From positions 1 to 62,109 of the forward strand of contig LFSR01000055.1 of the NCBI GenBank assembly GCA_001513155.1: 62,109 bases of DNA, given 5' to 3'. This DNA is from Syntrophomonas sp. DTU018. GTDB taxonomy: Bacteria; Bacillota; Syntrophomonadia; Syntrophomonadales; Syntrophomonadaceae. How positions within the stretch are numbered: position 1 is the stretch's first letter; each line of letters starts with the position of its first letter. This document shows positions 1 to 62,109 of this stretch, piece after piece. The notes under the pieces are model-generated. The model did no database searches, was not told where the DNA came from, and was given only the letters and a program-made list of their open reading frames with translations. Both the position numbers and the translations under genes were made by a program.

Positions 1-900
1 GAGATCGCCACGGCACTTCGTGCCTCGCGATGACATAGCGCGGGTTTGGTACAAAGAAGCTATCACGCGTGTCATTGCGAGGAGCATAGCGACGAAGCAA
101 TCTCAAACAGGGATTGCAGGTATTTGAAAGAGATCGCCACGGCACTTGGTGCCTCGCGATGACAATATTGTTATCTTCCGTGTCATTGCGAGGAGCATAG
201 CGACGAAGCAATCTCAAACAGGGATTGCAGGCATTAGAAAGAGATCGCCACGGCACTTCGTGCCTCGCGATGACAATATTGTTATCTTCCGTGTCATTGC
301 GAGGAGCATAGCGACGAAGCAATCTCAACAGGGATTGCAGGTATTTGAAAGAGATCGCCACGGCACTTGGTGCCTCGCGATGACATAGCGCGGGTTTGGT
401 ACAAAGAAGCTATCACGCGTGTCATTGCGAGGAGCATAGCGACGAAGCAATCTCAAACAGGGATTGCAGGTATTTGAATGAGATCGCCACGGCACTTCGT
501 GCCTCGCGATGACATAGCGCGGGTTTGGTACAAAGAAGCTATCACGCGTGTCATTGCGAGGAGCATAGCGACGAAGCAATCTCAAACAGGGATTGCAGGT
601 ATTTGAAAGAGATCGCCACGGCACTTGGTGCCTCGCGATGACAATATTGTTATCTTCCGTGTCATTGCGAGGAGCATAGCGACGAAGCAATCTCAAACAG
701 GGATTGCAGGTATTTGAAAGAGATCGCCACGGCACTTGGTGCCTCGCGATGACAATATTGTTATCTTCCGTGTCATTGCGAGGAGCATAGCGACGAAGCA
801 ATCTCAACAGGGATTGCAGGTATTTGAATGAGATCGCCACGGCACTTCGTGCCTCGCAACAATAATTGTGAGCGTCAGCGAACACCGGGAGTCCCCGAAG
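1..900. repeat. REPIN-like array with two alternating spacer types
   Basis: A palindromic pair is repeated about seven times. The left unit begins gtcattgcgaggagc and starts at 71, 182, 293, 421, 550, 661 and 772. The inverted right unit begins gagatcgccacgg, ends cgcgatgac and starts at 1, 130, 241, 352, 480, 609, 720 and 831. The two units are near reverse complements, so each pair can fold. The spacer after a right unit is either long (~36 bp, containing cgggtttggtacaaag) or short (~18 bp, aatattgttatcttccgt), in the order long, short, short, long, long, short, short. The resulting periods are 128-129 and 111 bp. The last right unit decays after about 858. The array is cut by the window edge, and I see no gene in it. 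Confidence 0.85.
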
Positions 901-923
901 GGGGCGATGACACCGATAGGTAG

Positions 924-960
924 GCAACAAACCATTGTTTAGATAATAAACATTTGTTGC
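924..960 (+). other. Hairpin upstream of the DUF421 gene
   Basis: An outer stem pairs gcaacaaa (924-931) with tttgttgc (953-960). An inner stem pairs tgttta (936-941) with taaaca (947-952) around a gataa loop, with a ccat bulge. No T-run follows, so a terminator is not supported; the role is unknown. Confidence 0.4.
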
Positions 961-1047
961 GCAAAGTTGTCCTCCCCGCTGGTGCATGATATTCTGGCCT
1001 CTCAGGGAGACTATTAGTTGGTACTAATGTCTGCTGGGAGGATTCAC

Positions 1048-1758
1048 ATGGAGTATTTATCCGTTTTGATCAGGACGACTCTGGCCTTCGTAACTGTGTT
1101 TGTAGTAGCCCGGCTGCTGGGAAAACAGCAGCTCAGCCAGCTTACTTTTTATGAGTACATTACCGGCATTACCATGGGGGACATAGCCGCCAGTATCGCT
1201 ATTGATTCAGGGCGCAGTCCGTTGTATTATATGTTTGCGCTAGTAGCATTTGCCATTCTGACCTTTGGGATGGGGGTGATTACGGAAAAAAGCCGGCCAT
1301 TGCGCAAGCTGATCGAAGGTGAACCGGTAATTCTGGTTCACAATGGTAAAATCCTGGAACATAACATGGCCAAAAGCGGCTATAATATGGAAAATCTCAT
1401 GATGCAACTCCGGGAACGGGATGCATTTGATATTTCTGAGGTGGAATTCGCCATAGCAGAAACTGACGGTTATCTGACCGTCTTAAAAAAATCCCAGCAC
1501 CGGCCGGTTACCCCGGCGGATTTGGGAATAGATACTAAATATGAGGGGATACCCTCAGAAATTATTGTAGACGGAGAGGTAATTCATCAGAACTTGAAGC
1601 AGAACAATTTGGACGAGGCCTGGTTGATAGCCCGGCTCAACAGTATGGGCTACAACAGTCCAAAAGAAATTGCCTATGCCAGTTTGGATAGTGAAGGCAA
1701 CCTGTATGTGGATGATAGACGCGATCGTCTCGACCATATGACTGATATATCCGATTAA
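1048..1758 (+). CDS. DUF421 (YetF-like) membrane protein
   Basis: A 236-residue protein of the DUF421/YetF family. Two to three hydrophobic segments fill the first ~85 residues, including the family-typical RLLGKQQLSQLTFYEYITG and GDIAASIA stretches. A soluble C-terminal domain follows, with the conserved EGEPVILVHNGKI and LMMQLRE stretches. Family members are membrane-anchored with a cytoplasmic domain; the biochemical role is not settled, although B. subtilis relatives are linked to sporulation and the envelope. The ATG at 1048 is chosen because gggagg sits 6 bases upstream; the ATG at 1018 has no good ribosome site. The gene is 32 bp upstream of the phosphomutase gene and may be cotranscribed with it. 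Confidence 0.85.
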   Translation: MEYLSVLIRTTLAFVTVFVVARLLGKQQLSQLTFYEYITGITMGDIAASIAIDSGRSPLYYMFALVAFAILTFGMGVITEKSRPLRKLIEGEPVILVHNGKILEHNMAKSGYNMENLMMQLRERDAFDISEVEFAIAETDGYLTVLKKSQHRPVTPADLGIDTKYEGIPSEIIVDGEVIHQNLKQNNLDEAWLIARLNSMGYNSPKEIAYASLDSEGNLYVDDRRDRLDHMTDISD

Positions 1759-1790
1759 GCGATCGCGGTTACTCCCAGAGGAGGATGAAT

Positions 1791-3218
1791 ATGTCAACCA
1801 TAAAGTTTGGCACCGACGGCTGGAGAGCAGTAATAGCCCGGGACTTTACCTTTGCCAACTGCCGGTTGGTAGCCCAGGGTATTGCCGGCTATGTGAACTC
1901 AGTCGGGTTAGCCAAAAGAGGTATAGTGATCGGTTATGACAATCGCTTTATGTCTGGTGACTTTGCCCGGGAATGTGCTCGGGTATTATTGGGAAATGGA
2001 ATTAAAGTCTACTTGATGTCCCGTCCAACACCCACGCCGGTGACTGCCTTTGCCATTCAGGTCAAGGAAACCGGCGGAGCGATAATGATTACTGCCAGCC
2101 ACAATCCCCCTGAGTATAACGGCATAAAGTTTATTCCCGAGTATGCGGGGCCGGCTCTGCCTGATGTCACTGACGCCATCGAACAGGAGATCCAGCATGT
2201 CATTGACACCGGTAAAGTTTATGAACTGTCCATCGAAGAAGCAACCAAGTTTGATCTTTTTGAAGAACTAAATGTGGATAAAGAGTACCAGGCTCAGCTG
2301 TTGAAAATGACCAACCCGGAAGCTTTCAAAAACCATCCCCTGCGAATAGTGGTAGACCCCATGTTTGGGGCGGGAATAGGTTATCTGGATAAGATTCTGT
2401 CCCAGTTGGGCTGTGAAGTTTTTGCTATCAACAACTACCGGGATGCTTTATTCGGGGGCTTGCTGCCGGAGCCAACCGATGCCAACTTGGCCGACCTGAA
2501 ACGGGCAGTGGGCACCTACAAGGCTAATGTGGGTTTGGCTTTGGACGGGGATGCAGATCGCTTTGGCATCATTGATAACCAGGGTAATTTTATCAGTGCC
2601 AACCGTTTTATGGCCTTATTGCTGGAGCACCTGCTCCTTACTCGCCAGTTTCGCGGACCGGTGGCCAGAACTATTGCTACTACCCACATGCTGGATCGTA
2701 TTGCCCGCAAAAATGGACTGGCCACAATTGAGACCCCCGTTGGCTTTAAATATATAGGCCAGTGCCTGCGGGAAAAGGGCTGCATGTTGGGCGGAGAGGA
2801 AAGCGGAGGCTTAAGTATTTTAGGACATGTTCCCGAGAAAGACGGTATACTGGCCTGCCTGCTGGCGGCGGAGATGCTGGCCTGGAGCGGGAAGACTTTT
2901 GAGGAGTTGCAGGCAGAATTGACGGAAAAATACGGGGACATGGTGAGCCGGCGCATGGATGTGAAAGTTAGCTCCGGGGAAAAGGCTGCCATATTGGCCA
3001 GGTTGGAAGAATACCGGCCTAAGAGCCTGGCCGGGATTCCGGTAGAAGCCAGCGATAACCTGGAGGGCTTGAGGCTGATACTGGAAAATGGCAGCTGGGT
3101 GTTAATCCGGCCTTCCGGAACGGAACCTGTATTCAGGATATATGTGGAAACCGGTAAAGATGAGTGCTTGACGGCAATACAAAAAGAGGTTCTGCAGGGT
3201 TTGGGGATAAGTGCGTAG
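1791..3218 (+). CDS. Phosphoglucomutase/phosphomannomutase family protein
   Basis: A 475-residue alpha-D-phosphohexomutase that moves phosphate between C1 and C6 of a hexose through a phosphoserine. Visible motifs in order are: N-terminal FGTDGWRAVI; catalytic-serine loop ITASHNPPEYNG near residue 100; metal site LDGDADRFG near 250; sugar-binding GGEESGG near 340; and C-terminal phosphate-binding RPSGTEPVFRIYVE. All sites look intact. ATG 1785 directly abuts the agaggagg ribosome site, so ATG 1791 (6-base spacing) is preferred. Substrate (glucose or mannose phosphate) cannot be told from sequence. It could supply hexose phosphates for glycans, including the flagellin sugar made by the operon at 15-19.5 kb, but that link is inference. 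A terminator follows. Confidence 0.9.
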   Translation: MSTIKFGTDGWRAVIARDFTFANCRLVAQGIAGYVNSVGLAKRGIVIGYDNRFMSGDFARECARVLLGNGIKVYLMSRPTPTPVTAFAIQVKETGGAIMITASHNPPEYNGIKFIPEYAGPALPDVTDAIEQEIQHVIDTGKVYELSIEEATKFDLFEELNVDKEYQAQLLKMTNPEAFKNHPLRIVVDPMFGAGIGYLDKILSQLGCEVFAINNYRDALFGGLLPEPTDANLADLKRAVGTYKANVGLALDGDADRFGIIDNQGNFISANRFMALLLEHLLLTRQFRGPVARTIATTHMLDRIARKNGLATIETPVGFKYIGQCLREKGCMLGGEESGGLSILGHVPEKDGILACLLAAEMLAWSGKTFEELQAELTEKYGDMVSRRMDVKVSSGEKAAILARLEEYRPKSLAGIPVEASDNLEGLRLILENGSWVLIRPSGTEPVFRIYVETGKDECLTAIQKEVLQGLGISA

Positions 3219-3231
3219 AGAAGATCTCTTT

Positions 3232-3255
3232 GCCCGATTGCTATCGGGCTTTTTT
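3232..3255 (+). terminator. Rho-independent terminator after the phosphomutase gene
   Basis: The stem gcccgat/atcgggc with a 4-base loop is followed by six T residues. It lies 14 bp past the stop codon and separates this unit from degS. Confidence 0.85.
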
Positions 3256-3304
3256 GTGGGGAAATTATAGATAAAAACAGATCGAAAACGGGGAAGGGTT
3301 TTCC

Positions 3305-4513
3305 ATGCAGTATGACGAAAGTAATAAAAGTACTGACAATATAGGACCAAGATGGCTGGAACAATTAGATAATGTCTTCTCCCAGGTGATTGAAGCCCTG
3401 CAGAAAAGCAGGGAGGAAATATTTGAGATAAACCAGGACTGTGAAAAACAGTGTATGCTGCTGGAAACTGAGCTGCAGGAGATAAATAAGCAGATCGAAC
3501 AAGCTATTGCAGCAGGTGACAAATATAATAAACTGGCCCGGCAGGCTCGTCTGCGTCTAATGGAGGTCAGCAGGCGCTTCGATATTATGACTGAGAAGGA
3601 TATTAAGAATGCTTACGAGACTGCCCAGGCCTTGCAGATTAAATACCAGGAAGCGCGCCAGCTGGAAAACTATTTAAAGCTGCGCCGGCATAAGATAGAG
3701 AATCAAATCCGCCAGTACCGGAGTATCAATCAAAAGGCTGAAAGTCTTTTAGACACTACCTCTATAGCTCTAAAGCTCATGGAGAGCTCCTCCGATAAAT
3801 TAAGTGATACCCTGGAACAGGTAAACCGCAAAAATCAGTTGGAATTATGGATTGTGGAAACCCAGGAAGCAGAGCGGCGCAAAATAGCCCGGGAACTCCA
3901 CGATGGCCCGGCTCAGAGCCTGGCCAGCATGTTAATTCGCCTGGACCTGGTTATGCGCATGATACCGGAAGATGCTGTCCAGATCCGGGATGAACTGCAG
4001 AACCTGAAAGCTATTGGGGCTGAAAGCCTTAGGGATGTGCGCAGCATTATGTATGACCTGAAGCCCATCCTGTTGCATGAACAAGGCCTTTTCAGCACTT
4101 TGAAGGATTATTTTAACGATTATGAAGCCAAGTATAACTTCCAAATCGATTACGTATTGTTCGGAAAGCAGCGGCAATATGATCTGGCTTTGGAAGTAGG
4201 CTTGTTTAGAATGGTGCAGGAAGCCATCACCAATGTGCGCAAGCATGCTGGGGTTAACAAGGCTTTGGTGAAAATGGAGGATAAAGGGTCCCTGCTGACT
4301 ATAGTGATCAAGGATGAGGGCTGCGGATTCGACCTGGATAAAATCAATCAACAGCGGGAAAGCTATGGAATTTTGGGTATGAAAGAAAGGGCCCGACTGT
4401 TTGGCGGGGAACTGCAGATTCTTACTCAACCAGGAGAGGGGACCCAAGTTATTATAAAGGTGCCATTGGAAGGGGAGGCAAGCGATGGACAAAATAAAGG
4501 TGATAATAGCTGA
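3305..4513 (+). CDS. degS: Sensor histidine kinase DegS
   Basis: A 402-residue cytoplasmic kinase with no membrane segment. Residues ~20-180 form a long charged coiled coil typical of the DegS sensor domain. The HisKA_3 dimerisation region contains RRKIARELHDGPAQS with the phosphoacceptor His199. A HATPase_c domain follows (EAITNVRKHAG N-box, DEGCGFD, GILGMKERARLFGG). DegS phosphorylates DegU to control exoenzymes, competence and motility. B. subtilis DegS is of similar length (385). The gene overlaps degU by 29 bp, implying translational coupling, and sits at the head of the flagellar region as in Bacillus. Confidence 0.93.
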   Translation: MQYDESNKSTDNIGPRWLEQLDNVFSQVIEALQKSREEIFEINQDCEKQCMLLETELQEINKQIEQAIAAGDKYNKLARQARLRLMEVSRRFDIMTEKDIKNAYETAQALQIKYQEARQLENYLKLRRHKIENQIRQYRSINQKAESLLDTTSIALKLMESSSDKLSDTLEQVNRKNQLELWIVETQEAERRKIARELHDGPAQSLASMLIRLDLVMRMIPEDAVQIRDELQNLKAIGAESLRDVRSIMYDLKPILLHEQGLFSTLKDYFNDYEAKYNFQIDYVLFGKQRQYDLALEVGLFRMVQEAITNVRKHAGVNKALVKMEDKGSLLTIVIKDEGCGFDLDKINQQRESYGILGMKERARLFGGELQILTQPGEGTQVIIKVPLEGEASDGQNKGDNS

Positions 4514-5129
4514 TGATCATGCCCTGGTAAGAGAAGGATTACGGCGATTACTGGAGCTGGACCCCAATATCGAGGTACTAACCGAAGTAGGCGATGGGCA
4601 GGGAGCCATAAATATGGTCCGAAAGCTCAGGCCGGACATAGTGCTCATGGACGTTAATATGCCTGGCACCGATGGCATCATAGCCACCCGGGTGATAAAA
4701 CGGGAAATGCCTTCCGTGCGAGTGGTGGCTCTGACTATTTACGAAGATGAAGAAGTAATAGAAATGGTAAAGGCCGGTGTTTCTGCCTATGTATTAAAAG
4801 ATGTAGCCGGCAGCGAGTTGATCGATACTATTTATAAGGTGATGGACGGCGAGGTGGTGATTCATCCCCGGGTAGCCAATCGCCTGGTAAAGGAAATAAC
4901 CCGCAGCGACAAGAAAAAAGAGACGGTGCGTCTCACTAAACGAGAACGGGACGTGCTCGCCTGCCTGGTCAGAGGACATACCAACAAAGAAATGGCCGAT
5001 ATGATGTTTATAAGTGAAAAAACTGTCAAAAATCATCTCACCAGCATATTCCGCAAACTAGGGGTAAAAGATCGTACGCAAGCTGCTGTATATGCCCTGA
5101 AAAACAATATTGTGACAGACGAATATTAA
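4485..5129 (+). CDS. degU: Response regulator DegU (NarL/LuxR type)
   Basis: A 214-residue two-domain regulator. The receiver domain carries the acidic pocket D10/D11, phosphoacceptor D56 in IVLMDVNMP, the T/S position in VVALTIY and the conserved Lys in YVLKD. The C-terminal LuxR-type helix-turn-helix reads LTKRERDVLACLVRGHTN followed by EKTVKNHLTSIFRKLGV. It is the partner of the kinase encoded just upstream, whose 3' end it overlaps. Its position before the flgM-flgK-flgL genes suggests control of motility or of the switch to other multicellular states, as in Bacillus; its targets here are inferred. Confidence 0.93.
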   Translation: MDKIKVIIADDHALVREGLRRLLELDPNIEVLTEVGDGQGAINMVRKLRPDIVLMDVNMPGTDGIIATRVIKREMPSVRVVALTIYEDEEVIEMVKAGVSAYVLKDVAGSELIDTIYKVMDGEVVIHPRVANRLVKEITRSDKKKETVRLTKRERDVLACLVRGHTNKEMADMMFISEKTVKNHLTSIFRKLGVKDRTQAAVYALKNNIVTDEY

Positions 5130-5143
5130 TCCTACAGGTAATC

Positions 5144-5197
5144 AAGAGACCTCTTTCCAGCATAAGCATATACTGATAGGCCAGGAGGAGGTCTTTT
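5144..5197 (+). terminator. Long-loop hairpin with T-run after degU; 3' arm holds a ribosome site
   Basis: agacctc (5147-5153) pairs with gaggtct (5188-5194), extendable by G-T/A-T pairs to 5144/5197, and the 3' side runs into TTTTTT. The loop of about 34 bases is long for a terminator. The 3' arm overlaps the aggaggag Shine-Dalgarno of the small ORF at 5200, so the structure could terminate degSU transcription, hide that ribosome site, or both. Confidence 0.5.
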
Positions 5198-5199
5198 TT

Positions 5200-5337
5200 G
5201 TGGTTATTTTTCTGAAAACCCTGGGTTTTGGCATATGGTTGGGTATTATGTTGGTGCTGATTGCAGCGGTCCGGCGTACTTCCCGTCGTCAAGTCAAGGG
5301 CAGCAAGCAAGAGAACAGCTCCGGTGTCTGGTTTTGA
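5200..5337 (+). CDS. Small putative membrane protein (45 residues)
   Basis: A GTG-started ORF preceded by aggaggag (5183-5190) at 9-base spacing. It encodes one hydrophobic helix (FGIWLGIMLVLIAAV) followed by a basic tail (RRTSRRQVKG). This fits a single-pass protein with the positive side in the cytoplasm. I do not recognise a family. It lies between degU and comFC, where B. subtilis has other small genes and comFA/comFB. The good ribosome site, length and topology support a real gene, but there is no homology evidence. Confidence 0.45.
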   Translation: MVIFLKTLGFGIWLGIMLVLIAAVRRTSRRQVKGSKQENSSGVWF

Positions 5338-5430
5338 GCCAATGGTTTTGTAAAGATCTGTCCTTTTTTGGTAGATTCGTGTCACCGAATGGAATACAAT
5401 ATAATAAGATCACAGGCAGGGGTGGGGTTT

Positions 5431-6153
5431 ATGGTTAACTTTTTTATGGACTTGTTATTCCCCCAAATGGAATGCTGTATTTGCCGGCAACCAGGCTTGT
5501 ACAGCACCAGAAGGCCCTGGTGTAGGTCCTGCCAGGAGCAATTGATAAAGCTCCAGGGAATGCTCCCCATATGTGACCGGTGCGGCAAGTATCTGGTGGA
5601 AGGTGATGGACCCCTGTGCCAGGATTGTCAGACCCGTACTCCTCCTTTTAAGCTTTCCCGGGCGGTGGGGCCTTACGAGGAACCCTACCGTATTTCTACC
5701 AAAGTTTTAAAGTTTTTGGGGCGACGCCAGTTGGCCTACCGCATGGGCAAGATGATGGCGGCCGTGGTGAAAAAAGAACCGCGTTTCTGGCCTATTGATA
5801 TGATTATTCCCGTACCATCCACTAAAGCCAGCATAAAACAGCGGGGGTTCAGCCAGACCGAACTCCTGGCTCAACAGATCAGCAAAGAACTGAAGGTAAA
5901 AATGTATCCCCATCTCCTGATAAGGGTGAAGGAAACACCGTCCCAAAGGGAATGTACCCGGGAAGAACGGGAAAAAAACCTGCTGCAAGCCTTTGATGTC
6001 CGTAAGGCTGATTGCATAAAGGGAAAGAATATCCTGTTGGTGGACGATGTTTTTACTACGGGATCAACCAGTCGGGAGTGTGCCCGAACTCTGCTGGATA
6101 ATGGAGCCAACCAAGTGAACGTTATTACCTGGGCTACGGGTAAGGGTTGCTAG
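5431..6153 (+). CDS. comFC: ComF family protein (ComFC-like phosphoribosyltransferase)
   Basis: A 240-residue protein. The N-terminal part has cysteine pairs (CCICRQPG, CRSCQ, CDRCG, CQDC) that can form a double zinc ribbon. The C-terminal phosphoribosyltransferase fold shows the PRPP loop ILLVDDVFTTGSTSREC and the upstream KQRGFSQTELLA signature. ComFC/GntX proteins act in DNA uptake or nucleotide-linked steps of competence; the reaction is not firmly known. The start at ATG 5431 follows a G-rich region and begins the conserved MVNFFMDLLFPQ; the ATG at 5368 adds an unconserved leader. The gene is followed 16 bp later by the yvyF gene. The ComFA helicase normally encoded beside it is absent here. 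Confidence 0.88.
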   Translation: MVNFFMDLLFPQMECCICRQPGLYSTRRPWCRSCQEQLIKLQGMLPICDRCGKYLVEGDGPLCQDCQTRTPPFKLSRAVGPYEEPYRISTKVLKFLGRRQLAYRMGKMMAAVVKKEPRFWPIDMIIPVPSTKASIKQRGFSQTELLAQQISKELKVKMYPHLLIRVKETPSQRECTREEREKNLLQAFDVRKADCIKGKNILLVDDVFTTGSTSRECARTLLDNGANQVNVITWATGKGC

Positions 6154-6169
6154 CAAAGGAGGGATGGCA

Positions 6170-6583
6170 ATGGCACCAGAGTTAAGAAACTGTTCGATAT
6201 GTGGCCGCTTGTTTGCCTACCAGCCGGGCGGCAGGACGGTTTGCTCCCGTTGCCGGGACCAGGAAGAGGAGAAATATATGGTGGTACGCAGATATGTGCG
6301 CGATCACCCGGGAGCGACTGTTTTTGAAGTAGCAGAAGCGACTGGTGTAGATGAAGAACTGATTTTGCAGTTTTTACGGGAGGGCCGCCTGCAGTCGAGG
6401 GGCTTTGTGGAGGTTGTACAGTGCCAGCGCTGTGGTACATACATAGAGAGCGGCAAGTACTGTGCTAAATGCCTGCAAGAACTGGATAGCCAGTTTAAGC
6501 AGGTTATTTCCACCAATCGTCCCAATAAACCTGACACTCAGGAAAAGCGATCTTCCCGGGAGCGTATGCATATTAAGGACTAG
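6170..6583 (+). CDS. yvyF: YvyF/TIGR03826 flagellar-operon zinc-ribbon protein
   Basis: A 137-residue protein of the flagellar-operon family known in Bacillus as YvyF. The N-terminus carries CSICGRLF and CSRCRDQEEEK. The middle, VRDHPGATVFEVAEATGVDEELILQFLREGRLQS, is a MerR/winged-helix-like segment. A second zinc knuckle, CQRCGTYIESGKYCAKC, follows. It is expected to regulate flagellar genes or FlgM; the precise role is unproved. ATG 6164 is jammed against the aaaggaggg ribosome site, so ATG 6170 is preferred. It is probably cotranscribed with comFC. Confidence 0.85.
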   Translation: MAPELRNCSICGRLFAYQPGGRTVCSRCRDQEEEKYMVVRRYVRDHPGATVFEVAEATGVDEELILQFLREGRLQSRGFVEVVQCQRCGTYIESGKYCAKCLQELDSQFKQVISTNRPNKPDTQEKRSSRERMHIKD

Positions 6584-6717
6584 TTATTTCCAAAGGATTG
6601 CATGAGATACTTGTCAGACCCGGTTTCAGCATTTATTACCAGACTTTAGCTGATCTTGCAGCTAAAAACCAGTGCATTTTTACATAACAATGAGCTAATT
6701 AAAGAAAAACGCTTATT

Positions 6718-6745
6718 AAGGGAGTGAAGAACTTCCTTTTTTTTT
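6718..6745 (+). terminator. Rho-independent terminator between yvyF and flgM
   Basis: The stem aagggag (6718-6724)/cttcctt (6732-6738), with one G-T pair and a 7-base loop, runs into a tract of nine T residues. It separates the comFC-yvyF unit from the flgM operon. The rest of 6584-6799 shows no ORF. Confidence 0.8.
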
Positions 6746-6799
6746 GCGAAACAAATATAAGTATTACTATGCACCCCAACGGATGAGGTGAAATATAAA

Positions 6800-7096
6800 A
6801 TGATAATTTCCAAAGCTCAGGTGCAAAACTTGCTGCAGGTGTATGCCAGGAACAAAGGTGTTAACCGTGCCGATTTAGCACCAGCGGCCCGGTCAATCAA
6901 AAAAGACGCCCTGGCTATATCTGATGAAAGCCGTATTAAACAGAAGGCTATGCAGGCTATCAGGCAGGCTGATGATGTCCGGATGGAAAAGGTCCAGGAA
7001 TTGCGGGAGCGGATTTCCGCCGGGACTTATACCTTGACTGAGGGCGAAGTAGCAGAAAAGATGATCGAAAGAGCCATTGTTGACCGGCAAATTTAA
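6800..7096 (+). CDS. flgM: Anti-sigma-28 factor FlgM
   Basis: A 98-residue protein of the FlgM family. The N-terminal half is low in structure. The conserved C-terminal sigma-binding helices include DDVRMEKVQELRERISAG and YTLTEGEVAEKMIERA. FlgM holds sigma-28 inactive until the hook is complete and it is exported or released, so it times late gene expression, including the flagellin, flaG and glycosylation units in this window. ATG 6800 is chosen because gaggtg lies 9 bases upstream; the in-frame GTG at 6788 is part of that ribosome site. It begins a tight operon with flgN, flgK and flgL. Confidence 0.88.
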   Translation: MIISKAQVQNLLQVYARNKGVNRADLAPAARSIKKDALAISDESRIKQKAMQAIRQADDVRMEKVQELRERISAGTYTLTEGEVAEKMIERAIVDRQI

Positions 7097-7111
7097 GAGG
7101 AGAAAGATAAT

Positions 7112-7603
7112 ATGGAAGGGATACTCCGGGAGTTTATCGAGGTTATGGCCAAGCAGAACCAAATCCTCGACCAGCTGGCTGTTTTGGGGGAGCAGAAGCA
7201 GCAGATTATTATCGCTGGTGAGGTTAAGGAGTTGGACAGCCTCATTCAAAAGGAGTCAGGATTGGTAGCTCACCTGGAAAAGCTGGAGAGCCAGCGCTTT
7301 AAGTTGCAGCAAAAGTTAAACCGGTCTGAAACCACCGCTCGAGAACTGGTGGAATGGGTTGGACAGGAGTATCCGCAGCTGAAAGAAGAATTCCAGGAAA
7401 CGGTGGACCGGCTGAGTTATAACTTGGACCGGCTGAAAGTTATCAATAAACATAATAACGAGTTAATCGAACAGTCCCTTCAATATATTGAGAGCATCCA
7501 GGCCTTGTTAAACGGGGACATAGCCGGAACCTATACTGACAGAGGCGATTTAGCAGATGAAAAAACAGGCCGCCGGATTAATCTGCTGGATACCCGGGCC
7601 TGA
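7112..7603 (+). CDS. flgN: FlgN family flagellar export chaperone
   Basis: A 163-residue, almost entirely helical protein with heptad-like charge patterning (IEVMAKQNQILDQLAVLGEQ; LSYNLDRLKVINKHNNELIE). FlgN binds the C-termini of FlgK and FlgL and delivers them to the export gate. It sits between flgM and flgK, the standard place in Firmicutes. The terminal LLDTRA tail is typical of the family's flexible end. Sequence identity alone is weak for this family; gene order carries much of the call. Confidence 0.85.
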   Translation: MEGILREFIEVMAKQNQILDQLAVLGEQKQQIIIAGEVKELDSLIQKESGLVAHLEKLESQRFKLQQKLNRSETTARELVEWVGQEYPQLKEEFQETVDRLSYNLDRLKVINKHNNELIEQSLQYIESIQALLNGDIAGTYTDRGDLADEKTGRRINLLDTRA

Positions 7604-7627
7604 AGTTAAGTAAAGAGAGGATGCAGT

Positions 7628-9106
7628 ATGTCTAATTTTCTGAGTTTGGAAATTGGCAAGCGCTCTATAATGACCCATCAGACTGCTCTGAGTGTTACCG
7701 GGCACAACGTTGCTAATGCTAATACTGCCGGGTATACTCGCCAGGTAGCCAACCTGGTAACCACCCGCCCATACTATACCCCTACTCTGACCGCCAATTC
7801 CGGGGTGGGGCAACTGGGAACCGGGGTGGAAGTAGCCACTCTGGAACGGATACGGGATTCCTTTTTAGACGGGCAGATTCGCAATGAAAATAAAACTCTG
7901 GGTTACTGGGAGGCCATATATGATACCCTGGCCAAAATTGAGGTTATCCTTAATGAGCCATCCGAGAACGGACTGCGTACGGTTATGGACCAATTCTGGG
8001 AATCCTGGCAGGACCTGTCGGCCCATCCGGAAAACGAATCAGTACGGGCAGTGGTGGTCCAAAGAGGTGCGGCTTTGGCGGATGCTTTTAATCATATTCA
8101 CAAGCAGCTTACCGAACTCCGTGAGGATGTAAATGCTTTTGTGCAGGTCAAAGTGAATGAAATCAATTCTATTGCCCAGCAACTGGCTGACTTAAATCAG
8201 CAGATCCTATCAATCACCATTGCCGGTAAGCAGCCCAATGATCTTCTGGACAAGCGGGATTTGCTCCTTGATGAATTGAGTAAAATTGTGTCTGTGACTG
8301 TTAACTATGACCAATATGGCATGGTATCTGTACAGATGGGTGGAAGGCCCCTGGTGCAGGGCAATGACCATGCGCTTTTAGATTTAAAAGCCGATACCAA
8401 GGGAATGTTCCAGGTAATCTGGGCTGATACGAAGGCGGTGGCGCGCATTGACGACGGTGAACTGAGGGGACTGCTGGATGCCCGGGGAGCCACGGAATTG
8501 GATGCATCACCTTCGATTTATAAAGAAATTATTCCTAATATGATTGATAAGTTGAATGAGCTGGCGAAAGCGATAGTACTGGAAACTAACAGTGTTCACA
8601 GGAACGGTTATAGTCTTACCAATGAAACCAACCTCAACTTTTTTAATGAACCAACTAGTGCTTCTGATGGTTATCAATGGGCAGCTATGATCCAAGTGGA
8701 TAACGCCATTTACAATGATCCCAAGAAAATTGCGGCTGCTTCAGAAGAGACCTGGAAAGATGGTGTTGAGAGTAACTTCGGAGATGGAAGCAATGCCCTA
8801 AAAATCGCCCAACTAAAACATACTCTTATAATGGGAGGCACCACAACCACCGATGACTTCTGGCGCTCTATTTGTGCTCAAGTGGGGGTCATGGCCCAGG
8901 AATCCGTGCGCATGGTCCACAACCAGGAGATTCTGCTCAATGAATTGGAAAACAAGCGCCAGTCGGTATCAGGGGTGTCCCTGGATGAGGAAATGACCAA
9001 TATGATTAAATTCCAGCACGCCTATAATGCGGCTTCCCGTTATATTACTGCCATCGATGAAGCTATTGAAGTGATAATAAACCGCATGGGCCTGGTAGGG
9101 AGGTAG
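7628..9106 (+). CDS. flgK: Hook-associated protein 1 (FlgK)
   Basis: A 492-residue hook-filament junction protein. The N-terminus (FLSLEIGKRSIMTHQTALSV followed by THNVANANTAGYTRQ-type sequence, here GHNVANANTAGYTRQ) is the flagellar rod/hook signature. The C-terminus (SGVSLDEEMTNMIKFQHAY, ASRYITAIDEAIEVIINRMG) is the matching D0 helix. Length fits the shorter FlgK class. A good gagaggatgcagt ribosome site precedes ATG 7628. It is exported unfolded by the flagellar type III system with FlgN as chaperone, and lies 6 bp from flgL. Confidence 0.95.
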   Translation: MSNFLSLEIGKRSIMTHQTALSVTGHNVANANTAGYTRQVANLVTTRPYYTPTLTANSGVGQLGTGVEVATLERIRDSFLDGQIRNENKTLGYWEAIYDTLAKIEVILNEPSENGLRTVMDQFWESWQDLSAHPENESVRAVVVQRGAALADAFNHIHKQLTELREDVNAFVQVKVNEINSIAQQLADLNQQILSITIAGKQPNDLLDKRDLLLDELSKIVSVTVNYDQYGMVSVQMGGRPLVQGNDHALLDLKADTKGMFQVIWADTKAVARIDDGELRGLLDARGATELDASPSIYKEIIPNMIDKLNELAKAIVLETNSVHRNGYSLTNETNLNFFNEPTSASDGYQWAAMIQVDNAIYNDPKKIAAASEETWKDGVESNFGDGSNALKIAQLKHTLIMGGTTTTDDFWRSICAQVGVMAQESVRMVHNQEILLNELENKRQSVSGVSLDEEMTNMIKFQHAYNAASRYITAIDEAIEVIINRMGLVGR

Positions 9107-9112
9107 ACTTAG

Positions 9113-10006
9113 ATGATACGCATTACCAATAACATGCTGGTGAACGATTTAAAGCGCAATTTGAACAATAACATGATCAATTTTGATAAATACCAGCGCC
9201 AGCTTGCTACCGGACGCAAGATAAATTTGCCTTCCGATAACCCGGCTGGTCTGGTCAAATCCCTGCGCCTGCGCACCAACCTGGTGGAAGGCGAGCAGTA
9301 TTTGGCCAATATTAATGAGGGTATCAATTTCATGGAAACCACCGATGCAGCACTGGATAATTTAAGTGCTATCCTGCAGAGGATTCGGGAATTATCCGTT
9401 AACGCTGCTACCAGCACCAATGATGACAGTGCCCGCAGAGCTATTGCCGATGAAATTCGCCAGTTGACCGAACAGATAGTACTGGTAGCCAATACCACCT
9501 ACGGCACCAAGCATATTTTTGCAGGTAGTAATGTTACCCAGCCTCCTTTCCAGGAAGGAGTCTGGACGGGCAACAATGAGGCGCTGGAGCTGGAAATTGG
9601 TGTGGGGGTAAAATTGACTATTAATCTGACCGACGAAACTATGAAGAACTTTTTCACCGGCGATGGAACTGTTCCAGGTATAATACAGTTTTGTAATGAC
9701 TTGGCTGATAATATTGAAAAAGGTGTACTGGATCAGGTAGATGCGGCTCTGACTACCGCTGATAAATTGATAGATAACCTGTTGGCGGCTCGGTCCACCA
9801 TTGGAGCTAAAATTAACCGATTGGAACTGCAGCGGAGCCGATTGGAATCCACTCAGGTTTCCTATACCAGTTTGCTGGCCCAAAATGAAGATGCGGATAT
9901 AGCTGAAGTCATAATGAATCTGAAGATGCAGGAAAGCGTATACCAGGCATCGCTGGCTGCGGGAGCCCGGATAATTCAGCCCAGCCTGGTGGATTTCCTG
10001 AAATAA
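9113..10006 (+). CDS. flgL: Hook-associated protein 3 (FlgL)
   Basis: A 297-residue flagellin-like junction protein. The N-terminal coiled coil begins MIRITNNMLVNDLKRNLN and includes QRQLATGRKINLPSDNPAG, the FlgL version of the flagellin D1 motif. The C-terminus (LNRLELQRSRLES-type helix, then EVIMNLKMQESVYQASLAAG) closes the D0/D1 domain. FlgL joins FlgK to the first flagellin subunits. It is translationally close to flgK and followed 15 bp later by the YviE gene. Confidence 0.94.
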   Translation: MIRITNNMLVNDLKRNLNNNMINFDKYQRQLATGRKINLPSDNPAGLVKSLRLRTNLVEGEQYLANINEGINFMETTDAALDNLSAILQRIRELSVNAATSTNDDSARRAIADEIRQLTEQIVLVANTTYGTKHIFAGSNVTQPPFQEGVWTGNNEALELEIGVGVKLTINLTDETMKNFFTGDGTVPGIIQFCNDLADNIEKGVLDQVDAALTTADKLIDNLLAARSTIGAKINRLELQRSRLESTQVSYTSLLAQNEDADIAEVIMNLKMQESVYQASLAAGARIIQPSLVDFLK

Positions 10007-10021
10007 TTTAGGGGAGATATT

Positions 10022-10582
10022 ATGCAGCTGCAGATGAGATCGCAATTGGCTTTAATTGGCCTGGAAATCAGCAAGCCATTTTTACACCTGCGCACCACTA
10101 GGCCGCAGATAAATCTGCAGATCAAAAAACCGGAATTGCGTATCCATTCACCCCGACCTGAGCTGCATATTGATCAAACCCAGTGTTTTGCCGATGCCGG
10201 CAAGAGGACTCCTTCGGATTTTGCCGCGTATTACGCGGAGATGGCCTGGTCAGATTCCATGGAGGGTATTGCCCGCCGGGCTCAGGAAGGGGACATGCTG
10301 GCTCAAATCCATAAAGGTTATACCATTGAAAAATTAGCCGCGCAGAACTTAGGGGAAATTGCTGATTTCAATGTTACTGCTATTCCCAAGCAACCGCCTC
10401 GTGTTTGGTTTGATACCTATCCGGTTCAGTTTGAATTTGACCCAGGTTACGTTGAAACCCGGTTGCAGATGGGAACAGTGGAAGGGAACCTGCAATGGGG
10501 CAAAGTAAACATATACCTTCGCCAGAAGAATTATTTGGAGATAAATTGGGTAGAAAACAACAAAGTCGATTTAATTGCATAA
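10022..10582 (+). CDS. yviE: DUF6470 (YviE-like) flagellar-locus protein
   Basis: A 186-residue protein recognisable by an N-terminal run of repeated short strands (PQINLQIKKPELRIHSPRPE), the FADAGKRTPSDFAAYYAE segment, and the tail KVNIYLRQKNYLEINW. Homologues lie between flgL and fliW in Bacillus and clostridia. Function is unknown; placement suggests an export or assembly role. ggggag precedes ATG 10022. No signal peptide or membrane segment is seen. Confidence 0.78.
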   Translation: MQLQMRSQLALIGLEISKPFLHLRTTRPQINLQIKKPELRIHSPRPELHIDQTQCFADAGKRTPSDFAAYYAEMAWSDSMEGIARRAQEGDMLAQIHKGYTIEKLAAQNLGEIADFNVTAIPKQPPRVWFDTYPVQFEFDPGYVETRLQMGTVEGNLQWGKVNIYLRQKNYLEINWVENNKVDLIA

Positions 10583-10600
10583 AGTTTAAACTCACATATG

Positions 10601-10709
10601 TGTCATTGTTGCGAAAATAACTGCGCTGTGTCATCGCAAGGAGCGAAGCGACGTTACTATTCAAAGACCTCTTATGTGTCATCGCGAGCGCGCAGCGCGT
10701 GGCGATCTC
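10601..10709. repeat. Two REP units between yviE and fliW
   Basis: The units run tgtcattgttgcgaaaata..., then tcatcgcaaggagcgaagcgacg and tcatcgcgagcgcgcagcgcg...gcgatctc. Both belong to the interspersed family seen across the window. They split what is otherwise a compact flagellar operon by about 170 bp. Confidence 0.8.
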
Positions 10710-10751
10710 AACGCAATCGAATCTTCATCTTCCGCCAAAGGAGGAACCCTC

Positions 10752-11210
10752 ATGCAAATTCAAACCAAATACCTGGGCACCGTTGATGTGGAAGAAAACC
10801 AGATATTCCGCTTCCCCAAGGGAGTGCCTGCTTTCGAAGACCACCAGCAATTCGTATTCCTTCCTTTTGATGATGAGGGAATCTTCTTCTATATGCAGTC
10901 CCTTAAAGATGCCGATTTATGCTTTATAACCTGTGATCCCTTCCGGTTTTTCCCGGACTATCAGATTGAGTTGGATGATCAGAACTGTGAGTTATTAGAG
11001 GTCAATGGCCCCGAGGACATCGCACTGCTGACCATTCTGACCATACCGGAAGATTTTCGCCAGACCACTGCCAACCTGTTGGCGCCGGTGGTTATAAATA
11101 CCCGTGCTAATTTGGGACTTCAGTTTATCCCGGATAATTCCGATTATACTACCAAGCACCCTATTTTCCCCCCAAGTCAACAAAAAAATGCTGCCGGAGA
11201 GGGGAAATAG
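10752..11210 (+). CDS. fliW: Flagellar assembly factor FliW
   Basis: A 152-residue protein with the family signature FPKGVPAFEDHQQFVFLPFD near the N-terminus and LTIPEDFRQTTANLLAPVVINT toward the end. FliW binds CsrA and also flagellin. When flagellin is exported, freed FliW removes CsrA from the flagellin mRNA. ATG 10752 is chosen because aaaggagg lies 7-8 bases upstream; upstream codons run through a REP unit and are not coding. It abuts csrA with a 2-base gap, the standard fliW-csrA pair. Confidence 0.94.
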   Translation: MQIQTKYLGTVDVEENQIFRFPKGVPAFEDHQQFVFLPFDDEGIFFYMQSLKDADLCFITCDPFRFFPDYQIELDDQNCELLEVNGPEDIALLTILTIPEDFRQTTANLLAPVVINTRANLGLQFIPDNSDYTTKHPIFPPSQQKNAAGEGK

Positions 11211-11212
11211 TT

Positions 11213-11470
11213 ATGCTGGTACTTAGCCGCAAAAAAGGACAGAGCATAGTTATAGGAGACAGTATAGAAATTACTGTCGTAGATGTCCAAGGGGATATGG
11301 TGCGTATAGGCATCAATGCTCCCCGGGAGATAACCGTCCACCGGCAGGAGGTGTTCCAACAGATTAAAGCCGAAAACCAGCAAGCCTTGCAGCAAAGCCA
11401 GGGCTTAGAAATAAAACTCCGCCAGTTAACCGAACTGAGCAAGAACATAGATAAAAAAGATAAGGCATAG
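11213..11470 (+). CDS. csrA: Carbon storage/translation regulator CsrA
   Basis: An 85-residue RNA-binding dimer with the classic N-terminus MLVLSRKKGQSIVIGD and the RNA-contact segment INAPREITVHRQEVF. A helical C-terminal tail follows, somewhat longer than in E. coli CsrA (61), as is usual in Firmicutes. It represses translation at GGA motifs; the likely target here is flagellin mRNA, whose leader holds several GGA sites (see 13516-13528 and 13611-13620). It is coupled to fliW just upstream. Confidence 0.95.
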   Translation: MLVLSRKKGQSIVIGDSIEITVVDVQGDMVRIGINAPREITVHRQEVFQQIKAENQQALQQSQGLEIKLRQLTELSKNIDKKDKA

Positions 11471-11487
11471 ATGCTTGATATCATTTA

Positions 11488-11522
11488 TGTCATTGCGAGG
11501 AGCGAAGCGACGTGGCAATCTC
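11488..11522 (+). repeat. Single REP unit after csrA
   Basis: This is a tgtcattgcgaggagcgaag-type unit ending caatctc, 17 bp past the csrA stop. A short ggaagct-tc-agcttcc hairpin follows near 11583-11598, without a T-run. Confidence 0.75.
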
Positions 11523-11623
11523 AGAAATCTGTTTTCATGTAAACCAAACTTAATTGCTGAGTCCTGTATAAGGGATCGTAGCGGAAGCTTCAGCTTCCTA
11601 CTCGACTAAAAGAGGTGATTATA

Positions 11624-13078
11624 ATGGCAAATATCAGTAACATCCGCTTCAGCGGCTTAGCCAGCGGTCTGGATACGGAAAGCATTGTCAAACAGCTTAT
11701 GCAAGTGGAACGCATGAAAGTCGACCGGTATTACAAGCAGAGGCAGACTCTGGAGTGGAAGCGAGAAGATTACCGGGAAATCAATACCAAATTACTGGCT
11801 CTGCGCAATTCAGTCTTTGATTTGAAATTACAGGGAACCTTTTTGGGCAAAAAAGTAACTTCCTCCGATGAATCCATTTTAAAAGCTACTGCTAATAACA
11901 CAGCTGTAGAAGGACGATTTGAAATAGTAGTGAAGCAATTAGCCAGGGGTGTAACCCAGGAATACAGCTATAGCGGTGATTCTGGCATTGTTGATGATAA
12001 ATTGCTCCAAGGAGGTACTTTTAAGCTTAACGGAGTGACCATCACTTTGGAAGAGGGAGACACTGTGGCCGCCATTGCGGCGAAGATAAACGCGGTAGCC
12101 AGCGAAACCAAAGTCAAAGCCACTTACGATACAGAAAAGAAAATGTTCTACCTGATGACCACCAATACCGGCAGCGAGGCCGCTATTACCATAACTGACA
12201 GTGAGTTTAGTGATGTTTCGTTTTTACAAGATTTTGCTTCTGCACCAGGGCAAAACGCTATTATAACTTTTAATAGCGGCATCGATATAGAATTTGCCTC
12301 TAACCAGTTTACCTTTAATAATATTAGCTTTGATTTAAGACGGGCTGATCCTAATACCACTGTTACTCTCTCCGTGGACAGCGATATTGACTCTATAGTG
12401 GACAAGATCAAGTCCTTTGTTGAAGTTTACAATAGCGTAATGGAGAAGATTAGTACCAAACTTACCGAGAAGAGGTATCGGGATTTTGAGCCGCTTACTG
12501 ATGAACAGAAAAGGGAATTGGAAGAATCAGATATAAAGCTATGGGAAGAAAAGGCCAGGAGCGGGTTACTGAGGGGGGACACCCTGCTTAACAGTTTATA
12601 CAGCAATATCCGCATAGCCGCTTCCAGTGCAATTGAAGGTGAAGGCAAATACCGCACCCTTAGTTCTATAGGCATTACTACGCTCTCTTGGTATGACCAG
12701 GGGAAATTGTATATAGACGAAAACAAGCTGCGTACTGCTTTAACTGAAGATTTTGACGGAGTAATAAAACTTTTTACCGCAACTCAGGACAATGACGGCA
12801 TTGATGGCATAGCCTCTCGTTTGTATAACGTAGTTAATAATGGCATGAAATCCATTACCAGCCAGGCTGGCTCTGCCGGCAGTGCAGTTGATCAGAGCTT
12901 TTTAGGCAGGCAGATCGATGACTTGAATGACCGTATTGACAGGATGGAGGATTACCTGACCAGAGTGGAGGAACGCTACTGGGCACAGTTCACCGCAATG
13001 GAATCTGCCCTCCAGCAGATGCAGAGTCAAAGCAATTGGCTTGCTTCTATGATGGGATCTTTGTCATCATCCCGGTAA
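11624..13078 (+). CDS. fliD: Flagellar filament cap protein FliD
   Basis: A 484-residue protein that caps the filament and guides flagellin polymerisation. The N-terminus IRFSGLASGLDTESIVKQLM is the FliD_N signature. FliD_C begins near VDSIVDKIKSFVEVYNSVM and ends with LNDRIDRMEDYLTRVEERYW and a Gln/Met-rich helix. ATG 11624 (agaggtg 7 bases upstream) is chosen over the in-frame GTG at 11615. In Bacillus fliD lies after flaG and next to fliS; here it lies before flagellin, a local rearrangement. Confidence 0.95.
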   Translation: MANISNIRFSGLASGLDTESIVKQLMQVERMKVDRYYKQRQTLEWKREDYREINTKLLALRNSVFDLKLQGTFLGKKVTSSDESILKATANNTAVEGRFEIVVKQLARGVTQEYSYSGDSGIVDDKLLQGGTFKLNGVTITLEEGDTVAAIAAKINAVASETKVKATYDTEKKMFYLMTTNTGSEAAITITDSEFSDVSFLQDFASAPGQNAIITFNSGIDIEFASNQFTFNNISFDLRRADPNTTVTLSVDSDIDSIVDKIKSFVEVYNSVMEKISTKLTEKRYRDFEPLTDEQKRELEESDIKLWEEKARSGLLRGDTLLNSLYSNIRIAASSAIEGEGKYRTLSSIGITTLSWYDQGKLYIDENKLRTALTEDFDGVIKLFTATQDNDGIDGIASRLYNVVNNGMKSITSQAGSAGSAVDQSFLGRQIDDLNDRIDRMEDYLTRVEERYWAQFTAMESALQQMQSQSNWLASMMGSLSSSR

Positions 13079-13121
13079 TCGGTCGAGCATAACCCATGTG
13101 ATGTTTAATGGGCGATTATAT

Positions 13122-13357
13122 TGTCATTGATGTGAAATAGCCTGCACCATGTCATGAAGTGGCTTGTATGTCATTGCTGTGAGAATAGCTCCCAATTGTG
13201 TCATTGCGAGCGCGTGGCAATCTCTATGGCAACTAACGGTGTGAGTTAACAGATCGCCACGTCGCTTCGCTCCTCGCGATGACAGGCTTAAGTTTTCATT
13301 TATCGTAGCCTGTTCTTCAGGTGATAATTGCGAGGAGCGTAACGACGAAGCAATCTC
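13122..13357. repeat. Composite REPIN cluster between fliD and flagellin
   Basis: The region contains a degenerate tgtcattgatgtg unit, a composite inverted pair at 13199-13284 with the loop tatggcaactaacggtgtga, and a third unit ending 13357 (gcgaggagcgtaacgacg). The composite lacks the tagcgcg heptamer found in other copies. No coding potential is seen in 13079-13627. Confidence 0.82.
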
Positions 13358-13445
13358 TTTTGTTTAATTGGAATTATTACCTATAGATATCGCTCCAAAA
13401 TCACAGAAATTAACCAAAAAACCTAAATAAACACATATTATAGTC

Positions 13446-13482
13446 ATTTATAACTATCGCCTTAACATCGATAGTTATAAAT
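13446..13482. promoter_or_regulatory. Perfect 14-bp inverted repeat upstream of flagellin
   Basis: The arms atttataactatcg (13446-13459) and cgatagttataaat (13469-13482) flank a 9-base spacer. It lies 145 bp before the flagellin start. It could be an operator, a transcript hairpin, or both. The right arm holds CGATA, as in sigma-28 -10 boxes, but no convincing TAAA box lies 16 bases upstream, so a promoter here is only weakly supported. Confidence 0.55.
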
Positions 13483-13515
13483 AATAGATGCACATAGCTT
13501 ATGTTAACCATCACT

Positions 13516-13528
13516 CAAGGAAAGGAGG
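13516..13528 (+). promoter_or_regulatory. Candidate upstream CsrA sites in the flagellin leader
   Basis: caaggaaaggagg holds two aagga motifs about 100 bases before the flagellin start, with no ORF following. A further caaggagga at 13612-13620 overlaps the real Shine-Dalgarno. Two spaced GGA sites, one over the ribosome site, are the known layout of CsrA control of hag in B. subtilis. Confidence 0.5.
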
Positions 13529-13627
13529 CTCAATTCACCGGTAATATAAGCATCTAGAGCATCTGCTGATCATTAATGCACCACCAGCATGGAAGCAGGT
13601 GGGAAAAATTTCAAGGAGGAATGCTTA

Positions 13628-14809
13628 ATGATAATTAACCACAACCTTATGGCTATGAACACCCATCGCCAGTTGGGAATCAACAATACGGCGACTTCCA
13701 AATCCATGGAGAAACTCTCATCCGGATTCCGCATCAACCGCGCCGGCGATGACGCTGCCGGCTTGGCCATCTCCGAAAAAATGAGAGGCCAGATTCGCGG
13801 TTTGAAACAGGCAATGAGAAATGCCCAGGACGGCATCAGCTTGATCCAGACCGCTGAAGGCGCCCTCAGCGAAACTCATGCAATCCTGCAGAGAATGAGA
13901 GAACTGGCTGTACAAGCAGCAACCGATACAAATACGATGACTGACCGGAAGGAACTCCAGAAGGAAATTAACCAGCTTCTGGACGAAATCGATAGGATCG
14001 GTAACAACACCGAGTTCAATACCCAGAAACTTCTTGACGGGACCTATTCAGACAAAAAAATCCATATCGGCGCCAATGAAGGGCAAAATATGGATATTAC
14101 CATTGGTGATATGAGAACTGATGTTTTGGGTGGCGGCTCAGCAACACATGCAACTGCTTCACTTGCAGGGGTAACCTTTACCGCAGTTGTTGCTGGGTCT
14201 GGTGGCAATGAAATTCAAGTGCAATTCGTGAATGCCGGATCTGGTAAAAACCTTACTGTAGTAGTTTCAGGTAAAACCATTACTGTAACACTGGAAACCG
14301 ATTCTGGTGGAAATATCACTAGCACAGTAGGCGATATTGTAAGTAAAATAAATGAGGATACTGGTGCAAGCGAGTTGGTAACAGCTAGTGGCTCAGGTAC
14401 GGCAACTGTGAGCGAAGGCAGCGTCACGTTAGCTGGCGGAAAAGACGCAGGAACTAGTAGCGGTAGTATTAGTTCTCTAAGAGTGGATGATGTTGATAAC
14501 GCTACAACTGGCGGTGTATTAACACAGTCTGGCGCTAATGCTGCCATAACCATCATTAACAGGGCGATCGAGCAGGTTTCCGCGGAACGTTCCAAACTCG
14601 GTGCCATCCAAAACCGCTTGGAGCACACTATAGCCAACCTGGGTACTTCTGCTGAGAACCTCCAGGCTGCTGAATCCCGGATCCGTGACCTGGATATGGC
14701 TGAAGAGATTATGGCATTCACCAAGAACAGCATCCTGCAGCAAGCAGCGACCGCTATGCTGGCTCAAGCCAACCAGCAACCACAGACTGTATTACAGTTA
14801 CTCAGATAG
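13628..14809 (+). CDS. hag: Flagellin
   Basis: A 393-residue filament protein. Conserved D0/D1 ends are clear: MIINHNLMAMNTHRQLG, EKLSSGFRINRAGDDAAG and MRELAVQAATDTNT at the N-terminus; QNRLEHTIANLGTSAENL, RDLDMAEEIM and QAATAMLAQANQQ at the C-terminus. The central ~110 residues (176-287) form a Gly/Val/Thr-rich beta domain ending in VTLAGGKDAG, resembling a domain I associate with phage virion proteins. ATG 13628 follows aaggagga. Export uses FliS; translation is likely FliW-CsrA controlled; glycosylation by the neighbouring Maf operon is likely. A strong terminator follows. Confidence 0.96.
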   Translation: MIINHNLMAMNTHRQLGINNTATSKSMEKLSSGFRINRAGDDAAGLAISEKMRGQIRGLKQAMRNAQDGISLIQTAEGALSETHAILQRMRELAVQAATDTNTMTDRKELQKEINQLLDEIDRIGNNTEFNTQKLLDGTYSDKKIHIGANEGQNMDITIGDMRTDVLGGGSATHATASLAGVTFTAVVAGSGGNEIQVQFVNAGSGKNLTVVVSGKTITVTLETDSGGNITSTVGDIVSKINEDTGASELVTASGSGTATVSEGSVTLAGGKDAGTSSGSISSLRVDDVDNATTGGVLTQSGANAAITIINRAIEQVSAERSKLGAIQNRLEHTIANLGTSAENLQAAESRIRDLDMAEEIMAFTKNSILQQAATAMLAQANQQPQTVLQLLR

Positions 14810-14829
14810 TAGCTTATCATTGATGTTCG

Positions 14830-14860
14830 TAGCGGGGGCTGCAGCTCCCGCTATATTTTT
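14830..14860 (+). terminator. Rho-independent terminator after flagellin
   Basis: A near-perfect hairpin pairs tagcggg (14830-14836) with cccgcta (14847-14853) around gctgcagc, followed by tattttta. It ends the flagellin transcript 20 bp past the stop. Confidence 0.85.
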
Positions 14861-14892
14861 ATCTGGCATTATTCACCAACCTGTTGGACCCC

Positions 14893-14920
14893 TAAAGAAG
14901 TAACCTTTACTTAACGATAT
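14893..14920 (+). promoter_or_regulatory. Candidate sigma-28 (SigD) promoter of the glycosylation operon
   Basis: TAAA (14893-14896), 16 bases, AACGATAT (14913-14920) matches the sigma-28 pattern TAAA-N14-16-GCCGATAW at all four -35 and six of eight -10 positions. It lies 41 bp before the first gene of the operon. Confidence 0.6.
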
Positions 14921-14960
14921 TACACATATAAATTTACGAAGACCTGGGAGGGACACACAG

Positions 14961-15557
14961 GTGCAGCTTATTATTGGAGAAGAATTAATCGAAGTTGACA
15001 ATACTGATGAAGGTATTGAACAACTTTTTGACACCATTGAAGAAAAAGCAGCTAATACACAACTGGTATTCAGCCACCTGATAATTGACGGAGTAGAAGT
15101 GTATGATGATTTCGCTGCTTATCTGCATAACAATCTGGCTAATATCCAAGTTGTAGAAGTACAGTTTATAAGCCTAAAAGAATACATGCAAGACATTTTG
15201 GTTTCCGCCAGTGAATACCTGCAAAGAGCTATTCCTGCAGTAGAGCAGTTGGCTGAGTCTATTTATGCTGAGATGGATACTAATACCTGGCAGCAAATCA
15301 GCCAGCTTATTGAAGGTATTCAGTGGCTTCACGATAGTTTTACAGCTATGGATAAACTACCAAATTTATCAAACCTGGTGAATGACTATGAACAGTGGAA
15401 CTTGTATTCTCAGGCACTTAATGAGTTGGTAGAAGTTGTCACCACAATTAGTGAACCGTTACAGTATACAGATCAGGTTAGTGTAAGCGATATTATATTG
15501 TACGAAATAAAACCAGCCATGGAAAAGCTTTATTCTAACTTATTATTGCTTATATAG
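14961..15557 (+). CDS. Unknown acidic helical protein, first gene of the flagellin-glycosylation operon
   Basis: A 198-residue, strongly acidic protein that I do not recognise. The first ~75 residues look alpha/beta (LIIGEELIEVDNTDEGIEQL, VFSHLIIDGVEVYDDF). The rest is amphipathic helix (YMQDILVSASEYLQRAIPAV, WQQISQLIEGIQWLHDSF). There is no signal peptide or membrane segment. GTG 14961 follows gggaggg at 8-base spacing. It lies behind a sigma-28-like promoter and 13 bp before maf, so it probably works with Maf, for example as a chaperone or adaptor that presents flagellin for modification. That role is inference from context and shape only. Confidence 0.7.
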   Translation: MQLIIGEELIEVDNTDEGIEQLFDTIEEKAANTQLVFSHLIIDGVEVYDDFAAYLHNNLANIQVVEVQFISLKEYMQDILVSASEYLQRAIPAVEQLAESIYAEMDTNTWQQISQLIEGIQWLHDSFTAMDKLPNLSNLVNDYEQWNLYSQALNELVEVVTTISEPLQYTDQVSVSDIILYEIKPAMEKLYSNLLLLI

Positions 15558-15570
15558 TGGGTGAATGCTA

Positions 15571-17442
15571 ATGATTTTAGTGGATAATATTTTATTTATG
15601 AAAGAACGCTTTCCTATGGTATGGGATGCTTATCGGGAGATAGAACTGAAACAGGATGAATATATAATAGAAGAGATGCCTACCAGGTTGGAAAACTATC
15701 CTACCCTATGTGTTCACCGAGGAGATCGCAGTTATTATCTCCACAGCCGCTATGACCCTTTGCGGGAGGCCCAGACTATTACGGACAATATAGATGCTAA
15801 CAGCTATGACCATGTTATATTCTATGGCATCGGCTTGGGCTATCATATCCAAGCTTTCCTTAATAAATATCCTCACCTGAGTTTTTCTATTTATGAACCA
15901 ATCCCAAAAGTATTTGAGACTTATCTTTCCTATTTTGATTTGAGAAATTTGCCGCAACGCCGTCTACGGGAAATAGTGGTGGAAACCTCTCCTCAGGATG
16001 CCCGTAATTTTTTGCAGCGCACCATTACCCAGATTCAAAAAAACATAATATTTGTGGATTTGCCCAGCTATCGAAATGCTTTCCCGGAGCAGTATAATGC
16101 CTTTGTAAAATTGTTTCAGGAAATCGTCAGTGATCGGCGTAATTCTTTAGCTACTGATCTAGCCTTTGAAAAGCGCTGGATTATTAACAGTATGTTTAAT
16201 TTCAAGACTGTATTGGAAACACCTAATATTTTGGCAGAACGGACTGGTCACTTTAAAAACCAGCCAGCTATCTTGGTTGCAGCTGGCCCTTCCCTTGATT
16301 ATGAAATAGAAAATCTCAGACAGATAAAGAAGGATGGATCGGCTTACATCTTCTCAGTAGGATCAGCAGTAAATTCTCTTCTCTCAGCTGGTATTCATCC
16401 TGATGCTCAATGTACATATGATCCGGGGGCAAATAACCAGAATATGGTGTTTGCACGCATTACCAAGGAAGGTATTACTGATATTCCGCTTATTTTTGGC
16501 AGCAGTGTAGGGTTTGAAGTTCTGCAAAACTATCCAGGAAATCATAAGCTTCACATGATTACAAGCCAGGATACTATTTCCTCATTTTTATTAAAGCTGG
16601 ATAATGATATGCAATTAGATGGAGTGATGGATGCTCCGTCTATAGCTGTAGTTACTCTTCAGTTACTCTATAAACTAGGTTTTAATCCAATTATTTTGGT
16701 CGGTCAGAACTTAGCTTATTCAGAAAACCGTCATTATGCAAAGGGTATTGAGTATGGTAAGGATTTTAATATTGATACAGACAAAACACAAGATTTAATA
16801 CGTGTAAAAGACGTAGAAGGACATGAAATATATACAAATTCCAGTTTTAATCGGATGCGGACCAATATGGAGCACTTTATTAAGCAAATGACCGGTGTCA
16901 ACGTTATCAACACCACCCGGGGTGGAGCTCATATTGAGGGAACTACCTATCAAAAAATGGATGACCTTATTTCATCGGGTGTTTTATCTCGGAAGGTTGT
17001 AGAACCTGAATGGTACAAAATACCGCCTACGGTTTACGACAGAGACTATCTATACAAACAGTTTAACCGCTTGGAGAAAGATTATCAGCAGTTGCCAGCA
17101 TTATTGGAGCAGGTTAACCGTACTCTTGAAGAAATCCGAGTTCTTAAAGAGAATCGCAACTATGGGCAGATTAGCCGTAGCTGGCCTAAGTTAGACCAAG
17201 TGTTTAATAAAGTTAAGAGAAATACCTTTTATAAGCAGGTTATACAACCCATGAATCGGGTTACCTACAACTTGTATTTTGAGAAACTGCCGAGTGTACG
17301 TTTTGAACCTGACCAAAAAATGAAAGCGGATGTAATTACATCAAGTTTGGGTCAAGCTATCTATGAAAGTTTGAAAGATCTGCAAATTCTAGCGCCTGTA
17401 ATGCAAATTCTTAAAAAAGATATGGAGGATTTTACTAAATAA
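15571..17442 (+). CDS. maf: Motility accessory factor (Maf) glycosyltransferase, DUF115 family
   Basis: A 623-residue protein of the Maf/DUF115 (MAF_flag10) family, which transfers nonulosonic acids such as pseudaminic or legionaminic acid to flagellin in the cytoplasm. The N-terminal region includes DHVIFYGIGLGYHIQAFL. The central domain shows the family core ILVAAGPSLDYEIENL followed by FSVGSAVNSLLSAGIHPDAQ, then GQNLAYSENRHYA. The C-terminal ~150 residues are helical. ATG 15571 is preferred over 15565, which abuts the gggtga ribosome site. It is followed at 21 bp by the sugar-synthase gene, consistent with one pathway. Acceptor residues on flagellin cannot be seen from sequence. Confidence 0.92.
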   Translation: MILVDNILFMKERFPMVWDAYREIELKQDEYIIEEMPTRLENYPTLCVHRGDRSYYLHSRYDPLREAQTITDNIDANSYDHVIFYGIGLGYHIQAFLNKYPHLSFSIYEPIPKVFETYLSYFDLRNLPQRRLREIVVETSPQDARNFLQRTITQIQKNIIFVDLPSYRNAFPEQYNAFVKLFQEIVSDRRNSLATDLAFEKRWIINSMFNFKTVLETPNILAERTGHFKNQPAILVAAGPSLDYEIENLRQIKKDGSAYIFSVGSAVNSLLSAGIHPDAQCTYDPGANNQNMVFARITKEGITDIPLIFGSSVGFEVLQNYPGNHKLHMITSQDTISSFLLKLDNDMQLDGVMDAPSIAVVTLQLLYKLGFNPIILVGQNLAYSENRHYAKGIEYGKDFNIDTDKTQDLIRVKDVEGHEIYTNSSFNRMRTNMEHFIKQMTGVNVINTTRGGAHIEGTTYQKMDDLISSGVLSRKVVEPEWYKIPPTVYDRDYLYKQFNRLEKDYQQLPALLEQVNRTLEEIRVLKENRNYGQISRSWPKLDQVFNKVKRNTFYKQVIQPMNRVTYNLYFEKLPSVRFEPDQKMKADVITSSLGQAIYESLKDLQILAPVMQILKKDMEDFTK

Positions 17443-17463
17443 AATACAGGAGGCTATAAGAGA

Positions 17464-18348
17464 ATGAATTTCATGAGAATAGAACCCCCCATTGTAATTG
17501 CTGAAATTGGCTGTAATCATAAAGGAGATTTGGAAATTGCCAAAGAGATGATTCTTACAGCGAAGGTATTTTGCAAGGTGGATGCAGTGAAATTTCAGAA
17601 AAGAAGTGTCAAGGAAATTTTAACCCCGGAGGAATACAATGCTCCCCATCCGAACCCATATCATTCTTACGGCAAAACATACGGGGAGCATAGAGAATTT
17701 TTGGAATTTTCCTTGGAACAACACCTGGAACTAAAAAAATTATGCGATGAACAGGGTATTACTTATAGCTGCTCAGTATGGGATTTGACATCTGCAAAAG
17801 AAATTGCCTCGTTAGACCCTCCATTCATAAAAATTCCTTCCGCTTTGAGTGACAATTATGAAGTGTTAGGATGGTTATGCTCTAACTATTCGGGGGATAT
17901 ACATGTTTCTACTGGTATGACAACTAAGCACGAAATAAAAAGCATAGTGGATTTCTTTATTAAGCATAAACGTAACCATGATCTGGTGCTTTATCACTGT
18001 ACATCAGGATATCCTATTGAATTCAAGGATGCCTGTTTGCTAGAAATCGTTCGTCTTAGAAAAGAATATGGAGATATTGTAAAGGCAATTGGTTTTTCTG
18101 GACATCATAATGGAATTGCTATAGATATTGCTGCTTATACGCTTGGAGCATCTATTATTGAGAGGCATTATACACTTGACAGAACCTGGAAGGGGACTGA
18201 TCACGCTGCATCTCTTGAACCTGATGGGTTAAGAAAATTAAAGAGAGATTTGATGGCTGCTTACGAAGCCCTTCAATTCAAACAAGTTGACATACTCGAA
18301 ATAGAAGAACCACAGAGGAGAAAGCTGAGATGGAACCGCAATCAATAG
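17464..18348 (+). CDS. NeuB-family sialic/nonulosonic acid synthase lacking the SAF domain
   Basis: A 294-residue TIM-barrel synthase that condenses phosphoenolpyruvate with a six-carbon sugar. Family signatures are IVIAEIGCNHKGDLEIAKEM, VDAVKFQKR, FIKIPSALSDNYEVL, HVSTGMTTKHEI and the strong IIERHYTLDRTWKGTDHAAS near residue 240. Usual NeuB/SpsE/PseI enzymes are about 335-350 residues and end in an antifreeze-like SAF domain that closes the partner's active site. Here the protein stops after the barrel, so the SAF domain is missing. It overlaps the next gene by 19 bp. The fused phosphatase next door suggests the product may be a 9-phosphate; that is inference. The aggagg site is 10 bases upstream of ATG 17464. 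Confidence 0.87.
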   Translation: MNFMRIEPPIVIAEIGCNHKGDLEIAKEMILTAKVFCKVDAVKFQKRSVKEILTPEEYNAPHPNPYHSYGKTYGEHREFLEFSLEQHLELKKLCDEQGITYSCSVWDLTSAKEIASLDPPFIKIPSALSDNYEVLGWLCSNYSGDIHVSTGMTTKHEIKSIVDFFIKHKRNHDLVLYHCTSGYPIEFKDACLLEIVRLRKEYGDIVKAIGFSGHHNGIAIDIAAYTLGASIIERHYTLDRTWKGTDHAASLEPDGLRKLKRDLMAAYEALQFKQVDILEIEEPQRRKLRWNRNQ

Positions 18349-19541
18349 TTGCCTTCATACCAGTGCGTGGAGGAAGCAAATCCATATATCTTAAAAATAT
18401 TAAGCCTTTGGCAGGTAGACCTTTGATTTTTTGGACTCTTGATGCTGCGTTAGGTTGTAAGTACATAGATTATGTTTATGTAAGCACGGATAGCCAAGAT
18501 ATAGCCCAGACAGTGGAATACTATCGGGAAAAACTTTCTTTTAATGACCGTAATAAGATACAGTGCATCGGGCGGAGCCCCGAAACTGCCACGGATACTG
18601 CCAGTACAGAATCAGCTATGCTGGAATTTGCCCGTAGCCATATATTTGAAATCATCGTTTTAATTCAAGCGACCAGTCCATTACTGACTTCATTTCATCT
18701 AGAACAAGCTATCTGCAAGTATAACCTTGGCCAATATGATAGTATGTTGTCTCTGGTGCGGCAAAAACGTTTTATTTGGCATGAGGATGTTGAAGGAATT
18801 GTCAAGCCTGTTAATTATGATCCGCAAAATCGGCCAAGACGACAGGAAATGAGTGGGTTCTTGGTTGAAAACGGTTCATTCTACATAACCACTCGGCAAA
18901 GATTACTTGATACAGGCTGTCGGATATCAGGGCGAATCGGATTTTATGAGATGCCGGAAGAAACTTATTTTGAGATCGATGAACCTTCTGATTGGATAAT
19001 TGTCGAACAGTTGCTGTTGCACAGAAATTGTTCAACATTAGAAAGTACCCTGCAAGAAAAGATAAACAGAGTTAAATTAGTTGCTATGGACTGTGATGGG
19101 GTGCTGACTGATGGGGGAATGTACTATTCTGATGATGGGACAGAACTGAAAAAATTTAATACTCGAGATGGGATGGGTATTGCCCTGCTCCATCAAAATG
19201 GAATCAAAACTGCTATTATCACCGGAGAAAATAATGAACTAGTCAAAAGGCGTGCTGATAAATTAAATGCGGATTATGTTTATTTAGGAATAAAAGACAA
19301 ACTTGCTGTAATACGGGAGATAATTAGCAAGGAGAACATCACTTTAGATGAAATCGCTTATATAGGAGATGACATTAATGATCTGCCTGCTATGCAGCAT
19401 GTGGGCATTAAGTTTTCAGTTAATGATGCTATGGATAAGGTAAAGTCAATAGCTGACTATGTAGCTAAGTTAAATGGAGGGCGGGGCGCAGTTAGAGAAA
19501 TAGCTGAACTGATTATTTTTTCTAAGAATATACCAAGGTAA
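18330..19541 (+). CDS. CMP-nonulosonate cytidylyltransferase fused to KdsC-like HAD phosphatase
   Basis: A 403-residue fusion. Residues 1-~240 are a NeuA-type cytidylyltransferase: FIPVRGGSKSIYLKNIKPL nucleotide loop, LIQATSPLL, SGFLVENGSFYIT and FEIDEPSDW. Residues ~248-403 are a KdsC-type HAD phosphatase with DCDGVLTDGGMYYSDDG (motif I), AIITGE (II), Lys in GIKDKLAV (III) and YIGDDINDLPAM (IV); the catalytic residues look intact. The predicted role is to dephosphorylate the sugar acid and activate it with CTP for Maf. Vertebrate CMP-sialic acid synthetase has the same domain order. The start overlaps the synthase gene, with gaggag upstream. The HAD half might instead be mainly structural. 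Confidence 0.9.
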   Translation: MEPQSIVAFIPVRGGSKSIYLKNIKPLAGRPLIFWTLDAALGCKYIDYVYVSTDSQDIAQTVEYYREKLSFNDRNKIQCIGRSPETATDTASTESAMLEFARSHIFEIIVLIQATSPLLTSFHLEQAICKYNLGQYDSMLSLVRQKRFIWHEDVEGIVKPVNYDPQNRPRRQEMSGFLVENGSFYITTRQRLLDTGCRISGRIGFYEMPEETYFEIDEPSDWIIVEQLLLHRNCSTLESTLQEKINRVKLVAMDCDGVLTDGGMYYSDDGTELKKFNTRDGMGIALLHQNGIKTAIITGENNELVKRRADKLNADYVYLGIKDKLAVIREIISKENITLDEIAYIGDDINDLPAMQHVGIKFSVNDAMDKVKSIADYVAKLNGGRGAVREIAELIIFSKNIPR

Positions 19542-19592
19542 GGTATTGGTCTGAAAGAGATACATAGCTTCACTTTTAGCACCGGTATTTAC

Positions 19593-19620
19593 TCAAGGAA
19601 TATACTTACTTTTTCGATAT
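19593..19620 (+). promoter_or_regulatory. Candidate sigma-28 promoter of the EF-hand gene
   Basis: TCAA (19593-19596), 16 bases, TTCGATAT (19613-19620). It has the same spacing and CGATAT core as the site at 14893 and lies 86 bp before the gene. No other gene is seen in 19542-19705. Confidence 0.5.
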
Positions 19621-19705
19621 AAGCTTTAAATCATATAATTTATTAATTAATGCCCGGCAAGGATGCTCGGCACCATTTAAAACCCAAGGATGGGAGTGTT
19701 TACTG

Positions 19706-20764
19706 ATGATAATAGCCAGCAGTAATATTGCCATGCAATCTTCTCATTTTCTGAAAGAATCCGTCACCCGCGAAGAAAGGCTGCAGTTTTGGGTGGGCAA
19801 CCGGGAAAAACCGCAAAATTCCGCTCAATCCAATTTATCCCAAGCAGCACTGGAAGATATTGTTGACCGGGTAGATTTGTCTTCCCAGGCCCGATCCATC
19901 CAGCGCTTGGACACCGGAGAGAACTGCGAGGAAGTGGAGCTTACTCCGGAGGAAAAGCTGAAAATCAGGTTGATTGAGTCTTTGCTGGAATTCTTGACCG
20001 GGAAAAAGGTAAAGCTTAAAATTCCCAAGCTGCCGGATAAGAGCCTCACTCTGATTTCCCAACCAATGCAGATGCAAAGCCAGCCGGCTCAAGCAGGCTG
20101 GGGATTGCAGTACGATTTCCGGGAAACCAGGTTTGAGCATGAACAGACGACCTTCCAGGCAAGAGGCCAGGTAAAAACTGCCGATGGCAAGACAATTAAT
20201 ATTTCTATACAGTTGAACATGAGCCGGACTTTTTACAGTCACCAGAGCATCAGCATACGGGCTGGCGATGCTGTACCCATAGATCCTCTGGTGATAAATT
20301 TCGATGCACCGGCGGCCGCTTTGACGGAGCGCAATTTCCGGTTTGATCTGGACTGTGACGGCAATCCTGATCAGATTTCGTTTGTAGGACCAGGCAGCGG
20401 TTTCTTGGTTCTGGATAAGAATGGTGACGGTTTGATAAATGATGGCTCTGAACTGTTCGGACCCCAAACGGGTAACGGTTTCGCTGAATTAGCGGCTTAT
20501 GATCAGGACGGCAATGGGTGGATAGATGAAGCTGACGAGATTTATCACCGCTTGCGGATATGGACCCGGGATGAGCAGGACAATGAGGTCCTGTTTGCTT
20601 TAGGGGAGAAAGGCATCGGTGCCATATACCTGGGCTATGCCGATACCGACTTCAGCATGCGGGATAGCCAGAACCAGGAAAACGGTCAGCTGCGCAGCAC
20701 GGGTATATTCTTGAGGGAAAACGGCACTGCCGGCAGCATCCAGCAGGTTGACTTGTTAGCTTGA
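19706..20764 (+). CDS. EF-hand-like calcium-binding protein of unknown function in the flagellar locus
   Basis: A 352-residue protein. Three Asp-rich loops lie near the C-terminus: DLDCDGNPD (from ~213), DKNGDGLINDGSELFG (from ~237) and DQDGNGWIDEADEIY (from ~266). The second and third match EF-hand/dockerin-like calcium loops. Residues ~155-200 look beta-rich (INISIQLNMSRTFYSHQSIS). The N-terminal third is polar and low in structure with DLSSQARSIQ, a style seen in proteins exported by flagellar systems; no Sec signal is visible. Homologous proteins with the NDGSELFG loop occur in many motile bacteria without an assigned role. A sigma-28-like promoter and its place between the glycosylation operon and flaG argue for a filament or surface role. 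Confidence 0.75.
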   Translation: MIIASSNIAMQSSHFLKESVTREERLQFWVGNREKPQNSAQSNLSQAALEDIVDRVDLSSQARSIQRLDTGENCEEVELTPEEKLKIRLIESLLEFLTGKKVKLKIPKLPDKSLTLISQPMQMQSQPAQAGWGLQYDFRETRFEHEQTTFQARGQVKTADGKTINISIQLNMSRTFYSHQSISIRAGDAVPIDPLVINFDAPAAALTERNFRFDLDCDGNPDQISFVGPGSGFLVLDKNGDGLINDGSELFGPQTGNGFAELAAYDQDGNGWIDEADEIYHRLRIWTRDEQDNEVLFALGEKGIGAIYLGYADTDFSMRDSQNQENGQLRSTGIFLRENGTAGSIQQVDLLA

Positions 20765-20781
20765 GAAAGAGCTATCCGGCT

Positions 20782-20816
20782 GAGATCGCCATGGTCCTTG
20801 GCTCCTGGCGTGACAC
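20782..20816. repeat. Degenerate REP unit after the EF-hand gene
   Basis: A gagatcgccatgg...tgacac unit with several mismatches to the family lies just past the stop codon. No ORF is seen in 20765-20940. Confidence 0.55.
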
Positions 20817-20881
20817 AGGGAAAGCTATTATCACAGTAATGTCAGGCAATTTGCCCCTATCATGCTGCAAGGCAAAAATTT

Positions 20882-20909
20882 TAAAGCTACAGGTCAAACA
20901 TTACGATAA
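20882..20909 (+). promoter_or_regulatory. Candidate sigma-28 promoter of the flaG-fliS operon
   Basis: TAAA (20882-20885), 16 bases, TACGATAA (20902-20909). It matches sigma-28 at four of four and six of eight positions with the same spacing as the two upstream candidates, 31 bp before flaG. Confidence 0.6.
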
Positions 20910-20940
20910 ATAATATAAGACTCAGCAGGGAGGCGAATAA

Positions 20941-21312
20941 ATGCGGGTTGATATGCAAAGGATGGCAGTAATAGATTATCCCGCTAGGGACGCTCAGTTT
21001 CGCTCTGAGCCTCAGGAATCGGCCGAGGTTAAGCGGCGGGACCGGGCAGCAGAGAATAAAAATGACAAACCTGTAGATGCGGAAAAATTACGGGCTGCGA
21101 TTGAATTAACCAATGATGCTATCCGTATCACCAATTATCATCTGGAATTCAGGCTCCATCAAGACAGCGGTCGCTATCAGGTGAAAGTGATCGATTCCCA
21201 AAGCCAGGAGGTCATAAGAGAGATTCCGCCGGAAAAGATGTTGGAGTTTTCGGCCCATATCAAGCAACTTCTGGATAAGGCTATGGGACTCCTGGTGGAT
21301 GAAATAGCTTGA
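20941..21312 (+). CDS. flaG: FlaG family flagellar protein
   Basis: A 123-residue protein. The N-terminal ~45 residues are variable and charged. The C-terminal FlaG domain runs from AAIELTNDAIRITNYHLEF through YQVKVIDSQSQEVIREIPPE to the final helix MLEFSAHIKQLLDKAMGLLV. FlaG is a late flagellar protein that influences filament length in some species. ggagg precedes ATG 20941. It heads a run of small late genes: flaG, fliS, a FliT-like gene and a helical protein. Confidence 0.88.
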   Translation: MRVDMQRMAVIDYPARDAQFRSEPQESAEVKRRDRAAENKNDKPVDAEKLRAAIELTNDAIRITNYHLEFRLHQDSGRYQVKVIDSQSQEVIREIPPEKMLEFSAHIKQLLDKAMGLLVDEIA

Positions 21313-21375
21313 AGAAATAAAGTATGGGTAAGGGAACATAATATTACTACATGGCAATAAAGGGGGACGTGAGCT

Positions 21376-21801
21376 ATGCACATGAATGCTCAGGTCTATG
21401 ATCAATACCGCAAAACATCGGTGGAGACTCTGTCACCGGCTAAGCTGCTGTTAATGCTGTATGATGGAGCTCTGAACTTCTTGAGCAATGCTAAAAAAGC
21501 CATCGAGGAAAAGGATATTCCCCGGGCTCATAGCCAGATCGTCAGGGCTCAGGATATAGTTGTGGAATTAATGGCAACCTTGAATATGGATATCCCGCTG
21601 TCCAATCAGCTTTATGCTCTATATGACTATATTCATCGCCGGTTAGTTGAGGCTAATATTAAAAAAGACCCGGCTATAATTGACGAAGCCAGTCATTTTC
21701 TCAGGGAATTGCGGGATGCTTTCGCTCAGGCTGCCCGTGAAGCCGGAAGATCTCGTATTCCAAATAATACTGAAGCCAAAAAACTCAATATTATGGGTTA
21801 G
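21376..21801 (+). CDS. fliS: Flagellin export chaperone FliS
   Basis: A 141-residue four-helix protein. Signatures are YDQYRKTSVETLSPAKLLLMLYDGAL at the N-terminus and LMATLNMDIPLSNQLYALYDYI in the middle. FliS binds the C-terminal helix of flagellin and prevents early polymerisation. In Firmicutes it also bears on the FliW/CsrA loop by competing for flagellin. ATG 21376 is chosen; ATG 21382 is a possible alternative. Confidence 0.93.
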   Translation: MHMNAQVYDQYRKTSVETLSPAKLLLMLYDGALNFLSNAKKAIEEKDIPRAHSQIVRAQDIVVELMATLNMDIPLSNQLYALYDYIHRRLVEANIKKDPAIIDEASHFLRELRDAFAQAAREAGRSRIPNNTEAKKLNIMG

Positions 21802-21810
21802 GCAATAATT

Positions 21811-22209
21811 ATGGAAAATATAACTCAAAGAGTAATACGGTTGTATGAGCAAATAGAAAAAGCAGCCCTGCAGCAGGCAGAGTTGGCTGAGTCCGGGCAA
21901 TCCCTGGAGAAGATTTTGAACCCTCTGCAGGAACTCATTAACCAGCGGCAGGAGTATATGGACGAAATTGACCAGATTTTAAGCGGTCTAAATGAGAAAC
22001 AAAAATCCGCCCTGGCAGAACACAAAGGTCTTGAGGCCACAATAAGGCGGATTCTTAATCTGGACAGCCAAAGTCAGAAAAAACTGCAGGAGATCCTGAA
22101 AGCGACCAGTGGCAAACTAGGCCAATTGCAGGATATGAAAAAGGCTAACCGGGCTTATGGTGGGCAGGATGAGCCCACGGAAGCCTGGTTTTTTGACCGG
22201 AAGGGTTAG
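21811..22209 (+). CDS. FliT-like flagellar chaperone
   Basis: A 132-residue, highly helical protein (VIRLYEQIEKAALQQAELAE; LEKILNPLQELINQRQEYMD; RILNLDSQSQKKLQEILK). It lies directly after fliS in the place of Bacillus fliT, 9 bp from the fliS stop. FliT proteins chaperone FliD. Sequence similarity in this family is low, so position and helical make-up carry the call. No strong ribosome site is visible; translation may be coupled to fliS. Confidence 0.68.
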   Translation: MENITQRVIRLYEQIEKAALQQAELAESGQSLEKILNPLQELINQRQEYMDEIDQILSGLNEKQKSALAEHKGLEATIRRILNLDSQSQKKLQEILKATSGKLGQLQDMKKANRAYGGQDEPTEAWFFDRKG

Positions 22210-22233
22210 TTAACGGTTGGGAGGATACCGGCA

Positions 22234-22683
22234 ATGAACAGCACGGCCATAGCTGATATCATCAACAACTACAAGGAACAGATAGATTTGTATCAGCTCA
22301 TGCTGGAACTGGCTCGACAGCAATTGGAATTGGTGGAAAAGAAATTGCCTGCGGATAACATTTTGGCGGAACGCCATCGCTTGATGGAGGAGATCAACAG
22401 TTTAAACCAGCAGAACCATGTATGGCAGGAGGCTTTCTGCCAGGCAGCAGGGATACAGGCTTTCAATCTCAGCAGAATTAAATCAATGGTAAATAGTGCT
22501 GAGATAGAAGAACTGAGTCAGGTACTTAAAGAAATTGCTCATGTGCTGCAGCAGATAGAGACCGTGGATAAAAACATTCAGGATCTGTTAAACCAGCAAC
22601 TGTCCTCACGCAACCGCCCTCGTGCCACCCTCCAGCGGGCTCAGCAAGCCTATAAAAAGGACACCCCCAAACCCCAGGCTTAA
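22234..22683 (+). CDS. Helical protein, possibly a second FlgN/FliT-type chaperone
   Basis: A 149-residue, all-helical, Gln/Glu/Leu-rich protein (YQLMLELARQQLELVEKKL, LSQVLKEIAHVLQQIETVDK) with a basic, Pro-rich tail. ggttgggagg precedes ATG 22234. It is the last gene of the flaG-fliS run. The layout resembles FlgN (conserved LVEKK and ER-LMEEI stretches), but I cannot assign a family. Context argues for a role in export or filament assembly. Confidence 0.6.
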   Translation: MNSTAIADIINNYKEQIDLYQLMLELARQQLELVEKKLPADNILAERHRLMEEINSLNQQNHVWQEAFCQAAGIQAFNLSRIKSMVNSAEIEELSQVLKEIAHVLQQIETVDKNIQDLLNQQLSSRNRPRATLQRAQQAYKKDTPKPQA

Positions 22684-22715
22684 CCTGGAATTGATTCAGT
22701 TTGCTTGTGATTTCC

Positions 22716-22744
22716 TTGCTATTTTAGCATGTGAAGTTTATAAT
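22716..22744 (+). promoter_or_regulatory. SigmaA-type promoter upstream of the zinc-ribbon gene
   Basis: TTGCTA (22716-22721), 17 bases, TATAAT (22739-22744). The -10 is perfect, the -35 matches four of six, and the spacing is ideal; it lies 77 bp before ATG 22821. Confidence 0.65.
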
Positions 22745-22820
22745 TGTGAGTACGGGCCGAGGAACCGGTCAAGACCGGGAATTTTGCCTTAATATCCAAA
22801 AAAGTGAGGGATCCTATTAA

Positions 22821-23111
22821 ATGTTTGAAGACAAAATCATAGTGTGCCAGGATTGCGGCCGGGAGTTCATTTTCACCGCAGGTGAACAGGAATTCTTCGC
22901 CGAAAAAGGTTTTGAGAATGAACCCAAGCGCTGCCGGGAATGCCGTAACCAACGCCGCAGTAACAGCCGCACTGGCAACCGGGCTCCGCGGGAGATGTAT
23001 GCCGCAGTTTGTGCAGAGTGTGGAGCCGAGACGGAGGTACCATTCCGTCCTGTGGAAGGTCGACCGGTTTACTGCCAGGAATGCTTCCAAAGGCAACGGG
23101 CCGCTCTTTAA
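22821..23111 (+). CDS. Zinc-ribbon protein with CxxC pairs
   Basis: A 96-residue protein with two treble-clef-like ribbons: CQDCGREFIFTAGEQEFF...CRECRNQRR and CAECGAETEVPFRP...CQECFQ. This is the small CxxC-x17-CxxC zinc-ribbon family common in clostridia and Chloroflexi. The basic linker between the ribbons suggests nucleic-acid binding. No function is established. It is a single-gene unit with its own sigmaA-like promoter and a clear terminator. Confidence 0.82.
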   Translation: MFEDKIIVCQDCGREFIFTAGEQEFFAEKGFENEPKRCRECRNQRRSNSRTGNRAPREMYAAVCAECGAETEVPFRPVEGRPVYCQECFQRQRAAL

Positions 23112-23131
23112 TACTGATAACGGCAAGATGT

Positions 23132-23158
23132 ACCGGGCTTTTTAAGCCCGGTTTTTTA
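23132..23158 (+). terminator. Rho-independent terminator after the zinc-ribbon gene
   Basis: The stem accgggctt (23132-23140)/aagcccggt (23144-23152), with a 3-base loop, is followed by a T-run. Confidence 0.92.
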
Positions 23159-23227
23159 TTGGCTTGCAGCAGGTGTTGTTTGGCAAAACTTGTGCATACT
23201 AGAAAAAAGCTAATTATGTCCCCCAAA

Positions 23228-23254
23228 CAAGCTATTGGGTGAAACCGCCGATAA
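23228..23254 (+). promoter_or_regulatory. Candidate sigma-28 promoter upstream of hpf
   Basis: GCCGATAA (23247-23254) is an exact sigma-28 -10 box; CAAG lies 15 bases upstream (23228-23231) as a weak -35. It lies 82 bp before hpf. Confidence 0.5.
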
Positions 23255-23282
23255 AGGTATGGTAAATGGTGGTTGGTGGTTT

Positions 23283-23312
23283 TTGCTGAAAACTAGTAGA
23301 ATAAAATATAGA
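23283..23312 (+). promoter_or_regulatory. Possible sigmaA promoter of hpf
   Basis: TTGCTG (23283-23288), 18 bases, TATAGA (23307-23312), 24 bp before the start. It is weaker than consensus but plausible as a second promoter. Confidence 0.35.
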
Positions 23313-23335
23313 CAACCGGGAAAGGAGTTGGTCGT

Positions 23336-23878
23336 ATGAGGCTAGACATCCGAGGTAAAAATTTGGAAGTAACTGAGGCACTCAAAGATTACACCACCAA
23401 GCGACTCTCCAAGCTGGAAAAGTACATTGATGATATGAAGGAGGCTCAGGTGGCTCTATCCGTCGAGGGTGAAGGACATAAGGTGGAGGTTACTATTCCC
23501 TTGAACGGAGTAATCCTGCGCGGTGAAGAAGCCAGCGAGGATATGTACTCCTCTATTGACCTGGTTGTGGAAAAACTGGAAAAGCAGATTGAAAAGTACA
23601 AGACCCGGTTGTACCGCAATAACCGCGGCGTGGGGCTGAAAAAAGCCTGGCTGGAAGAATCCAAACGGGACCTGGAATCCGATCAGGATGTGGAAAAATT
23701 CAAGATAGTGCGGACCAAGCGTTTTGCCCTGAAGCCTATGGATGAAGAGGAAGCCATCATGCAGATGAACCTCTTGGGACACACGTTCTTTGTATTCTTC
23801 AACTCCCGTTCGGAAGAGGTTAATGTGGTCTACCGGCGCAAAGATGGCAACTACGGGTTGATCGAACCCGAGTTCTGA
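23336..23878 (+). CDS. hpf: Long-form ribosome hibernation promoting factor (HPF)
   Basis: A 180-residue protein. The N-terminal ~105 residues form the S30AE/YfiA domain (MRLDIRGKNLEVTEALKDY, KLEKYIDDMKEAQVALSVEG). The C-terminal domain (KIVRTKRFALKPMDEEEAI, MNLLGHTFFVFFNS, VVYRRKDGNYGLIEPEF) makes it the long type that pairs 70S ribosomes into 100S dimers in stationary phase. aaaggag precedes ATG 23336. It lies between the flagellar genes and secA as does Bacillus yvyD. A sigma-28-like box upstream would tie ribosome hibernation to the motility programme. Confidence 0.94.
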   Translation: MRLDIRGKNLEVTEALKDYTTKRLSKLEKYIDDMKEAQVALSVEGEGHKVEVTIPLNGVILRGEEASEDMYSSIDLVVEKLEKQIEKYKTRLYRNNRGVGLKKAWLEESKRDLESDQDVEKFKIVRTKRFALKPMDEEEAIMQMNLLGHTFFVFFNSRSEEVNVVYRRKDGNYGLIEPEF

Positions 23879-23931
23879 TTGGTTGAAGCCTGGTTGCCAA
23901 AAGTGTTAAGATTAAAATTGCAAACTTATAT

Positions 23932-23957
23932 AAGAGGAACCTGATGGTTCCTCTTTT
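23932..23957 (+). terminator. Terminator between hpf and secA
   Basis: The perfect stem aagaggaacc (23932-23941)/ggttcctctt (23946-23955) has a tgat loop and a short T-run. Confidence 0.75.
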
Positions 23958-23977
23958 CCATGAGAGGTCGTGATCGG

Positions 23978-26467
23978 ATGATTAAGAGTTTAGTCAAGAA
24001 CTTGCTGGATGATAATGAAAGAGAAATAAAGCGCATGCGCAAAACCGTTGAGATAATCAATTCTCTTGAACCCCAGTTCCAAGCTCTTGCTCCGGAAGAT
24101 TTTCCCGCCAAAACCGAAGAATTCCGCCAGAGACTAAAGAATGGAGAGACTTTAAACGATATATTACCAGAGGCCTTTGCACTGGTTAGGGAAGCCTCCC
24201 GGCGAACCTTGGGCATGCGGCACTTTGACGTGCAGCTTATCGGCGGGATAACCCTCCATGAAGGACGCATCGCCGAGATGAAAACCGGGGAAGGAAAAAC
24301 CCTGGTGGCTACTCTGCCAGCTTATTTAAATGCTCTGGAAGGCAAAGGGGTGCATATTGTTACGGTTAACGACTATTTGGCCAGCCGTGACGCATCCTGG
24401 ATGGGGCCGATCTATGAGTATTGCGGTATGTCGGTAGGCCTGATCGTCCATGGCCTTAATTACATGGAACGAAAACAGGCCTATGCCTGTGACATAACCT
24501 ATGGAACCAACAATGAGTTCGGCTTTGACTACCTGCGTGACAATATGGTAGTCCGGGCTGAAAATATGGTGCAGCGGGATCTGCATTACGCCATAATTGA
24601 CGAAGTGGACTCCATCCTGATCGATGAAGCCCGTACTCCGCTGATTATTTCCGGGGAAGGGGATAAACCCACCGACTTATATTACCGGATCGCCAAGTTT
24701 GTTCCCCGCCTGGAAAAAGATGTGGACTACAAGGTGGATGAGAAAGCCCATGTGGTGACTTTGACTGAAGAAGGGGTCCGCAAGGTCGAAAGGTTCTTTG
24801 ACATTGACAATCTTTCTGAGAATATGGAAATTGCCCACCATGTAAACCAGGGCTTACGGGCACACTGCCTGATGAAAAGGGACCGGGATTACGTGGTCAA
24901 GGACGGTCAGGTTATTATCGTGGACGAGTTTACCGGCCGCCTTATGTTTGGGCGCCGTTACAGCGACGGTTTGCATCAGGCTATCGAGGCCAAGGAAGGG
25001 GTAAAGATTGAAAAGGAATCCCAGACTTTGGCCACCATTACTTTCCAAAACTACTTCCGTATGTACAAGAAATTGGCGGGTATGACCGGTACTGCCAAGA
25101 CGGAAGAAGAGGAATTCCGCAAGATTTACGGCATGGATGTGGTGGTGATCCCCACCAATAAGCCGATGATCCGCGTGGACCACCCGGATGTAATCTACCG
25201 TACGGAAATGGGCAAGTTTCAGGCTGTGGTGGAGGATATTGTGGAACGGTACCGCACCGGGCAGCCGGTGCTGGTGGGCACGATTTCCATTGAGAAATCG
25301 GAAATGCTCAGCAATATGCTGAAAAAAAGAGGTATTCCTCACCAGGTTCTGAATGCCAAGTATCATGAAAAGGAAGCCCAGATCATTGCCCAGGCCGGGC
25401 AGCGGGGCACGGTCACCATTGCCACCAACATGGCCGGGCGCGGTACGGATATTGTACTGGGAGAAGGCATAGCGGAGCTGGGCGGATTATATGTTTTAGG
25501 TACGGAACGTCACGAGGCGCGGCGCATTGATAACCAGCTGCGGGGTCGTTCCGGCCGTCAGGGAGATCCTGGAGAATCCCGTTTTTATGTATCTCTGGAA
25601 GATGACCTGATGCGGCTGTTTGGCTCAGCCAGCATCGAAGGTTTGATGGATAAACTGGGCATGAATGACGACATGCCCATCGAGAACAAGATGATCACCC
25701 GGGCTATTGAAAATGCCCAGAAGAAGGTGGAAAGCCGCAACTTCAACATCCGTAAAAATGTATTGGAATATGATGATGTAATAAATCAGCAGCGGGAAGT
25801 GATCTACGGAGAGCGCCGCAAAGTACTGTTTGGGCAGGACTTGAAACCTACCATCATCAGTATGATAGATGATGTCATTGATCAGGTAGTAGATAGCTTT
25901 GCCGGCGAAGTGAAATACTCCGATGACTGGGATCTGCCCGGACTTTTAACGTATATTGAGCGCAATATCCTGCCCAAGGTGGATTTTGCCGTTGATGACC
26001 TGAAGGGCATGACCCGGCACGATATGAAGGAGTTCCTGCGGGAACGGGCTTACCAGCTTTATGAAGAGCGGGAGGCCGAACTTGGTCCTGAGACTATGCG
26101 GGAACTGGAAAAGGCGTTGATGCTGAACATCATCGACCAGAAATGGATGGATCACATCGATGCCATGGACCAGCTGCGCAACGGCATTTCCCTGCGGGCC
26201 TACGGGCAAAAAGACCCGCTGATTGAATACAAATTTGAAGCTTATGATGCTTTTCAGTCTATGATTTACAGTATCAAGGAAGATGTGGTGCGCTACATTT
26301 TCCGGGTCAAGATGGTGCAGCAGCGGGAAGAGCGCAAAACCTTTGAAAATCAGGGCGACGAGGTAGAAAGGAAACCCATCCGCGTGGAGAAAAAAGTGGG
26401 TCGCAACGATCCCTGTCCATGCGGCAGCGGTAAAAAGTACAAGAAATGTTGTGGGAAAGGGGATTAA
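23978..26467 (+). CDS. secA: Preprotein translocase ATPase SecA
   Basis: An 829-residue motor that pushes unfolded proteins through SecYEG. Visible features are: Walker [19 protein letters not shown]-like [17 protein letters not shown]; the preprotein cross-linking region after ~220; [48 protein letters not shown]; and a C-terminal zinc tail, [20 protein letters not shown], which binds SecB or ribosomes. ATG 23978 is chosen as it begins the typical [13 protein letters not shown] 23960 overlaps the only ribosome-site-like gagagg. motA begins 3 bases after its stop. Confidence 0.97.
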
Positions 26468-26470
26468 TCA

Positions 26471-27259
26471 ATGGACCTTGCGACACTAATTGGCTTATTA
26501 ATTGGACTGGGAGGATTGATCGGAGGATTCCTGCTGGAGGGTGGACATGCCGGCATGCTTCTGGTGGGAACTGCAGCCATGATAGTGTTCGGAGGTACCT
26601 TTGGGGCTACTATTATCAGCTATCCCCTGGACAGTCTGAAAAAATTCCCCTATTTTCTTAAGCTTGTGTTTATTAACCAAACAATTGATTATATAGGAGC
26701 GGTGGAACAGCTGGTAAGAACCGCTGACAAAGCCCGCCGGGAAGGGTTATTGAGCTTGGAAGCTCAGCTGACGGAAATGGACAATGAGTTTATGGCCCGG
26801 GGACTGCAGTTGGTTATTGACGGTACTGATCCGGAACTGACCCGCAACATGCTGGAGATGGAAATTGAAGCCTTTGAGAAAAATGAACAGGTCGGCAGCG
26901 ATATCTTTATGACCATGGGCGGGTTGGCTCCCACCATGGGTATTATTGGTACGGTTATGGGATTGGTACATGTATTGAGCAATGTAAATGAGCCTGATAA
27001 ATTGGGTGGGGCTATTGCGGTAGCTTTTTTGGCCACCCTGTACGGTGTGGCTTCTGCCAATGTGCTGTGGATTCCCTTTGGCACCAAGTTAAGAATCAAG
27101 GCTGAGCGGCAGGTATTGCTGATGGAATTGATATTAGAAGGAATACTTTCCATTCAAGCCGGTGAAAATCCCCGGGTAATCCGCGAGAAGCTGATGACCT
27201 TCCTGCCTTCGGAATTAAAGGAAAGCCCTGCAGCCCAGGAAGAGCAGATGAGGATGTGA
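26471..27259 (+). CDS. motA: Flagellar motor stator protein MotA
   Basis: A 262-residue inner-membrane proton or sodium channel subunit. Four hydrophobic segments are visible (residues ~2-22, ~27-50, ~145-170 and ~178-200). The family signature GGLAPTMGIIGTVMGLVHVL precedes the third, and GGAIAVAFLATLYGVASANV forms the fourth. The cytoplasmic loop carries charged residues that contact FliG. It lies 3 bp after secA and 4 bp before motB, so a secA-motA-motB transcript is likely. Confidence 0.93.
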   Translation: MDLATLIGLLIGLGGLIGGFLLEGGHAGMLLVGTAAMIVFGGTFGATIISYPLDSLKKFPYFLKLVFINQTIDYIGAVEQLVRTADKARREGLLSLEAQLTEMDNEFMARGLQLVIDGTDPELTRNMLEMEIEAFEKNEQVGSDIFMTMGGLAPTMGIIGTVMGLVHVLSNVNEPDKLGGAIAVAFLATLYGVASANVLWIPFGTKLRIKAERQVLLMELILEGILSIQAGENPRVIREKLMTFLPSELKESPAAQEEQMRM

Positions 27260-27263
27260 TCAT

Positions 27264-28079
27264 TTGAACGGCTCTCGTCGCAACAATAAAAACAACAATG
27301 AAGAAAAGAAAGAAAATATGGACCGCTGGCTGGTAACTTATGCTGACTTGATCACCCTGTTGATGATTTTTTTCGTCCTCATGTATACCATGAGCCAGGT
27401 GGATGTCAAGAAGTATAAAGCGGTAGTAAACTCCATCAGTATCGTTTTAACCGGACAGGCCATATCAGTCCTGGATACCCAGGGTCCTTCCCTGGCAGAG
27501 GGCCTTTCCGGCCAGCAGATTCCTGAAGGAGAAGGAGAGATTCCCGCCAATCAGGGACAGCTGCAGGAGGTAAAGAATCTCATTCAGGAGTTTATAGAAA
27601 CCCAGGATCTGGAGTTAGGCAGCGGGGAGACTGGGGGTAAAACCACCAAACTGGGTGAATATATCGTGGTGTATGAGCAGGAAAGGGGCCTGGTAATCAG
27701 TTTTAAGGATACTCTGCTCTTTGCCAGCGGTTCTGATGAATTGACTCCCCAGGCTCGCAGCATTATCCGCCAGGTGGGGGAAGCCCTGAAAGACTTGCCC
27801 AACTATATCCGGGTGGAAGGACATACGGACAATTTGCCCATCCATACCGCCAGATTCCCATCCAATTGGGAACTGTCAGTATTACGGGCTTCCAATGTAG
27901 TTCACGTACTCCAGGATGAGGGCGGCATACCCCCGGATAGATTATCAATTATTGGCTATGGAGAATATCGCCCCCTGGTGCCTAATGAAGATGATCTGAG
28001 CCGGGCTATGAACCGGCGGGTTGATATAGTAATTCTGAAACAGAAATATGATTACTTCGAACCCCCAAGCATTGAGTAA
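27264..28079 (+). CDS. motB: Flagellar motor stator protein MotB
   Basis: A 271-residue stator anchor. After a polar N-terminus comes the plug/membrane helix MDRWLVTYADLITLLMIFF, in which the Asp in TYADLITLL is the ion-carrying residue. A linker of ~100 residues leads to an OmpA-like peptidoglycan-binding domain (VEGHTDNLPIHTARFPSNW, LSVLRASNVVHVL, IIGYGEYRPLVPNED, MNRRVDIVI). TTG 27264 is the only suitable start, with gatgaggat upstream. Ion type (H+ or Na+) is not decided. Confidence 0.92.
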   Translation: MNGSRRNNKNNNEEKKENMDRWLVTYADLITLLMIFFVLMYTMSQVDVKKYKAVVNSISIVLTGQAISVLDTQGPSLAEGLSGQQIPEGEGEIPANQGQLQEVKNLIQEFIETQDLELGSGETGGKTTKLGEYIVVYEQERGLVISFKDTLLFASGSDELTPQARSIIRQVGEALKDLPNYIRVEGHTDNLPIHTARFPSNWELSVLRASNVVHVLQDEGGIPPDRLSIIGYGEYRPLVPNEDDLSRAMNRRVDIVILKQKYDYFEPPSIE

Positions 28080-28100
28080 GCCTGCACAACCGGGGGTTTT
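28060..28100 (+). terminator. Probable terminator overlapping the motB stop
   Basis: aaccccc (28060-28066) pairs with gggggtt (28092-28098) across a 25-base loop that includes the stop codon, then tttta. Confidence 0.5.
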
Positions 28101-28165
28101 ATCTTGCATTCACCGGGGTATTCTGCTAATTTAATACCATGACATTTGTGGGAGGAGGGATTGTC

Positions 28166-29270
28166 ATGATTGAAAATCCAAGAGGCCTATGCCGGGATAT
28201 CGTTGACCGCCTCCGCGAATTGAGGGTTTCTCTTTGACATAGATGGTGCCAAGAAGGAAATTCAGGAACTGGAAGCCCGGGCTGCCCGGGAAAACTTTTG
28301 GGATGATCAGCAGGAAGCCCAGCGGGTGCTAAAGCGCATCAGTGAAATAAAAGAAGACGTAGAAGCCTTTGAAACCCTATATGACCAGGCCGTTTACCTG
28401 AATGACCTGCTGGATATGGCCGAACAGGAGGAAGAAGAAGAGCTTTACCGGCAAGTAGTAAGCGACCTGGAAGTGCTTTACAAGGAATTCCAGAAGTATG
28501 AAATGCTGATTTTGTTTTCCGGGGAGCACGATCGCAAAGATGCCATAGTTACCCTCCATGCGGGAGCAGGAGGTACCGAAGCCCAGGATTGGGTGGAAAT
28601 GCTTTTCAGGATGTATACTCGCTGGGCGGAGGACTCAGGCTATCAGGTAGAGATATTGGATTACCTGGCCGGGGACGAAGCCGGGATCAAAAGTGTTACC
28701 TTCCTGGTGAAGGGAGATTATGCCTACGGCAAGTTGAAATGCGAAGAAGGTGTGCACCGACTGATTCGCATTTCCCCCTTTGATGCTTCCGGCCGCCGGC
28801 ATACTTCCTTTGCTTCCCTGTCGGTTTTACCGGAAATCAGCGAAACCGTAGAGGTAAATATTGATCCGGACGACCTGCGGATTGACACCTTCCGATCCGG
28901 AGGAGCGGGCGGACAGCATGTTAACAAGACGGATTCTGCCGTACGCATAACTCATATACCCACCGGCATAGTGGTGCAGTGCCAGAATGAAAGATCCCAG
29001 CATGCCAATCGCCTGGCCGCCATGAAAATTTTGCAGGCCAAGCTCTACGAGTTAAAACAAAGGGAAATGGAAGAGAATCTGCAAAAGCTCAAGGGAGAGT
29101 ATAAGGAAATTGCCTGGGGCAGTCAGATTCGCACCTATACCTTGAACCCCTTTACTCTGGTCAAGGATCACCGCACCGGTTTGGAAGTAGGCAACGCCAA
29201 TGCTGTACTGGACGGTAACCTAGATGAATTCATAAGTGCCTGCCTGCGGAGCAAAAATAAGCTTGTGTAG
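28166..29270 (+). CDS. prfB: Peptide chain release factor 2, programmed +1 frameshift
   Basis: This encodes a 367-residue RF2 read in two frames. ATG 28166 (ggaggaggg upstream) opens a 23-codon frame, MIENPRGLCRDIVDRLRELR..., which ends at TGA 28235-28237. Slipping +1 at CTT TGA C continues as ...VSLDIDGAKKEIQELE to 29270. The SPF tripeptide (IRISPFDASGRR), which reads UGA/UAA, and the GGQ loop (SGGAGGQHVNKTDSAVRI) are intact. When RF2 is scarce, ribosomes pause at the UGA and shift, so the protein autoregulates. It is therefore not a pseudogene. The transketolase genes follow after 27 bp. Confidence 0.95.
28224..28238 (+). other. RF2 programmed frameshift site
   Basis: gagggtttctctttgac contains the Shine-Dalgarno-like aggg, the slippery CTT codon (28232-28234), the in-frame TGA (28235-28237) and the following C. 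This is the standard bacterial prfB recoding signal. Confidence 0.95.
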
Positions 29271-29297
29271 GTTTAGTTTGAGTCTGGAGGAAGAGAA

Positions 29298-30128
29298 GTG
29301 CGCCCAATCAACATAGACACCATAAGAATGGTGGAAGAGAAAGCCCGCCGCATCCGGGAAAACATTATTTCCATGCTGGGACAGGCCGGCTCCGGTCATA
29401 CCGGAGGGTCCCTGTCCGCTGCCGATATAGTAGCCTGCCTTTATTTCTGGGAAATGAACCTGGATCCCCAGCAGCCCCACTGGCCGGACCGGGATCGCTT
29501 CGTTCTCAGTAAGGGGCACGCAGCTCCGGTATTATACGCTGCCTTGGCGGAAAAAGGCTTTTTCCCGGAGGAATGGCTGCAAACCTTAAGAAAACTGGGC
29601 AGTCCCCTGCAGGGGCACCCGGATATGCGCAAACTGGCCGGGGTTGAAGCCTCCACCGGATCATTGGGACAGGGTATTTCCTGGGCGGTAGGTATGGCCC
29701 TGGCTGCCCGGCTGGATAAAAAATCCTATCGGGTTTATGCTCTCCTGGGAGATGGAGAACTTGAAGAAGGCATGGTATGGGAAGCCACCATGGCGGCGGC
29801 TCATTATAAACTGGACAACCTGGTATTGATTATTGATTACAACGGCCTGCAGATAGACGGACCTATCAGCGAGGTTATGTCTCCCGAACCTATAGGGGAA
29901 AAGTTTGCGGCTTTTGGCTGTCATGTGGTGGAAATTGACGGGCATAATATCGCTGAAATTATGGCTGCCTTAAATGCCGCCCGGCAGACCAAGGGATGCC
30001 CAACAGCCATAGTAGCCCGGACCACCAAGGGCAAAGGCTGCTCCTTCATGGAAAACCGGGTGGAATGGCACGGCGTAGCCCCAAAACCTGATGAGGTGGA
30101 GAGAGCACTGGCCGAACTGCGCAGTTGA
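29298..30128 (+). CDS. tktA: Transketolase, N-terminal subunit
   Basis: A 276-residue thiamine-diphosphate half of a split transketolase. Motifs are GQAGSGHTGGSLSAADIVAC, SKGHAAPVLYAAL, GSLGQGISWAVGMAL, GDGELEEGMVWEA (the GDG...N cofactor site, completed by LIIDYNGLQIDG) and TTKGKGCSFME. The C-terminal pyrimidine-binding half is encoded separately at 30373. Split transketolases are common in clostridia and archaea. GTG 29298 follows ggagga at 6-base spacing. The operon is interrupted by about 244 bp of repeat DNA before the second subunit. Confidence 0.93.
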   Translation: MRPINIDTIRMVEEKARRIRENIISMLGQAGSGHTGGSLSAADIVACLYFWEMNLDPQQPHWPDRDRFVLSKGHAAPVLYAALAEKGFFPEEWLQTLRKLGSPLQGHPDMRKLAGVEASTGSLGQGISWAVGMALAARLDKKSYRVYALLGDGELEEGMVWEATMAAAHYKLDNLVLIIDYNGLQIDGPISEVMSPEPIGEKFAAFGCHVVEIDGHNIAEIMAALNAARQTKGCPTAIVARTTKGKGCSFMENRVEWHGVAPKPDEVERALAELRS

Positions 30129-30142
30129 TAGGTTATCTTACG

Positions 30143-30205
30143 TGTCATTGCTGTGAAAATGACTGCGCTGTGTCATCGCGAGGAGCGCAGCGACGTGGCG
30201 ATCTC
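30143..30205. repeat. REP pair (84 bp unit with flank) between transketolase genes
   Basis: A tgtcattgctgtgaaaatg arm and a tcatcgcgaggagcgcagcg arm ending gatctc. With its flank to 30226 it is nearly identical to 62022-62105 at the end of the window. Confidence 0.8.
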
Positions 30206-30225
30206 AACCGGTAAGCCCGGCTGAT

Positions 30226-30320
30226 TGCAAGAGGGGACGGTTCTTTCTGTCATGTAGGATCCGTACTCCTTTTAGGTATAATTTGATAAGACATGACAGA
30301 AAGAACCGTCCCCTCTTGCA
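30226..30320. mobile_element. 95-bp element with perfect 30-bp inverted arms, inserted in a REP
   Basis: The left arm 30226-30255 and right arm 30291-30320 are exact reverse complements containing gaggggacggttctttctgt. The 35-base centre has no ORF. Left of it is a REP flank ending ctgatt; right of it the tail of a REP unit resumes (gcactttgtgcctcgcgatg to 30347). The structure fits a small non-autonomous element; arms of this ggggacggttcttt type are familiar from repeats in other clostridia. It could also act as a strong transcript hairpin between the two subunit genes. Confidence 0.6.
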
Positions 30321-30372
30321 TCGGGCACTTTGTGCCTCGCGATGACAGGACCAGAATTCAAGGGAGGAAACC

Positions 30373-31314
30373 ATGGAAAAACAGGCTACAAGAGATGCCT
30401 ATGGTAAAGCTCTGGCAGAGCTGGGCCGGACCTATGATAATGTGGTGGTTCTGGACGCGGACTTGTCCAAGTCCACCAAAACTGCGGATTTTGCCAAAGC
30501 ATTCCCGGAACGCTTTTTCAATGCCGGCATAGCCGAACAGAACATGATGGGCATGGCGGCAGGCCTGGCTGCTTGCGGCAAAGTGGTATTTGCCAGTTCT
30601 TTCGCCATTTTTGCTACCGGCCGGGCTTTTGAGCAGGTGCGCAACTCCATAGCCTATCCCCATTTAAATGTGAAAATATGCGCTACCCATGCCGGACTAA
30701 CCGTAGGCGAAGACGGCGGTTCCCACCAGGCGGTAGAGGATATTTCCTTGATGCGCAGCCTGCCCAATATGACCGTGGTGGTACCTGCTGACGGGGTATC
30801 GGTCAAGAAGATGCTGCACAATCTATATAAAATGGAAGGACCTGCCTATATGCGCCTGGGACGCCCGGCGGTACCCGTACTGTACAGGGAAGAGGATACT
30901 ATAGAAATAGGCAAGGGCAACCTGCTGCGGGATGGCAATGATGCGGCTATCATAGCCTGCGGGATTATGGTAGCCAAAGCATTGCAGGCGGCAGAGAAAC
31001 TGGCGGCCGAGGGTATTCTGGTGGCAGTGGCTGATATGCATACCATTAAACCTCTGGACCAGGAACTCGTAATAAAGTTAGCCCGCCAGACCGGAGCTCT
31101 GCTCACTGTGGAAGAGCACTCAATTATAGGAGGACTGGGCAGCGCAGTATGTGAAACGGTCAGCGAGCATTATCCCGTACCCGTTTTACGGATGGGCATT
31201 GCCGATGCTTTCGGCCAATCCGGGACACCGGATGATCTGCTGGAACACTATGGTTTGACAGTTGATGATATAGTTCGCAATATCCATAAATTACTTGAAA
31301 AACGCCCTCTCTAA
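30373..31314 (+). CDS. tktB: Transketolase, C-terminal subunit
   Basis: A 313-residue partner of the protein at 29298. It holds the pyrimidine-binding and C-terminal domains: VVVLDADLSKSTKTADFAK, GIAEQNMMGMAAGLAACGK (with the catalytic Glu of the cofactor site), THAGLTVGEDGGSHQAVED, and TVEEHSIIGGLGSAVCE in the C-terminal domain. Together the two subunits interconvert pentose- and hexose-phosphates. gggagg precedes ATG 30373. Confidence 0.93.
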   Translation: MEKQATRDAYGKALAELGRTYDNVVVLDADLSKSTKTADFAKAFPERFFNAGIAEQNMMGMAAGLAACGKVVFASSFAIFATGRAFEQVRNSIAYPHLNVKICATHAGLTVGEDGGSHQAVEDISLMRSLPNMTVVVPADGVSVKKMLHNLYKMEGPAYMRLGRPAVPVLYREEDTIEIGKGNLLRDGNDAAIIACGIMVAKALQAAEKLAAEGILVAVADMHTIKPLDQELVIKLARQTGALLTVEEHSIIGGLGSAVCETVSEHYPVPVLRMGIADAFGQSGTPDDLLEHYGLTVDDIVRNIHKLLEKRPL

Positions 31315-31340
31315 AGGAGGAATTTTAGGCTATTTTGTAG

Positions 31341-31365
31341 AACCACCAGTAATGGTGGTTTTTTT
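31341..31365 (+). terminator. Rho-independent terminator after transketolase
   Basis: The stem aaccacca (31341-31348)/tggtggtt (31353-31360), with a gtaa loop, is followed by a T-run to 31365. Confidence 0.92.
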
Positions 31366-31388
31366 GTGCCTTATTTTTGGAGGTAATC

Positions 31389-32072
31389 ATGCTAGTTCAA
31401 TTCTACAATGTCTCCAAGATTTACCCTAATGGTGTTAAAGCCTTAGATGACATTTCCCTGAAGATAGATCGCGGGGAATTCCTGTTCTTGATGGGCCCCA
31501 GCGGTGCCGGCAAATCAACCTTGATTAAGATGCTTTTTCGGGAAGAACTGCCTACGCGGGGTCAAATCTTTGTAGCATCCCGCAGTATCGTACGGATGAA
31601 ACGCAGCGAGGTTCCTTTGCTGCGGCGCAATATGGGTATAGTGTTTCAGGATTTTAAGCTTTTGGAAAACAAAACAGTAGCCGAGAATATAGCTTTTGCC
31701 ATGAAAGTGGTGGGAGCAAGCAATCGTGATATCAGACAACGGGTCCCCGAGGTCATTAACATGGTGGGGTTGAAAGGTAAGGAAAACTGCCTGCCTACCG
31801 AGTTATCCGGCGGGGAACAACAACGAGTGGGTATTGCCCGGGCTCTGGCTAACCAACCCCTTATGCTGATTGCTGATGAACCAACTGGTAATCTGGATAT
31901 GGAGACCTCACAAGAGATTATGGAACTGCTCTTTGATATAAATCGTAAGGGCACCACAGTTATAATGGCGACCCATGCCCGGGAACTGGTGAAGCAAGCG
32001 CATAAGCGTGTCATTATGCTGGAGCGCGGCCGGATAGTAAACGATACCCCCCATGGGGAGTCACTGGTATGA
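31389..32072 (+). CDS. ftsE: Cell-division ABC ATPase FtsE
   Basis: A 227-residue ABC ATPase. Features are Walker A GPSGAGKSTLIKMLFREE, Q-loop VFQDFKLLENKTVAENI, signature LSGGEQQRVGIARALANQP, Walker B LMLIADEPTGNLD and the His switch VIMATHARELV. With FtsX it forms a membrane complex that switches on peptidoglycan hydrolases during division or elongation. ATG 31389 (ttggagg upstream) is preferred. Its stop overlaps the ftsX start by 4 bp (ATGA). Confidence 0.96.
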   Translation: MLVQFYNVSKIYPNGVKALDDISLKIDRGEFLFLMGPSGAGKSTLIKMLFREELPTRGQIFVASRSIVRMKRSEVPLLRRNMGIVFQDFKLLENKTVAENIAFAMKVVGASNRDIRQRVPEVINMVGLKGKENCLPTELSGGEQQRVGIARALANQPLMLIADEPTGNLDMETSQEIMELLFDINRKGTTVIMATHARELVKQAHKRVIMLERGRIVNDTPHGESLV

Positions 32073-32950
32073 GACTAAGCAACATATTGTATTTCTTCAG
32101 AGAAGCAGCCAAATCCCTGTCGCGCAACCGTTTGCTGACCTTTGCTACTATTAGCACCGTTACTATCTGCATTTTGATACTGGGAATGGCGGTCTTGCTT
32201 AGCCTGAACGCGGAGCGTTTTATGAGCCGCCTGGAATCTGATGTGCAGATGATAGCTTTCCTGGACCGGTCCTTGAGTGACGCTGAAATTGACGAAGTCC
32301 AGGAGGAGATCGAAAAAATCGACGGCATTAAATCCATTAAATTCGTATCCCGGGATGAATCCCTGAGAGAGCTGCAGGAAACCTATGGCAGCCAATATGA
32401 CCTGAAAGCTACCCTGGGGAAAAATCCCCTGCCCCATACTTTTGAAATCGAAGCTAAAAACCCCCAGGATGTACCCAAGATAGCTGAGCTGGTTTACCGG
32501 ATACCAGGTGTGTACAAGGTCAACTACGGTCAGGGAGTAGTAGAGCGATTATTCCAGGTTACTCACTGGGTTCGCATTATCAGCCTGGCTTTTATCATAG
32601 TACTGGCTGCGGGGGCGGTGTTTTTGATAGCTACTACCACCCGGCTGTCGGTTTTCGCCCGCCGCAAAGAGATTTATCTGATGAAACTGATCGGTGCTAC
32701 TGACTGGTTTATCCGCTGGCCCTTTTTCATAGAAGGAATATTTTTAGGGGTGGTGGGAAGTCTGCTGGCAGTAGCGCTGCTGGCTGCGGGCTACGGAGCC
32801 CTGCTGCAGAATATAACCTCTATGGCAATAATTACCCTGGTCAGCGATATGGCTGTATTGGGGAAAGTGTACCTGGCACTGGTGGGAACCGGAGCCGTGT
32901 TGGGGGTTTTAGGTACTTATATTTCACTGAACCGCTTCCTGAATGTTTAG
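32069..32950 (+). CDS. ftsX: Cell-division membrane protein FtsX
   Basis: A 293-residue permease-like protein. The first membrane helix is near residues 22-45, an extracytoplasmic loop (PX domain, DVQMIAFLDRSLSDAEIDEV onward) spans ~50-165, and three helices lie in the C-terminal half (ISLAFIIVLAAGAVFLIATT; FIEGIFLGVVGSLLAVALL; the last near 265-285). The conserved FARRKEIYLMKLIGATDWFI precedes the third helix. The loop recruits the EnvC-like activator encoded next. Confidence 0.94.
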   Translation: MRLSNILYFFREAAKSLSRNRLLTFATISTVTICILILGMAVLLSLNAERFMSRLESDVQMIAFLDRSLSDAEIDEVQEEIEKIDGIKSIKFVSRDESLRELQETYGSQYDLKATLGKNPLPHTFEIEAKNPQDVPKIAELVYRIPGVYKVNYGQGVVERLFQVTHWVRIISLAFIIVLAAGAVFLIATTTRLSVFARRKEIYLMKLIGATDWFIRWPFFIEGIFLGVVGSLLAVALLAAGYGALLQNITSMAIITLVSDMAVLGKVYLALVGTGAVLGVLGTYISLNRFLNV

Positions 32951-33002
32951 CGATATATAGCTGGATTCTTAATATGGAGAATTGCATGGGAGGGTATGGC
33001 AA

Positions 33003-34139
33003 GTGTCATTGGGGAGAAAAATCCTGGCTATATCTTTGATGGCTGTTTTCTTCAGCAGCGCTATCTTGCCGGTTTATGCTGACGAACTGGAGGAAACCCG
33101 GAAACAGTTGGAAGCCATCAGCCGCAGTATTGATGCTACCCAAAGCAAAGTAAACAGCGCGAAAAAACAAGAACAAAGCATAATGGGCCAGATTCAGAAT
33201 CTGGAAAAGAATATCCAGCGTACCGAAAATGAGATCACCGCCACCGAAGACCGGATAGCTTTTCTGCAGGACAGCATAGCCAGAACCGAAACGGAGATTG
33301 AAGAAAAGGAAAAGGATTTGGAGGAAAAGATCGACCTGCTGAGTGAGCGCCTGGTGGTGCTCCATGAAGAAGGAGAGGTCACTTACCTGGAAGTCCTGCT
33401 GTGTGCTACTGATTTCAAGGATTTTCTGACCCGTTATGAAATGATAAACAGCATAATTGAACAGGATGCCGAATTAATCGATTCCATCTGCCAGGAAAAG
33501 CAGGACCTGGAGATGAAGAAGAGCGACCTGGAAGTCAAGAAGAAAGAGCTGGAGAGGGCTCTCCAGCAACAGGAATCCATGAAGGAACAGCTGGATCTGC
33601 AGAAGAAGGAGAAACAGCAGATCCTCGCCAGTGTTCAGCAGGAAAGAGAAGCCTATGAAAAAGCTCTGGCCGAACTGGAAGAGAGCTCCCGCAAGTTGGA
33701 AGCTATGATTCGCCAGCTGCAGGGCGGCAGTTCTGAAGCTCTGGGAACCGGAGTCTTTACGTGGCCTACTCCAGGCTATACCACTATAACTTCCCCATAC
33801 GGCATGCGCTATCATCCTATACTCAAGACGCGCAAAATGCATACTGGTGTGGACATAGGTGCCCCCATGTCTGCCACTATTGTTGCCGCCGACAGCGGCA
33901 AGGTCATTTACGCCGGCTGGATGGAAGGTTATGGTCAGGTGCTGGTAATCGATCATGGCAATGGCCTCTCTACCCTCTATGCTCATCAGTCTGCTTTCCT
34001 GGTCAGTAACGGGCAGACGGTTACCAAGGGACAAGCCATCGGCAAAGTCGGATCTACCGGGTGGAGCACCGGACCCCATCTGCATTTTGAAGTACGTATC
34101 AACGGTTCCTACACCGATCCCATGCCGTATCTTAAATAA
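33003..34139 (+). CDS. EnvC-like M23 murein hydrolase/activator
   Basis: A 378-residue exported protein. A Sec signal peptide (LGRKILAISLMAVFFSSAI, cleaved near VYA-DE) leads into a long coiled coil (~30-245) with strict heptads, then an M23/LytM domain (~255-375) with the zinc ligands in HTGVDIG and GPHLHFEVR. All ligands look present, so it may itself be an endopeptidase rather than only an activator. GTG 33003 is preferred (gggaggg 8 bases upstream) over the in-frame TTG 32982. It lies directly after ftsEX, as expected for a hydrolase gated by FtsEX. Confidence 0.92.
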   Translation: MSLGRKILAISLMAVFFSSAILPVYADELEETRKQLEAISRSIDATQSKVNSAKKQEQSIMGQIQNLEKNIQRTENEITATEDRIAFLQDSIARTETEIEEKEKDLEEKIDLLSERLVVLHEEGEVTYLEVLLCATDFKDFLTRYEMINSIIEQDAELIDSICQEKQDLEMKKSDLEVKKKELERALQQQESMKEQLDLQKKEKQQILASVQQEREAYEKALAELEESSRKLEAMIRQLQGGSSEALGTGVFTWPTPGYTTITSPYGMRYHPILKTRKMHTGVDIGAPMSATIVAADSGKVIYAGWMEGYGQVLVIDHGNGLSTLYAHQSAFLVSNGQTVTKGQAIGKVGSTGWSTGPHLHFEVRINGSYTDPMPYLK

Positions 34140-34188
34140 ACGACAGCCAGAGGGAACGGCTGTAACAGAGTTCAAATGATGGTAATTC

Positions 34189-34213
34189 AGCAGCGGAAAC
34201 TTCCGCTGCTTTT
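34189..34213 (+). terminator. Terminator after the M23 gene
   Basis: The perfect stem agcagcgg/ccgctgct, with a 6-base loop, is followed by TTTT. The rest of 34140-34360 shows no further gene. Confidence 0.78.
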
Positions 34214-34360
34214 GTTACGGGAGTGAACGGTTGAGATCCCCTATCCCCTCTTGCACTTCTTGCCGGCTTTCCTTTCCTGGGATGGGAATTGTAATCTGGT
34301 TAAAGGTGGGATAACATAATAATTGATTTTCGTTAATACAATACTACTGGTGGTGAAGTT

Positions 34361-35509
34361 TTGAAAAACCGTAGTTTATGGCGGGGACTAAATATTTTCT
34401 TTTCAGCGGTAGGAGTGGCGGTAACAGCCGCCTTTATCTTCCTGATCATAACCAATGCGGCCGGCCTGGGTACGCTATTGAGTGTAATCGGACTGGTAAA
34501 AAGCCAGTCCCTTTTTGACACTACTACGCCGAAAATGATCCAAGGAGCCACCGCTGGTATAGTAGACTCTCTGGGCGATCCTTACTCCAAGCTTTTGGAC
34601 AAACAAACCTGGGAAGATCTGCAAGTACGGCTGAAAGCCCAATTTGGCGGTATCGGTGTTTACATCCTTCAGGATGAAGCCGGTCGCTTAAAAATTGTGA
34701 ACCCCATCAAAGGTACTCCCGCATATAAGGCAGGACTTCAGAATGGAGACATTATTATCCGCATTAACGGGGAAAGTGCTCTTAATATGACGCAGGATGA
34801 AGCAGTTCATTTGATGCGGGGGGAACCTGGGACCCAGTTGGTGTTAACAATATACCGGGAATCGGACGGCAAAGAGCACGAGTTTACCATTATTCGGGAA
34901 ATAATCAATGTGCCATCGGTAGAATACCGCATGCTGGATGACAGCCCGGCTATCGGTTATATAAAACTGAACCAGTTCCATGCCCGGTCAGCCCAGGAAA
35001 TGGCCGATGCCCTGAACGGTATGCTGAAGGACCACCGTATGGAAGGATTGGTTCTGGATTTACGGGGCAATGGCGGGGGCGAATTTGAAGCCAGCGTAGA
35101 GATCGCCAACCTGTTCTTGGATGACCAGGAAGTGGTAAAGGTTGTGGATGCCAGGAACAATGAAACAGTCCACCGGGCTTCCGGAGGCAGTGTGGATATT
35201 CCTATGGTAGTTCTGGTCAATGAAGACAGTGCCAGCGCTGCGGAAATATTAGCCGGCGCCCTGCAGGATAACCAGCGGGCGGTGCTGGTAGGGGAAAAAA
35301 CCTATGGCAAAGGACTGGTACAGACCATCTATCCCCTGCGGGACGGCAGCGCCCTGAAGCTGACCACACAGAAATACTTTACTCCCAAGGGCATTGATAT
35401 CAATGAAATAGGTATTGTACCGGATTATATAGTGGAGCAGGACACCGACGCCCAGAAAGATCTGCAGCTGGAGAAAGCAGTGGAATTATTGAAAAAAGAG
35501 ATTCTCTAG
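34361..35509 (+). CDS. ctpB: C-terminal processing peptidase (CtpA/CtpB, family S41)
   Basis: A 382-residue membrane-anchored serine protease. An N-terminal signal anchor (~10-35), helical region, PDZ domain (~95-180, IGVYILQDEAGRLKIVNPIK, AGLQNGDIIIRINGES) and S41 domain follow in order. The catalytic Ser lies in LVNEDSASAAEIL and the general-base Lys in GEKTYGKGLVQT. TTG 34361 is the only start with a ribosome site (ggtggtgaag). The ftsEX-ctpB-minJ order matches Bacillus. Its substrate here is not known; Bacillus CtpB acts in sporulation signalling. Confidence 0.93.
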   Translation: MKNRSLWRGLNIFFSAVGVAVTAAFIFLIITNAAGLGTLLSVIGLVKSQSLFDTTTPKMIQGATAGIVDSLGDPYSKLLDKQTWEDLQVRLKAQFGGIGVYILQDEAGRLKIVNPIKGTPAYKAGLQNGDIIIRINGESALNMTQDEAVHLMRGEPGTQLVLTIYRESDGKEHEFTIIREIINVPSVEYRMLDDSPAIGYIKLNQFHARSAQEMADALNGMLKDHRMEGLVLDLRGNGGGEFEASVEIANLFLDDQEVVKVVDARNNETVHRASGGSVDIPMVVLVNEDSASAAEILAGALQDNQRAVLVGEKTYGKGLVQTIYPLRDGSALKLTTQKYFTPKGIDINEIGIVPDYIVEQDTDAQKDLQLEKAVELLKKEIL

Positions 35510-35554
35510 ATTGACCAGGAAAAACAGCAACCCCGGGAATTGCTATACAAAAGA

Positions 35555-35860
35555 TGTCATTGCTGTAATGACTGCGCTGTGTCATCGCGAGGAGCGAAGC
35601 GACGTGGCGATCTGTTAACTCACACCGTTAGTTGCCATAGAGATCGCCACGCGCTACGCGCTCGCGATGACACAATGGTTGCCTTTTTACTAACATGAAA
35701 GCCATTTTCACAGCAATGACACAATTGGGAGCTATTATCCCAGCCATGACATACTAGGGAAGCCGTTTTCACAGCAATGACACCAAAGATGACTTTTTAT
35801 TCATCTTGGCCTGTTCCGCAGGTGATAATTGTGAGGAGGGCAGCGGCGAAGCATTCTCAA
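35555..35860. repeat. REPIN cluster, composite copy in reverse orientation
   Basis: 35580-35672 is the ~93 bp composite in reverse (tcatcgcgaggagcg..., loop gttaactcacaccgttagtt, then ...cgcgatgaca). It is followed by fragments resembling cattttcacagcaatgaca (to ~35790) and a diverged gcgaggagg-type unit near 35830-35860. No gene is seen in 35510-36041. Confidence 0.82.
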
Positions 35861-35958
35861 ACGAGCTATTACACGGTAATGTGTGAAATGAGATCGCTGC
35901 GAGCTGGGTGCTGATTGATGACAAATAAGCTGTCAGGAAACTAAATAACGACTATGGT

Positions 35959-35992
35959 CAGAGAGGGAAAGCGGGAAAGTTTTCCCTCTCTG
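35959..35992. other. Perfect 12-bp-arm hairpin upstream of the MinJ-like gene
   Basis: cagagagggaaa (35959-35970) pairs with tttccctctctg (35981-35992) across 10 bases. There is no T-run on either side. It may be a leader structure of the downstream gene. Confidence 0.5.
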
Positions 35993-36041
35993 TGTCAGGT
36001 GCAGGTTTGTCCTTAAAGAATAAAAAGCCCAGGTGATAATA

Positions 36042-37286
36042 ATGGAAACTATAATGCTATTGCTGGCCCTTATGGGGCAAAAACTGGCGGAGACTTTAAC
36101 CACCCCGCTATTCCTGGTTATTTATCTTTTGCTCTTTGTCCTGGTGGCCTGGCAGTATAAACGCCTGGAGGATATGTCCGGCAGACTCCTGGGCATGACC
36201 CAACGCAGTTACCTGAGTGCCGCCTTGGTTTCCACCTTGCTGGGGCTGGGGGGAGGATTTCTGGCCAGCATATTGCTGGTACTGGTAGGGATTGATTTAT
36301 TAAGCGTAGGCATTATGCAGCTATGGATAGCGGCTTTACTGCTGATGCTCATCAATCCCCGCTTTCTCTGTTTTGCCTACGCGGGCGGTCTGCTATCCCT
36401 GGCCAGTCTGGCAACGGGCTATCCGGATATCGATGTACCTCAGCTGCTGGCTTTGGTGGCTATTCTGCATATGGCCGAGAGTATCCTCATACTGGGGAAC
36501 GGGCACCTGCATCCGGTACCCATATATGTAAAAAAGAGCAGTCAGGTCCAGGGGGGATTCAACCTGCAGAAATTCTGGCCCCTTCCCCTGGTTGCCCTTA
36601 TAACTGTGGGCTGGATGGAACCCAATGGAGCCGGCCTGTCCATGCCTGATTGGTGGCCGTTGATTAAAGGATACTCACCGGAGAATGCCCAGCAGGTTTA
36701 TACATTTATCCCGGTATTAGCCATACTGGGATATGGAGAGATAACTACTACTACTTCCCCCCGGGAAAAAGTACGAGAGTCTGCCTTGCATTTATTTGTA
36801 TTCAGCTTGAGTTTGCTGCTGCTGGCTCTGGCTGGTTCTCGTTGGACTCCGGTAACATGGCTGGCAGCCCTGTTCAGCCCCCTGGGCCATGAAATGGTCA
36901 TCTGGCTGGGGATGAGAGCCGAGCGCAACCGGCCTGCTTATTATGTTAATCCTGCCCAGGGAGTGATGATACTGGATGTGCGTCCGGGAACTCCTGCTGC
37001 CCAGGCTGGTCTTAGATCCCGGGATATTGTCCTGGCGGTGAATGGAATACCCGTGAACCGTAGGGAAGAGCTGATCAATGTTCTTAAATGGTCCTGGCAG
37101 GGGATTTCTCTAAACATCCTGCGCAATGGCCGACCCCTCAGCATTAGGATGATCCGCCCCAGAGCCGGTCAGGTGGGATTAATACCGGTACCTGATTATA
37201 ATACTCCCCGCTATTTAGCCTTTCAGGAAGATACTATCTTTCTGGCCTTCCGGCGCTTGTGGCGCCGTTTGAAAAGAACCAGCTGA
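36042..37286 (+). CDS. minJ: Multi-pass PDZ membrane protein (MinJ-like)
   Basis: A 414-residue protein. About seven or eight hydrophobic segments cover residues ~1-295, then a cytoplasmic-side PDZ domain (~305-385: GVMILDVRPGTPAAQAGLRS, DIVLAVNGIPVNRREEL). Bacillus MinJ has the same layout and the same place between ctpB and uvrB; there it bridges DivIVA and MinD at the poles and division site. The ATG 36042 is 5 bases from aggtga. The call rests on topology and gene order more than on motif identity. Confidence 0.72.
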   Translation: METIMLLLALMGQKLAETLTTPLFLVIYLLLFVLVAWQYKRLEDMSGRLLGMTQRSYLSAALVSTLLGLGGGFLASILLVLVGIDLLSVGIMQLWIAALLLMLINPRFLCFAYAGGLLSLASLATGYPDIDVPQLLALVAILHMAESILILGNGHLHPVPIYVKKSSQVQGGFNLQKFWPLPLVALITVGWMEPNGAGLSMPDWWPLIKGYSPENAQQVYTFIPVLAILGYGEITTTTSPREKVRESALHLFVFSLSLLLLALAGSRWTPVTWLAALFSPLGHEMVIWLGMRAERNRPAYYVNPAQGVMILDVRPGTPAAQAGLRSRDIVLAVNGIPVNRREELINVLKWSWQGISLNILRNGRPLSIRMIRPRAGQVGLIPVPDYNTPRYLAFQEDTIFLAFRRLWRRLKRTS

Positions 37287-37376
37287 CAGTTATCGCCGCC
37301 AAAAGGGAAAGTATTCACATTATACCCCCACTTTGAATATGCTAGGGCATAAGGTTAGCGACGAGGAGTCTTTGCT

Positions 37377-38438
37377 ATGAGGGGTAAAGTGCGCTATGTG
37401 CTCACCAGCAGCAACACCAGCCACGGATTTCGTACTTTTTTGCCGGAACTGCTCCAGGGTGTGGCCAAAGTTTTTGTGCTGAAAGGTGCTCCCGGAACAG
37501 GGAAATCCACTTTTATAAGGCTATTGGGAGAATCCTTTTCCGATCAGGGTTATGAGGTGGAGTTCTGGGTATCAGCCGATGATCCGGTCAGCCCGGAAGG
37601 GGTATTTATTCCCCAGCTGAAGGCGGCTGTTGTCAATGGAAGTCTATCTTCCCCTATTGATCCTTCTTATCCGGGAGTGACCGGAGATATTATTTACCTG
37701 GGTGATTACTGGGACAAAAATATACTGCAAGATTACAGTCAGGAAATCATAAATCTTTATGAAGAGCATGAGCAGCATCGCCAGCAGGCTACTCTGGTTT
37801 TGAAAAGAGCCGCCGAGGTCAGGGACAGTATCAAGAAAAAGACAGCTGCCTATTTAAATCTGGGAAGATTGCAGGAGTTGGTGGGGCAGCTGGCCAGGGA
37901 GATCCTGGACACCGGGTCAGCGGAAAAGCACTATTTTGCCAGTGCTGTCACTGCCGAAGGAATGATAAACTATATCGATGAAATCAGCTCATTCTGCAAG
38001 AAACGCTACGTTTTCAAGGGACCGGCCGGCAGCGGCAAATCCAGCGCGATAATGGAACTGGCCAACCGGGCCCGGGGCAAAGGCTATTCTTTGGAGTATT
38101 ATCATTGCGGGCTGGATGCTGACAGTATTCAGATGATTATTATCCGCAATCTGCAGATTGCTCTGATAGATGCCGGCAATCTGGACCTGGCTGTCAAGCC
38201 CTGGGATGTAGTGATTGACATGAGTGAGTACCTGGAAGGTTACGATGAGGTGGAGCTGCTCCAGGAGTCCAGTGAAGCCTTGCGCATATTGGAAAGCCTT
38301 TTGCTGGAAGCCCAGCAGGAGCTGGAACAAAGCCGGTGGTGTCTGAAGGGATTGAAAAAAATCTATTCCCGGGCTATGGACTTTGCAGCCTTGGACCGCA
38401 AGCGCCAGCAGGTAAGAAACGAATTAATAAGCCTGTGA
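37377..38438 (+). CDS. Tandem P-loop ATPase, PRK06851-type
   Basis: A 353-residue protein with two P-loop domains in a row: Walker A KGAPGTGKSTFIRLLGESF near residue 38 and KGPAGSGKSSAIMELANRA near 218. Each is preceded by a similar KVFVLKG/RYVFKG strand and followed by a matching EVEFWVSADDP / SLEYYHCGLDAD strand, so the protein is an internal duplication. Helices with coiled-coil character follow each half. Family members are widespread in Firmicutes and are not characterised; a nucleotide kinase or sensory ATPase is possible. It is followed by repeats. Confidence 0.8.
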   Translation: MRGKVRYVLTSSNTSHGFRTFLPELLQGVAKVFVLKGAPGTGKSTFIRLLGESFSDQGYEVEFWVSADDPVSPEGVFIPQLKAAVVNGSLSSPIDPSYPGVTGDIIYLGDYWDKNILQDYSQEIINLYEEHEQHRQQATLVLKRAAEVRDSIKKKTAAYLNLGRLQELVGQLAREILDTGSAEKHYFASAVTAEGMINYIDEISSFCKKRYVFKGPAGSGKSSAIMELANRARGKGYSLEYYHCGLDADSIQMIIIRNLQIALIDAGNLDLAVKPWDVVIDMSEYLEGYDEVELLQESSEALRILESLLLEAQQELEQSRWCLKGLKKIYSRAMDFAALDRKRQQVRNELISL

Positions 38439-38475
38439 AAAACACTCTCACGTCATATTAGAGGTAGCTATATTG

Positions 38476-38590
38476 GCATTGCTGTGAAAATGACTGCGCT
38501 GTGTCATCGCGAGGAGCGCAGCGACGTGGCGATCTCATCCAACATAACTGCTATCCCGTTTGAGATTGCTTCGCTACGCTAGCAATGACA
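38476..38590. repeat. REP pair upstream of uvrB
   Basis: A cattgctgtgaaaatgactg unit, a tcatcgcgaggagcgcagcg unit, then an inverted gagattgcttcgctacgcta unit ending caatgaca. 38439-38998 holds only this and the fold-back element. Confidence 0.78.
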
Positions 38591-38681
38591 CGAAAGGTGA
38601 CTTTTCATTGCTGTGAAAACCGCCAATCACTTAATAGTAACTAAAGCTTTAGCTTCTGCTTGAGAGGCTGGAACCAGCTCG

Positions 38682-38890
38682 GCAGGAGTATTAGCCGGCT
38701 CGTTCCGTGACTCCTCGCCTGCAACCCATCGGCAAACTTTAAGTGCGAAGGGGACCGCTCGTAATTCGGCATCCATGCACTCAGTATTCGCTGCTCGAAA
38801 CGTCCTGTTTCTCGCTCCCCTTCGCAGCCCTCAGTTTCGCCGTGGGTTGCGACGGCTCGTCGTAAGTCACTCGCCGGCTAATACTCCTGC
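38682..38890. mobile_element. ~209-bp fold-back element, copy 1 (MITE-like)
   Basis: The termini gcaggagtattagccggc and gccggctaatactcctgc are perfect inverted repeats of 18 bp. Inner inverted segments (gcaacccatcggc.../...gccgtgggttgc; gtgcgaaggggacc.../...tccccttcgcag) make almost the whole element one long imperfect hairpin. There is no ORF. Copies 2 and 3 lie at 44295 and 50568. No clear target-site duplication is visible. Confidence 0.72.
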
Positions 38891-38998
38891 TTTGTTTAGA
38901 TTGATTCATCGTGGCCTCTTGCATCCCCTTTGCATCCCTATTATGATATATTAATATTCTTAATAGAGGTCGTAAGAGGCCGTAAGGGAAGTGATTTT

Positions 38999-40999
38999 AT
39001 GCCGCAATTCCGCATTCATTCGGATTACCGCGAGCAGGGTGATCAGCCTCAGGCGATTCGCCGCCTGGTGGAAGGGCTCAATAAGGGTTACCGGGACCAG
39101 ACCTTGCTGGGGGTTACCGGTTCCGGAAAGACTTTTACCATGGCCCGTATCATCGAAGAAGTGCAGCGGCCCTGCTTGGTCATAGCCCCCAACAAAACCC
39201 TGGCTGGCCAGCTTTACTCTGAGTTTAAGCAGTTCTTTCCGGAAAATGCCGTAGAGTATTTTATCAGCTATTATGACTATTACCAGCCTGAGGCCTATGT
39301 GCCCCAGACTGATACCTATATTGAAAAGGATTCCTCCATAAATGATGAGATTGATAAGCTGCGCCACTCGGCCACAGCCGCCCTCCTGGAACGCCGGGAT
39401 GTTATCATCGTAGCCAGTGTTTCCTGTATATATGGCCTGGGTGCGCCGGAAGATTACTTTACCATGGCTTTGTCCCTGCGTCCCAAAATGGAGATCTCCC
39501 GGGACGAAGTCCTGCGGCGGCTGGTAGAGACCCATTACACCCGCAATGAAGTAGCCTTCACCCGGGGACAGTTCCGGGTGCGGGGAGATGTGGTAGAAAT
39601 TTTTCCTGCCTCCTCCGGGGAGCACGCCCTGCGGGTGGAGTTTTTCGGAGATGAGATCGACCGTATCATAGAGTTCAACCCCCTCACCGGGGAAGTAATA
39701 GGGCGCCGGCTGCATGCTTTCGTATTTCCCGCCTCCCACTATGTAACCAGCCGGGAAAGGATGCTGGAAGCGGCCCAGGAAATCGAAGCCGAGCTGGCCC
39801 AGCAGGTGGAGAAATTCAAGCGGGAGGGTAAACTGCTGGAGGCCCAGCGCCTGGAACAGCGCACCCGCTTTGACCTGGAGATGATCAGGGAAGTGGGATA
39901 CTGCAAGGGCATTGAGAATTATTCCTGCTATATTACGGGACGAGCTCCGGGAGAGCCCCCCTACACGTTAATCGACTTTTTCCCGGAAGACTTTATTATG
40001 TTTATCGATGAATCCCATATCGGAGTGCCCCAGCTGAGAGGCATGTACGAGGGGGACCGGTCCCGCAAACTCAACCTGGTAGAGTACGGGTTCCGCCTGC
40101 CTTCGGCTCTGGACAACCGGCCTCTTAAATTTGAAGAGTTTGACCAGAAGATCAAGCAGGTGATTTATGTCAGCGCCACTCCCGGGGATTATGAACTGAA
40201 GCGCAGCCAGCAAGTGGTAGAGCAGATCATCCGTCCCACCGGCCTGGTCGACCCGCAAGTCCAGGTGCGGCCTACGGAAAACCAGATAGATGATTTGATC
40301 AATGAGATTCGCATTACCGTGGACAAAGGATATCGCGTTCTGGTGACCACTTTGACAAAGCGCATGGCTGAAGACCTGTGTGATTACCTGGATAAGGCCG
40401 GGCTCAGAGTGCGCTACATGCATTCAGACATAGATGCTCTGGAACGGTTGGAGATTTTGCGGGATCTGCGCAATGGGGAATTTGATATACTGGTAGGGAT
40501 TAACCTGCTGCGGGAAGGCTTGGACCTGCCCGAGGTGGCTTTGGTGGCTATCCTGGATGCCGATAAGGAAGGTTTCCTGCGTTCCGAGCGTTCCTTGATT
40601 CAGACCATTGGCCGGGCGGCCCGCAATGTGGAAGGCCGGGTCATTATGTATGCCGACACCATTACTCCTTCCATGCGGTCCGCTCTGGACGAGACCAACC
40701 GGCGCCGCGCCAAGCAAATGGAATACAACCGGCTGCATAATATTACTCCGGAATCCATAAAGAAAGCAGTGTATGCGGCGGTGGAAGCTACCATAGCCGA
40801 AGCTCCGGTAGAGTACGAGGTTTTGGGCTATCGCAATCTGCCCAAAGAGGAAAGATTGCGGCTGGCCCGGGAAATGGAGGCAGAAATGCGCCAGGCTGCA
40901 GAAAACCTGGAATTTGAACGAGCTGCCCAGCTGCGGGACATGATCAAAGAGCTGACCGGTTCCACCCCGGCTAAGAAAAGTCGTCGCCGCCGCAGGTAG
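38999..40999 (+). CDS. uvrB: Excinuclease ABC subunit B (UvrB)
   Basis: A 666-residue damage-verifying helicase of nucleotide excision repair. Features are the N-terminal [17 protein letters not shown], Walker [15 protein letters not shown], beta-hairpin region [20 protein letters not shown], motif [18 protein letters not shown], motifs III-VI ([39 protein letters not shown]) and the C-terminal UVR domain ([16 protein letters not shown]) that binds UvrC. ATG 38999 is preferred (aaggga 9 bases upstream). Confidence 0.97.
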
Positions 41000-41021
41000 T
41001 TGCTGTCAAAACGGCTTTCTA

Positions 41022-41340
41022 ATAGCTGTGAAAATGACTGCGCTGTGTCATCGCGAGCGCGTAGCGCGTGGCGATCTCAATCGTTAAGACAGATAGACGA
41101 ATGAGATTGCCGCGCCCCTTTCAGGGGCTCGCAATGACACATAAGAGGACTTTTCATTCATCGTGGCCTGTTATTCAGGTGACAATTGCGAGCGCAGCGA
41201 AGCAATCTCTAACGCAAATTGCAGGTCATGTAAAAACAGATCGCCACGGCACTTCGTGCCTCGCGATGACAAGGCAAGAGCTATTTTCGATAAAGGACGT
41301 CTTTTATGTCATTGCGAGGAGCGCAGCGACGAAGCAAACT
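41022..41340. repeat. REP cluster between uvrB and uvrA
   Basis: At least five units: 41045-41079 (tcatcgcgagcgcgtagcg), 41103-41139 (gagattgccgcgcccctttc, inverted), ~41182-41211, 41240-41270 and 41308-41342. Reading frames crossing this region encode repeat translations, not a gene. Confidence 0.8.
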
Positions 41341-41399
41341 CTAACAGAATTAGTTTACGATAAAAGAAGTCAGGGCAATCCGTGGATAGGAGAGAGAAC

Positions 41400-44252
41400 A
41401 TGATAAAAAACCAGATTATTGTTAAAGGTGCCCGGGAGCACAATCTGAAGAATATAGATGTGGTCATACCCCGTGACCGGCTGGTGGTGTTTACGGGAGT
41501 CTCCGGCTCCGGTAAATCCAGTTTGGCTTTTGACACCATCTACAGTGAGGGACAGCGCCGCTATGTGGAGTCCCTGTCTACTTATGCCCGCCAGTTTTTG
41601 GGGCAGATGGACAAACCGGATGTAGACTATATCGAGGGGCTGTCGCCCTCTATTTCCATAGACCAGAAATCCACTTCCAATAATCCCCGCTCTACTGTGG
41701 GAACCGTGACGGAGATCTATGACTACCTGCGCCTTCTGTTTGCCCGGGTGGGACGGCCTCACTGCCCCCATTGCCATAAACCTATACAGCGCCAGACCGT
41801 GGACCAGATTGTGGATATCCTGATGGGCCTGCCGTCTGGGAGCCGCATTAAAATACTGGCACCCATTATCAGGGGACAAAAAGGTGAGCATCGCAAAGTC
41901 CTGCAGAACCTTTTCAAAGACGGGTTTGTGCGGGTAATGGTGGACGGCTATGAGTACACCTCCGATGAGGAGATAAAGCTGGATAAGAACAAGAAACATA
42001 ATATCAGTGCGGTGGTGGACCGGCTGGTTATCAAGGAAGGTATCAACAGCCGCCTGGCGGAATCTTTGGAACTGGCTTTTGAACTCAGCGAAGGACCCAT
42101 TGTTGTGCTGTGGCTGAAAGAAGAAGGGGAGGAAGAACTGGTGTTCAGCCAGGAATTTGCCTGCCCGGACTGCGGCTTCAGTTTGCCCGAATTAAGCCCG
42201 CGCATGTTTTCCTTCAACAATCCCTATGGGGCCTGTCCGGAATGCGATGGGCTAGGCTGGAAGCGGGAAATAGATCCCAGCCTGGTTTTGGATATGGATA
42301 AGAGCCTGGAAGATGGTGCGATTATTCCCTGGTCCAACAACTTTTTCACTTACTATAATCAGATTTTGGCCGCCGCCGCCCAGCACTACCACATACCCCT
42401 GGACCGTCCTTTGAAGGAGTTAACCAAGAAACAGATTGACTTTATTCTCTACGGCAATGGCGGCGAACGGTTCGTGGTGACCTACACCAATTCCTATGGA
42501 GAGACCGGCACCTTCCGCTCTGCTTATGAAGGGGTGATCAATAATCTCAGCCGCCGTTACATGGAGACTCGCAGTGATTACTCCCGGGAAGAAATCGAAA
42601 AATACATGACCTATTCCCTTTGCCCCAAATGTGAAGGCAAGCGCCTGCGGGAAGAAATCCTGTGGGTGCTGGTAGGCGGCAAATCGATCAATGATGTTAC
42701 CGCCCTGTCGGTACGGGAAGCCATCAACTTCTTTGAGCAGCTCCAGTTAAGTGAGCGGGAGATGCTGATTGCCAGGCAGATACTTAAAGAGATCAGAGCC
42801 CGGCTGCAATTCCTGGTGGACGTGGGCCTGGATTACCTGACTCTGGACCGCAAAGCGGGAAGCCTGTCGGGAGGAGAAGCCCAGCGCATACGCCTGGCAA
42901 CCCAGGTAGGTTCCAGCCTGGTGGGAGTATTATATGTGCTGGACGAACCCAGTATCGGCCTGCATCCCCGGGACAACGAGCGCCTGCTGGCTACTCTGAA
43001 GCGGCTGCGGGACCTGGGCAATACTGTTATTGTGGTGGAACACGACGAGGAAACCATCCGCAGTGCCGACCATATAGTGGACATCGGCCCTCTGGCGGGA
43101 GTCCACGGGGGAGAAGTAGTAGCCCAGGGCACGGTGGAGGACATTGTGGCCTGTGAAAGGTCCCTGACCGGGCAATACCTGTCCGGCAAACTGGATATAG
43201 AGGTACCGGAAAAACGGCGCCCGGGCAATGGCTGCAAGCTGGTCATAAAAGGGGCCAGCCAGCATAATTTAAAAAATATTGATGTAACTATTCCTTTAGG
43301 GAAAATGGTGGTTATCACCGGAGTTTCCGGTTCCGGCAAAAGTACCCTGGTGGAGGAGATTCTTTACCCGGCTTTGATGAAAAGCTTGCATGGCGGGCGT
43401 TACCGTCCCGGCGTCCATAAGGGCATCGAGGGCTTGGAAAATATCGACAAAGTAGTGAACATTGATCAATCCCCCATCGGCCGGACACCCCGCTCCAACC
43501 CGGCTACTTACACGGGAGCCTTTGACCACATCCGGGAATTGTTCGCGGAAACCACCGAAGCCAAGATGCGGGGCTACAAGCCGGGACGTTTCAGCTTCAA
43601 TGTACGGGGAGGTCGTTGTGAAGCCTGCTCCGGCGATGGTATTATCAAAATCGAGATGCACTTTTTGCCCGATGTTTATGTGCCCTGTGAGGTGTGCAAG
43701 GGGAAACGCTACAACCGGGAAACCCTGGAAGTCAAGTACCGGGGCAAGAATATTGCCGATGTACTGGCCATGACCGTAGACGAGGCCGTGGACTTTTTTG
43801 AAAACATCCCCCGCATTCATCGCAAGCTGAAAGTGCTGCAGGATGTGGGGCTAGGATATATCCAGCTGGGGCAGCCTGCTACTACCCTGTCCGGCGGGGA
43901 AGCCCAGCGGGTAAAGCTGGCTACGGAACTGTCCCGCCGCTCCACCGGCAGGACCATGTATATACTGGATGAACCCACTACCGGGCTGCACAAGCATGAT
44001 GTCAAGCACCTGCTGGGGGTTCTCAACCGGCTGGTGGATGCGGGCAACACGGTTTTAATCATTGAGCATAATCTGGATGTAATCAAATCGGCGGATCATA
44101 TAATTGACCTGGGACCGGAAGGCGGGGAAAGAGGGGGACAGATCCTGGCCGAGGGTACCCCGGAAGAAGTGGCCCAGTGCCCCGCCTCCTATACCGGACG
44201 CTACCTGCGGCCGCTGCTGGACAGTTGCCGCCAGTTGCGCCAAGCGCAATGA
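41400..44252 (+). CDS. uvrA: Excinuclease ABC subunit A (UvrA)
   Basis: A 950-residue damage-recognition ATPase with two ABC modules. The first P-loop is [20 protein letters not shown] with a zinc finger [17 protein letters not shown]...CPEC. The first signature is [17 protein letters not shown]. The second P-loop is [19 protein letters not shown], with zinc finger [16 protein letters not shown]...CEVCKG, signature [18 protein letters not shown] and Walker [16 protein letters not shown]. It loads UvrB onto lesions. ATG 41400 (aggagag upstream) is chosen. Confidence 0.97.
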
Positions 44253-44294
44253 GAGAGAATGGCTTAATCGTAAGGCAGGAGTATTAGTCGGAAG

Positions 44295-44502
44295 GCAGGA
44301 GTATTAGCCGGGCGAGGGACTTACGACGAGCCGTTGCAACCCACGGCGCAACTGAGGGCTGCGAAGGGGAGCGAGAAACAGGATGTTTCGAGCAGCGAGT
44401 ACTGAGTGCATGGATGCCGAATTACGAGCGGTCCCCTTCGCACTTAAAGTTTGCCGATGTTGCAGGCGAGGAGCACCGGAGCGAGGCGGCTAATACTCCT
44501 GC
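44295..44502. mobile_element. ~208-bp fold-back element, copy 2 (inverted relative to copy 1)
   Basis: The same termini and interior as 38682-38890 but in reverse orientation, with a diverged cggagcgaggcgg stretch near the right end. The left end carries a tandem partial duplication of its terminus (ggcaggagtattagtcgga at 44275-44293), suggesting a failed or nested insertion. It lies 43 bp after uvrA. Confidence 0.72.
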
Positions 44503-44601
44503 ATGGGGTATGGGGGACGATGCCAATATCGCCCCGCGTAAGGCGTTTTCACTGCAATTTTCACCTGCAATTTAGGCCACGGTGAATGATAAGTCACCAT
44601 T

Positions 44602-44865
44602 TGTGTCATTGCTGTGAAAATGGCTCCCAATTGTGTCATTGCGAGCGCGTAGCGCGTGGCAATCTCTATGGCAACTAACGGTGTGAGTTAACAGATCGCC
44701 ACGTCGCTTCGCTCCTCGCGATGACAGACTTAAGTTTTCATTTATCGTGGCCTGTGCTTCAGGTGATAATTGCGAGCGCAGCGAAGCAATCTCTAACGGC
44801 GCTGCAGGTATGTGAACAAGATCGCCACGGCACTTCGTGCCTCGCGATGACAGAGCGTAGTCATT
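44602..44865. repeat. REPIN cluster upstream of uvrC
   Basis: It includes a tgtcattgctgtgaaaatgg leader unit, the ~93 bp composite at 44634-44726, the gcctgtgcttcaggtgataa segment with its gcgagcgcagcg unit (~44738-44796), and an inverted gatcgccacggcacttcg unit ending 44851. No gene is seen between the fold-back element and uvrC. Confidence 0.82.
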
Positions 44866-44902
44866 TTCACAGTAGACTGTCTTAAACCAGGATGTGTGTT
44901 TC

Positions 44903-46711
44903 ATGAAGCATGAGGAATTGAAAGAGCGTTTGAAAAAAGTACCACTCCAGCCCGGGGTTTACCTGTATAAAGACCAGAACGGGCAGGTCATCTATGTGGG
45001 CAAGGCCAAGGCCCTGCGCAACAGGATGCGCTCTTATTTCCAGAGTACAGATAATTTGCATCCCAAAGTGCGGGCCATGATGGACCGGGTAGCTGACTTT
45101 GACTTTATAGTCACCAATACGGAAGTAGAAGCCCTGATTCTGGAAAACAACCTGATCAAGGCTTACCAGCCCCGTTACAACATAGATCTGCGGGATGACA
45201 AGACCTATCCCTATTTGAAGATAAGTACCGGTGACCCCTTCCCGCGCATATATATCACCCGGGAGAAAAAGGATAAAGTATCCCGCTATTTCGGACCATA
45301 TACCGATGTGGGATCCCTGAAGGAAACCTTGCGCCTGCTCACCACCCTGTTTCCCCTGCGCACCTGCAAAACCCTGCGCACCGGTCAGCGGCCCTGCTTG
45401 AACCGGGATTTGCAGAAATGCCTGGCTCCCTGCACCGGTGAGGTTTCCCCTGAGGATTACCAGGCGGTGGTGAATCAGGTTATCGATTTTCTGGAAGGAA
45501 ACAGCCAGGGAATACTGCAGGCCAAGGAAGCCGAGATGAAAGAAGCTGCTGCCAATCTGGATTTTGAAAAGGCTGCCCGTCTGCGGGACCAGATCTATGC
45601 TATCAAAAAGATCGGGGAAACCCAGAAAGTACACCTGGAATCTCCCTGGAACCTGGATCTGGTAGGACTCGTCATGGGGGAAAAGGAAAGCCTGGCTCTG
45701 GTTTTCAAGATTCGCAGCGGCAAGATCATTGCCAAGGATACCTTTTGGCTGGACCGGCCCACCGGCCAGGAAGAAGGGGAATTGATGAGCCAGTTCCTGC
45801 GCCGCTATTATACGGATAATGACGACATACCCCGGGAACTGGCGGTGAGTGTACAGCCGGCGGAGCAGGAACTGGTGGAAGCCTGGCTGCAGCAGATCAC
45901 CAGGCACCGGGTGAGCATCAAAGTGCCCCAGCGGGGCGACAAGCGCAACCTGATGGATATGATGATGGAGAATGCTTACCTGCTCTGGAAGGAACGGCAT
46001 GAGAAAGACGCCCGGCAGCAGGAAATCCTGGTGCACCTCAGCCGGGTCCTCCAGCTTCCTGTGGTACCGGAGAGGATAGAGTGTTACGATATTTCCCATC
46101 TGGGCGGGCAGGAGACGGTGGCTTCCATGGTGGTTTTCACCGGGGGAGAGCCGGATGGCAGTGCCTACCGCCGCTTTAAGATAAAACAGGACCAAAATGA
46201 CGATTTCGCTTCCCTGCGGGAAGCCCTGCGGCGCCGTTTTAACCAGGCCCGGGAGCAAAACCCCGCCTTTTTGCCCGAACCGGATTTAATTGTTATTGAC
46301 GGAGGCTTGGGACAAGTCAACGCCGTGCAGGGTGTTCTGGAGGAACTGGGGGTAGATATCCCCCTGATCAGTTTGGCCAAAAAAAATGAGGAGATATACA
46401 GGCCCCGGGTAAGTGAGCCCCTGGTACTTCCCCGGCGGGATGAAGGGCTGCGGCTTTTGCAGCGCTTGCGGGACGAAGCCCACCGTTTTGCGGTGGAGTA
46501 CAACCGGCAGCGCCGCACCCGGCGCATGACCGCTTCGGCTCTGGATAATATCGAAGGGATAGGACCCCAGCGCCGCCGGGCGCTGCTGAAGCATTTCGGT
46601 TCGGTTAACCGCATCCGGGAAGCGTCCCTGCAGGAACTGGCGGCTGTACCGGGCATGAACCGGACTGCAGCCCAACGCGTTTTTGCATATTTTCACGGAT
46701 CTTCATCCTAG
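44903..46711 (+). CDS. uvrC: Excinuclease ABC subunit C (UvrC)
   Basis: A 602-residue dual nuclease. The N-terminal GIY-YIG domain (PGVYLYKDQNGQVIYVGKAK, LRNRMRSYF) makes the 3' cut. A cysteine region (CKTLRTGQRPCLNRDLQKCL) and UVR domain (AANLDFEKAARLRDQI) follow. The RNase-H-like domain (IECYDISHLGGQETVASMV, DLIVIDGGLGQV) makes the 5' cut. A helix-hairpin-helix pair (DNIEGIGPQRRRALLKHFGS) ends the protein. ATG 44903 is preferred. Confidence 0.96.
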   Translation: MKHEELKERLKKVPLQPGVYLYKDQNGQVIYVGKAKALRNRMRSYFQSTDNLHPKVRAMMDRVADFDFIVTNTEVEALILENNLIKAYQPRYNIDLRDDKTYPYLKISTGDPFPRIYITREKKDKVSRYFGPYTDVGSLKETLRLLTTLFPLRTCKTLRTGQRPCLNRDLQKCLAPCTGEVSPEDYQAVVNQVIDFLEGNSQGILQAKEAEMKEAAANLDFEKAARLRDQIYAIKKIGETQKVHLESPWNLDLVGLVMGEKESLALVFKIRSGKIIAKDTFWLDRPTGQEEGELMSQFLRRYYTDNDDIPRELAVSVQPAEQELVEAWLQQITRHRVSIKVPQRGDKRNLMDMMMENAYLLWKERHEKDARQQEILVHLSRVLQLPVVPERIECYDISHLGGQETVASMVVFTGGEPDGSAYRRFKIKQDQNDDFASLREALRRRFNQAREQNPAFLPEPDLIVIDGGLGQVNAVQGVLEELGVDIPLISLAKKNEEIYRPRVSEPLVLPRRDEGLRLLQRLRDEAHRFAVEYNRQRRTRRMTASALDNIEGIGPQRRRALLKHFGSVNRIREASLQELAAVPGMNRTAAQRVFAYFHGSSS

Positions 46712-46793
46712 ACGACTATTAATGCCAGAAATATGGTAGAATAATGCCATAATTCCAGAAAACAAAGCACCAGCTGGGAAAGGGGGACACTAA

Positions 46794-47150
46794 ATGACAG
46801 GATTAATAACGCGCTGGTTACTTAACATCGCCGCTCTGATTTTAACTGCGGCACTCCTGCCAGGTTTTCAGCTGTCTGTTTGGGGAGCAGTGGTCGGATC
46901 TGTTTTCTTAGGTATTATCAACGCGGTTATTCGTCCTTTGCTCCTGGTTTTGACTCTGCCGCTGAATATCATTACCCTGGGGTTATTCACCTTTGTAATC
47001 AATGGCCTGATGTTCTGGCTCACCTCAGCTACTATTCGCGGCTTTGATATTGATGGATTTGGATGGGCTTTATTAAGTGCTGTACTGTTTAGTTTAATCA
47101 GCTTCATAATCAGCATATTTATAGATGATCAGGGATTTAGATTCCGCTGA
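46794..47150 (+). CDS. Phage-holin-4-2/DUF360-like small membrane protein
   Basis: A 118-residue protein with four hydrophobic helices covering nearly its whole length and the conserved GIINAVIRPLLLVLTLPLNI turn. This is the PF04020 family, named after holins but chromosomally widespread. Its function in bacteria is not known. gaaaggggg precedes ATG 46794. It lies 82 bp after uvrC and is probably cotranscribed with the HAD gene that follows. Confidence 0.85.
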   Translation: MTGLITRWLLNIAALILTAALLPGFQLSVWGAVVGSVFLGIINAVIRPLLLVLTLPLNIITLGLFTFVINGLMFWLTSATIRGFDIDGFGWALLSAVLFSLISFIISIFIDDQGFRFR

Positions 47151-47228
47151 TAAATGATGATATTATACAGATAACCGGCCGGGCTTTCCGCCTGGCTTAT
47201 TTTTACCCTGAGTGCGGAGGAGATAACT

Positions 47229-48038
47229 ATGGCTATAAAGCTGGTAGCTATCGATCTGGATGATACTCTGCTGGATTCCGGTCTGCAGATAGCCCCGTCC
47301 TGCCTGGAAGCCATACGCCGGGTCCAGGAACTGGGCATCAAAGTTACGCTGGCTACCGGACGCATGTATCGTTCTGCTCTGCCTTATGCCCGGCAGATAA
47401 AGGCGGATCTGCCCCTTATCACCTACCAGGGAGCCCTGGTAAAAAACTCCCTGTCGGGAGAAGTTCTCTATCACCGGCCGGTTCCCCAGGAACTAGCTCT
47501 CGAGATTATGGAATACTTCCGCCAGGCCCGGGTGCATTATCATACTTACCTGGATGATGAACTGTACCTGGAAAGCCTGACCGAAGAAGGGCGAGCCTAT
47601 GCCAATATGGCCAGGGTGGAGCCCCGTATCGTTCCCGATCTGATGGAAGCGGTGCGCCAGGCCCCGCCTCTGAAGATAATGGCCATCACAGAAAATGAAC
47701 GGGCCCTTTTGGATATGGAAGTGGAGCTAAAGTCCCGCTACAGCAAGCAGCTGAATATAACCCGCTCCAAGCCCTACTTTTTGGAGGTCATGGACCAGTC
47801 GGCCAACAAAGGCCAGGCCCTGCAGGTAGTAGCTGAGCACTTTGACATAGATCGCAAGGAGGTTCTGGCTGTGGGGGACAGCTACAATGATCTGGCCATG
47901 ATTGAATGGGCAGGAATAGGTGTGGCTATGGGCAATGCCCGGGATGTGGTCAAGGATGCCGCTGATTATGTAACCAGCAGCAATGACGAGGCGGGTGTGG
48001 CCGAGGCGCTGCACCGGTTTATACTGGATAAATATTGA
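47229..48038 (+). CDS. Cof-type HAD-IIB hydrolase
   Basis: A 269-residue sugar-phosphatase-like hydrolase. Features are motif I DLDDTLLDSGLQIAPS, motif II TLATGR, a C2-type cap in the middle, the conserved Lys in SANKGQALQVVAEHF, and motif IV VGDSYNDLAMIEWAGIGVAMGNA. Substrates in this family are small phosphorylated metabolites and cannot be predicted here. gcggaggag precedes ATG 47229. A REP cluster follows the stop. Confidence 0.9.
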   Translation: MAIKLVAIDLDDTLLDSGLQIAPSCLEAIRRVQELGIKVTLATGRMYRSALPYARQIKADLPLITYQGALVKNSLSGEVLYHRPVPQELALEIMEYFRQARVHYHTYLDDELYLESLTEEGRAYANMARVEPRIVPDLMEAVRQAPPLKIMAITENERALLDMEVELKSRYSKQLNITRSKPYFLEVMDQSANKGQALQVVAEHFDIDRKEVLAVGDSYNDLAMIEWAGIGVAMGNARDVVKDAADYVTSSNDEAGVAEALHRFILDKY

Positions 48039-48040
48039 TG

Positions 48041-48310
48041 AGGCAGAGATCGCTACGTCGCTCCGTGCCTCATAATTGACTTCTTCGACGTAGGCCATGA
48101 TGAATGAAAAAAGTCACCTTTTGTGTCATTGCTGGAAAAAAGGCTTCCCTAGTATGTCATGGCTGTGAAAATAGCTCCCAATTGTGTCATTGCGAGCGCG
48201 TAGCGCGTGGCAATCTCTATGGCAACTAACGGTGTGAGTTAACAGATCGCCACGTCGCTTCGCTCCTCGCGATGACACAAAAGGAAGCCGTTTTCACAGC
48301 AATGACACGA
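48041..48310. repeat. REPIN cluster downstream of the HAD gene
   Basis: A diverged gagatcgctacgtcgctccg unit, tgtcattgctgg and tatgtcatggctgtgaaaat segments, the ~93 bp composite at 48185-48277, and an inverted ttttcacagcaatgaca fragment. No gene is seen in 48039-48342. Confidence 0.82.
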
Positions 48311-48342
48311 TAGATGACTAAATATTATCGGGGAGTGATTAT

Positions 48343-49467
48343 ATGCCAGCCAAAGTCTACTATACTAACCTGCGTGCCGACAGCAAAGCCGGTCTGCTGG
48401 ACAAAATGGAACGCCTTTTCAAAGCGGCCGGACTGAACAAGGTAATCGATAAAGGAGACCTGGTAGCGATCAAGCTGCATTTTGGCGAACTGGGAAATCT
48501 GGCTTACATACGTCCTCCTTACCTGCGCCGTTTGGTGCAGATTATAAAGAAGCTGGGAGGGAAACCCTTTTTGACAGATGCCAATACCCTGTACGTGGGC
48601 AGCCGCTCCAATGCAGTGGACCATCTGGAGACGGCCATAGCAAATGGCTTCGACTATGCGGTGGTAGGGGCACCCCTGATTATTGCCGATGGTTTGACCG
48701 GCAAGGATTATGTGAAAGTGCCCATCAACGGGGAGCATTTTAATGAGGTTAATATCGGCAGTGCTGCCTATCATGCCGACGCTATGATCGTTATGACCCA
48801 TTTCAAGGGGCATGAGTTAACGGGCTTTGGCGGTGCCATTAAAAATGTAGGCATGGGGCTCGGCTCCCGCAGCGGAAAGCAGCAGATGCACTCTGATGTA
48901 CTCCCCCGGGTTCGCCAGGAAAACTGTACTGGCTGCAGCAAGTGTATGCGCTGGTGCCCGGCAGAAGCCATTGTCATGATTGAATGGGAAGGCAATAAAG
49001 CCGGGCGTCTTTCCTCGATTGTAGAAGAAAAATGCTGGGGATGCGGGGAATGTATTGTTACCTGTAACTTCGGAGCTATGAAGCCTAACTGGCGTACTAC
49101 TCCCCAGGCGGCTCAGGAGAAAGTAGCCGAATATGCCCTGGGGGCCGTAAAGGGTAAAGAGGGGAAAGTAGGGTACATCAACTTTGTTATGAATATCAGT
49201 CCGGACTGCGACTGTACTCATTTTAATGACCTGCCTATTGTGGCTGATATCGGTATCCTGGCTTCCACTGACCCGGTGGCCCTGGACAAAGCCTGTGTAG
49301 ACCTGGTCAACAGCCGGCCGGCGCAAATGGGTTCGGTCATAGAAGGGCTAGCTGCAGGGCAAGATAAATTCAAGGCGGTCCATCCCAATATTGACTGGAA
49401 ATATCAGCTTATCCATGCCCAGAAGATTGGCCTGGGGACTATGGAGTATGAACTGAAGGAAGTATAA
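48343..49467 (+). CDS. DUF362 protein with two 4Fe-4S ferredoxin motifs
   Basis: A 374-residue protein. The N-terminal and C-terminal parts form the DUF362 domain (VAIKLHFGELGNLAYIRP, HFKGHELTGFGGAIKNVGMG, ASTDPVALDKACVDLV). In the middle are two ferredoxin clusters, ENCTGCSKCMRWCPAEA and EKCWGCGECIVTCNFGA. It is common in anaerobes; a redox role is likely but no reaction is established. gggga precedes ATG 48343. It forms a pair with the isomerase gene 21 bp downstream. Confidence 0.9.
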   Translation: MPAKVYYTNLRADSKAGLLDKMERLFKAAGLNKVIDKGDLVAIKLHFGELGNLAYIRPPYLRRLVQIIKKLGGKPFLTDANTLYVGSRSNAVDHLETAIANGFDYAVVGAPLIIADGLTGKDYVKVPINGEHFNEVNIGSAAYHADAMIVMTHFKGHELTGFGGAIKNVGMGLGSRSGKQQMHSDVLPRVRQENCTGCSKCMRWCPAEAIVMIEWEGNKAGRLSSIVEEKCWGCGECIVTCNFGAMKPNWRTTPQAAQEKVAEYALGAVKGKEGKVGYINFVMNISPDCDCTHFNDLPIVADIGILASTDPVALDKACVDLVNSRPAQMGSVIEGLAAGQDKFKAVHPNIDWKYQLIHAQKIGLGTMEYELKEV

Positions 49468-49488
49468 AAAAGAGCAGGGGGAATGGAA

Positions 49489-50520
49489 GTGACCACACTC
49501 ACCGCGGAACACATGATGGAATTTTTGTATGGACTACCTGATCAGTTTGCTGACAGCCTGGATATGACTTTTGACTTTGCCGGTGAATACCGGAAACCTT
49601 TTCAGAATATAGTCATATCCGGTTTGGGGGGATCGGCCATCGGCGGGGATATAGTGCGTACCCTGGCAGCCGGCCGGGCACCTCTGCCGGTGGTGGTAAA
49701 CCGGGATTATAATCTGCCGGCTTTTGTAAACCAGAATACTCTTTTTGTGGCAGTGAGCTATTCCGGCAACACGGAAGAAACCTTAAGTGCTTACCAGCAG
49801 GCCCGGGAAAAAAGGGCGGCTGTTGTATGCTTAACCAGCGGGGGAAAACTGGCACAGATGGCAGCCAGTGACGGATACCCGGTTATCAAGGTGCCGGGAA
49901 ATCTGGTTCCCCGGGCTGCTACCGGCTACCTGTTTGCACCTTTGGCCTTATTCCTGGAAGAAATAGGATTGCTGGACAATGTGCGGGGGGAAATTGAAGA
50001 GACTGTTCAGGTATTAAAAGAGCAGCGGGAAATATTAAATCCCCAGGTTAACCTGCCGGATAATCCCGCCCGGCAGCTGGCACAGAAATTAAAAGACTCT
50101 ATTCCGGTTATATGGGGTTCCTCCGGCCTTACCGAAGCGGCAGCTTTGCGCTGGAAAGCCCAGATCAATGAAAACGCCAAAAGTCCAGCCTATTACAACC
50201 TTTTTCCGGAATTAAACCATAATGAAATTGTAGGCTTCGAAGTACCGGCCCAACTCCTGGCTCACATGGCGGTAGTCATATTACGGGATCAGGGAGACCA
50301 CCCCCAGGTGCAAAAACGTATGGCCATAACCCGGCAGATTATTGAAAGCCGGGTGAAAGAAGTAGTAGAGGTATCCAGCCAGGGACAATCCTTCCTGGCC
50401 CGTTTTTACAGCCTGGTATACCTGGGGGATTACACCAGCGTTTACCTGGCCCATGAATACGGCATCAACCCCACTCCGGTGCAGGTGATTGATTACCTGA
50501 AAGCAGAATTGGCTAAATAG
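49489..50520 (+). CDS. Bifunctional phosphoglucose/phosphomannose isomerase
   Basis: A 343-residue SIS-domain isomerase. The first SIS domain contains SGLGGSAIGGDIVRTL and VAVSYSGNTEETLSAY (sugar-phosphate loop). The C-terminal half has the family-specific AALRWKAQINENAKSPAY and LNHNEIVGFE with the catalytic Glu/His. It is the archaeal/clostridial type that interconverts glucose-6-P, mannose-6-P and fructose-6-P. agggggaatg jams the ATG at 49483 against the ribosome site, so GTG 49489 (7-base spacing) is preferred. It could feed mannose-6-P to glycan synthesis. Confidence 0.88.
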   Translation: MTTLTAEHMMEFLYGLPDQFADSLDMTFDFAGEYRKPFQNIVISGLGGSAIGGDIVRTLAAGRAPLPVVVNRDYNLPAFVNQNTLFVAVSYSGNTEETLSAYQQAREKRAAVVCLTSGGKLAQMAASDGYPVIKVPGNLVPRAATGYLFAPLALFLEEIGLLDNVRGEIEETVQVLKEQREILNPQVNLPDNPARQLAQKLKDSIPVIWGSSGLTEAAALRWKAQINENAKSPAYYNLFPELNHNEIVGFEVPAQLLAHMAVVILRDQGDHPQVQKRMAITRQIIESRVKEVVEVSSQGQSFLARFYSLVYLGDYTSVYLAHEYGINPTPVQVIDYLKAELAK

Positions 50521-50567
50521 GCCAACGGGCTGCCAAAAAGACACTCGGCACAAGTGCCAGCCGGGAA

Positions 50568-50777
50568 GCTGGAGTATTAGCCGGCTCGCTCCGGTACTCC
50601 TCGCCTGCAACCCATCGGCAAACTTTAAGTGCGAAGGGGACCGCTCGTAATTCGGCATCCCTGCACTCAGTACTCGCTGCTCGAAACATCCTGTTTCTCG
50701 CTCCCCTTCGCAGCCCTCAGTTTCGCCGTGGGTTGCAACGGCTCGTCGTAAATCGCTCGCCTGGCTAATACTCCTGC
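50568..50777. mobile_element. ~210-bp fold-back element, copy 3
   Basis: Same orientation as copy 1. One change in the left terminus (gctggagtattagccggc) and one in the right (cctggctaatactcctgc). The interior is nearly identical (gcatccctgcactcagtact etc.). It starts 48 bp after the isomerase stop. Confidence 0.72.
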
Positions 50778-50807
50778 GGCGCAGGCCACGGAGAAAGAAA
50801 AGACACC

Positions 50808-51105
50808 TTTGGTGTCATTGCTGTGAAAACAGCTTCCCTAGTATGTCATGGTTGTGAAAATAGCTCCCAATTGTGTCATTGCGAGCGCGTAGCGCGTGGC
50901 AATCTCTACGGCAACTAACGGTGTGAGTTAACAGATCGCCACGTCGCTTCGCTCCTCGCGATGACAGACTTAAGGTTTCGTTTATCGTGGCCTGTTATTC
51001 AGGTGATAATTGCGAACACAGCGAAGCAATCTCAAATGTTGACTGCTGGTATGTGAATGAGATCGCCACGTCGCTGCGCTCCTCGCGATGACACAGCGAA
51101 AGCTA
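50808..51105. repeat. REPIN cluster upstream of the PHP gene
   Basis: A tgtcattgctgtgaaaacag unit, tatgtcatggttgtgaaaat, the composite at 50874-50966, the gcctgttattcaggtgataa segment with a gcgaacacagcg unit (~50976-51033), and an inverted gagatcgccacgtcgctgcg unit ending ~51093. No other gene is seen in 50521-51206. Confidence 0.82.
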
Positions 51106-51206
51106 TTTTCGCAGCTAATGAAGATTTGTAATGCCTATCTGAGTTGTCTAGCTTTCGCCCCTTCTGGACATCCTAGGTAAAAACCGCTTTTACAGGGGGC
51201 TTGGTG

Positions 51207-51992
51207 ATGCAGTTCTATGGAGATTATCATATCCACACCCGGCGCAGTGACGGGCGGCAAAGTGAAGAGCAGGCCATCCTGGCCGCTTTGGAACGGGGGT
51301 TAAAGGAAATAGCCCTTACAGATCATGGGCCCCTGGCCGCCGGCATCGGAGTGAAAAACCCCCAGGTATATCTGGAACTGAAGGAACGGATCGAAGATAT
51401 GCAGCCTCTGTACCCCGACCTGACCATTCTGGTGGGGGTGGAGGCCAATATCCGCGATCTGCAGGGGACCCTGGATGTACCCCCTGAGGTTCTCGATCAA
51501 ATGGATATAGTTATCGCCGGACTTCACCCATACACCCTGCCCACTTCAATGCAGGATGGTATGGGTATTTTCGTGCAGAACTCCCTGCGCCATCTCAGCA
51601 GAGCCCAGCGGGAGAAAGCCATCAATGCCAACACCAAGGCTACCATCGAAGCTATATACAACAATCCCCAGCTGGACATCCTTTCTCATCCCGGATTGTT
51701 CTTCAACGTGGATATGGAGGAAGTAGCCCGGGCTTGTGTAAAACAGGAGGTTTTGTTTGAAATCAATTGTGGCCATGAGCACCCGGATGTTTCTGATATA
51801 ATAATAGCAGAGAGAGAAGGCGTCAGTTTTATTGTCAACAGTGACGCCCATTTTACAGAGACGGTGGGCAGGCTGCGCTACGGCAGCGAGATAATTGATG
51901 CATTGGAGATAGAACCGGAGCGCATCGCCAACGCTTTGGATGGGGGAGGACATATCCGGTGGGCCAAGAAACACAGGGCATTCACATTTTGA
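51207..51992 (+). CDS. PHP-domain phosphoesterase
   Basis: A 261-residue PHP protein. Metal-binding motifs are YHIHTRRSDG (I), ALTDHGP (II), LDILSHPGLF (III) and NSDAHFTETVG (IV), as in the histidinol-phosphatase/YcdX group. The substrate is unknown. ATG 51207 (agggggc upstream) is chosen over in-frame TTG 51201 and GTG 51204. The gene overlaps rapZ by 34 bp, so the two are translated together; PHP genes commonly precede rapZ in clostridia. Confidence 0.88.
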   Translation: MQFYGDYHIHTRRSDGRQSEEQAILAALERGLKEIALTDHGPLAAGIGVKNPQVYLELKERIEDMQPLYPDLTILVGVEANIRDLQGTLDVPPEVLDQMDIVIAGLHPYTLPTSMQDGMGIFVQNSLRHLSRAQREKAINANTKATIEAIYNNPQLDILSHPGLFFNVDMEEVARACVKQEVLFEINCGHEHPDVSDIIIAEREGVSFIVNSDAHFTETVGRLRYGSEIIDALEIEPERIANALDGGGHIRWAKKHRAFTF

Positions 51993-52846
51993 TAATTACC
52001 GGTCTATCCGGCGCAGGCAAATCCCAGGCTGTCAACTGCCTGGAAGATATGGGCTACTACTGTGTGGATAACCTGCCCCCCGCTTTGCTGAATAAATTTG
52101 TGGAACTCAGCCTGCAGTCCGAAGGGAAAATCGACAAGGTAGCTCTGGTAATCGATGTGCGGGGAGGAGAATTCTTCCATGATCTTTCCCAGGCATTGCA
52201 GGAACTCAAGGATGGCCACATTCCTTTTGAGATTTTGTTTCTGGAAGCCTCCAACGAAGTGCTGGTACGCCGTTTCAAGGAATCCCGGCGCCGTCACCCT
52301 CTGGCCCACAACCGCAGCCTGCTGGAAGCTATTCAGCTGGAAAGGGATATGTTGAAGGAACTGCGCGGGCAGGCCCATGTTGTGGTGGACACGTCTAACC
52401 TCGATCCCCGGGAACTAAAGGAAAAGCTGCAGAATCAATTCAGCCAGCACCAGCCCCATCCTTTTACGGTGAACCTGGTGTCCTTTGGCTACAAAGCCGG
52501 TATCCCCATGGACTCAGATTTGGTTATCGATGTGCGCTTTCTGGCCAACCCTTATTATGACCCGGTAATGCGGACCATGACCGGCATGGATCAGCAGGTA
52601 ATTGATTATGTTCTGGATTCGCCGGTCACCAAATCTTTTACCCGCCGGTTTCTAAATCTTTTGAAATTCTTGATACCCTACTATATCAAAGAAGGGAAAA
52701 CTAACTTAACGGTAGCGATAGGCTGCACAGGAGGCCAGCATCGCTCCGTGGTTTTGGGAGAATATATCGGCAAGCAGTTGAGGAAACTGGGATACAATGT
52801 GCTGATACAGCATAGAGATATTGCAAAGTATAAGATGGAGGAATAA
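51959..52846 (+). CDS. rapZ: RNase adapter protein RapZ (YvcJ)
   Basis: A 295-residue P-loop protein: Walker A ITGLSGAGKSQAVNCLED, the following MGYYCVDNLPPALL, Walker B-like ALVIDVRGGEFF, and the C-terminal domain with YYDPVMRTMTGMD and IGCTGGQHRSVVLGEYI. In E. coli RapZ directs decay of the GlmZ RNA to tune glucosamine-6-P; in Firmicutes YvcJ affects competence and the target is not settled. GTG 51959 has a gggggagg site 9 bases upstream. It begins the conserved rapZ-yvcK-whiA trio. Confidence 0.95.
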   Translation: MGQETQGIHILIITGLSGAGKSQAVNCLEDMGYYCVDNLPPALLNKFVELSLQSEGKIDKVALVIDVRGGEFFHDLSQALQELKDGHIPFEILFLEASNEVLVRRFKESRRRHPLAHNRSLLEAIQLERDMLKELRGQAHVVVDTSNLDPRELKEKLQNQFSQHQPHPFTVNLVSFGYKAGIPMDSDLVIDVRFLANPYYDPVMRTMTGMDQQVIDYVLDSPVTKSFTRRFLNLLKFLIPYYIKEGKTNLTVAIGCTGGQHRSVVLGEYIGKQLRKLGYNVLIQHRDIAKYKMEE

Positions 52847-53815
52847 ATGGCTCCTTTTCTGACAGAACCCAAAGTAGTGGTTATAGGAGGCGGTACCGGT
52901 CTGGCGGTACTGCTTAAAGGTCTTAAACAATACACCTCTCAGCTTACCGCGGTAGTTACCGTGACTGATGACGGGGGCAGCTCCGGCCGGCTGCGGGCTG
53001 AGTTGGGGGTACTTCCCCCCGGGGATATCCGCAACTGCCTGGTGGCTTTAGCTGAGACGGAAACTCTGATGGACAAGGTATTTCAGCACCGTTTTTCCCA
53101 GGAGGGCAGCCTGCAGGGGCATAATCTGGGCAATTTGCTGCTGGTGGCAATGTCGGAGATAACCGGTGATTTTGTCTCCGCCATTAAGGAAGTCAGCAAA
53201 GTGCTGAAAGTAAGAGGCAACGTCATTCCTTCTACTCTGGAACAGGTTGTTCTGGGTGCGGTGATGAAGGATGGAGTTACCGTTTTCGGGGAAACCTCCA
53301 TCCGGGAATATGGCGAACCCATTGAACGGCTGTACCTGGTACCGGAATCCTGTGCACCGGTTCCAGCCACCCTGGAGGCCATAATGGAGGCTGATGCCAT
53401 AGTGGTCGGCCCGGGAAGCCTTTTCACCAGCATTATTCCCAATCTGCTGGTAAACGGGGTGGTAGAAGCCATTCGCCAGTCACCGGCTCTGACCTTTTAT
53501 GTGTGCAATATAATGACCGAGAACGGAGAAACTGATAATTATACAGCTGCCGATCACATCTCGGTCATAACCAGTCATATAGGTGACCAGATCTTTGATT
53601 ACGTGGTGGTAAATAACGGCTTTATCGACCAGGAGCGGTTGGACCGTTACCTGCAGGAACGGGCTGTTCCCGTGGCTCCCTCGGTAGAGGAACTGAAGCA
53701 GATGGGTGTGGAGGTCATTGCGGCGGATCTGGTCAGCGATACGGAAGTAGCCTGGCATGATCCCGACAAGCTGGCCAAAGTGATCTTTGATACTCTGTAT
53801 CGGGGAAAACCATAA
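52847..53815 (+). CDS. yvcK: Gluconeogenesis factor YvcK (CofD-like)
   Basis: A 322-residue protein. The N-terminus KVVVIGGGTGLAVLLKGLKQ and VTDDGGSSGRLRAELGVLPP are the CofD/YvcK nucleotide-binding core; VVGPGSLFTSIIPNLLVNGV and YVCNIMTENGETDNYTAADH follow. YvcK binds UDP-sugars and is needed for growth on gluconeogenic carbon and for cell shape in B. subtilis. It follows rapZ with no gap, and whiA starts 15 bp later. Confidence 0.95.
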   Translation: MAPFLTEPKVVVIGGGTGLAVLLKGLKQYTSQLTAVVTVTDDGGSSGRLRAELGVLPPGDIRNCLVALAETETLMDKVFQHRFSQEGSLQGHNLGNLLLVAMSEITGDFVSAIKEVSKVLKVRGNVIPSTLEQVVLGAVMKDGVTVFGETSIREYGEPIERLYLVPESCAPVPATLEAIMEADAIVVGPGSLFTSIIPNLLVNGVVEAIRQSPALTFYVCNIMTENGETDNYTAADHISVITSHIGDQIFDYVVVNNGFIDQERLDRYLQERAVPVAPSVEELKQMGVEVIAADLVSDTEVAWHDPDKLAKVIFDTLYRGKP

Positions 53816-53829
53816 TGGAGGAATATAAA

Positions 53830-54768
53830 ATGAGTTTTGCCATGCAGGTACGCGGTGAACTGGCCCGGCTTAATGAGGAGCGGTTCTGCTGCCGTAAGGC
53901 AGAACTGGCAGCGCTGCTGGCCCTGAATGCTGCCTTGCAGGAAAATGAAGGGCAGCAGTGGCTGGTGGCAGAATTTGAAAATGCGGCTACAGCGCGGAAA
54001 GCGTTTCTGTTGATAAAGGAACTGTATACTCTGCCTGTTTCGGTAAGCGCTGAAAAAAGGAAGCGCTTTCGAAAAACCAGGGTTTACCAGGTAAAAAGCG
54101 AACTGGATGAGGCCTGCTCCAATATGCTGCGAGAACTAGGCCTGATCAATGCCCACGGGCAGTTCAAGCCGCGGATAAGATGGAAACTGCTGACCCGCAA
54201 CTGCTGTAAACGGGCTTATCTCAGAGGAGTATTTTTAAGCCGGGGGTTCATCAGCAGGCCGGAAGGCAATTACCACCTGGAGATTGTACTCCATGATCAG
54301 ACCATGGCCAATGAGGTGCAGAAACTTATGGCCCGCTTGAATCTGGAGGCCCGCCAGACAGAAAGGAAGAACAGCCTGGTTTTGTACATCAAGGATGCGG
54401 AAAGCATTGTAGATTTCCTGGCGACGGTGGGAGCCAGCAAAGCTCTGCTGGATTTCGAAAATGTGCGTATTCTGAAATCCATGCGCAACAATATCAACCG
54501 CCAGGTGAATTTTGAAACCGCCAATCTGGTTAAAACAGTAGATGCTTCCGTAAGGCAAATAGAGACTATCAAACAGATAGTTGACTCCCGCGGCTGGGAG
54601 GGTATCCCCCCCGGATTGCGGACCCTGGCCCAATTACGGCTGGAGTATCCCGATTCCTCCCTGAAGGAATTGGGGGAAATGATGGTCCCGCCCCTGACTA
54701 AATCAGGAGTAGCTCACCGCATGCGCAAGTTGGAAGATTTGGCCGATCGGATTATGCTGGGAGAATAG
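53830..54768 (+). CDS. whiA: DNA-binding protein WhiA
   Basis: A 312-residue protein. The N-terminal WhiA/LAGLIDADG-like domain starts SFAMQVRGELARL and includes KRAYLRGVFLSRGFISRPEG. The C-terminal DUF199 helix-turn-helix covers LRLEYPDSSLKELGEMM and PLTKSGVAHRMRKLEDLA. WhiA controls sporulation in actinomycetes and affects division and chromosome handling in Firmicutes. ATG 53830 is chosen because ggagga lies at 53817-53822. Confidence 0.95.
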   Translation: MSFAMQVRGELARLNEERFCCRKAELAALLALNAALQENEGQQWLVAEFENAATARKAFLLIKELYTLPVSVSAEKRKRFRKTRVYQVKSELDEACSNMLRELGLINAHGQFKPRIRWKLLTRNCCKRAYLRGVFLSRGFISRPEGNYHLEIVLHDQTMANEVQKLMARLNLEARQTERKNSLVLYIKDAESIVDFLATVGASKALLDFENVRILKSMRNNINRQVNFETANLVKTVDASVRQIETIKQIVDSRGWEGIPPGLRTLAQLRLEYPDSSLKELGEMMVPPLTKSGVAHRMRKLEDLADRIMLGE

Positions 54769-54843
54769 TAGCAGGACATTAGCCCGGTTTAACGAATAAC
54801 TAACTTAGTGAGAACTTTTCGCTGAACGCAGGGGAGTATTAGT

Positions 54844-56235
54844 ATGAAACTTACCCATGACATTTTCCTGGAACAACAGCAAAAGCTGCTCATGACGCCC
54901 GAACTCCGCCAGGCCATTGCTATTTTGCAAATGTCCACCCTGGAGCTGAGTGAATATATACAAAAAGAGCTGGAGGAAAATCCTTTTCTCGATGAACGGG
55001 AACCGGAAGAGCTTCCGGAAAGAGAAGAACACGAGGCGGAGGCCGAGGCCAAGAGGGTGCTGGAACAATGGATAGAATATCACAGTGATCGGGACACGGC
55101 CTATATGCCCCAGGAGAAAGAGGAAGAAAAGTCCCTGGAAAACTTCATCACCAGCCGGCCCAGCTTGTATGATCACCTGGAGTTCCAACTGCGCATGGTG
55201 ACCAGAGATGATTTGGACCTGCGCATTGGGGAGTATCTCATCGGCAGCATTGATCATAATGGCTACCTGACCGTGGAACTCAAGGAGGTGGCCGAACAGA
55301 TGGGAGTCCCCGAGTGCCGGGTGGAAGAAGTCCTGGAGATGATTCATTCCTTCCATCCCTATGGGGTGGGGGCCCGGGATTTGCCGGAATGCCTGCTGAT
55401 CCAGCTGAAGCATTACGGAAAGGACGATCCGGTAATAACAACTATAGTAACCAATCACCTGGAGGATATTGGCCGGGGCCGGCTCAATCGTATAGCCCAG
55501 GCGGTCAACCTTTCCATCCAGCAGGTTCAGGAGATATGCGATTTAATCCGCACCCTGGATCCCAGACCAGGTTTGCAGTACAGCAACGCCGATCAGATTA
55601 AGTATATAGTCCCCGATGTTTTTGTGGAAAAAGTTGATGGAGAATATGTAGTGATAGTCAATGATTTCCAGTTCCCCCGTCTGACCGTCAACCGGCTTTA
55701 TGAAAAGATGCTGCACCAAAACGAGTCAGGATTTACCCCGGAGACCCGCAAGTATCTGGAGGAAAAAATGGGGTCGGCCTTGTGGCTGATCCGCAGTATC
55801 GAGCAGCGGCGCATGACCCTGTATAAAGTAGCCCGCTGCATAGTGGATATTCAAAAAGACTTTCTGGATCATGGGGTTGCTCATTTAAAGCCCCTTACCT
55901 TGCGGGAAGTAGCCGATATTGTGGAAGTGCATGAGTCCACGGTAAGCCGCGCCACTACCAACAAGTATATCCAGACTCCCCAGGGCTTGTTTGAGCTGAA
56001 GTACTTTTTCAGTACTGGTGTTCAAAGTACCAAAGGAGATGAAAAAGTTTCCGCTCGCAGCATAAAGAAGATGATAGAAGAGCTGGTGGCCAATGAAGAT
56101 CCTACCCGTCCTTTGAGTGATGAAGCCATCGCTCAGATTCTGCAGGAGCAGGGTATCTGCATATCCCGCCGCACCGTGGCCAAATACCGCAACGAACTGG
56201 GTATTGCCTGCACCATGGCCCGCCGCCGGTATTAG
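54844..56235 (+). CDS. rpoN: RNA polymerase sigma-54 factor (RpoN/SigL)
   Basis: A 463-residue alternative sigma factor. Region I has the Gln-rich LEQQQKLLMTPELRQAIAIL and LSEYIQKELEENPFLDE. An acidic region II follows. The core-binding and DNA-binding domains contain FQFPRLTVNRLYEKML and VEVHESTVSRATTNKYIQTP. The RpoN box reads SRRTVAKYRNELGI. It requires enhancer-binding activators, none of which lies in this window. No -24/-12 promoter was noticed in the intergenic regions here. It is the last gene before cggR. Confidence 0.96.
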   Translation: MKLTHDIFLEQQQKLLMTPELRQAIAILQMSTLELSEYIQKELEENPFLDEREPEELPEREEHEAEAEAKRVLEQWIEYHSDRDTAYMPQEKEEEKSLENFITSRPSLYDHLEFQLRMVTRDDLDLRIGEYLIGSIDHNGYLTVELKEVAEQMGVPECRVEEVLEMIHSFHPYGVGARDLPECLLIQLKHYGKDDPVITTIVTNHLEDIGRGRLNRIAQAVNLSIQQVQEICDLIRTLDPRPGLQYSNADQIKYIVPDVFVEKVDGEYVVIVNDFQFPRLTVNRLYEKMLHQNESGFTPETRKYLEEKMGSALWLIRSIEQRRMTLYKVARCIVDIQKDFLDHGVAHLKPLTLREVADIVEVHESTVSRATTNKYIQTPQGLFELKYFFSTGVQSTKGDEKVSARSIKKMIEELVANEDPTRPLSDEAIAQILQEQGICISRRTVAKYRNELGIACTMARRRY

Positions 56236-56335
56236 GGTTATATATTTTTCCCCGGAAATGTGCATCAAATATTATTATTTGTGCTATAATAAATATGCGA
56301 TTCAGTTGACTGTTTTTTCTTTTCTATAATTTTAG

Positions 56336-56372
56336 TGGGACGTTTTTGACCATGACGCCTAATTTTGTCCCA
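56336..56372 (+). promoter_or_regulatory. Probable CggR operator upstream of cggR
   Basis: tgggac (56336-56341) and gtccca (56367-56372) form inverted ends of a 37-bp block with internal gacc/gacgcc half-sites, recalling the Bacillus CGGGAC-N6-TGTC repeats. A TATAAT lies just upstream at 56325-56330, so a bound repressor would block transcription; its upstream TTGACT is only 13 bases away, so the -35 is uncertain. Confidence 0.5.
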
Positions 56373-56387
56373 AGGTGAGGTGTAGTT

Positions 56388-57428
56388 GTGGATCAGCTTT
56401 TCAGTTTGATGGAGCGCTTTGCGCCGGAAGCGCTGGAGATCATAACTATGCGTTATCAGATACTGCGTCAGGTGTTTTACCACCAGCCCATAGGCCGGCG
56501 TCAGATCAGCAAAGCCCTTAACTACCCGGAAAGAACCGTACGGGGAGAAATCGAGGTACTGCGTTCCAGAAATGCTTTATATACTACCGCTGCCGGAATC
56601 TTCCTTACTCCCGCTGGTAAATCCTTACTCCAGGAGATAGATCAATACATCCCTTTCCTATATCAAACCCAAACATTAGCTTACGAAATTAAACATATGT
56701 TTAACCTGCAGGAAGTGATAGTAGTACCCGGAGATTCTTATCATAATCCCCTGGTAAAAAAAGATCTGGGGGCTGCTGCAGCCCGCTTCCTGCATCGTAT
56801 TTTAAAGCCCGGCTGTATCCTGGCGGTCTCCGGCGGTACTACCCTGGCAGAAATGGCTGCTGCCATGGAACAGGGTCCGGCGATAGGCAATATTTTAGTA
56901 GTTCCGGCCCGGGGCGGATTGGGGGAAGATGTGGAGCAACAGGCCGGCACCATTGCTGCGCGTATTGCCAAAAGCCTGGGAGGCCAGTACCGTCTGCTGC
57001 ATGTTCCCGATAATCTGGAGGAAAGCACGGCGGAAGTCCTGCGACAGGATAGTCATGTCAACAAAATCGTTCAAACCATTAAATCCAGCGATATTTTAGT
57101 GCTGGGCATCGGCGCGGCTCTGGAGATGGCCAGCCGCCGCAACTTTACGGCCGATGAACTGAAACAGCTCTGGGAGCTTGGGGCGGTGGGCGAAGCCCTG
57201 CGATATTATTTCAATAAAGAGGGCAAAATAGTTTTTGAAGTTGCCGGTATTGGTCTGGAAAGGACTGATTTGGACAAAATTCCCGAGGTCGTTGCGGTAG
57301 CAGGCGGGAGCCATAAAGGGGAAGCCATCCGGGCGGTACTAAATGGCTGCCGCACCACCGCTTTGATTACTGATGAAGGTGCTGCACAGAAAATTTTAAA
57401 TAATGACAACGGCAATAAGGAAAATTAG
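56388..57428 (+). CDS. cggR: Central glycolytic genes regulator CggR (SorC/DeoR family)
   Basis: A 346-residue repressor. The N-terminal winged helix runs IGRRQISKALNYPERTVRGE. The C-terminal effector domain is the sugar-phosphate isomerase-like SorC fold (LAVSGGTTLAEMAAAMEQG, DILVLGIGAALEMASRR, VVAVAGGSHKGEAIRAVL). In Bacillus CggR represses the gapA-pgk-tpi-pgm-eno operon until fructose-1,6-bisphosphate binds. The same genes follow here from 13 bp downstream. GTG 56388 follows aaggtgagg. Confidence 0.93.
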   Translation: MDQLFSLMERFAPEALEIITMRYQILRQVFYHQPIGRRQISKALNYPERTVRGEIEVLRSRNALYTTAAGIFLTPAGKSLLQEIDQYIPFLYQTQTLAYEIKHMFNLQEVIVVPGDSYHNPLVKKDLGAAAARFLHRILKPGCILAVSGGTTLAEMAAAMEQGPAIGNILVVPARGGLGEDVEQQAGTIAARIAKSLGGQYRLLHVPDNLEESTAEVLRQDSHVNKIVQTIKSSDILVLGIGAALEMASRRNFTADELKQLWELGAVGEALRYYFNKEGKIVFEVAGIGLERTDLDKIPEVVAVAGGSHKGEAIRAVLNGCRTTALITDEGAAQKILNNDNGNKEN

Positions 57429-57441
57429 AAAGGGTGATGGT

Positions 57442-58446
57442 ATGGCAGTCAAGATAGCTATCAACGGGTTTGGTCGTATAGGCAGACTGGTAGGGCGTAT
57501 AGCCATGCAGCGCAATGACGTAGAAATCGCCGCTATTAATGATCTGGGCAGTATTTCGGCTAGTGCGCACCTGTTTAAGTATGATTCCCTGCACGGTCAG
57601 TATAAGGGAACAGTAGAGGAGGATGGGAAAAACTTAATAATTGATGGGCATTCGATTCCTTATCTCACGGAAAAGGATCCGGAAAGCCTGCCCTGGAAAG
57701 ATCTAGGGGTGCAAATCGTTGTGGAGGGAACCGGAAAGTTTCGTTCCCAGGATAAAGCCGGCAAGCATATCAAAGCGGGAGCCAAGAAGGTTATCATCAC
57801 TGCTCCAGGTAAAGATGTAGAGTTTACTTTGGTTATGGGCGTCAACCACCAGAAGTACCGGCCGGAATACCAGGTCATATCTATGGCCTCTTGCACCACC
57901 AATTGCCTGGCCCCGGTGGCCAAAGTACTCATGGATGAATTCGGCATTGTCAAAGGATTTATGAATACGGTCCATTCCTATACCAATGACCAGCGCATCC
58001 TGGACCTGGAGCACAGTGATCTGCGCAGAGCCCGGGCTGCAGCCCAGTCTATGATCCCGACCACTACCGGTGCGGCCAGTGCTATAGGGCTGGTAATACC
58101 GGAACTGGACGGCAAACTGGATGGCCTGGCAATACGGGTGCCTACACCCACCGTATCCCTGTTGGATCTGACCGTGGAACTGGAAAACCCGGCTACCCAG
58201 GAACAAATCAATGCAGCTTTCTTTGCCGCCAGTAAGGGCAGCCTGAAGGGAGTTCTCGACTACACCGAGGTGCCGCTGGTTTCCAGCGACTTCCGGGGAA
58301 CTGAGTATTCCGCTATTGTAGATGGTCTTCTGACCATGACTATAGGCGACCGGATGGCGAAAGTAATTGCCTGGTATGATAATGAATGGGCTTATGCCAC
58401 TCGTATAGTGGATACTGTTTCCTATATTGCCAGCCAGGGCCTATAA
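57442..58446 (+). CDS. gapA: Glyceraldehyde-3-phosphate dehydrogenase (GapA)
   Basis: A 334-residue NAD-type GAPDH. The NAD fold is IAINGFGRIGRLVGRIAM. The catalytic Cys151 lies in SMASCTTNCLAPVAKVL, with the usual partner His in the downstream domain. LDGLAIRVPTPTVSLLDL and WYDNEWAYATRIVDTV complete it. The NDLGS stretch after strand beta-2 is consistent with NAD rather than NADP. ATG 57442 is chosen (agggtgatgg upstream). Confidence 0.97.
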   Translation: MAVKIAINGFGRIGRLVGRIAMQRNDVEIAAINDLGSISASAHLFKYDSLHGQYKGTVEEDGKNLIIDGHSIPYLTEKDPESLPWKDLGVQIVVEGTGKFRSQDKAGKHIKAGAKKVIITAPGKDVEFTLVMGVNHQKYRPEYQVISMASCTTNCLAPVAKVLMDEFGIVKGFMNTVHSYTNDQRILDLEHSDLRRARAAAQSMIPTTTGAASAIGLVIPELDGKLDGLAIRVPTPTVSLLDLTVELENPATQEQINAAFFAASKGSLKGVLDYTEVPLVSSDFRGTEYSAIVDGLLTMTIGDRMAKVIAWYDNEWAYATRIVDTVSYIASQGL

Positions 58447-58471
58447 CTAAGAAAGATAGGGGTGCTTGATT

Positions 58472-59662
58472 TTGCAGACCGTAAAAGAAGTACAACTGCA
58501 GGGTAAGACGGTTCTACTGAGGGTAGACTTCAATGTGCCGATGAATAAGGACGGAAGTATTATTGATGACAGCAAGATGAGAGCCGCTCTGCCCACCATA
58601 GAGTATATACTGAGCCAGGGGGCCAAGTTGATTGCCATGAGCCATTTGGGCCGGCCCAAAGGTCAGCCCGACCCTAAATACAGCCTGAAACCAGTGGCCA
58701 GTCACCTGCAGAGCCTGGTAAATACTAAAGTAATCATGGCCGAGGACAGTGTAGGGCCTCAGGTGCAGGAAGCGGTTAATCAGCTCCAGCCCGGAGAAAT
58801 ATTGCTGCTGGAGAACCTGCGCTTCCATGCGGAAGAGGAGAAAAATGATGCCGGGTATGCCCGGCAGCTAGCTGACCTGGCTGATGTGTATGTCAATGAT
58901 GCCTTTGGTACCGCTCACCGGGCTCATGCTTCTACCGCCGGAGTGGCTGATTACCTGCCGGCTTATGCGGGCTTCTTGATGGAACAGGAAGTTAAAATGC
59001 TGCGCCAGGTATTGGACCATCCGGAACCGCCGCGCATGGCTATCCTGGGAGGGGCCAAAGTAGCGGACAAATTGGCCCTCATCGGCAATTTAATTAATAA
59101 AATGGATATCCTGCTGATCGGCGGCGGAATGGCCAACACCTTCCTTAAAGCTCAGGGCTATGAGATCGGAAAATCCATATGTGAGGATGAACTGCTGGAG
59201 CAAGCCAAACAGCTGCTGCAGACTGCCCAGGAGCGGCGCGTCAGCATTTTGCTGCCCGTAGATGTAGTGGTAACCGATACTATATCCGCTGAGGGAGTGG
59301 CGGAAACATATCCGGTGGACCGTGTTCCCGCCGATAAAATGATTGTGGATATCGGCCCCCAGACCATTGCCCGGTTCGCTGAAGCTATTGAAAAAGCCAG
59401 GACTATCGTCTGGAATGGCCCCTTAGGGGTATATGAATACGAACAGTTTGCCAATGGAACCCAAGAGATAGCCCGGGCTATAGCTCGTTCCCAGGCGGTA
59501 AGTGTCATTGGCGGGGGAGATTCCGCAGCCGCCGTGCAAAACCTGGGCTTGGAAAAGGACATTACCCATATTTCTACCGGCGGCGGAGCAACCCTGGAGT
59601 TCCTGGAAGGGCGCACTTTACCGGGAGTAGCGGTAGTAGAAGGGGCCAAAGTACTTAATTAA
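58472..59662 (+). CDS. pgk: Phosphoglycerate kinase
   Basis: A 396-residue two-domain kinase. The N-terminal substrate motifs are KTVLLRVDFNVPMNKDG and SHLGRPKGQPDPKYSL; the ADP side includes ILGGAKVADKLALIGNLI, IGGGMANTFLKAQG and VIGGGDSAAAVQNLGLEK. It makes ATP from 1,3-bisphosphoglycerate. TTG 58472 gives the better spacing from gataggggtg than TTG 58466. tpiA follows 21 bp downstream. Confidence 0.96.
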   Translation: MQTVKEVQLQGKTVLLRVDFNVPMNKDGSIIDDSKMRAALPTIEYILSQGAKLIAMSHLGRPKGQPDPKYSLKPVASHLQSLVNTKVIMAEDSVGPQVQEAVNQLQPGEILLLENLRFHAEEEKNDAGYARQLADLADVYVNDAFGTAHRAHASTAGVADYLPAYAGFLMEQEVKMLRQVLDHPEPPRMAILGGAKVADKLALIGNLINKMDILLIGGGMANTFLKAQGYEIGKSICEDELLEQAKQLLQTAQERRVSILLPVDVVVTDTISAEGVAETYPVDRVPADKMIVDIGPQTIARFAEAIEKARTIVWNGPLGVYEYEQFANGTQEIARAIARSQAVSVIGGGDSAAAVQNLGLEKDITHISTGGGATLEFLEGRTLPGVAVVEGAKVLN

Positions 59663-59683
59663 GACAGTGAGGTTAACGGCTAA

Positions 59684-60442
59684 ATGCGTAAAAAATTAGC
59701 TATTGCCAACTGGAAGATGAATAAAAGCCGGGCAGAGACCCGGGAGTTCTGCCAGCAACTCCGCCAGGTAGCACCGGACTTGACCGGAGTGGAAGTGGTG
59801 ATTTGCCCGCCTTTCACATCACTGGACGTGGTGGCACAAGAGCTGGGAGATACAGAAATGCGCTGGGGAGCCCAGAACTGTTTTTGGGAAAGACAAGGTG
59901 CCTATACCGGCGAAATTTCTCCCCTGATGCTCCGTGATCTGGGCTGCAGTTATGTTATTCTGGGACACTCCGAACGGCGCCAGATCCTGGGCGAAACCGA
60001 TGCCGTCATAAATCGCAAATTAATCGCCGCCATAGAAGCCGGACTCATTCCTGTACTCTGTGTAGGGGAATCCCTGCAGGAGAGGGAAAACCACCGGGCC
60101 CGGGAAGTGGTGAAAGAACAACTGGATCAAGATCTGCGCAACCTGGTAGCTCCCGCCGGCGGACTGGTTATAGCTTATGAACCCATTTGGGCTATCGGTA
60201 CCGGGGTTAACGCTTCCAGTGACGATGCCCAGGAAATGATCAGCTTCATCAGAGAGCGCCTGGCCCAATACCTGGGGAGGGAATTCGCTGCTGGCACACC
60301 TATTCTCTATGGAGGCAGCGTTAACAGTAACAACATAGCAGAAATAATGGCGGAAGAAGATATTGACGGGGCTTTAATCGGCGGTGCCAGCCTGCAGGCA
60401 GATTCTTTCGCTGCTATAGCGAGGTTAATTGCCAATGCCTAA
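59684..60442 (+). CDS. tpiA: Triose-phosphate isomerase
   Basis: A 252-residue TIM barrel. Catalytic Lys is in ANWKMNKS, His in VILGHSERRQILGETD and Glu in IAYEPIWAIGTGVNAS; the phosphate loop is YGGSVNSNN and DGALIGGASL. Length is standard. Its last 8 bp overlap the start of gpmI. Confidence 0.96.
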   Translation: MRKKLAIANWKMNKSRAETREFCQQLRQVAPDLTGVEVVICPPFTSLDVVAQELGDTEMRWGAQNCFWERQGAYTGEISPLMLRDLGCSYVILGHSERRQILGETDAVINRKLIAAIEAGLIPVLCVGESLQERENHRAREVVKEQLDQDLRNLVAPAGGLVIAYEPIWAIGTGVNASSDDAQEMISFIRERLAQYLGREFAAGTPILYGGSVNSNNIAEIMAEEDIDGALIGGASLQADSFAAIARLIANA

Positions 60443-61973
60443 AAAACCGATGATGCTAATAGTTTTGGATGGCTGGGGCGTGCGGCCCCCGGCACCCGAT
60501 AATGCAGTAAGCTGCTGCGATCCTTCTTTCTATAATTACTTGTGCAGCCATTATCCCTACACTGAACTGGTCTGTTCCGGACTGGATGTGGGCTTGCCCA
60601 AGGGCCTTATGGGCAATTCGGAAGTTGGCCACCTGAACATAGGCTCGGGGCGCATAGTGTACCAGGACATCACCCGGATCAGCACCGCCATAGATGATGG
60701 ATCTTTCTTTACCAATCCTGTACTGCTGGATGCGGTGCGCAATGTCCAGCGGAATAACAGTGCCCTGCATCTTATGGGGCTTTTATCCGATGGCGGGGTA
60801 CACAGCCATATGGAGCATATAGAAGCCCTGTTGGAGCTGTGCCGCCGGCACAACCTGCAGTGGGTATACGTCCATGCTTTTCTGGACGGCCGGGATGTGC
60901 CCCCCCGCAGTGCCCTGCTGTATATCAAGGAATTGCAGGAAACCATGCGGCAGTTGCAGGTAGGGGAATTTGCTACCATCGCCGGTCGTTTCTACGGGAT
61001 GGACCGGGATAAACGCTGGGAGCGGATCCAGGCCAGTTATGATGCCATCGTACTGGGAGAAGGCCACAAAGCCTGTGATGCTGCGGAAGCGGTGGAGAAA
61101 AGTTACGAGCAGGACATTTCCGACGAGTTTGTGGAACCGGTGGTAATAGTTGACGAGCAGGGCAATCCCCGGGGAACCATACAGGACGGGGACAGCGTGA
61201 TATTCTTCAATTTCCGGGCTGACCGGGCCCGCCAGATAACCCGGGCCCTGGTTGATAAGGACTTTGCCGGTTTTGAGCGCCGCAAATGGCCCCAGGTTCA
61301 TTATGTATGTATGACCCAGTATGATGCGGATATAAATGCTCCGGTGGCCTTTCCGCCCCAGAACTTGAACAACACTCTAGGAGAAGTGCTGTCTAAAAAC
61401 GGTCTCAAGCAACTGCGGATTGCGGAGACCGAGAAATACGCCCATGTTACCTTCTTTTTCAATGGCGGGGTGGAAGAGCCCAATCCCGGAGAAGACCGTA
61501 TTCTCATTCCTTCTCCCAAGGTGCCGACTTATGATTTGCAGCCTGCTATGAGTGCGGTGGAGGTAACCGACCGGGTTATTCAGGAAATAGAACGGGATTA
61601 CTATGATGTGATTATCTTGAACTATGCCAATCCGGATATGGTAGGGCATACCGGGGTGCTGGAGGCGGCTATTGAAGCCTGCAGCGTAGTGGACAAATGC
61701 CTGCGGCGGGTAGTAGAAGCAGTGCTGGCGCGGGAAGGCTGCGCCCTGGTGACCGCTGACCACGGCAACTGCGAAATGATGGTCTGCCCCAATACCGGTT
61801 GTCCTCTGACATCCCACACCACTGACCTGGTCCCCTTTATCCTGGTATCGGATCAGCATCGCCACTGCCAGCTCAGGAAGGAGGGCGCCTTGAGGGATAT
61901 AGCCCCTACCATGCTTGAGCTGTTGGGAATACCTATACCTGAAGAGATGACCGGCCGCTCGTTAATACGATAA
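60435..61973 (+). CDS. gpmI: 2,3-bisphosphoglycerate-independent phosphoglycerate mutase
   Basis: A 512-residue manganese-dependent mutase of the alkaline-phosphatase superfamily. The nucleophile Ser62 lies in MGNSEVGHLNIGSGR; DGWG at the N-terminus and TADHGNCEMM near the C-terminus hold the metals; GRFYGMDRDKRWER is the substrate site. ATG 60435 lies inside the tpiA end, implying coupling. Enolase, next in Bacillus, is not reached; a REP pair follows instead. Confidence 0.96.
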   Translation: MPKKPMMLIVLDGWGVRPPAPDNAVSCCDPSFYNYLCSHYPYTELVCSGLDVGLPKGLMGNSEVGHLNIGSGRIVYQDITRISTAIDDGSFFTNPVLLDAVRNVQRNNSALHLMGLLSDGGVHSHMEHIEALLELCRRHNLQWVYVHAFLDGRDVPPRSALLYIKELQETMRQLQVGEFATIAGRFYGMDRDKRWERIQASYDAIVLGEGHKACDAAEAVEKSYEQDISDEFVEPVVIVDEQGNPRGTIQDGDSVIFFNFRADRARQITRALVDKDFAGFERRKWPQVHYVCMTQYDADINAPVAFPPQNLNNTLGEVLSKNGLKQLRIAETEKYAHVTFFFNGGVEEPNPGEDRILIPSPKVPTYDLQPAMSAVEVTDRVIQEIERDYYDVIILNYANPDMVGHTGVLEAAIEACSVVDKCLRRVVEAVLAREGCALVTADHGNCEMMVCPNTGCPLTSHTTDLVPFILVSDQHRHCQLRKEGALRDIAPTMLELLGIPIPEEMTGRSLIR

Positions 61974-61989
61974 ACGAAAACTACCTTTA

Positions 61990-62109
61990 TGCGTCATTGC
62001 CGTGAAAATAGCTCCTCTTTGTGTCATTGCTGTGAAAATGACTGCGCTGTGTCATCGCGAGGAGCGAAGCGACGTGGCGATCTCAACCGGTAAGCCCGGC
62101 TGATTATGA
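61990..62109. repeat. REP cluster at the right window edge
   Basis: A gcgtcattgccgtg fragment, then an 84-bp unit (62022-62105) matching 30143-30226 with one visible mismatch, including the 20-bp flank after gatctc. Confidence 0.8.

Follow-up and report, generated by a model that had tools for sequence, protein, structure and literature searches.

The self-processing module (SPM) is known from FrpC of Neisseria meningitidis (structures 6sjw and 6sjx) and from ApxIVA, and it has been put to use in NeissLock. When it binds Ca2+ the FrpC SPM cuts the Asp414-Pro415 bond, forming an aspartyl anhydride, and the aspartate links to lysine amines; after the cut the module begins at Pro415 (PMC7078468, in its accessible text). 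The same text describes the SPM as exclusive to RTX proteins of Gram-negatives. Two other systems come near to what we describe here. FtxA of Filifactor alocis, a Firmicute RTX protein, has an SPM-like region for which self-processing has been suggested by analogy (PMC7692872, in the portion available). FrhA of Vibrio cholerae is an RTX-like hemagglutinin under flagellar control (PMC3034196, in the portion available).

This work concerns a short unnamed protein family, under a flagellar-type promoter, which ends in a sister form of the SPM. The member that led us to it lies in the window, by which we mean the whole 62,109-nucleotide stretch of DNA that was analysed. Its features are collected in Table 1. 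We will argue that the module is an SPM and that the family belongs with the flagellar genes, and then weigh what such a protein may do.

Table 1. Features of the family gene and its nearest flagellar neighbours in the window
Feature	Position	Strand	Remarks
Sigma-28-like site upstream of the 352-residue ORF	19593..19620	+	score 8.4, weak
Family ORF, ATG start, 352 aa	19706..20764	+	N-terminal domain plus C-terminal FrpC-type SPM
N-terminal domain, residues 1-193	19706..20284	+	without Pfam or NCBIfam family
Asp193-Pro194 codons, predicted scissile bond	20282..20287	+	equivalent of FrpC Asp414-Pro415
SPM homologue, residues 194-352	20285..20761	+	phmmer and VIA-align to 6sjw
Calcium-type loop D237-E249	20414..20452	+	FrpC D462-E474
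Calcium-type loop D266-D277	20501..20536	+	FrpC loop starting at D499
flaG, the next gene	20941..21312	+	PF03646, E 1.1e-23
fliS	21376..21801	+	PF02561, E 2.3e-41

The C-terminal module, its calcium sites and its boundary

Residues 194-352 match the FrpC SPM (PDB 6sjw) with a phmmer E of 7.8e-11, and a profile built from 71 family members reaches it at 5.7e-13. The AlphaFold2 model of the 352-residue protein (mean pLDDT 80, pTM 0.65) has 6sjx as its sole Foldseek match below 0.001 (E 3.4e-10). VIA-align 2 maps model residues 194 to 352 onto residues 1 to 170 of the 6sjw chain, with Z 16.9 and rmsd 2.9 over 147 aligned residues; 6sjx scores Z 16.4 and the subsequent rows fall to 3.0 and 2.3. 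Across the phmmer, profile, Foldseek and VIA-align comparisons, no structure other than the FrpC SPM emerges as a confident relative of this protein. The sequence matches and the modelled fold support the view that the C-terminal module is a homologue of the FrpC-type SPM.

This changes the preliminary description, which called the protein EF-hand-like and of a type with no assigned function. The Pfam EF-hand scores are below threshold (13.5 bits for EF-hand_7, whose cut-off is 30, and 11.7 for EF-hand_6, whose cut-off is 25), and the predicted structure points to the SPM fold, to which the loops belong. A search of the protein against NCBIfam gave no match. A generic EF-hand or FG-GAP protein is ruled out by the sub-threshold Pfam scores together with the match to the SPM fold. 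Nor was it quite right, for the module, to say that no function was assigned, since it is an FrpC-type SPM with the scissile Asp-Pro kept. The two calcium-type loops reported at D237 and D266 are real; the residues at their ligand positions hardly vary across our alignment of 116 distinct rows, drawn from 120 family hits. By analogy with FrpC, the protein likely binds calcium.

The calcium sites differ from those of FrpC, which has four stable ones: 419-424 with 456, 462-474, 499-511 and 521-532. The second and third are retained as 237-249 and 266-277. The first is lost, with N198, D200, P202 and S231 in its place in the window protein, and the 521-532 loop, the third EF-like one, is four residues shorter in the family. 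FrpC Asp478 and Asp579 are the ligands of a transient fifth Ca2+ (PMC7078468, accessible text). Among 115 rows, the position of Asp478 is held by Pro253 or its substitutes (P 86, A 19, T 10) and that of Asp579 by Gln347 (Q 76, H 27, E 10, K 2). These positions can be compared with SPM fragments of the RTX type, of which we took 20 from other open reading frames. Position 253 is Asp in just one of the 20, so an acid of the Asp478 kind is not general; position 347 is Glu or Asp in 19 of the 20, so Gln347 marks this subfamily. Asp349 (D in 110 rows and N in 5 of 115) could be a candidate replacement for Asp579, judging from its conservation. We do not regard it as the positional equivalent, since the wider alignment puts Asp579 at Gln347.

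The first residue of the 6sjw chain is matched by Pro194, and the cut FrpC module starts at Pro415, so Pro194 falls on Pro415. The Asp193-Pro194 pair is found in 115 of the 116 rows; the other one is gapped there. The spacer from Gly187 to Asp193 varies in sequence and in length (3 to 7 residues, 116 rows), so Asp193 is not fixed by its surroundings. The site is covered by 19 of the RTX-type fragments; all 19 have the proline and 16 have the aspartate. The SPM fold itself therefore does not demand Asp. The three exceptions (L138, L125 and L129) read Thr-Pro, Ser-Pro or Pro-Pro, so SPMs that do not cleave may exist in nature.

A boundary at this site is also suggested by more distant matches. 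In a sample of Pseudomonadota, the phylum to which the Methylomonas locus L034 belongs, the family profile matches 47 of 249 genomes. Five of the matches span most of the protein and the rest sit inside mostly long open reading frames. Of 84 matches that start beyond profile position 100, 56 start at positions 192-195, where the Asp is 195. The common unit must therefore start at about the Asp-Pro, and residues 1-193 are a separate domain.

That domain has no family in Pfam or NCBIfam and no Foldseek match at E<=0.001. Predicted alone (pLDDT 78.5, pTM 0.49) it has three long antiparallel strands of about 25-28 residues (3-30, 132-158 and 163-187), a helix at 81-98 and some stretches of low confidence. 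Its top VIA-align value is Z 6.5, to the long hairpins of MACPF pores, with gasdermins lower. Such values are common, and we do not claim kinship with either group. A resemblance to FlgM was short, with an hhalign 'Prob' of 0.6, and was dropped.

Promoters, flagellin and gene neighbours

The family gene was originally described as embedded among flagellar genes, and our Pfam searches agree. On one side is a pair of genes that we take to be NeuB-like and NeuA-like; on the other are flaG, fliS and genes for FliT-like and FlgN-like proteins. The surrounding region has genes for FlgM, flagellin and a DUF6470 protein by Pfam, and presumably also those for FlgN, FlgK, FlgL, FliW and FliD. The DUF6470 protein (PF20074, E 7.2e-43) is at 10022-10582 within the flagellar cluster. 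A 198-residue protein at 14961-15557, with no Pfam match above cut-off, adjoins the flagellin gene and is preceded by a fair sigma-28-like site at 14893-14920 (score 9.4). The stretch 15565-19541 encodes an MptE-like/Maf-type protein (PF01973, Maf_flag10_N) followed by what are presumably a NeuB-like gene and a fusion that resembles a HAD phosphatase joined to a CMP-sugar synthetase. These genes probably serve flagellin glycosylation. Elsewhere in the window, the translation of an ORF on the minus strand at 325-987 has one block several times over, as would come from a short direct repeat array, and this ORF is probably spurious.

Upstream regions were scored against TAAA-N14..16-GCCGATAA, which we take to be the consensus of sigma-28 (FliA/sigma-D). 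The sigma-28-like promoter of the preliminary description holds for the family much better than for the gene in which it was seen. The window gene's own match is weak: its shuffle p is 0.59 and the window contains 169 sites that score no lower, while flaG has a better site at 20882-20909. Across the family the sites are strong. When each upstream region is compared with shuffled versions of itself, 79 of 115 are at p<=0.05, in a set of rows that includes some loci twice. A score of at least 10 is reached upstream of 39 of 77 distinct named homologues (80 named loci minus three with an incomplete 5' end or fewer than 250 bases upstream) and 16 of 696 control genes, these being other genes of the same loci whose upstream stretches include intragenic and operon-internal ones (Mann-Whitney p 1.5e-34). 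Near-perfect sites, scoring at least 11, precede homologues from Clostridia, Gammaproteobacteria, Desulfocapsa, Desulfogranum, Nitrospirae and a Lentisphaerae MAG. We believe these upstream motifs support the placing of the family under sigma-28, as late members of the flagellar regulon.

The distribution of the gene points the same way. We sampled 398 genomes from the phylum of the window. Flagellin is present in 326 and a family match, in some cases partial, in 44; when the two lists were compared by eye all 44 carriers were among the flagellin-positive genomes (hypergeometric 8.7e-5, uncorrected for kinship). Flagellin was also found in 70 of the 78 named carriers searched (35/40 and 35/38), FHIPEP in 7 of the 8 without it, and flagellin again in all three additional Pseudomonadota carriers. 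The idea that homologues are found mainly in non-motile bacteria, raised earlier as what would overturn the flagellar association, is contradicted by the 44 of 44. The association itself is borne out by promoters across the family, by flagellin in every one of those carriers and by linkage to flaG in relatives. With 44 carriers in 398 genomes, and the gene absent from most of the flagellated ones, it is not a core flagellar gene.

FlaG is near the gene in 7 of 10 relatives (L002, L003, L004, L006, L007, L010 and L011). Of the 80 named loci, only 6 have nearby one or more of 16 proteins encoded in the flagellar region of the window. The most frequent upstream neighbours (80 of 95 listed were scanned) are Ferrochelatase with 6, FlaG with 3 and UDG with 3; downstream (77 of 94 listed) it is the methyl-accepting chemotaxis (MCP) signal domain with 8. 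An operon conserved across phyla was not found among these 80 upstream and 77 downstream neighbours, which were called by a simple longest-ORF method that probably yields some false ORFs in GC-rich loci and left five loci without neighbours. The gene has few flagellar neighbours except in the group to which the window belongs, and is thus for the most part a dispersed regulon member with a promoter of its own. By their record titles, many of them MAGs, family members come from Firmicutes, Proteobacteria, Desulfobulbaceae and relatives, Nitrospirae and others. One genome (L103) has a tandem pair, at 288-1409 and 1474-2577 of its locus.

Proposed cleavage and linking, and the alternatives

Our main reading, which we hold at a probability of about 0.5, is that this is a sigma-28-controlled, non-RTX SPM protein that would cut itself outside the cell upon binding Ca2+ and may link its N-terminal part to the flagellum or a surface. 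It would be transcribed late in flagellar assembly, with the sigma-28 genes of class III. Cytosolic Ca2+ is low and the SPM would remain unfolded there, a state that suits a narrow export channel, and the simplest route out would be the flagellar type III apparatus. Once outside, Ca2+ would fold the SPM, which would strain and cut Asp193-Pro194 and leave the N-terminal fragment with a reactive aspartyl anhydride at its C-terminus. The anhydride could then join lysine amines of an adjacent protein in the filament, the cap, the cell surface or the substratum. The N-terminal domain has 12 lysines in 193 residues and the SPM 2 in 159; with those 12, self-linking within the N-terminal domain would also be possible.

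The steps are not equally secure. Because the Asp-Pro is conserved, cleavage at Asp193-Pro194 is strongly suggested, and by analogy with FrpC we consider Ca2+-triggered cleavage there to be somewhat probable; we rate it no higher because of the FrpC positions that have changed. For export by the flagellar apparatus we see roughly even odds. The first description noted a polar N-terminus lacking a Sec signal, and this extends to the family, as no row of 116 has a 12-residue hydropathy maximum of at least 1.6 within the first 45 residues. As a check on type I secretion, the protein's own genome was searched for OEP (PF02321), which gave three weak partial matches above cut-off, so this route is also conceivable. 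Covalent linking in the cell, reasoned from the chemistry of FrpC, is a tentative step that may well fail. Doubtful, though worth stating, is the full picture of a clip-and-link protein of several phyla, one that would be exported unfolded through the flagellar channel, folded by Ca2+, cut by itself, and have its N-terminal domain welded to filament, surface or substratum.

The most serious objection is that the SPM fold may not cleave here at all. It would then be a Ca2+-folded switch for export or assembly, and Asp193-Pro194 would be kept for the geometry of the turn. The equivalents of FrpC Asp478 and Asp579 have been replaced and two Ca2+ sites are gone, and in FrpC these acids matter: D579A abolished cleavage, and D478A reduced it significantly, with a moderate drop for D478N (PMC7078468, accessible text). 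However, D579N still cleaved according to the same text, so a Gln at that position need not be fatal, and Asp349 could stand in for Asp579. The invariance of Asp193 beside a spacer of variable length also counts against a purely structural role. Asp is lost in 3 of 19 RTX-type fragments that have the proline, so geometry alone needs no Asp. We consider a non-cleaving module unlikely.

Another possibility is cleavage that is not followed by linking. The SPM would remove itself after export and thereby let the long-stranded N-terminal domain assemble, while the anhydride would be hydrolysed. This would fit the placing of the module boundary at the Asp-Pro and the conservation of the N-terminal domain as a unit of its own. 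Yet SPMs of the FrpC type do link lysines in vitro (PMC7078468, accessible text), and we find this course improbable. Least probable by far is an ordinary cytoplasmic Ca2+ sensor, EF-hand or calmodulin-like, which sits beside flagellar genes by chance. The two canonical loops and the weak Pfam EF-hand scores are what speak for it; the fold match is to the SPM and not to an EF-hand, and a chance location does not agree with sigma-28-like promoters and the co-occurrence with flagellin across phyla. We therefore prefer the reading in which the protein cuts and links itself outside the cell. If it does cleave, the late flagellar programme of motile bacteria would include a covalent linking step set off by Ca2+, and divergent modules would be added to the tool set of NeissLock. 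If the full clip-and-link picture is true, a covalent self-attachment chemistry would be built into the flagellar regulon.

Comparison with described systems

The family shares with the FrpC SPM its predicted fold, the order of its elements, the Asp-Pro at its N-terminal boundary and two of the four Ca2+ loops, and Trp286 is conserved as FrpC Trp519. It differs from FrpC in having changed equivalents of Asp478, Asp579, Trp451, Asp456 and Asp419 and a shortened third EF-like loop. The window protein has 352 residues against more than 1,000, and the family has sigma-28-type promoters. Unlike RTX proteins that bear an SPM it has no RTX repeats, and its chain ends at the module, which leaves no space for an array. 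The long RTX or 'calcium-binding' proteins on chromosomes and plasmids of Pseudomonadota have the module in common with the family from about the Asp-Pro onward and lack its N-terminal domain; none of 53 plasmid records covers 80% of the query.

FtxA is a long RTX protein, unlike the short family of the window, and the available text of PMC7692872 does not mention flagella. FrhA is alike in being an RTX-type exported protein in a flagellar hierarchy; it is a cadherin-type RTX adhesin for which the portion of PMC3034196 at hand mentions no SPM, and we set it beside the family by its description. In the open-access literature we found no short non-RTX flagellar-regulon family with an SPM, nor an SPM-flagella link of this sort. 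At the level of sequence and predicted fold, this family contradicts the idea that SPMs are exclusive to Gram-negative RTX proteins. The SPM was known, as was the SPM-like region in the Firmicute FtxA; what is new here is a short, non-RTX family of the flagellar regulon that has one.
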